From: a virus
IMG/VR virus record: IMGVR_UViG_3300009488_000084
Location: 1-22,207 of that record
Strand: one strand, 5' to 3'
DNA: 22,207 bases
Part shown: one piece after another, positions 1 through 22,207 of the stretch
Layout: every line of letters begins with the position of its first letter
Position numbering within the stretch: the first letter of the stretch is position 1
Program-made: the position numbers and the translations under genes
The notes under the pieces: generated by a model
Seen by the model: the letters and a program-made list of their open reading frames with translations, nothing else
Databases searched by the model: none
Told to the model about the DNA's origin: nothing

Positions 1-2
1 GC

Positions 3-209
3 CTAGCTGTACCGCTCGACGACGACGAGTGGGGCAGCGGGCGACAGGTGGACGCTGAGAACCTGTTTTGCTCCGAACTCCGCGACGTGCTGAACGACGA
101 CAAGTGGTGGGATTTTGAGCGGTACGCGCTCAAAGCGACCACGGAGGAGATGATCAACTACGGCCTGAAACTGGCGGGCGAGGACCCGCTGCAGGAGGTG
201 ACGACGTGA
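3..209 (+). CDS. hypothetical protein, 5' end cut by the window
   Basis: An open frame runs in from the left edge and ends at TGA 207-209, giving 68 visible residues. The visible part is acidic and mostly helical in character (ELRDVLNDDKWWDFERYALK, then EEMINYGLKLAGEDPLQEV). I recognise no family. Its stop overlaps the next start by four bases (GTGA, 206-209), so the two genes are probably translationally coupled. The codon pattern matches neighbouring genes, which supports real coding. The start lies outside the window, so no function is proposed. Confidence 0.7.
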   Translation, partial: LAVPLDDDEWGSGRQVDAENLFCSELRDVLNDDKWWDFERYALKATTEEMINYGLKLAGEDPLQEVTT

Positions 210-454
210 GCGCCAAAGGCGATCAGGCGGACCGCTGCCCGAACTGCGGGCGGTTCGTCGAGGACGAGGCGGACGGCTTCTACGCGAAGCTGGACCCGCT
301 CGACGACATGGCCCCTGTCGTGCCGTTCTGTGACGAGCCGTGCGTGGACGCCTACCGCGTGAAAAACCCGCCCCGCTGCTCCAAAGCGGGCAGACACGAC
401 GCAATCCCGGAGGGGTACGTGTGCGACGAATGCGAGTTTGACCCACACCGATAG
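206..454 (+). CDS. small zinc-ribbon-like protein
   Basis: 82 residues starting at GTG 206, which overlaps the upstream stop; AGGAG at 193-197 lies eight bases before it. Cysteines come in metal-binding spacing: CPNC at 15-18, single Cys near 42 and 46 (CDEPC), one near 58, and CDEC at 73-76. This suggests one or two zinc-binding knuckles. Phages encode many such proteins that bind nucleic acid or host proteins; the partner cannot be read here. The protein is acidic in its first half. It is followed by a strong hairpin, so it is probably the last gene of the unit that enters from the left. Confidence 0.72.
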   Translation: MSAKGDQADRCPNCGRFVEDEADGFYAKLDPLDDMAPVVPFCDEPCVDAYRVKNPPRCSKAGRHDAIPEGYVCDECEFDPHR

Positions 455-484
455 ACACGGCCCCGCCTAGCGTGTAAAAAGGAT

Positions 485-515
485 GGCCCCGCGAGTGTTT
501 GCGCACTCCGGGGCC
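485..515 (+). terminator. hairpin terminator after the zinc-ribbon gene
   Basis: Arms 485-491 (GGCCCCG) and 509-515 (CGGGGCC) pair perfectly. After a one-base bulge (C492), 493-497 (GAGTG) pairs with 504-508 (CACTC), leaving a six-base loop. The T tract is imperfect (TTGTCTGGTTT). It lies 30 bases after the stop at 454, as expected for a terminator, though the weak T run leaves some doubt. Confidence 0.6.
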
Positions 516-620
516 TTGTCTGGTTTAGGGCAATCGAAACGGAACCAGCGCGGGGATTCTAACCCGCCACCATTCCGCCTTTCAACAGCCTCACCGGACC
601 CGCACGGAGACAACGGTCAA

Positions 621-829
621 TTGGTGAACGTCCGGCCGTGCGCGTATCACTCGTCGCTTGGGCCGAACCACGCGAAGTCCGACGAGCAGGAGCGAAAGCA
701 GCGTGGCGCTCGTAGCCGACGGCAACCGAACCGCGTTGCAAGTCGCCCGGCGAGGCGTTCGGACTCGTAAACCAGGCGGGCCGGGCCTCGCTGTGCCTCG
801 GGACCGACCGCGAAGCAAAAAGGGGATAA
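621..829 (+). pseudogene. possible small gene broken by frameshifts
   Basis: No single frame looks convincing throughout, but three successive stretches look like protein with the local codon bias. They are 621-701 in one frame (starting TTG 621 or GTG 624, GGAG at 606-609; PCAYHSSLGPNHAKSDEQER), 703-760 in the next (VALVADGNRTALQVA), and about 745-829 in the third (GEAFGLVNQAGRASLCLGTD, ending TAA 827-829). A separate reading is a 43-codon ORF, GTG 703 to TGA 834, with AGGAG at 688-692 and an ATGA overlap with the next gene. I cannot choose between these. The best reading is one small hypothetical gene damaged by indels, either biologically or by sequencing error. Confidence 0.3.
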
Positions 830-830
830 G

Positions 831-1357
831 ATGAAAAACGACTACACCGAAACGCTGCACAGATTGAGACTGCCATTGCCTCCGAGAATGTAACCGCCGA
901 CCTGTTCGACGAGCCGAAATCAAATAGCCCCGAGGACGTCGGATACGTCACAGCGGATCCGCAGCCGAGGAAACGCGAGCCGAAACCGTGGGAACCCGAA
1001 CATCCAAAGCACCCGAGCCAGCGCCCGAACAATGCGCTCGAGCCGGGCGAAACAGCGCCGACCAGGTGGAACGTGGCCGAGCATAGCCTGTCGATTCTCG
1101 ATATGCGCAAGCTGTTGAGCTGGTGCGAGGAAAAAGGAATTGACCCGCACGGCGAAACTGTCGGCAGCCTCTACGTGAGTCTCAACGCGCACAGCCTGGA
1201 CGGTATGCGCTGGCTGTGCACGAACCTCCAACGCTGTGGCCTCGATCGCTTGCCCTCGGTCGGAGTGATCGACAGGGCAATCAAGAAACGCGACCCGGCT
1301 TTGTTATACTCGCTGCCGGACGAACCGAAACCGCCGACCAGGAGGCCGAGAACATGA
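831..1357 (+). CDS. hypothetical protein, frameshifted near its start
   Basis: ATG 831 follows a purine-rich stretch (AGGGG at 821-825) but its frame stops after 20 codons. A second frame is open from 830 to TGA 1355-1357 and reads as convincing protein well before its first plausible start, GTG 1073 (TAIASENVTADLFDEP, then a Pro/Lys/Glu-rich linker). Adding one base to the A run near 850-852 joins the two into 175 residues beginning MKNDYTENAAQIETAIAS. The C-terminal half (WNVAEHSLSILDMRKLLSW onward) looks folded; the end is Pro/Arg-rich. No family recognised. If there is no error, translation would start at GTG 1073, with 94 residues. The stop overlaps the next start (ATGA). Confidence 0.6.
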
Positions 1358-1644
1358 AAACTGTAAACGCGCACACGCACCGAATCAGACACCGCCGCCG
1401 GTTCGCCGTCGCTCATCCGAATTTTTCAGCCAGGCACCGCAAACGGCTCGCGCACCTCACGCAAGTGGCGGGCGAAATGAACGCGATTGTCGGTGTCGCT
1501 GGCGTCACAACCGAGGAGTGCCTGACCAGCATCCGGGACAACGTGACAATCAACCCGGCGGGCGTCCGGGATATTCGCGCCCGAGACCAGCGAGGCACGA
1601 CGCTGGTGGCCGAGGTCGAGGCGTTAGGCATTCCGATTGCCTGA
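1354..1644 (+). CDS. hypothetical small basic protein
   Basis: 96 residues from ATG 1354, preceded by a full AGGAGG at 1340-1345 with eight bases of spacing. The frame stays open further upstream, but this ribosome site and the ATGA overlap with the gene before decide the start. The first 35 residues are strongly basic (HRIRHRRRF, then RHRKRL), which would suit nucleic-acid binding. The remainder is neutral to acidic and includes VAGVTTEECLTSIRDNV. No known family is recognised, so function is open. A canonical terminator follows 25 bases after the stop. Confidence 0.75.
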   Translation: MKTVNAHTHRIRHRRRFAVAHPNFSARHRKRLAHLTQVAGEMNAIVGVAGVTTEECLTSIRDNVTINPAGVRDIRARDQRGTTLVAEVEALGIPIA

Positions 1645-1669
1645 ACCTGGCACGCTATTTGCCGAGAAG

Positions 1670-1693
1670 CCGGGCCTTGTGCCCGGTTTTTTT
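1670..1693 (+). terminator. intrinsic (rho-independent) terminator
   Basis: CCGGGC (1670-1675) pairs perfectly with GCCCGG (1681-1686) around a five-base loop, followed at once by seven T (1687-1693). It closes the plus-strand unit ending at 1644 and isolates the next gene, which therefore needs its own promoter. Confidence 0.92.
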
Positions 1694-1704
1694 GCGCCCA
1701 TTAC

Positions 1705-1733
1705 TTGCCATATGTCGCACCACGCGCGACAAT
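1705..1733 (+). promoter_or_regulatory. sigma70-type promoter candidate
   Basis: TTGCCA at 1705-1710 matches five of six bases of the -35 consensus. After an ideal 17-base spacer comes GACAAT at 1728-1733, matching four of six of the -10 consensus. It sits between the terminator and the next gene. The expected start of transcription, about seven bases after the -10 box, falls at or next to ATG 1741. Confidence 0.55.
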
Positions 1734-1740
1734 TCGAGGC

Positions 1741-2073
1741 ATGACCACTTGGCGCACACTCCGAACCGTGATCGAGTCCGCAGAAATCAGGATTGACCTG
1801 CTCGAATCCGGCCCGCTAACCGCAGGCTGGATCGTTCGCCGTGCCTGCAACGTGTACCAAGTTTTCCGCCCGCCCGTGGCTCGTCCCGAGTCCGGCGTGG
1901 TGGACCTGCTCGCCGATGGCGTCCTAATCGGCTGCTACGGCCAACCAGGTGACGCACAGCGCGCGCTCCTCGACGACGTGGGCCTCGATGCCCCGGACCT
2001 GATTGAGTCCGACAACGTCGTGTACCTGAACTTTCCGCGCACGTACTCCGCCCGGCCCGGTGTCTCGACATAG
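1741..2073 (+). CDS. hypothetical protein, possibly leaderless
   Basis: 110 residues from ATG 1741. The frame extends to TTG 1705, but that codon lies within the promoter candidate, so ATG 1741 is preferred. GAGG at 1736-1739 is only one base away, too close for a normal ribosome site. With a transcription start predicted near 1740, the mRNA may be leaderless. The protein mixes beta-like stretches (GWIVRRACNVYQVFRPPV, GVVDLLADGVLIGCYG) with an acidic helix (AQRALLDDVGLDAPDLIESD). I recognise no family. Being alone between a terminator and the convergent operon, it may be a regulator or accessory gene. Confidence 0.72.
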   Translation: MTTWRTLRTVIESAEIRIDLLESGPLTAGWIVRRACNVYQVFRPPVARPESGVVDLLADGVLIGCYGQPGDAQRALLDDVGLDAPDLIESDNVVYLNFPRTYSARPGVST

Positions 2074-2245
2074 CCCGCCACGGATCACGCTGTCCGCTCG
2101 GGACCGGCGGCTCCTGCATTTCGTCCTCGCGCTGATTTCGTTCGGCTTCGCAGGCTACGACATGGCCGTTGGCGCGTGGGCGTGGGCCGCTGGCTCGTTT
2201 GTCGTCGGTTGCGTGATGCTGATGCGGGCACCGCCCGCCGGTTAG
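2060..2245 (+). CDS. small two-helix membrane protein
   Basis: 61 residues from GTG 2060, overlapping the gene before by 14 bases. A basic N-terminus (RITLSARDRR) is followed by two hydrophobic segments at about 18-35 and 36-55, separated by a short turn, and a Pro-rich tail. This is a membrane hairpin with the N-terminus probably cytoplasmic by the positive-inside rule. Small proteins of this shape include holins and phage superinfection or accessory membrane proteins. With no endolysin or spanin gene beside it, a holin role is only a possibility. No good ribosome site is seen, and coupling to the upstream gene is likely. Its TAG stop overlaps the convergent stop of the tail hub gene. Confidence 0.65.
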   Translation: MSRHSPPRITLSARDRRLLHFVLALISFGFAGYDMAVGAWAWAAGSFVVGCVMLMRAPPAG

Positions 2246-2256
2246 ACGTTCGGCGG
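2224..2256. other. inverted repeats around the convergent stop codons
   Basis: GCGGGC (2224-2229) pairs with GCCCGC (2233-2238) around three bases. CCGCCG (2235-2240) pairs with CGGCGG (2251-2256) around ten bases. The two hairpins share bases and cannot form together. The ten-base loop holds TTAG (2242-2245), which supplies TAG on the plus strand and TAA on the minus strand. It is placed like a bidirectional terminator but has no T tract on either side. Confidence 0.45.
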
Positions 2257-5200
2257 CGTCGGGTTCGGGTACGCGGCCACCTCGGGCGTGAAGCTGGACC
2301 CGCCGTACTCGGCGCTTTTCGTGATCCTGAACTCGTCCCAAAAGCTGTCGCTGTCGCCGTTGAAGCCGGTGACGTCCTGCTGACCCACGCGAATCGTGGC
2401 CGTGCTGTTGAAAATGACGTCCGCGCCGATCGAGGCCGAGGCACCGTCGAGCGTTTGCAGGACGCCGTCCACGAAAATCGACAGCGTGGACCCTTGCCGC
2501 TCGACCGCGACGTGTACCCAAGTGTCGGTCGGGAACAGCGTGTCGAACGCCACGGAGCTCACGAACGCGCGCCGCTCGTCGGCCGCTGTGCCGAGGGTCG
2601 TCCACACAAATTCCAGCTCGTCGGTGGCGTTGTTGAACGCCAGCCGCCAGCTGCGCTGGTCACCGGACTCCGCCCAATGATTGAAAAACGCAACGCCGCC
2701 GTTGTTCTGGCCCGCCTCGTTGTCGTCCGCGTAGTACCAAATGTCAATCGTGAAATCGGAGTCGGCCAGGTCCCACCAGAATAGCGATTGCGTGAAGTTG
2801 AACGCGTCGCCGTCGTCCATTTCGCCGTGCGTCACGCCGAACTTCGGATTGGCGTCGAGGTATCGGGCGCCGCCCTCGAACGTGATTCGCGTGGACCGTC
2901 GGCCGTCGTCGGTTTCCTGCGCCCGGTCGGTGGCGAAAAAGTCCGCGCCGTCGAAGTGGTGCAACAACAGCAAATTGCGGTCGCCCTGGTCGCCTGGTTC
3001 CGGCGGTGCTGCCGGCACCGTGTACGTGCTGCCGTTGTAAAACGTCGTGCCGATGCGAACGCGCACGGCGTCGATGAAACCGTTCAGCGCCCGGATGCGC
3101 GTGACGCTGCTGACGTCGTAGAAGCGGCCGATTGATACCGGCACGTTGGTCTGATTCAGCACGGCGTCGCCTGCGAAGTGATCCACCGCTTGCGCGACGC
3201 GGTTGCCGTCGAAATACAATTCGAGGTCCTGCCCGCGACGCTGCGCCGCCGCGTGATACCACTGGCCGGTGTTCAGCACGCCGAGGTCGCTCGACGTGAG
3301 GTTGTTCTGGCTGCTGATATTTCCCGTGGGCGAGTAGCCCCAAACGAGGTCGTCGTTCGTGTCGAAGTAAAAATACCAGTCGATATTGTTGCCGCTCGGG
3401 CGGTTGTACTTGGCGATAATCGCCATGCCGTCGGCGTTCGTGTTCGGCAACGCGACGAACCGGACCCACGCCTCCATTACGAAATCAGACTTGCGCAAAT
3501 TCCATTGCGGCAGCGCCTCGGGCGGGTTCAGTGTCTCGGGCAGCCATACGCCGTCGGCCAGGGCGGGCGTGAGATTGTTCACGCCGTCGCAGCGCAGCGA
3601 GGACGTGCCGAACTGAAACTGCGCGGTGTCAATTTCCGACGTGGCGCCGAACGTGAGGTCCCACCGATTTGTGTCGTCGGTGCGGTGAGCTGTCGCGGTG
3701 TCCACGTCCTCCATGTTCGATACCAGGGCGTCGAACTTTCCGGCCGGGCCAGGCTCGGGGCGGTCCTCGACCGTGTACGACGTGTCGTTCGGATCAATGG
3801 CCGCGAAGTTGCGCAGCGCCACCTCGTCGATTTGACCCGTAAACGGTAGCGCGTAAACGCCGCCGCCGTCGTAGCGTCCGCCGAGCACGAAATCGACACC
3901 GGCGTCGCTGTGGCTTTGCGACGTGAACGTGGTGCCGGTGCGCGTGCCGTCGATGTAGCACGAAAACCTCGGGGAGCTCGGGTCCTTTTTCTGAACAACG
4001 CGCAGCGCGTACCACTGTGCAGCGTTCGGAGCGAACGCGCCGAGCGCGATGTTCGTGAACGGGCCGTCCGCGCCATTGCGCGAGAACCGCAGCTGAAAGT
4101 TCGCGCCGTCCCATTCGAGATACCACTGGCGGCGACCGGACAGCCATTCCTGTCCGATCAAAACTTGCGCGCTGACAATGTCGTCGAACCGCACGCGCAT
4201 ATCGAGTGTCCACTCAATGTCGTACCAGTCGAAGCCGGGCGCAGATGCGATGTGCACGAAATCGCCGACGCCGTCGAATATCACCGAGCCTCCGCCGTGC
4301 GTGCTCGACGCCGTGTCGATCTCGGCGTTGCCGATAAACAGCGTCGGCCTGGCCAGCTCGTCGAGGCCGTCCACGTCGGTGTCGTCGCCGTTGAACTGGT
4401 GCCCGAGCGATACCTGTTCGGGTTCCAACGAGAAAATGCCGGTGGCAATGAAAAACAGGTCGAACGTGTCGTGGCTCACCTGCAGCTGCGTTTGCGCGAC
4501 CGGGTCCGCCCGCATTTCCACTTCCAGCTTCGCGTTGAACGACAAGCCGGTCACGCCGCCCGCGATCAGCGCCGATTTGGCCATGTCGAACCTGTCACCG
4601 GCCGTTGCCTGGACGACGTAGCCGGCAGACTCCGCCACCGCGAGCAGGCGGTCCGCTGTCGGGTCGGCGTCCAAATCGTGCAGCCACCATGCGAGCTGGT
4701 GATTGTCGGCGACCACGTCGTCGGGATTGAAGCCGGTCTGCGACAGGTCGAGACCCTGAATGCTGCCGAGTATCGACTGGTTGCGCCAGTCGCGCAGCGC
4801 AGGCAAACCGGCCGCGCCGGTGAACGCCGGGCTGGTGTGCACGGTGTCGAAGTCAATCTCGTCGGTGGACTGCGGCAGGACGGTGCTGTTCACCGTGATC
4901 GTGTACGGCAGCAGCGGTTTCGAGGTGCGCACGCCCGCGTTCTCGTCGAGCAGGACCTCGGGCAACGACGTGGCCGCCGGTTCGAGCAACGCATCGGTCG
5001 GCGATCGAGGCAAAAACTTCATGTCGACACCGTCGCCGACGTTGTACACCTCGTCGCCCATGCCCATTCCGCCTGTCCAGATAAACCACACCTGCTCGCC
5101 TGCGGTGTGCGGTTTCATCGGCGTGTCCATGCAGCCGCGCCACACGTCCTCCAAGCGAATCCCGCCGAGGTCGTCCACGATTGTTTGCGCGACGATGAAC

Positions 5201-7095
5201 TCCTCGCCTGGCAGGCCCGGACTGATAACGCAAATCCCGGCAGCGTTGCCGGTGCCGCCGCCGCCTGTCGTTGGCGAGTACGTGTCGATAAGGGCGTCGA
5301 GACTGGCCGCGCCTATCGGGTCCACCTGAATCGAGAACCCGCCGTTGCCGGTCGTCCAGCCGATCTCGTTGTTGCGCAACGTGCCGACCTGGCAGAAGCC
5401 GCCCGAGACAAAATCGGTCGACGTGTAGCCGCCAGCGAACGCCGCGGGCGGGTTCCTGGTCCGCCGGATCACCTCGTACTCGGTCGGACTGTTGCCGAGA
5501 TTGCGACGCGCCAGCGTGGTGATGCGCGGTGCCGGGTTCGGGTTCGGATTGAACCGGGCGAGAATAAACGGGCACTCGAACGCCGCCTGATCGAGCACGC
5601 CGAACGCAATGACGACCTGAATCGGTGGCACGAAATCGGTCGGAGGCGGCACCGTCACGATGGCCGTTTCCTCGTCGAACACGTCGCTGACGACCTCGAA
5701 CTCCATTGTGTTGCGCTCGACGCTGCCCACTCCGGCTTTCGTCACGCGCGTCGCCAGATTGGTCTCGTTGATTTTCTCGGACGTGAGCGAAATTATCGAA
5801 CCTGGCCGGAGCTGGTACGCGGTGCGGTCCAGTTCAATCGTGCCGCTGGCAATCGGCTGCGCGTTCTGCCGCCTGGTACGAGCTGCGACCTTGCTGGCCA
5901 CGTCGGCGGTGTGCACGCCCTGAAATCGGAGTTCCTTTGTTTTCGTGCGTCCGCCCTGAATGATCAGGTTGCCGGGCGCGAGCTCCACGGCGTGTGTTTC
6001 GTTCCATTGTTTCGCGCGGTCGGTGTAGCGAACGCGGACCCGGTTGAACGTCTGCGACCAGTCGCCCTTGCTCCACTTTTTTATTTCCTGAATGTTGACG
6101 GCGCTGGCCTGGAACTCGTTGGCGAGGATGTAATCTTGCCGCGCCAGCGTCACCTCAATGCGGCCCGTGACCGGGTTCGGTCCGATGTAGCCGTCAACGT
6201 GTTGCTCGATTGTGTCCTGAATCTCGCCGGTTGTTGTCTGCTCGTCGATCACTTGCGAGAACCCGATACCCTCCGTGAAGCACGTCGCGTGCGCCGCGTC
6301 GAACGACGGCTTGTCAATATCGGACGGCGGGAAACCTCGGCCCCATCGCTGATTGACGTACAGGTCGTACGCGACCGCAATCGGGTTTGCGTCCTCGCCG
6401 ATGAAATGCTCGTCGTTCAACAGGTTCAGCGTGTCACCGAGGCCACCGTTGGCGGTCGTGTCGAACGCCTGCACGGACACGCGCAGGTAGCGCAGCTGGT
6501 TCGCCTCGCCGATGTTCGCGCCCACGGATTCGGTGAGGTCCGTGACCATAATGTAAGCCGTGCCGCGATACGCGGGCAGCGGGTCGATGCGCGTGTTCAG
6601 GAACGCGGACACGCCCTGCGTTTCAGTACCAGGGAACAGGCGCAGGCGGCCGATAAATCCGCCACCGTTATCGACACCGCCGAACAGGTCGTCGCGGTCA
6701 ATATCGACGACCGTTTGCGGAATCCCTGCGGCGTCGGCTATGTAATCGAACACCTGGTCGTCGCCGATCCACACTCCGGTGATGCCAGCGAGCGGCGTTT
6801 TGCACAGCGCATACTGAAAGGCCAGCTCGTACGTGAAGCCAATCACCTCGTCCTTTTTGAACACGACGCCGGTTTCGACCGTGCGCTCGATCGCCGCGAA
6901 GTCGCCGTACCAAACGCAGTTCGGGGCCTCGATGCGCATGGACCCGCCCGGAATAATCGGCACGACCCGGCCCTCGGTTGCCGTCGGGATGTTGAAGTCG
7001 CCGAGACCGCTGGCGGTTTGCGCCGGCAGGCGCTCGCGGAAATAGTCCGACAGCAAAAACGATACGACCCAAATTATCAGCTGTTGCCAGATCAC
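2242..7095 (-). CDS. central tail hub fused to three LamG-like domains
   Basis: 1617 residues, the last gene of the operon. The first 20 residues are hydrophobic (LIIWVVSFLLSDYF). Residues ~40-500 read as a phage tail hub of the type found in lambda gpJ and the gene-transfer-agent megaprotein, including an ITGVWIGDDQVFDYIADAAG stretch and a beta-barrel segment at ~345-490 (FNRVRVRYTDR; GTIELDRTAYQLRPG). Residues ~500-890 are less clear. Three LamG/concanavalin-like jelly-roll domains follow: ~900-1105 (WTLDMRVRF 962-970, TGQIDEVAL 1086-1094), ~1122-1350 (FVMEAWVRF 1205-1213, GFIDAVRVR 1339-1347) and ~1374-1610 (FTIDIWYYA 1448-1456, FWDEFRITK 1585-1593). These folds usually bind glycans, so the C-terminus is the likely receptor-binding part. 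Its ATG overlaps the upstream stop (ATGA). Confidence 0.88.
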   Translation of the reverse strand: MIWQQLIIWVVSFLLSDYFRERLPAQTASGLGDFNIPTATEGRVVPIIPGGSMRIEAPNCVWYGDFAAIERTVETGVVFKKDEVIGFTYELAFQYALCKTPLAGITGVWIGDDQVFDYIADAAGIPQTVVDIDRDDLFGGVDNGGGFIGRLRLFPGTETQGVSAFLNTRIDPLPAYRGTAYIMVTDLTESVGANIGEANQLRYLRVSVQAFDTTANGGLGDTLNLLNDEHFIGEDANPIAVAYDLYVNQRWGRGFPPSDIDKPSFDAAHATCFTEGIGFSQVIDEQTTTGEIQDTIEQHVDGYIGPNPVTGRIEVTLARQDYILANEFQASAVNIQEIKKWSKGDWSQTFNRVRVRYTDRAKQWNETHAVELAPGNLIIQGGRTKTKELRFQGVHTADVASKVAARTRRQNAQPIASGTIELDRTAYQLRPGSIISLTSEKINETNLATRVTKAGVGSVERNTMEFEVVSDVFDEETAIVTVPPPTDFVPPIQVVIAFGVLDQAAFECPFILARFNPNPNPAPRITTLARRNLGNSPTEYEVIRRTRNPPAAFAGGYTSTDFVSGGFCQVGTLRNNEIGWTTGNGGFSIQVDPIGAASLDALIDTYSPTTGGGGTGNAAGICVISPGLPGEEFIVAQTIVDDLGGIRLEDVWRGCMDTPMKPHTAGEQVWFIWTGGMGMGDEVYNVGDGVDMKFLPRSPTDALLEPAATSLPEVLLDENAGVRTSKPLLPYTITVNSTVLPQSTDEIDFDTVHTSPAFTGAAGLPALRDWRNQSILGSIQGLDLSQTGFNPDDVVADNHQLAWWLHDLDADPTADRLLAVAESAGYVVQATAGDRFDMAKSALIAGGVTGLSFNAKLEVEMRADPVAQTQLQVSHDTFDLFFIATGIFSLEPEQVSLGHQFNGDDTDVDGLDELARPTLFIGNAEIDTASSTHGGGSVIFDGVGDFVHIASAPGFDWYDIEWTLDMRVRFDDIVSAQVLIGQEWLSGRRQWYLEWDGANFQLRFSRNGADGPFTNIALGAFAPNAAQWYALRVVQKKDPSSPRFSCYIDGTRTGTTFTSQSHSDAGVDFVLGGRYDGGGVYALPFTGQIDEVALRNFAAIDPNDTSYTVEDRPEPGPAGKFDALVSNMEDVDTATAHRTDDTNRWDLTFGATSEIDTAQFQFGTSSLRCDGVNNLTPALADGVWLPETLNPPEALPQWNLRKSDFVMEAWVRFVALPNTNADGMAIIAKYNRPSGNNIDWYFYFDTNDDLVWGYSPTGNISSQNNLTSSDLGVLNTGQWYHAAAQRRGQDLELYFDGNRVAQAVDHFAGDAVLNQTNVPVSIGRFYDVSSVTRIRALNGFIDAVRVRIGTTFYNGSTYTVPAAPPEPGDQGDRNLLLLHHFDGADFFATDRAQETDDGRRSTRITFEGGARYLDANPKFGVTHGEMDDGDAFNFTQSLFWWDLADSDFTIDIWYYADDNEAGQNNGGVAFFNHWAESGDQRSWRLAFNNATDELEFVWTTLGTAADERRAFVSSVAFDTLFPTDTWVHVAVERQGSTLSIFVDGVLQTLDGASASIGADVIFNSTATIRVGQQDVTGFNGDSDSFWDEFRITKSAEYGGSSFTPEVAAYPNPTPPNV

Positions 7096-8009
7096 GGCTG
7101 GACCCCTGCAAATTGCGACGTCGAGGTGCGCGTGCCTGGCGGCAGTTCCGTGTTCGCCGGGTCAATCTCCGGGATGTACGGGTAGCCTTGAAAATTTATA
7201 GCGTTGTTGAATTTTTTGTGGCAGGTGGCGATTGACAAGTCGCAGCCAGCGAACACGTTCGCGCCCTCGCCGACAATGAAATCCCGAAACGGCAGGATGA
7301 TTCGCACCGTGTCCGGGTCGCCGCTGATGTTGCCCTCGACAATGTCGCGCACCTCACCGGCGCCGGTCTGGATATATCCGCCGCTCCAATAGATGTCGAG
7401 CTCCGCCGACGATAACGGCCCGGTCGGTCCGCCCTGCACGCCGTCGATTGTTTCGGCTTCCAGTCGCAGGCCGTTGAAAGTTAGCTCGAGTCCCGAGGCG
7501 TCCACGGCGTTGAGCGTGGCAATAAATCGGAAGTCGGTGCGCGTGAGCAGGCAGCCAGGCGACTGGAAAAGGAACGCGTTGCACAGCCCCGAGAACGTAT
7601 CCGGCGGCGTGATTTCCTGCCCGCTGGTGAGCGGTTGTAGGAGCAGCTGCGCCTCGTCCTCCTGGTGATTGATCGAGGCCAGCGTGCCTTTCCAAATCAC
7701 CACGATTTCGTTGCCGGGGTCGTCGAGGTGGAACCGCTCGATTGTCACCGTTGTCGTGAACGACGTGAACACGCCCGAGTAAAGCGCGACCAGCTCGAAC
7801 ACGTTCGGCACCTGCATGGTGATGTTGTTGTCGTCGCTGTCCTTTGACTGCGAAAACTGGCTGCGGCTGTACGCCAACGGGATGAAATCGTTCGCGCCCA
7901 CGGTGACGGTTTTCACCGAGTTCGTGCGCCGGAAAACGTCGTTGCCGTTGGCGAAAGTCAGGAGCTCGACCGGCGAGCCGTCGGTGGTTTCAAACGCGTC
8001 GAATGTCAT
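7092..8009 (-). CDS. tail hub protein, DUF2163/BR0599 (gpL-like) family
   Basis: 305 residues, usual for the family. The C-terminal signature (GCDLSIATCHKKFNNAINFQ, then YPYIPEIDP) is typical of Phage_BR0599, found next to DUF2163 in tail hubs related to lambda gpL and the gene-transfer-agent hub. There are exactly four cysteines, at 143, 153, 256 and 263. Lambda gpL and the GTA hub carry an iron-sulfur cluster, so these four are the probable ligands. The N-terminal half (residues ~10-130) is beta-rich and should form the ring joining tail tube and tip. ATGA overlaps on both sides couple it to its neighbours. No NlpC/P60 peptidase gene follows it, unlike many relatives. Confidence 0.85.
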   Translation of the reverse strand: MTFDAFETTDGSPVELLTFANGNDVFRRTNSVKTVTVGANDFIPLAYSRSQFSQSKDSDDNNITMQVPNVFELVALYSGVFTSFTTTVTIERFHLDDPGNEIVVIWKGTLASINHQEDEAQLLLQPLTSGQEITPPDTFSGLCNAFLFQSPGCLLTRTDFRFIATLNAVDASGLELTFNGLRLEAETIDGVQGGPTGPLSSAELDIYWSGGYIQTGAGEVRDIVEGNISGDPDTVRIILPFRDFIVGEGANVFAGCDLSIATCHKKFNNAINFQGYPYIPEIDPANTELPPGTRTSTSQFAGVQP

Positions 8010-9697
8010 ATTTCAATCACTCCGCGAACGCTGAAACGCAGGTCCGCCGTGCCGAGGTAGAGGTGCTGGAACGTCGCGCTGTCGCCGACCATGCGGACCA
8101 GGGACAGCCACTCCACTTTGACCTCGTCCACCGGGACGGTGCCGCCGCCTGGTATCACTGAGTCGAGCGTGAGCGTTTCAAACGTGACGTTATCGGCCGC
8201 GAGTGTAACCCGCCGGTCGTAGGAAACGCCCGCCACGGTGACGCGAACGTCGCGCCGTGGTGCCACGTTGCCGAGCAGGACGGTCACGCCCATTGGCTGT
8301 ATGTCGATTGTGTTTCCGCCGAGCGACAAATCGTTGAACAGCGGCAGGTCGTTGGTGCCGGTCGGCACGTAGAACCGGCCAAAGGATCCGCGCTGCGCGT
8401 GCAGGAACTCACGCCACGCGTGTGTCTCCGCAAAGTCGTTCAGGTGGACGAGCATTTCCTGTGTCGGCCGACCGATCACTTCGGACCGGGCGTTGAAAAT
8501 GGTGCCCGTGCGACCGTCGAGGCGGCTCGCCTGGCTGACAATCGCGGCGCTGCGAGCCTGGCCCGCGAAAAACAGCGGCTGCTTCGGTATCGGCAGGCCG
8601 TCCACTGGATGCGCGTCGAAATAGGTCGGGTCCACCGTGGCGGCGAGGTTGTCGTACTCGATCAGGTCGAACGTGACGCGGAAATCCTCGGCCTCCGTGG
8701 CGAACGTGGCAAGCTGTTGATTATTCTGCATATATCCGAAGCGAATCGGCATGACGAACGTGTCGGCGGTGAGGTTCACGCCCACGGCTGCGGTGAGCGT
8801 AATGTCGGAGGCCGTAAACGACAGCACCTCGACGGTGAACGCGGTCCGATCAGGCAGGACAATCGACAGCGTGTCGGCGGCTGCGATTTCCATTCCGGTA
8901 GTGTCGATCTGCAGCACGGTGTCCACCGACGCGGCGGCGCTGGTGAGCTGGCGAGCCTGGAACCATAGCTGGACGCCTTGCAGGAGGAAACCGGCGCCGA
9001 GGATTTGGTTGTACAGGATCGTGCGTTCCTTGTTGTCGGTGAATCTCACGTGGTATTGCACGCGGCTGCGCGGCGTCGTGCGCCAGCTCATCACCTGCTC
9101 GCTGCCGTCGTGCGATTGCATCACGTCGCTGCCGAACGTGACCTGCTCGCGTATCGGTCGTTGCGGGATGATCTCGAACAGGATCACGCGGCGGCCGATC
9201 ATCCGTATTGTGAACTCGCCCTCGTCGTGCGTGAACGTGACCAGGGCGTCGAAACTCGGGTCGCCGAATATGTCGGCCTCGAACGTGAACACGATGCTGC
9301 CAAAGGACGGCACGGCAATCGGCAGGCCGGGCGTTATCAGCGTGACGCCGGACACCTGCGACACGTCCACGGCCGTGATGTTGACCGGGAACCGGAACGT
9401 GTTGTGCGCGGTGACGATGGCCTGCTTGGTCGCCGTGATGTTGCCGAAATCTACCGGGTTCGGTGTGCCGCCGAGGCCGTCGAGATAAAACTGCGCGAAC
9501 CCGTTGGCGACGCCGGGCGCGGCTGCGTTGATGTCGAGTACGACCTGCGGGAACTGTTGCTGAACGATTGCCGCGCCGGTCGTCCACAAATCCTCCAGCC
9601 CATCCTTGTCGGCGTTCGGGTCCGGCAGCGTCGGCAATTCGGGATTGCCAGGCGCGTGGAAAATCCGCTGAAAAACACCTGCAGCGCCTTGTGCCAT
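8006..9697 (-). CDS. distal tail-like protein with an Ig/ASH-like domain
   Basis: 563 residues. The segment AWREFLHAQRGSFGRFYVPT at 427-446, followed by NDLPL, matches the pattern in distal tail proteins and DUF2460-type proteins, where an aromatic helix precedes a beta sheet. Position right before the hub gene agrees. Residues ~80-172 (VDFGNITATKQA, then SFGSIVFTFEADIFGD and FTIRMIGRRV) resemble the ASH/HYDIN-like Ig fold, an extra domain that may decorate the tail tip. The rest is beta-rich with no clear motif. ATG 9697 lies three bases past the upstream stop; its ribosome site is poor, so coupling is likely. Distal tail role: probable, not certain. Confidence 0.72.
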   Translation of the reverse strand: MAQGAAGVFQRIFHAPGNPELPTLPDPNADKDGLEDLWTTGAAIVQQQFPQVVLDINAAAPGVANGFAQFYLDGLGGTPNPVDFGNITATKQAIVTAHNTFRFPVNITAVDVSQVSGVTLITPGLPIAVPSFGSIVFTFEADIFGDPSFDALVTFTHDEGEFTIRMIGRRVILFEIIPQRPIREQVTFGSDVMQSHDGSEQVMSWRTTPRSRVQYHVRFTDNKERTILYNQILGAGFLLQGVQLWFQARQLTSAAASVDTVLQIDTTGMEIAAADTLSIVLPDRTAFTVEVLSFTASDITLTAAVGVNLTADTFVMPIRFGYMQNNQQLATFATEAEDFRVTFDLIEYDNLAATVDPTYFDAHPVDGLPIPKQPLFFAGQARSAAIVSQASRLDGRTGTIFNARSEVIGRPTQEMLVHLNDFAETHAWREFLHAQRGSFGRFYVPTGTNDLPLFNDLSLGGNTIDIQPMGVTVLLGNVAPRRDVRVTVAGVSYDRRVTLAADNVTFETLTLDSVIPGGGTVPVDEVKVEWLSLVRMVGDSATFQHLYLGTADLRFSVRGVIEI

Positions 9698-9700
9698 TGC

Positions 9701-11182
9701 CTACACCACCGGACCTGTTTCGACGCGGTACGCCAGCCCCTCGTATCCGCTGTACGGTTCGCCGTCCACGGTGTTGACCGCGTCGTCGTTGCACATCGGG
9801 AATACTTTGTAGTCCACGCCCTGCACGGTGATTGTCTCCTCGGGCGCGTAGTCGCGCATATTGATGCGGAAAATGTCCGGGACCTGGGCGACGATTCCGA
9901 GCCGAATGTCGGACTGGAAATCGAACATCGCGCCGACGTAAATCGGGACGAGTACGTTCGCGTTGGCCGTGAAGTTTCGGTCGCACGCCCAAAGCAACGA
10001 GCCGAGGCCGGCGTCGTAAAAATTGGTCTGCGCGGTGCCGATTCGGCTGCGCAACATCACGCCTCCGGTGCTCGTCGTGACACCGCCGTCGCCTGATTTT
10101 TGCGCCGGGCTGCCGAGGCATTGCAGGCCGTCGTGCGGCTGCGCCTGGAAAAAGTGGTAACCCTCGAACGTCAGGTCGAACGTGGCGTCGATGCCTGCGC
10201 CTGTCGTGCTCGCTTGCGGGACCGCCAGCACCGGGTTCGTGTCACCGTCGCCGGTGGCCTCGTCGTACGGCCCGGCGGTCAGTATCGACACGGCCGTAAT
10301 GACGCCCGCCGATTCGGCGTCCACGTTCAGCACCGCCGCGGTGCCGACGCCTGCGCGTACACCGTCGGACAGGTCCACCGTGATTTGGTCGTTTACCGCG
10401 TGACCCGTGCCGCCAGCGTTCACGGCCGCAGCCGACACCTGAATCGGGAACAGGCCCGGCATATAGAACAGGACGCCCGGTGCCGTGTTCAGCATGGCGA
10501 TACCGAACGCGCCGTTAAAGCTGGTGCCGGTCCGGTTGCGGAACGGCGGGTTGTGATTCGCGTACGGGTGGTGCTCCTCGTCCGCGACAGGTGCGGTCGG
10601 CCAGGCGGAGCCGTCCTCGACCGACGACCAGAAATGCGCGGTCTGATAAAACGACGTCGGGTCCAAGTCCACGCCGCCGTCGATTTGCCGCAGCCGTCCA
10701 ATGTGAAAATGCCGATAGTGGCGGGCGCTGATTTTGAGCACGCAATGGATATATTCGCCGGTCGTGTCGGAGAACAGCCAGTACCCCTCGTAAGGCCCGG
10801 TCATGTTGTTCGTGAGCATCATTCTGGTGCCCGCGCCGATCGAGGCGGCGCCGCTACCGTACGCCGGGAACGTGTCGTTAATCGGAGCGTTGGCCGGGTT
10901 GTTCGGCTGGTCGAAAATTTCCTCGGTCAGGTCGATGTCGCTTCCGTTGAATCCGTACAGGTGGTTCGCTTCGGTTTTGAAAAACGCGAACGGACTCACG
11001 GGCGACGGCACGGTGCCCCGGTGTGTCCACAGTTCGATGTCCGGCCGGATGCCGGGTGCCGGTGCCTGGTTATCGACCCACAGGCAATCGTCACGGGCAA
11101 ACGGCAGCCAAATATCGAGCATGAAGTCGCCCATGTCGTCATCGCCGGGTTCAAAGGCCCCGACTACAAATTCGTGCGGCAT
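9701..11182 (-). CDS. virion structural protein with GGTG beta module
   Basis: 493 residues from ATG 11182, which overlaps the upstream stop as TAATG and has GGAG at 11191-11194, eight bases away. An in-frame start eight codons earlier is less good. Residues ~250-340 hold a module beginning GGTGHAVNDQITVDLSDG (257-274) and continuing with GVITAVSILTAG. This repeat is common in phage fibres and tail-tip proteins. Around it are a His/Tyr-rich strip (ARHYRHFHIGRLRQ) and a C-terminal part ending in DYKVFP and GYEGLAYRVE. The next protein upstream has a similar module and a similar ending, so the pair may be paralogues. Probable tail-tip or tail-surface protein. Confidence 0.75.
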   Translation of the reverse strand: MPHEFVVGAFEPGDDDMGDFMLDIWLPFARDDCLWVDNQAPAPGIRPDIELWTHRGTVPSPVSPFAFFKTEANHLYGFNGSDIDLTEEIFDQPNNPANAPINDTFPAYGSGAASIGAGTRMMLTNNMTGPYEGYWLFSDTTGEYIHCVLKISARHYRHFHIGRLRQIDGGVDLDPTSFYQTAHFWSSVEDGSAWPTAPVADEEHHPYANHNPPFRNRTGTSFNGAFGIAMLNTAPGVLFYMPGLFPIQVSAAAVNAGGTGHAVNDQITVDLSDGVRAGVGTAAVLNVDAESAGVITAVSILTAGPYDEATGDGDTNPVLAVPQASTTGAGIDATFDLTFEGYHFFQAQPHDGLQCLGSPAQKSGDGGVTTSTGGVMLRSRIGTAQTNFYDAGLGSLLWACDRNFTANANVLVPIYVGAMFDFQSDIRLGIVAQVPDIFRINMRDYAPEETITVQGVDYKVFPMCNDDAVNTVDGEPYSGYEGLAYRVETGPVV

Positions 11183-12516
11183 TATAAAATCTCCATTGCG
11201 ACCCACTGGCCCGTGTCGGCGCCGTTGGTATCAGGGAAAACGATGTAGCGCGACGCGCTCAAGAAACTTTCGATCTCCTCGAACGCGGTCAGGCCGATGC
11301 CGTGCACGTTCTCAAAGCCGTCGATATATCCGATAACCTGCGTGTCGCCTGGCTGGCTGCTGACAATGTGCGACGTGACAACGAGCGACATTTGCGCGCC
11401 GGTGCCGAACGGACTAACGCCCGGCACGCCGTCGGCGGAGCCTAACGGATTCTCGAACCAGCCACCGGACGAACCGTTGCCGCTCGCGTCACCGAGCACG
11501 ACGTCCTGAAAGCCGGAATACTGCGTGGACTGGCCGGACACCTGCGGCGCCAGCGTGATGTTGTAATCGCCACGGAACGTGCGGTGCGGCCACATTTTCG
11601 AGCGGGCCAGGCCGACGCCCGCCTGCTGCGCAATCGTGAGCCATTGCGCTGACAGGTTGTCGCGGTAGCGCACGGCCGGGAACACCGTCGTGAACGTGCC
11701 CGGATTGCACACGCCGCAGTTATTCCCGCCGTTGCCGTCGTTGTTGTACGCCTGCGCCATTGGCTGAATGACCGTGCTTTGCGCGTGGACGATACCAGGG
11801 AACGGATAATTCGCGTCGATGCTGGTAAGCGGAATGAACAGGCCGAGGCCGCCGTACTGCACGTTGTTGCCGTCGCGGGCGACCACGTTGGCGCGGCGCT
11901 CGGTCGTCGATAGGAATATCTCCGGGTTCTGCGCCGGGATATTCAGGATCATGCCAGCCACCGGGCTGGTGTCCGGTTGCGTCGTGAACGTCTGCCCGTT
12001 GTCGAAACCGCTGGCCACCATGAGCCTGTTCGAGTCGTTGCCGCTGCCGGTCACGGTGTCCATGCCGATTGTGGCCGGGTTCAGCGTTTTCGTGCTGGTC
12101 GCTATCCACTCAAAGTCGGTCTGGTCGTCCACGTACGTGCTGCGGTCCTGCGTCCAAGTTGACAGTTCGGTCGTCAGATCGACGGTGAGGTCGTCGTTGC
12201 CTGCGGCGCTGGCGTTCGTTGTGGCTGCGCCAGTGACGCCAGGCAGCGTGCTGTAGGCTCCGGCGCTGAGATACTTCACGCCCGTTACAACGCCGCCCGA
12301 TTCAGCTGTCACGACGCCGGTGGCTACGAACGCGCCAATTGGAGTGCCGCCGACAATGTCGAATGTTTCGCCGACCACGTACCCGGTGCCGCCTACATTC
12401 ACGGCCAGGTCGATAACGTGATCGTTCAGAATCATATCGAGCACGGCTTTGGCGAACACAATCCGGCCGAGGCTGGTCGTTCCGTTCGCTACGAGTGTTT
12501 CGTGTAAAAATGGCAC
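11182..12516 (-). CDS. virion structural protein with GGTG beta module
   Basis: 444 residues from GTG 12516, with AGGAG in the end of the tape measure gene eight bases away. The N-terminus is a helix (GRIVFAKAVLDMILNDHVID), followed by a module at ~40-95 starting GGTGYVVGETFDIVGG (42-57) and running to GGVVTGVKYLSAGAY. The remainder is beta-rich with Gly/Asn-rich loops, a CGVC pair, and an ending ASRYIVFPDTNGADTGQWVA. It lies directly after the tape measure and is probably a tail-tip or tail-surface component. It shares its module and C-terminal pattern with the next gene, which suggests an old duplication. Exact role unknown. Confidence 0.75.
   Translation of the reverse strand: MPFLHETLVANGTTSLGRIVFAKAVLDMILNDHVIDLAVNVGGTGYVVGETFDIVGGTPIGAFVATGVVTAESGGVVTGVKYLSAGAYSTLPGVTGAATTNASAAGNDDLTVDLTTELSTWTQDRSTYVDDQTDFEWIATSTKTLNPATIGMDTVTGSGNDSNRLMVASGFDNGQTFTTQPDTSPVAGMILNIPAQNPEIFLSTTERRANVVARDGNNVQYGGLGLFIPLTSIDANYPFPGIVHAQSTVIQPMAQAYNNDGNGGNNCGVCNPGTFTTVFPAVRYRDNLSAQWLTIAQQAGVGLARSKMWPHRTFRGDYNITLAPQVSGQSTQYSGFQDVVLGDASGNGSSGGWFENPLGSADGVPGVSPFGTGAQMSLVVTSHIVSSQPGDTQVIGYIDGFENVHGIGLTAFEEIESFLSASRYIVFPDTNGADTGQWVAMEIL
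11191..11194 (-). promoter_or_regulatory. ribosome binding site deciding the 11182 start
   Basis: GGAG in mRNA sense, eight bases before ATG 11182. It lies inside the last codons of the upstream gene and favours this start over the longer reading from 11206. Confidence 0.8.
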
Positions 12517-12519
12517 GGT

Positions 12520-14622
12520 TCAGACTCCTAATGCTCGGCGAAACGCGACGCGCTTCACGGAAATTCGATTGAGCAACACCGAGTCGCCAGCCCCGCCCTG
12601 AAATGCTCCGGTGATGTCGGACTCGTCAATGGTGTTGACGATTGTGTTGTTGACGACCGGCGCGGCCATAGCCGCTGCGCCTCGGTCGCCGTTTATCGGG
12701 ACGACGTTGCCGCCCTGGTTCGGCACGAAAACCTCCGCACCGAAGCGACCGCCCTCGCCAGTTCGGACCGCCTGGCCCGCCTGTACGCCGCCGCCGAACT
12801 GTCGGCCGCCTGCAATCGCGCCGACAATTCCCGAAATGATACCGCCCGTGCTGGTGCCGCCGCCGCCGCTGGCCGAGCCGAGCAGGCTGTTGAAAATCTC
12901 GGCAGCGAGCGCCTGGCTGGCGAGTGCCAGTATCATTTCCGAGAACGCGCGGCCGAAGTCGTCGAGGTCCTGCAGGCCGGACTCCAAAAAACCGGCCAGT
13001 ATGTCCTGCGAGTTTTCGCGGGCACGTCGGAAAAAATCCTCGAGCGAATCGTCGAGGTTGTCGAGATTTTCCACCGAACGCTCGAATGTCTCCTCGGTGA
13101 TCAGGCCCTTATCGAGCAGCCCCTGCAGGCGTTCGACCTCGTCCGCGTACACCTCGGTCGCGGTGCGAGCTGCCAGCGTCACCTCCTCGGCCGATTTCAG
13201 GTCGTCCTCCAATTCCTTTTGCGCGTCGGCCAGCTCCTCGGCGCGCGTTTTCTGTTCCTGCAACGCGTCGCGGGCGGCCAGGGCCTCGGCTGTGAACTCG
13301 TCGTTCGCACCGGCAGCGCCTAGCGCCTCGATTTTCAGTTCGGCGAGCACGTCCTTGTATTCGCGGCCGGTGTCGTTCGCAATGCGCATGGCTTCGGTTT
13401 GCTGGCGCAGCGATAGAATCAACGCCTCCTGCTGTTTGCGGATCCGCTCTAATTCCTTTGCGGTCTCCGGGTCGATTGCGTCGCCGCCGGTTCCCGGTGT
13501 GCCCGGTGCGTCGAGGTCCACCTCGCGGTCCTCGGCTTCGCGGCGTCGCTCCTCGTTGTTCCGGCGTATCGCCTCGAACTCCGCGTCCAGCTTCGAGCGT
13601 ATCGCGTCGAGTTCGGCCTCGAACTCGTTCTGGCCCTCCAACGCTGCCCGGAACAAATCCTCGTCCCTGGTCAGCGCCGCAATGATTTTGATTATCTCGG
13701 CTTGTATCGCGCCGAACTTCGGGCCGACGGTCTCGACGAAATTGACCACGGCAACCGTGGCCACCTCGACAAACTCGCGGAAGTCGAGCGCCAGGCTGCG
13801 AACGCTGGCCCCGAGCTCCAGCGTTTCCTCGTCGGTGAGCTGGAATATATCGACGAGGCCCTGCGATACGCCCGCCGCCCGGTCGAACTCACCGATGACG
13901 ACAAGCGCGAAATTCTGTGCGGTCGTGAGCGCCTGGCCGAGCGTAGCGTCGATCTGGCCGAACTCGGCCTGCAGGGCCGGGCCAGCTTCCAGCACGATGT
14001 CGAATATGCGGTCGCCGGTCAGCTTGCCCTGCTCGGCAAGGTCGCGCAGCTGTCCGACGTTTACGCCGAAGCCGTCCGCGAGCACGCGGGCCAGTCGCGT
14101 GTTCTGTTCGAGGACCGACCGGAGCTCGTCACCACGGAGCGCGCCGGACGCGAGGCCCTGCGCAAACTGAATCGTGGACGCCGCCGCCTCCTGCGTCGTC
14201 GCACCGGAAATCTGAATGGCCTGGTTGATACTTTCCGTGAATTGCAGCGTTTCCTGCTGGCTGCGTCCTAACTGCTCGGTCGATCGAGCAACACGGGCGT
14301 ACAAGTCGGCGGTCTCGGTGAGGCCCGAGCGCGTGCGCTGCGCGATGCCGATTAGTTCGTCCTGTACGGCGTTGAACTCGGCCGTCGAGTCCGTGACCAG
14401 GCGAATGCGGTTGCCGATCAGCGTGTACGTGTCGGCGTATTGGACTAGCTCGCGGACACCGAGAAACGCGACGAGGTTGCGAAACGCACCGGCCAACGCG
14501 TCGGACGATTGCTTGGTTTCCTTTTGCTCCTCGTCAACGCCCTCCAGCGCACCCTCGACCTGGTTGAGCGATTTCACCGCCCCGCTGGAATCAATGACAA
14601 TCCGTATGACGCGGTCAACCAT
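12520..14622 (-). CDS. tail tape measure protein
   Basis: 700 residues. It runs through the tail lumen and sets tail length during assembly. The N-terminal tape-measure domain (~40-240) has the signature GALRGDELRSVLEQNTRLAR at 160-179 and LAEQGKLTGDRIF. Residues ~320-515 are charged, heptad-like coiled coil (FEAELDAIRSKLDAEFEAIR; AEELADAQKELEDDLKSAEE), broken by a Gly/Pro linker near 370. A hydrophobic Gly-rich segment (~575-615) could insert in the host membrane. The C-terminus has RTGEGGRFGAEVFVPNQGG, common in this family. At about 1.5 angstrom per residue, a tail near 105 nm would be expected. AGGAGGA at 14631-14637 and an eight-base overlap with the chaperone gene fix the start. Confidence 0.95.
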   Translation of the reverse strand: MVDRVIRIVIDSSGAVKSLNQVEGALEGVDEEQKETKQSSDALAGAFRNLVAFLGVRELVQYADTYTLIGNRIRLVTDSTAEFNAVQDELIGIAQRTRSGLTETADLYARVARSTEQLGRSQQETLQFTESINQAIQISGATTQEAAASTIQFAQGLASGALRGDELRSVLEQNTRLARVLADGFGVNVGQLRDLAEQGKLTGDRIFDIVLEAGPALQAEFGQIDATLGQALTTAQNFALVVIGEFDRAAGVSQGLVDIFQLTDEETLELGASVRSLALDFREFVEVATVAVVNFVETVGPKFGAIQAEIIKIIAALTRDEDLFRAALEGQNEFEAELDAIRSKLDAEFEAIRRNNEERRREAEDREVDLDAPGTPGTGGDAIDPETAKELERIRKQQEALILSLRQQTEAMRIANDTGREYKDVLAELKIEALGAAGANDEFTAEALAARDALQEQKTRAEELADAQKELEDDLKSAEEVTLAARTATEVYADEVERLQGLLDKGLITEETFERSVENLDNLDDSLEDFFRRARENSQDILAGFLESGLQDLDDFGRAFSEMILALASQALAAEIFNSLLGSASGGGGTSTGGIISGIVGAIAGGRQFGGGVQAGQAVRTGEGGRFGAEVFVPNQGGNVVPINGDRGAAAMAAPVVNNTIVNTIDESDITGAFQGGAGDSVLLNRISVKRVAFRRALGV

Positions 14623-15402
14623 CGCCGGTCTCCTCCTGCTCGATCGCTTCGGGTTCGGCCTGCAGGTCCGCGTTCAGGAACTCGGAATCACACGCCCAAA
14701 TAATGCGCTTCAACTCGTCCACGTCGAGACCGTGGTGCCTGGCATACGCCGCGATGGCGGACCAGGGAATGCGCTGGTGGATTGCTTTGCCCGCCTTGTT
14801 GAATAACGGCGGCGCACGTTCGTGTTGCAGGTCGGCGTAGGCGTACCAGTACGGCAGCGCGAACCATTCAGGCGTTGGCGGCTTTTCTATGTGCTCGGGT
14901 GGCTCAAGGCCCCGCTCCCGATAGCTGGCGGCGATGTTGTCCTCGTCGCCCGCAATGCCTCTTATCCGGTGGCGGAGGACCGTGGCGAGTTTCCCACCAC
15001 CTCCTCCTCCAAAGCCGCGCGGAAATTCGTCCAGCGGTACGCCTCGCGCTTGACGCGGTTGGCGAGTAACGGCAATTCTCGGAAGATTTTCTCGACGTTC
15101 GCCGGTGTGCATTTAAGTTTCTTTCCGTCCCTGTCGGTGATGCCGTCCCAATCCGTGACTACCGCCTTTGCGAACAGCCGAACCTCGCGGTCCGGGTCGT
15201 TGGCGTTGTCTCGCAGGTCCTCGTTTTTTCCGACAAGTTCGACGGCCTCCTCGGTCATCGCTTTGCGCAAGTCGCTGTTCAGCTCGGGGCTGGCGCTGCG
15301 AATTTGAATCCGGCACAGCTCGGCGCCGTTGAACTCAATCGCTACCCACTTTCCGTTGTTGATCAGATTCTCGCTGGTTTCAAAAGCCTCGTATATGTTC
15401 AT
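14615..15402 (-). CDS. tail assembly chaperone G-T fusion (-1 frameshift product)
   Basis: The fusion product joins 138 residues of G to 124 residues read in the -1 frame, 262 in all. The shift is at GGGAAAC (14995-14989), after which reading continues as LATVLRHRIRG and ends EEQEETGDG-like at TGA 14617-14615. The T part carries WFALPYWYAYADLQHERAPP and a C-terminal helix (SAIAAYARHHGLDVDELKRI). In lambda, gpG and gpGT bind the tape measure and recruit tail tube subunits, and are not in the virion. Position right before the tape measure agrees. The T frame also has an ATG at 15112, but its first 41 residues overlap G and look like shadow sequence. Confidence 0.87.
14962..15402 (-). CDS. tail assembly chaperone G
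   Basis: 146 residues from ATG 15402, the unshifted product. It begins with an Ile/Phe-rich beta region (GKWVAIEFNGAELCRIQIRS) and continues as acidic helices (DLRKAMTEEAVELVGKNEDL), similar in size and type to lambda gpG. It ends NSPRSSATG soon after the slippery site. Together with the T extension it forms the usual chaperone pair between the major tail protein and the tape measure. Its ribosome site GAGG (15411-15408) lies in the loop side of a small hairpin, which could limit its translation. Confidence 0.88.
   Translation of the reverse strand: MNIYEAFETSENLINNGKWVAIEFNGAELCRIQIRSASPELNSDLRKAMTEEAVELVGKNEDLRDNANDPDREVRLFAKAVVTDWDGITDRDGKKLKCTPANVEKIFRELPLLANRVKREAYRWTNFRAALEEEVVGNSPRSSATG
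14989..14995 (-). promoter_or_regulatory. programmed -1 ribosomal frameshift site GGGAAAC
   Basis: In mRNA sense the heptamer is G GGA AAC in the frame of G, fitting the X XXY YYZ rule and differing from lambda's GGGAAAG by one base. A Shine-Dalgarno-like run, GGAGGAGGAGG (15010-15000), sits four bases upstream, as known to stimulate the dnaX shift. A weak four-pair hairpin (14967-14970 with 14979-14982) starts six bases downstream. Confidence 0.88.
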
Positions 15403-15405
15403 GCT

Positions 15406-15432
15406 GCCCTCACGGCTGCCGCCTCACGCGGC
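15406..15432 (-). other. two tandem GTGAG-loop hairpins before the chaperone gene
   Basis: In mRNA sense, GCCGC-GTGAG-GCGGC (15432-15418) is followed one base later by GCC-GTGAG-GGC (15416-15406), and then by AGC and the ATG of G. The second loop and stem contain the GAGG ribosome site. The loop is the same as in the pair at 17030-17065. Confidence 0.6.
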
Positions 15433-15436
15433 GTAA

Positions 15437-15460
15437 ACGTCCAGCGGTATTACTGGACGT
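15437..15460 (-). terminator. hairpin enclosing the major tail stop codon
   Basis: ACGTCCAG and CTGGACGT (15437-15444 and 15453-15460) are perfect eight-base complements around an eight-base loop. In mRNA sense the TAA stop (15452-15450) opens the loop and TTT follows the stem. It may be a partial terminator or a 3' end stabiliser for the abundant major tail message; the T run is too short for a strong terminator. Confidence 0.5.
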
Positions 15461-17006
15461 AGTGGAATCGCTGCACGGAAATCGTGTAGCCGAAGTCCGA
15501 ATCTAGAATGGCCTGATACGTCGCCGGGATTGTGACGTCCTGGTTTTTGCCTGGCACGTCCGGCGCGCCGCCGCTGAATTTGATACGCGGCATATCGAAC
15601 AGCATGGCCGCCCCGCTCGAATCCACCACCGACAGGTCCAGCGACGTTTCGGTGTTGTTCAGGATTTGGTCGAGGATGTCCTTGTTGTCGAAGTACGTCC
15701 GCAGGTTGCCAGTGACGCCCACTTCGCCGACGCCGATACCAGCCGCACCGAACACGCCGACAGCGGGCTGCCTGCGCAAGTTGTTGGTGAGGTCGATACT
15801 TGCATCGAGGACGAAATTCACGCCCGCCGTGTCGATAGGATCAATGCCACGGCCGAGGCGTCCGACGTTGGTCGACGTGTTGTAAACGCTGTTCTGGTAC
15901 GCCTCCAAATCGTTCGGGGCGAACTCGTACAGGGCCGGTGGCACGGTGCCAATGTGCGCGTTGCCGGTCTCGATTTGCGTGGCCGAACTGAACCCGAAAA
16001 ACGTCGCCGATGCGTTGGCGATTGCCTGCGGTGCCAGCGCCAGGCTGAGATTGTTCAGCGCCATGCCGAGGAACAGCTCGCGCAGTACGTCGGTCTGGTC
16101 CTCGAACCTGCGCTCCACGGCGAACTGGTGAGCCGCCACGGCCTGCGCGCCGTTCTCGACGGTGTCGCCGTGCCATAGCTCGACCTGTTCGGCTGCGGCG
16201 GCGTCGGCCGCCATGCCGGTTTGCGCGTCGAACGTGAGCGTGCGGGCCGTCGTGTCGATGGCCTTGATACGCGCCCACACGTTGTTCGCTGCAATCGGAA
16301 AGCCGTTGATTTTCAGCCATTGGCCTTGCGCCAGCGTCGTCGGCGGGCTGTTGCCTCGCGCGCCGTCGAACAGCGCGTTGTTGTTGGCCACGGTCATTAC
16401 AATCTCGCCCGAGGCCGGAGCCGCGAACGTGATATCGCCGACCGCCTGGCCGTACAGGCCGGCAATCGAAAGCCGGGTGCGGTCGTCCGCTGTCCACGAC
16501 GCCAGCACGGCGTTCGTGCCTGCGGTGTGCGGTGTCAGCGTGAGCGTATCGACTGCGACCAGCGTTATCTCGTACACGCCGTCGCCTGCGTTACCCGTTG
16601 CCAGGTCGGCCAGTTTGACGAGCATACCGTCGAGATATTTCGCGCCGTCGCCTGCGAACACGTCGATAGTGCCCGCACCGAATGACGCAATACCGCCGGT
16701 GCCGGTGCCCTCCTGAAAATCGTTCTCGGTGTACAGCGACATAAGCGCCGATTCGATCAGGAGGTCGAACGCCCGAAAGGACAGCTCGAAATTGGTATCG
16801 CCTCCGGCCTCACCGCCGACAAGTATCAGGTCGCTGATTTGCCGGTCGCTGCGGATTTCCTCGGAGACAATCGTGGTGGGTGCGAACGCAAGGCCCGGCG
16901 CGCCGGTGTATCGCAGCGCGAGCAGGTCAAGCGTGGTTGCCAGTATCGGCGCCGTGCGCGAACTGTTGCGAGCAATGCGGACGCCTACGCGGTTTGTGTC
17001 GGACAT
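15450..17006 (-). CDS. major tail tube protein
   Basis: 518 residues from ATG 17006, with GAGGAG nine bases upstream. Residues 48-90 (SEEIRSDRQISDLILVG, then GGDTNFELSFRAFDLLIES) are the N-terminal signature of the phage tail tube family often called Phage_tube_2. This protein is longer than the ~300-residue norm. Residues ~100-280 look like an insertion with two similar beta units (FAGDGAKYLDGMLVKLAD then TAGTNAVLASW; and GQWLKINGFPI then ARTLTFDAQTG), perhaps surface-exposed on the tail. The C-terminal part (SIDLTNNLRRQPAVGVFG; LDLSVVDSSGAAMLFDMPRI) is typical of the family. Hairpins flank the gene on both sides. Confidence 0.9.
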   Translation of the reverse strand: MSDTNRVGVRIARNSSRTAPILATTLDLLALRYTGAPGLAFAPTTIVSEEIRSDRQISDLILVGGEAGGDTNFELSFRAFDLLIESALMSLYTENDFQEGTGTGGIASFGAGTIDVFAGDGAKYLDGMLVKLADLATGNAGDGVYEITLVAVDTLTLTPHTAGTNAVLASWTADDRTRLSIAGLYGQAVGDITFAAPASGEIVMTVANNNALFDGARGNSPPTTLAQGQWLKINGFPIAANNVWARIKAIDTTARTLTFDAQTGMAADAAAAEQVELWHGDTVENGAQAVAAHQFAVERRFEDQTDVLRELFLGMALNNLSLALAPQAIANASATFFGFSSATQIETGNAHIGTVPPALYEFAPNDLEAYQNSVYNTSTNVGRLGRGIDPIDTAGVNFVLDASIDLTNNLRRQPAVGVFGAAGIGVGEVGVTGNLRTYFDNKDILDQILNNTETSLDLSVVDSSGAAMLFDMPRIKFSGGAPDVPGKNQDVTIPATYQAILDSDFGYTISVQRFHYVQ

Positions 17007-17029
17007 GAGCCTGTTCTCCTCGTTGTCGT

Positions 17030-17065
17030 CGGCCTCACGCCGTCATTGGTTCCCGCCTCACGCGG
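17030..17065 (-). other. two GTGAG-loop hairpins before the major tail gene
   Basis: In mRNA sense, CCGC-GTGAG-GCGG (17065-17053) and CGGC-GTGAG-GCCG (17042-17030), ten bases apart. The TGA stop of the tail terminator gene (17060-17058) is in the first loop. They precede the ribosome site and ATG of the major tail gene. Confidence 0.6.
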
Positions 17066-17495
17066 TGTTTCGTGTCAAATCGTAGTGCGCGGACGCTGTG
17101 CAGTTCACTTGGTTCCATCCCTCGACCACGCCCTCGTCGGACGCGCCGGGGTCCTCGATCGAAAAGCCTGCAACGTCCACAATTTCCAAAAACTCCAGCA
17201 CAATTTCGGTCAGCGCGTGCCGCCTGGCCGGGTCCTCGCCCATGCGCACGTAGATCACGGCAGAGATAATACCGAAACGTCGCATATAACGCGATGCGCC
17301 CGCGCCGAGCGCGGCGTGTTCGCCGCTCGCGTGCTGAAATCCGAACCGGACAAAGTCCGGCACGTCGTCCGTGTTAAACGGCAGCGTGTCCCACGCGATG
17401 CGGGCTGCGTCCTCGCTTGCTGCCAGCCAGTGAGTGCGGAATGCTGCGTTTAGTGCATCAATCTGCGCTTCCGGTGTTGTCGAAGCCACGCCCAT
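17058..17495 (-). CDS. tail terminator protein (DUF4128-like)
   Basis: 145 residues. The opening (AQIDALNAAFRTHWLAASED, then AWDTLPFNTDDVPDFVRFGF) matches the DUF4128-type pattern of a helix, a Trp-Asp turn and a beta strand; the middle (RRFGIISAVIYVRMGEDPAR, then LTEIVLEFLE) also fits. Such proteins cap the tail tube and join it to the head, like lambda gpU or SPP1 gp17. Position between the completion protein and the major tail protein agrees. ATG 17495 overlaps the upstream stop by one base (TGATG). Confidence 0.85.
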   Translation of the reverse strand: MGVASTTPEAQIDALNAAFRTHWLAASEDAARIAWDTLPFNTDDVPDFVRFGFQHASGEHAALGAGASRYMRRFGIISAVIYVRMGEDPARRHALTEIVLEFLEIVDVAGFSIEDPGASDEGVVEGWNQVNCTASAHYDLTRNTA

Positions 17496-17959
17496 CAGAA
17501 CGACCCTCGGCTGTTGCGCCCGCTATTCACCGCCAACGCGACCGCCATTTCGACGAAATTCGCAGGAGCCACCGTGCTGTGGCCCGCGTTCAGGCGGCCG
17601 ATGTACGGCACGCTGTTCGAGATGATGATTCGTTGCGTTGTGCGCGGGTTCGAGCGTTCGATAGTGCGCGAGCCTTTGCTGATTGCCTCGGACGTCGCCG
17701 CGCCCTTGCCACCGCCGTCGCCCTCGGTGCCGGTGATCGAGTCGCGCGGGGCATTGATCGACACGTTCCAATTTCGCCGTGCGTGGCCGCCCACGTAGCC
17801 CGGAGGCGCGCTTTGCGGCTGTTGCCAGCGGGTAGGATTGCCGACCGGCGTGCGGCGCACGACGTTGGTCAGCGCAGCCAGCGCGGTCTCGGCGATATCG
17901 TCGCCTATCGCGTCGGACAGGCTCACGATGATTTCGTTGGCGTCAAACTCGCGGGCCAT
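17495..17959 (-). CDS. tail completion protein, HK97 gp10-like
   Basis: 154 residues. The family motifs are in order: VVRRTPVGNPTRW at 33-45 (the usual TPVDTG-R-R site), GGHARRNWNVS at 57-67, and NSVPYIGRLNAGHSTVAPAN at 114-133 (the usual N-x-x-PYA-x-x-E-x-G-x-S). The middle is longer than normal and Gly-rich (TGTEGDGGGKGAATSE). These proteins act at the head-tail junction or tail end in assembly. One-base stop/start overlaps on both sides (TGATG) indicate coupled translation. Confidence 0.88.
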   Translation of the reverse strand: MAREFDANEIIVSLSDAIGDDIAETALAALTNVVRRTPVGNPTRWQQPQSAPPGYVGGHARRNWNVSINAPRDSITGTEGDGGGKGAATSEAISKGSRTIERSNPRTTQRIIISNSVPYIGRLNAGHSTVAPANFVEMAVALAVNSGRNSRGSF

Positions 17960-18339
17960 CAGCCGGTCTCCCTAACTTGGCAGAACCACGCGAACGAGGT
18001 GTTCCCTGGTTTGACCTCGACCGGGGCCACGATTTGCCATTGCCTGGCACCGTCGAGGATCCGGTCTGCAACCGTGATCGCCCGGCCCGCAAGGGTTTTG
18101 CTGTCAATTATTGCGAGACTGTCGCCGACCTGGATTGCCGTGTCGGCCACCAGTTCCTTTTCGAGTCGCTGAAATACGGCCAGAATCGGAATGTTCGTGC
18201 CGCGGGCGGTTTTCCCTTTCCACGGTTCGGTGGCGCTCACGTCGGTGCCGCCCGGTGGCGACAGGTTCACGCTGCGCCCGAACTCCGCGATGAGCTCCTG
18301 CGCGACGTCGGCCAGTTCGATTTCGTCAGCTAGTGCCAT
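17959..18339 (-). CDS. head closure (head-tail joining) protein candidate
   Basis: 126 residues from ATG 18339, chosen because it overlaps the previous stop (TGATG). The frame runs far further upstream but there it only shadows the adaptor gene. An N-terminal helix (EIELADVAQELIAEFGRSVN) is followed by beta strands (IAVEVKPGNTSFAWFC-like end; DSLAIIDSKTLAGRAITVAD). The pattern of size, strand order and position fits head-closure proteins such as HK97 gp7 or SPP1 gp16, which plug the adaptor ring. Recognition rests mainly on position, so function is inferred. Confidence 0.75.
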   Translation of the reverse strand: MALADEIELADVAQELIAEFGRSVNLSPPGGTDVSATEPWKGKTARGTNIPILAVFQRLEKELVADTAIQVGDSLAIIDSKTLAGRAITVADRILDGARQWQIVAPVEVKPGNTSFAWFCQVRETG

Positions 18340-18890
18340 CAGGCCCTCAACAGCGTGCGCGATCGAGGCCGAAGCCAGCGCGACAGGATTTGCTCGGCCG
18401 CCGGGTATCGGCGGTTCAACACGGGCGTCGGGCTGCCGCCGTACGTGGTGTCCTTTGTCACGGCACCCTCGACGCGTACCAGCTTGCGCTCGACGCTGCG
18501 GCCCGTGCTGTCGTACACCGGGTCCGGTTGTATCGGCCCGGCTGCGGCGATCAGCGCGAACTCGGCGCAGGCTTCCAGAATCTCGGCCGGGATTTGCGCC
18601 GCCGGAATCTCGGCACCGCTCGGGAAAAACAGGTCCTCGCGTGGGAACTCCAACGGCTGCGTGTCCTCGGTGGACTCCTGCCGCACGCCGAGGTATCGGC
18701 AGCGGTAGCGGTCGTCCATGTACTGCGTGGCGGTGAGCAGGGCGGCCCGCCTGGTCGCCTGGCTGAACGCTGTCCACTCGTCCTTTCGGTTCGTGTTTTC
18801 CATGTACTGGTTCGCGCCCGCGACGTCCTCGTAGGCGTTGGCCCCGGAAACTGCGCCCGTGCCGTCCTCTTTTATCAATGTCACAGCCAT
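18339..18890 (-). CDS. head-tail adaptor, DnaT_2-type
   Basis: 183 residues from ATG 18890 with AGGAG six bases before it. The pattern DGTGAVSGANAYEDVAGANQ, a Trp, then RRAALLTATQYMDDRY and QPLEFPR, followed by EIPAEILEACAEFALIAAAG, is that of proteins annotated as 'putative DnaT-like ssDNA-binding' in phages. They are really gp6-like head-tail adaptors that sit on the portal ring. The C-terminal region (VEGAVTKDTTYGGSPTPVLN, then a basic end RSRTLLRA) would reach the next ring. Order adaptor, closure, completion, terminator is standard. Confidence 0.85.
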   Translation of the reverse strand: MAVTLIKEDGTGAVSGANAYEDVAGANQYMENTNRKDEWTAFSQATRRAALLTATQYMDDRYRCRYLGVRQESTEDTQPLEFPREDLFFPSGAEIPAAQIPAEILEACAEFALIAAAGPIQPDPVYDSTGRSVERKLVRVEGAVTKDTTYGGSPTPVLNRRYPAAEQILSRWLRPRSRTLLRA

Positions 18891-18899
18891 GCCGCGCTC

Positions 18900-19280
18900 C
18901 TACGATTTGTTTATGTCCTGCAACACGTTGAACGCGCCAGCCAGCAGCAAGGTGAACCGCTCGCCTGCGCCGTCGTCCGCTTGCAGGTCCCAAAAGTATT
19001 CGCCGGGCACGTATGCCTCGGACTCAATGATGCGCGCCGCGACGTTCACGCCAGCGGGCTGAAAATCGACCACGCCGTCGGTGCCTGGCGGGTTCGCAAT
19101 CGTCACGGGCATTCTGAATTGCTCGTTGGCGGTGTCCGCTGGCTCCTCGTCGGCATTGACCACGATTTCGATGTTCAGAAAGCCGGTGAGGTCGAGCGCC
19201 GCGCCGCCCTGCGTGAGATTCATTGTTTTCGGCACGGTGTCGCCGCGCACGTATGAAATTGTCGGTCCTTTGGCAGCCAT
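18900..19280 (-). CDS. BppU-N-like Ig-fold structural protein
   Basis: 126 residues from ATG 19280. GAGGTG at 19294-19289 lies eight bases upstream, so this start is preferred over TTG 19286. The pattern ISYVRGDTVPKTMNLTQGGA, LDLTGFLNIEIVV, a Gly/Asp turn, then VPGEYFWDLQADDGAGE and FNVLQDI is like the N-terminal domain of baseplate upper proteins (BppU_N), an Ig-type fold used to dock appendages. In this phage the gene is between the capsid side and the connector genes, so it may serve a head or neck appendage instead of a baseplate. Confidence 0.7.
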   Translation of the reverse strand: MAAKGPTISYVRGDTVPKTMNLTQGGAALDLTGFLNIEIVVNADEEPADTANEQFRMPVTIANPPGTDGVVDFQPAGVNVAARIIESEAYVPGEYFWDLQADDGAGERFTLLLAGAFNVLQDINKS

Positions 19281-19441
19281 CAGCAAATCACCTCGTCGTC
19301 CACTTCGCCCGTGACCGGGTCCTCCAATACGCCGACCAGCTCGGCTTCTATCTCGCCGTCCGGTTCCTGAATAACAATACGCGGGCCGGTGTTGTTCACC
19401 GGCTGCACGCCGAACAGTAGCACGCCGTTGAGAACGCTCAC
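19280..19441 (-). CDS. 53-residue hypothetical protein
   Basis: GTG 19441 to TGA 19282-19280. The start overlaps the upstream stop by four bases (GTGA) and the stop overlaps the next ATG (TGATG), so it fills exactly the gap between two genes. The sequence starts MSVLNGVLLFGVQPVNNTGP, is followed by RIVIQEPDGEIEAELVGV, and has an acidic end with one Cys. Coding is supported by the fit of both overlaps and the absence of any other explanation for the gap. Function unknown; a small linker or virion-associated protein is possible. Confidence 0.78.
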   Translation of the reverse strand: MSVLNGVLLFGVQPVNNTGPRIVIQEPDGEIEAELVGVLEDPVTGEVDDEVIC

Positions 19442-19860
19442 GGCTGCACCAGCGACGTGTCGAGCGTAACCTGCGCGTTCGATACGTCCTTCACGGGTAT
19501 CAGGTCGACCGCCGTTCCGCGCCTGAACTTGTGGTACTCCTGCAGCGTGCTGTCGTAGCTTTCGTCAGCTTCGGCCAGGTCGCGGGCCTGTTCTAACATT
19601 CCGTCGAAGCTGCCGCGCCAGTACCGGACGTCCACTTGTCCGGCGGCCAGCGGATCCGCGTCGATCAGGAACGCATAGTCGAGCAGCGGATCGTGCGCGA
19701 ACGTGAACGAATACAAGCCGCGCGTCGTGCGATCAGTCATTGCCGTGTCCGCCACGACCTCCGCGCCAGTGTCGAGGCGCTGGATTGTTATCTCCGGGAC
19801 GTCGGTCAGCCCGTTAACCGGGACGTTCGACGCGAGCAGATTGACGGAAATCTCGGCCAT
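19438..19860 (-). CDS. structural or appendage protein, hypothetical
   Basis: 140 residues from ATG 19860 (GGAG eight bases upstream). The first ~75 residues look like a small beta domain (ISVNLLASNVPVNGLTDVPE, then TTRGLYSFTFAHDPLLDYAF). Residues ~85-110 are a helix (GMLEQARDLAEADESYDSTL), and the end is beta again (AVDLIPVKDVSNAQVTL). Proteins of this plan are often found beside BppU-N-like genes in phages, in line with the neighbour two genes on. Exact role unknown. Confidence 0.65.
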   Translation of the reverse strand: MAEISVNLLASNVPVNGLTDVPEITIQRLDTGAEVVADTAMTDRTTRGLYSFTFAHDPLLDYAFLIDADPLAAGQVDVRYWRGSFDGMLEQARDLAEADESYDSTLQEYHKFRRGTAVDLIPVKDVSNAQVTLDTSLVQP

Positions 19861-19863
19861 GAT

Positions 19864-20121
19864 TTACTCCGGCGGGGCCTGATGTATCGGCGCTTGCATG
19901 AGCGACGGCATTACGCGGGCCACGTCCTCGTACGGCAGCCGCTTCAAAATCACAATCACGTCCTGCATGAGCGACGGCGGGACCAGGTGGAACATGGGCC
20001 GGTTCGGGTCCAGCTGTTGCGGTGGCATTGCGAGCTGTGCCGCTGCGGCGGCAAGCGCCTCGGCGTTCGGGTCCTCGCCGTTCGCCTTGTCCTGGTCGTC
20101 GTGTGTTTTCGGTTCGTTCAT
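19864..20121 (-). CDS. hypothetical 85-residue protein
   Basis: ATG 20121 with GAGG nine to ten bases upstream. The N-terminal ~25 residues are hydrophilic and likely disordered (EPKTHDDQDKANGEDPN). An Ala-rich helix follows (AEALAAAAAQLAM), then two Pro-flanked helices (FHLVPPSLMQDVIVILKRLP and YEDVARVMPSLMQ). No family recognised. It sits between two similarly unknown genes in the block before the connector proteins. Possibly a minor virion or assembly protein. Confidence 0.65.
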   Translation of the reverse strand: MNEPKTHDDQDKANGEDPNAEALAAAAAQLAMPPQQLDPNRPMFHLVPPSLMQDVIVILKRLPYEDVARVMPSLMQAPIHQAPPE

Positions 20122-20133
20122 TGTCGGTCCTCG

Positions 20134-20646
20134 TTATGAATCCGGGTCGCCGGTAATAGCTTCGATGGCGGCACGGATTCGTTGCTTGCGTTCGCGCAGC
20201 CGCGATTTCGAGCCGCGCATTTCATCCGTGACCAGCTTGCCCACGGTGCCGTTCGGCTCCGCTGCGATAAGCGCGGTGAAGCGGTCAATAGCCGCGTCGA
20301 TGTTGTCGCGCTCGTCGCGCAGCGAGATCAGGAGCGCCGATTGCGTGGCCGGTGCGGTTTCGGCCAGGCCGGTGATGTTCACTTGCAGCGCGTCCCATAG
20401 TTCGAGCCACACCGCTTTTCCCAAGTCGAGAATCTGGCCACGCCAGTTCCCGTACGTCGGGTTGTTCGTTTGCCCGATGCGGTTGTACTCGACGGCCAGG
20501 GCGTCAAGCCACGCGACCGCCTCCGCGTTCGTGAAATTCGCAGTCAGCACCGAGCGGACCGCGTCGGCGAATCCGCCTTTGTTCAGTGTGTTGTCGAGTA
20601 CCACGGCGTCTATGCCGGCCTCGATCGCGTCGCGTGTTGTCGTCAT
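20134..20646 (-). CDS. hypothetical helical protein
   Basis: 170 residues from ATG 20646, four bases past the stop of the previous gene. The frame stays open 32 codons further but overlaps that gene with an Arg-rich shadow sequence, so the shorter start is chosen. The protein is nearly all helix, with an acid-rich opening (TTTRDAIEAGIDAVVLDNTL), a Trp-rich middle (NWRGQILDLGKAVWLELWDA) and a basic coiled end (MRGSKSRLRERKQRIRAAIE). No family recognised. Genes at this place often code for capsid-associated or head-fibre linker proteins. Confidence 0.68.
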   Translation of the reverse strand: MTTTRDAIEAGIDAVVLDNTLNKGGFADAVRSVLTANFTNAEAVAWLDALAVEYNRIGQTNNPTYGNWRGQILDLGKAVWLELWDALQVNITGLAETAPATQSALLISLRDERDNIDAAIDRFTALIAAEPNGTVGKLVTDEMRGSKSRLRERKQRIRAAIEAITGDPDS

Positions 20647-20650
20647 ATCA

Positions 20651-22207
20651 TCATGTCCAAACTGGTATCCAATGCGCCGTGCCGCCGATGTCAATCTCGA
20701 CCCATTGCGCTTGCGCTGCGGCCGTCGGCCCCGAGCCTCCAATGGTGCCGAGTGTAGCAGCGGCTCCGCCGCCGAGTGCGATTCCCCTGTTGATGTCGAG
20801 TCTGCCGTCGAACCGGGCCAGGGCGCTGGCGTTGCTTTGCCGGAACGCGTAGTTCAGCGTGCCGCCGCTCGGGTTCGCTGTAATCAGCAAGCCGTAGCGA
20901 TTCGTGCCGAAACCAGGGCCGGTCTGAATCAACACGTTGCCGGTGTTGACGGCGCTGCCTGTCGATGCGCCGTCGATGAACGGCTCGTTGACAACGTCGG
21001 TGAACGCGTTCGACATTGCCGCGTTGAGCAGGACCGCGCCCGAGGCCGAGAACAACCGCCGCGCGAAATCTCCGCCGACCGTGACTGTTTTTACGCCCGG
21101 CGAGAACAGCGCCTGCCAGTTCGCCGTCGGGTCGGCAAGCGTGGTGCCGAACGACAGCGTCGGGAAATCGAACGTGAGCGAGTCGGCCGCGCTGAAACAC
21201 CGCATGGCGTCCGCTGTTGCCGTGTTCAGGTCCCACGCCATAACGCCGGTCGCGGTCCATTGCATTGTGTCGGCTGCGCTGCGCGCGAGTGCCACGTCGT
21301 TCGCAGTCGCTCCGCCTAGCCGCAGCTCGATAGCGTTCGCCATTGCGAGCGGACCGGAGAACAGCGACGGCGCGCTGCCCGTGTGATTGATGAACGTGCC
21401 GGCCACCATCGCGGAATTGATGCCCCGCAGCGTGGTGATGCCCGCGCCTGGAATGTTCGGAAAGTCGCACAGATTCAGCGTCGTGATAAAGCCGCCAGCC
21501 GTCAGCGTCGGCGCTTTCGGCGCGAAGTAATTCACGGTGGTGATGCCAGCTGTGCCGACCGTTGCGTCAATAATGCAGGTCGCAAAATACGTTTCGTGCG
21601 AGGTGAGCAGGAAATTGCCCGCCAGGTTCGGCCCGATGCGAATTTGTGATCGCACCGCGTTTTGCTGGCTGCCTGTCCTCGATCCGCCGAGCGCGCCCGT
21701 TCGGAACAGCGGCTGGTTGATCATCGTGTATATCGGGCCGGTGTTCGCGCCCTCCAACGTGACCGTCGTTGCCTGATTGAACAGCGATTGCGTGTTGAAC
21801 AGGTTGCCCTGCTCGGTCAGGACCAGCTCGCCTATCCACGACACAAAGTTCGGCGCGGTATCGTTGCCGACGCCGCCGCCGCCTGGTACGAGACTGTTGA
21901 CCGTGCTTGTCCAGTTGCACGCCGGATTCGATCCGGCGTCCGTTCGCGTGCGGCCGTCCGGGTAAAACTCGAAAGCGCCGTAGCCGTCAACAACGTCCTG
22001 CAGGCTCACGAAACGGTCGGTCATTGATTGCCCGAAGTCCACCTGCAGCGGGGCCACGCGGAGGCGAGGCACGCCAGCGCCGTCCTGCACTTCGACCAGC
22101 GTGCCTATCGGCGCCGCATTATCCCGGATCGTGAACGGCTGGCCACCGACCAGGACGATATGCGGCACGCCGCCGGTGCTGTCGTACGTTTGCTGCACGG
22201 TCGGCAC
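20651..22207 (-). CDS. beta-rich appendage (fibre or head-fibre) protein, 5' end uncertain
   Basis: 518 codons visible, ending at TGA 20653-20651. The first in-frame codon at the edge is GTG, but it may be internal. The sequence is Gly/Thr/Asn/Ala-rich and repetitive in beta character (QSLFNQATTVTLEGANTGPI; GGFITTLNLCDFPNIPGAGI), like beta-helical phage fibres. The C-terminus (INRGIALGGGAAATLGTIGG, then AQWVEIDIGGTAHWIPVW) is a cap often seen on phage fibre or head-fibre proteins. Its place, upstream of the connector genes and not by the tail-tip genes, suggests a head- or neck-attached appendage. Alternative: a tail spike moved from its usual place. Confidence 0.72.
   Translation of the reverse strand: MPTVQQTYDSTGGVPHIVLVGGQPFTIRDNAAPIGTLVEVQDGAGVPRLRVAPLQVDFGQSMTDRFVSLQDVVDGYGAFEFYPDGRTRTDAGSNPACNWTSTVNSLVPGGGGVGNDTAPNFVSWIGELVLTEQGNLFNTQSLFNQATTVTLEGANTGPIYTMINQPLFRTGALGGSRTGSQQNAVRSQIRIGPNLAGNFLLTSHETYFATCIIDATVGTAGITTVNYFAPKAPTLTAGGFITTLNLCDFPNIPGAGITTLRGINSAMVAGTFINHTGSAPSLFSGPLAMANAIELRLGGATANDVALARSAADTMQWTATGVMAWDLNTATADAMRCFSAADSLTFDFPTLSFGTTLADPTANWQALFSPGVKTVTVGGDFARRLFSASGAVLLNAAMSNAFTDVVNEPFIDGASTGSAVNTGNVLIQTGPGFGTNRYGLLITANPSGGTLNYAFRQSNASALARFDGRLDINRGIALGGGAAATLGTIGGSGPTAAAQAQWVEIDIGGTAHWIPVWT

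What the first reader, a model, noticed from the sequence alone, without database searches (positions are those of the whole stretch)
2242..7095. Tail hub fused to three consecutive LamG-like domains
Residues ~900-1610 read as three jelly-roll domains, each with a conserved strand pattern and an aromatic-rich core, directly attached to a gpJ-type hub. This suggests a multivalent glycan-binding tip made from one chain, with no separate fibre gene after it in the operon. The three copies differ, so they may bind different sugars.
Basis: partly seen in the sequence, partly recalled or inferred. Interest (0 to 1): 0.6.

Follow-up and report, generated by a model that had tools for sequence, protein, structure and literature searches.

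The report
Swappable lectin array on phage tail
The protein at the tip of this uncultured phage's tail ends in three sugar-binding-type (LamG) domains, and this tail end has been exchanged as a block with relatives, which suggests a replaceable, multi-pronged device for recognising host cells.

Summary
On the minus strand (2242-7095, 1617 aa) a lambda-gpJ / JBD30-gp53-type tail hub (about residues 30-490), followed by an FN3-like region (490-890), ends in three ConA/LamG jelly-rolls: D1 893-1113, D2 1117-1362, D3 1372-1609. Each alone passes Pfam's Laminin_G_3 cut-off, and the predicted fold matches LamG/CBM structures at Z 16-19.

The hub is the last gene of its operon; the genes that follow are convergent. 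In JBD30 a separate receptor-binding protein docks on the hub C-terminus, where the LamG array sits here. However, a homologue of a JBD30 lateral tail-fibre protein lies upstream, so the phage is not fibreless.

Relatives carry 2, 3 or 5 LamG domains. D1, D2 and D3 are old, separate lineages. The array has been swapped: the hub groups with L002/L014, the LamG region with L021/L026 (AU p below 1e-53 each way). The tract runs from residue ~882 to the stop codon; the downstream genes again group with L002/L014.

Most likely this is a covalent, exchangeable lectin-type receptor-binding tip. Glycan binding is inferred. A published phage hub (AXL3) ends in one LamG-like domain, so this is a new variant of a known kind.

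The parts
2242..7095 (-). Tail hub gene, 1617 aa: small N-terminal tail domain + hub core + FN3-like region + three LamG domains
6883..7095 (-). Residues 1-71: segment that is a separate small protein ('tail assembly protein 1') in phage Chi
   Evidence: profile match to 8vjh_U, E 3e-10; phrog_1180
5626..6882 (-). Residues 72-490: hub core (JBD30 gp53 / Chi / T5 pb3 / GTA megatron / lambda gpJ fold)
   Evidence: profile E 9e-88 and 4e-95; structural Z 20-28
4426..5625 (-). Residues 491-890: fibronectin-III-like region before the LamG array
   Evidence: structural alignments to FN3 pairs, Z 8-9
3757..4419 (-). LamG domain D1, residues 893-1113
   Evidence: Pfam 45.6 bits; Z 19.2 to AbnA arabinanase
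3010..3747 (-). LamG domain D2, residues 1117-1362
   Evidence: Pfam 49.9 bits; Z 18.6 to AbnA domain 4 and 16.7 to sialidase CBM40
2269..2982 (-). LamG domain D3, residues 1372-1609
   Evidence: Pfam 39.8 bits; Z 19.0 to the lectin-like (jelly-roll) part of a clostridial receptor-binding fragment, 1diw
2235..4452 (-). Exchanged tract: DNA that aligns with L021/L026 although the hub and both flanks group with L002/L014
7092..8009 (-). Upper baseplate protein (JBD30 gp50 / Chi gp27 / GTA hub, BR0599 family)
8006..9697 (-). Distal tail protein (JBD30 8rk3_U, E 4e-23)
9701..11206 (-). Homologue of a JBD30 tail-fibre-forming protein (8rk3_S); middle part variable among relatives
11182..12516 (-). 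Unidentified 444-aa protein in the position of the second JBD30 tail-fibre protein
   Evidence: conserved in the family; no PDB match of note
12520..14622 (-). Tape measure protein
830..2245 (+). Convergent small genes after the hub (open frames 830-1354, 1645-2070, 2030-2239), conserved in L002/L006/L014

Best explanation
The gene encodes the trimeric tail-tip hub of a siphophage whose C-terminus carries a covalently attached array of three LamG/ConA-like lectin-type domains that serve as the receptor-binding tip. SHOWN (computationally): hub, FN3-like region and 3 LamG folds; array size of 2, 3 or 5 in relatives; exchange of the whole array, and once of a single domain, between relatives at domain borders; no adhesin gene after the hub. 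INFERRED: the hub is a trimer, as in JBD30, R4C and GTA, so a virion presents 3 arms with 9 LamG domains. The arms take the place of the separate receptor-binding protein that docks on the JBD30 hub C-terminus. They bind cell-surface polysaccharide or glycoprotein with avidity, bring the tip to the outer membrane, and displacement of the arms helps open the hub for tape-measure release. Host range shifts by exchanging the array. An upstream JBD30-like lateral fibre may make the first contact.
For: Pfam and structure for three LamG domains. Hub matches JBD30 gp53 (E 9e-88) and Chi (4e-95), with structural Z of 28.2 and 27.1, T5 23.0, GTA 21.9, lambda 20.0. In JBD30 the hub is a trimer and its C-terminus docks into the separate RBP gp54 (PMC11445458); in R4C three megatrons carry separate fibre trimers with a lectin-like foot (PMC10276861). 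Complete close relatives have 2 (L007, L016), 3 (most) or 5 (L024) LamG domains. Some distant hubs without LamG are followed by separate genes: DUF2793 proteins or, in L083, a LamG protein starting at the hub's stop. Window hub closest to L013/L002/L014 (88/79/74%), LamG closest to L021/L026 (57-70% against 33-40% for L002). Hub tree rejects the LamG grouping (p 5e-59) and LamG tree rejects the hub grouping (p 4e-54). Tract borders fall at residue ~882 and the stop codon. L019 D2 is 68% identical to L014 D2 while D1 and D3 are 41 and 36%.
Against: No binding data. No conserved sugar-binding residues could be assigned. LamG domains in other proteins also bind proteins or only hold structure. 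A homologue of a JBD30 lateral-fibre protein upstream may do the primary recognition. Mean pLDDT of the array is only 77.8 and inter-domain packing is uncertain (pTM 0.58). The window is a fragment, so a distant RBP gene cannot be excluded; the 44.8-kb sister contig G001 has no second LamG gene but does encode a 1320-aa repetitive protein of unknown role.
Confidence: 0.68

Rival explanations
1. The LamG array binds a protein receptor (for example type IV pilin or an outer-membrane protein) rather than glycans; it is still a receptor-binding tip.
For: AXL3, whose hub ends in a LamG-like domain, uses the type IV pilus as receptor (PMC7504290), and JBD30 is pilus-dependent. LamG domains such as those of neurexin or laminin, which are among the structural hits, bind proteins (own knowledge).
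Against: The best per-domain structural matches include carbohydrate-binding domains: AbnA domain 4 (solved with an arabino-oligosaccharide), sialidase CBM40, and lectin-like domains. In JBD30 the pilus is bound by lateral fibres, a homologue of which exists here separately.
Confidence: 0.25
2. The LamG domains are accessory adhesion decorations that loosely hold phages to surfaces or extracellular polymers, while specific recognition is done by the lateral fibre encoded upstream or by another protein.
For: Homologue of a JBD30 tail-fibre protein upstream with a variable middle part. LamG domains in other phages were proposed to be accessory (PMC8541153). Variable domain number is tolerated.
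Against: Position at the hub C-terminus where the RBP docks in JBD30, presence in every complete close relative, and exchange of the array as a block are what is expected of the specificity determinant.
Confidence: 0.25
3. The jelly-rolls are polysaccharide-degrading enzymes (ConA-like GH16 or PL7 type).
For: Same superfamily name in Pfam (PF13385) and a sub-threshold match of D3 to 3-keto-disaccharide hydrolase.
Against: No GH16 ExDxxE, PL7 QIH or RxExR motif, and no sialidase Asp-box in the region. The leading structural matches fall on binding domains.
Confidence: 0.05
4. Artefact: the fusion or the exchange is a metagenome assembly chimera.
For: The window and relatives are metagenome contigs; one relative (L008) ends in a 32-base snap-back artefact.
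Against: The fused architecture recurs in many divergent contigs, several of them long. The exchanged tract is only 57-70% identical (protein) to its nearest relatives, so it is not a join of two present-day sequences; L126 carries the same array type on a hub only 61% identical.
Confidence: 0.03

Closest known systems
Stenotrophomonas phage AXL3 gp21, central tail hub (PMC7504290)
   Same: Same order tape measure, two proteins, distal-tail-sized protein, BR0599 protein, hub; the hub ends in a LamG-like domain (874-1024, paper) and is followed by a small gene and an endolysin. Hub 24% identical over 525 residues; AXL3 gp18 matches the family of 9701-11206.
   Different: One weak LamG-like domain, not recognised by Pfam or by the family model here; here three strong ones, 2-5 in the family, with evidence of exchange.
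Phage JBD30 baseplate (gp49, gp50, gp53, gp54, fibres gp47/gp48; PMC11445458)
   Same: Homologous distal tail, upper baseplate, hub and one tail-fibre protein.
   Different: The JBD30 hub has no LamG array; its C-terminus docks a separate trimeric RBP gp54. Here no such gene follows.
Phage Chi minor tail protein (8vjh_A) and tail assembly protein 1 (8vjh_U)
   Same: Best profile match of the hub (4e-95) and of residues 2-71.
   Different: In Chi the N-terminal piece is a separate small protein; here it is fused.
Roseophage R4C / RcGTA megatron (PMC10276861)
   Same: Hub fold (Z 20-22), trimeric, carries carbohydrate-binding elements.
   Different: Separate fibre trimers bound to a fibre-binding domain instead of a fused LamG array.
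Lambda gpJ
   Same: Hub fold (Z 20.0) and receptor binding at the C-terminus of the hub chain itself (own knowledge).
   Different: The lambda receptor-binding end is not a LamG array (own knowledge).
PhiJL001 Gp88 and cyanophage LamG proteins
   Same: Similar multi-LamG arrays (best BFVD match E 9e-34; cyanophage gp7 regions).
   Different: The cyanophage matches lie in baseplate-wedge proteins, not a siphophage hub; the PhiJL001 gene context could not be inspected.

Membership tests
gpJ/gp53-type siphophage tail hub | Sequence or profile homology to solved hubs | tested here: met
   8vjh_A 4e-95, 8rk3_o 9e-88, GTA 4e-6; Phage-tail_3
gpJ/gp53-type siphophage tail hub | Hub fold in structure comparison | tested here: met
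   Z 28.2 JBD30, 27.1 Chi, 23.0 T5, 21.9 GTA, 20.0 lambda
gpJ/gp53-type siphophage tail hub | Gene order tape measure - distal tail protein - upper baseplate - hub | tested here: met
gpJ/gp53-type siphophage tail hub | Trimer at the tail tip | not testable with these tools
   Taken from homologues
LamG / concanavalin A-like lectin fold (PF13385) | Score above curated cut-off for each domain | tested here: met
   45.6, 49.9, 39.8 bits against 27.6
LamG / concanavalin A-like lectin fold (PF13385) | Jelly-roll beta-sandwich | tested here: met
LamG / concanavalin A-like lectin fold (PF13385) | Carbohydrate binding | not testable with these tools
   No ligand data; fold matches to CBMs only
Modular phage receptor-binding protein | C-terminal module exchanged independently of the attachment part | tested here: met
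   Conflicting trees and tract borders
Modular phage receptor-binding protein | Module determines adsorption specificity | not testable with these tools
   No isolate
JBD30-type baseplate with separate gp54 RBP | RBP gene directly after the hub | tested here: not met
   Window and L002 are followed by convergent small genes, L005 by an endolysin-like gene
ConA-like polysaccharide lyase or hydrolase | Catalytic motifs of GH16 or PL7 | tested here: not met
   Motif scan empty

The most novel reading that the evidence does not exclude
A family of uncultured siphophages has replaced the separate receptor-binding tripod of a JBD30-like baseplate by a covalent lectin array on the hub. The array grows and shrinks (2 to 5 domains) and recombines at domain borders, giving combinatorial recognition of several surface glycans from one chain.
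Probability: 0.4. Interest if true: 0.6.

Novelty: new variant of a known kind. Interest (0 to 1): 0.45.

Why it matters
Where host specificity sits in uncultured siphophages is usually a guess. Here sequence alone marks the unit: a block that begins at residue ~882 and ends at the stop codon has moved between otherwise different tails. If the block sets the host, LamG type could be read from metagenomes as a host-range tag, and isolated arrays become ready probes for environmental bacterial surface sugars. It also suggests a route by which a separate receptor-binding protein can be replaced by a fused array: distant relatives have the hub and a LamG protein as neighbouring genes, others a fused single copy, this family 2-5 copies.

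Tried and rejected
(1) Prophage or named host: a scan of 84,980 bacterial and archaeal genomes found only distant hubs (best long matches 29% or less), so no host can be named. (2) A cultured phage with the same hub plus array: none of 50,697 phage records covers 80% of the protein. (3) L008 as a one-LamG variant: rejected, its contig ends in a 32-base snap-back of the same sequence, otherwise identical to L006. (4) L004 as proof of a very recent D2 swap: it is about 99% identical to L002 over 5.8 kb and diverges from residue 1087 on, but the contig ends about 45 codons later and an exact probe finds no other contig; kept as a hint only. (5) Enzymatic jelly-rolls: no catalytic motifs. (6) Recent triplication: rejected, D1s, D2s and D3s cluster by position across phages (3 label changes, minimum 2), with L007 and L024 as exceptions. 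(7) Identity of the 444-aa protein (11182-12516): no convincing PDB, Pfam or PHROG match. (8) PhiJL001 record for gene context: not in the collection. (9) A literature search for a central tail hub with a concanavalin A-like lectin found no paper; the AXL3 precedent came from a LamG host-recognition search.

Full report
WHAT IS THERE. The gene lies on the minus strand at 2242-7095 and encodes 1617 aa. It starts inside the stop of the preceding gene. Pfam finds Phage-tail_3 at 342-444 and three Laminin_G_3 stretches (E 3e-31). Submitted one at a time, the three domains score 45.6, 49.9 and 39.8 bits against a curated cut-off of 27.6. PHROGs calls the first 740 residues a tail protein (phrog_1101, E 1e-114).

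STRUCTURE. An AlphaFold2 model of residues 870-1617, built with 14 relatives, has mean pLDDT 77.8 and three beta-sandwiches. Foldseek's best PDB hits are tandem LamG modules of laminin and neurexin, E 1e-16 to 1e-12. Domain by domain, VIA-align gives Z 19.2 for D1 (AbnA arabinanase), 18.6 and 16.7 for D2 (AbnA domain 4; sialidase CBM40) and 19.0 for D3 (the lectin-like part of a clostridial receptor-binding fragment), which fixes the borders at 893-1113, 1117-1362 and 1372-1609. These matches show a shared fold, not a shared function. A second model, residues 1-900 (pLDDT 81.0), matches the hubs of JBD30 (Z 28.2), Chi (27.1), T5 (23.0), GTA (21.9) and lambda (20.0), and FN3 pairs over about 490-886 (Z 8-9).

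THE BASEPLATE. Upstream genes are homologous to JBD30 parts: 8006-9697 is the distal tail protein (8rk3_U, E 4e-23), 7092-8009 the upper baseplate protein, 9701-11206 a tail-fibre-forming protein (8rk3_S, profile E 4e-9; that 8rk3_S is gp47 or gp48 is inferred from its 12 chains, its length and gene order). The protein at 11182-12516 sits where the second JBD30 fibre protein would be, but has no match of note. The hub's first 71 residues match a separate small protein of phage Chi (8vjh_U, E 3e-10), so the chain is fused at both ends. In JBD30 the hub is a trimer whose C-terminus docks into the separate receptor-binding protein gp54 (PMC11445458). Here the LamG array occupies that place. After the hub the window has small convergent genes conserved in L002, L006 and L014, and L005 has an endolysin-like peptidase, two small genes and a helicase-like gene. 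In sister contig G001 (44.8 kb) the hub is the only LamG gene.

RELATIVES. A scan of IMG/VR for the hub gave 80 loci. All complete hubs with at least 57% core identity carry LamG: two in L007 and L016, three in L002, L005, L006, L014, L017, L021, L026 (also L019, cut at the very end), five in L024. L129, L130 and L131 add three-domain cases. Hubs of 34% identity or less lack recognisable LamG, except L010/L062 and L174 with one. Some of these hubs are followed by a separate adhesin-like gene: DUF2793 proteins in two tested members of the L035-L051 group, and in L083 a LamG protein that begins at the hub's stop codon. This is the separate form of the module that is fused here. The comparison is not exhaustive.

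HISTORY OF THE ARRAY. A tree of 43 LamG domains groups D1s, D2s and D3s by position across phages (3 label changes where 2 is the minimum and shuffles average 18.8). The triplication is therefore older than most of the family, and the three copies have evolved apart (25-29% identity within the window protein).

EXCHANGE. Window hub core: 88, 79 and 74% identical to L013, L002 and L014, but only 65 and 63% to L021 and L026. Window D1/D2/D3: 70/66/57% to L021 and 65/57/66% to L026, but 33/40/37% to L002. The hub tree rejects grouping the window with L021/L026/L023 (p 5e-59) and the LamG tree rejects grouping it with L002/L014/L015 (p 4e-54). At DNA level similarity to L021/L026 resumes at residue 882 and stops at the stop codon, while similarity to L002 ends at residue 888; beyond the stop, the convergent genes are again closest to L002/L014/L006 (44-58% against about 30%). 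The neighbouring baseplate genes agree with the hub. The simplest reading is replacement of exactly the LamG block. The clades were named after seeing identities, so the p values are not those of a blind test, but log-likelihood differences of 267-318 leave little doubt. L019 shows exchange of a single domain: its D2 is 68% identical to that of L014, its D1 and D3 41 and 36%.

HOW IT PROBABLY WORKS. Three hub chains present three arms with nine LamG domains around the tip. A lateral fibre may make the first contact; the arms then bind surface polysaccharide or glycoprotein with avidity, and their displacement opens the hub for tape-measure release, as proposed for the JBD30 tripod. Steps shown here by computation: folds, positions, variable number, exchange. 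Steps inferred: trimer, ligand, opening.

NOVELTY. A hub with one LamG-like domain at its C-terminus is published for phage AXL3, a type IV pilus phage with the same gene order (PMC7504290); that domain is too weak for Pfam or the family model. LamG domains were proposed as receptor-binding or accessory domains in other phages. New here: strong tandem arrays of 2-5 domains on a JBD30-like hub, and clear evidence that the array moves as a block. I rate it a new variant of a known kind.

Noticed in passing
window 6883-7095 (-): The hub's first ~71 residues are a separate small 'tail assembly protein 1' in phage Chi and are fused to the hub in this family; many distant relatives match only from residue ~80 on.
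   Followed up: partly
window 20651-22207 (-), runs to the contig end: 518-aa protein ending in AQWVEIDIGGTAHWIPVWT, a fibre-like C-terminus; no match in phage records, Pfam, PHROGs or sister genomes, so probably a variable virion protein.
   Followed up: partly
L123 4235-8197 (-), contig G001: 1320-aa protein made largely of repeats like GALAGSAALVITPTG, upstream of the tail tube gene in the sister genome, at a similar place to the window's 518-aa protein; no family match.
   Followed up: partly
L010 1728-5345 and 11933-15256; L078 4547-7048 and 7055-10753: Two hub-like proteins in one phage genome, in L078 as direct neighbours.
   Followed up: no
window 9701-11206 (-): The fibre-like protein is conserved at both ends but its middle part is poorly conserved or absent in many relatives: another candidate host-range region.
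   Followed up: partly
L002 against L004: About 99% identical DNA over 5.8 kb, with differences clustered in the distal tail gene and from hub residue 1087 (end of D1) to the contig end: possible very recent array change.
   Followed up: partly
L008 6856-6887: 32-base inverted snap-back at the contig end, an assembly artefact that mimics a short hub.
   Followed up: yes
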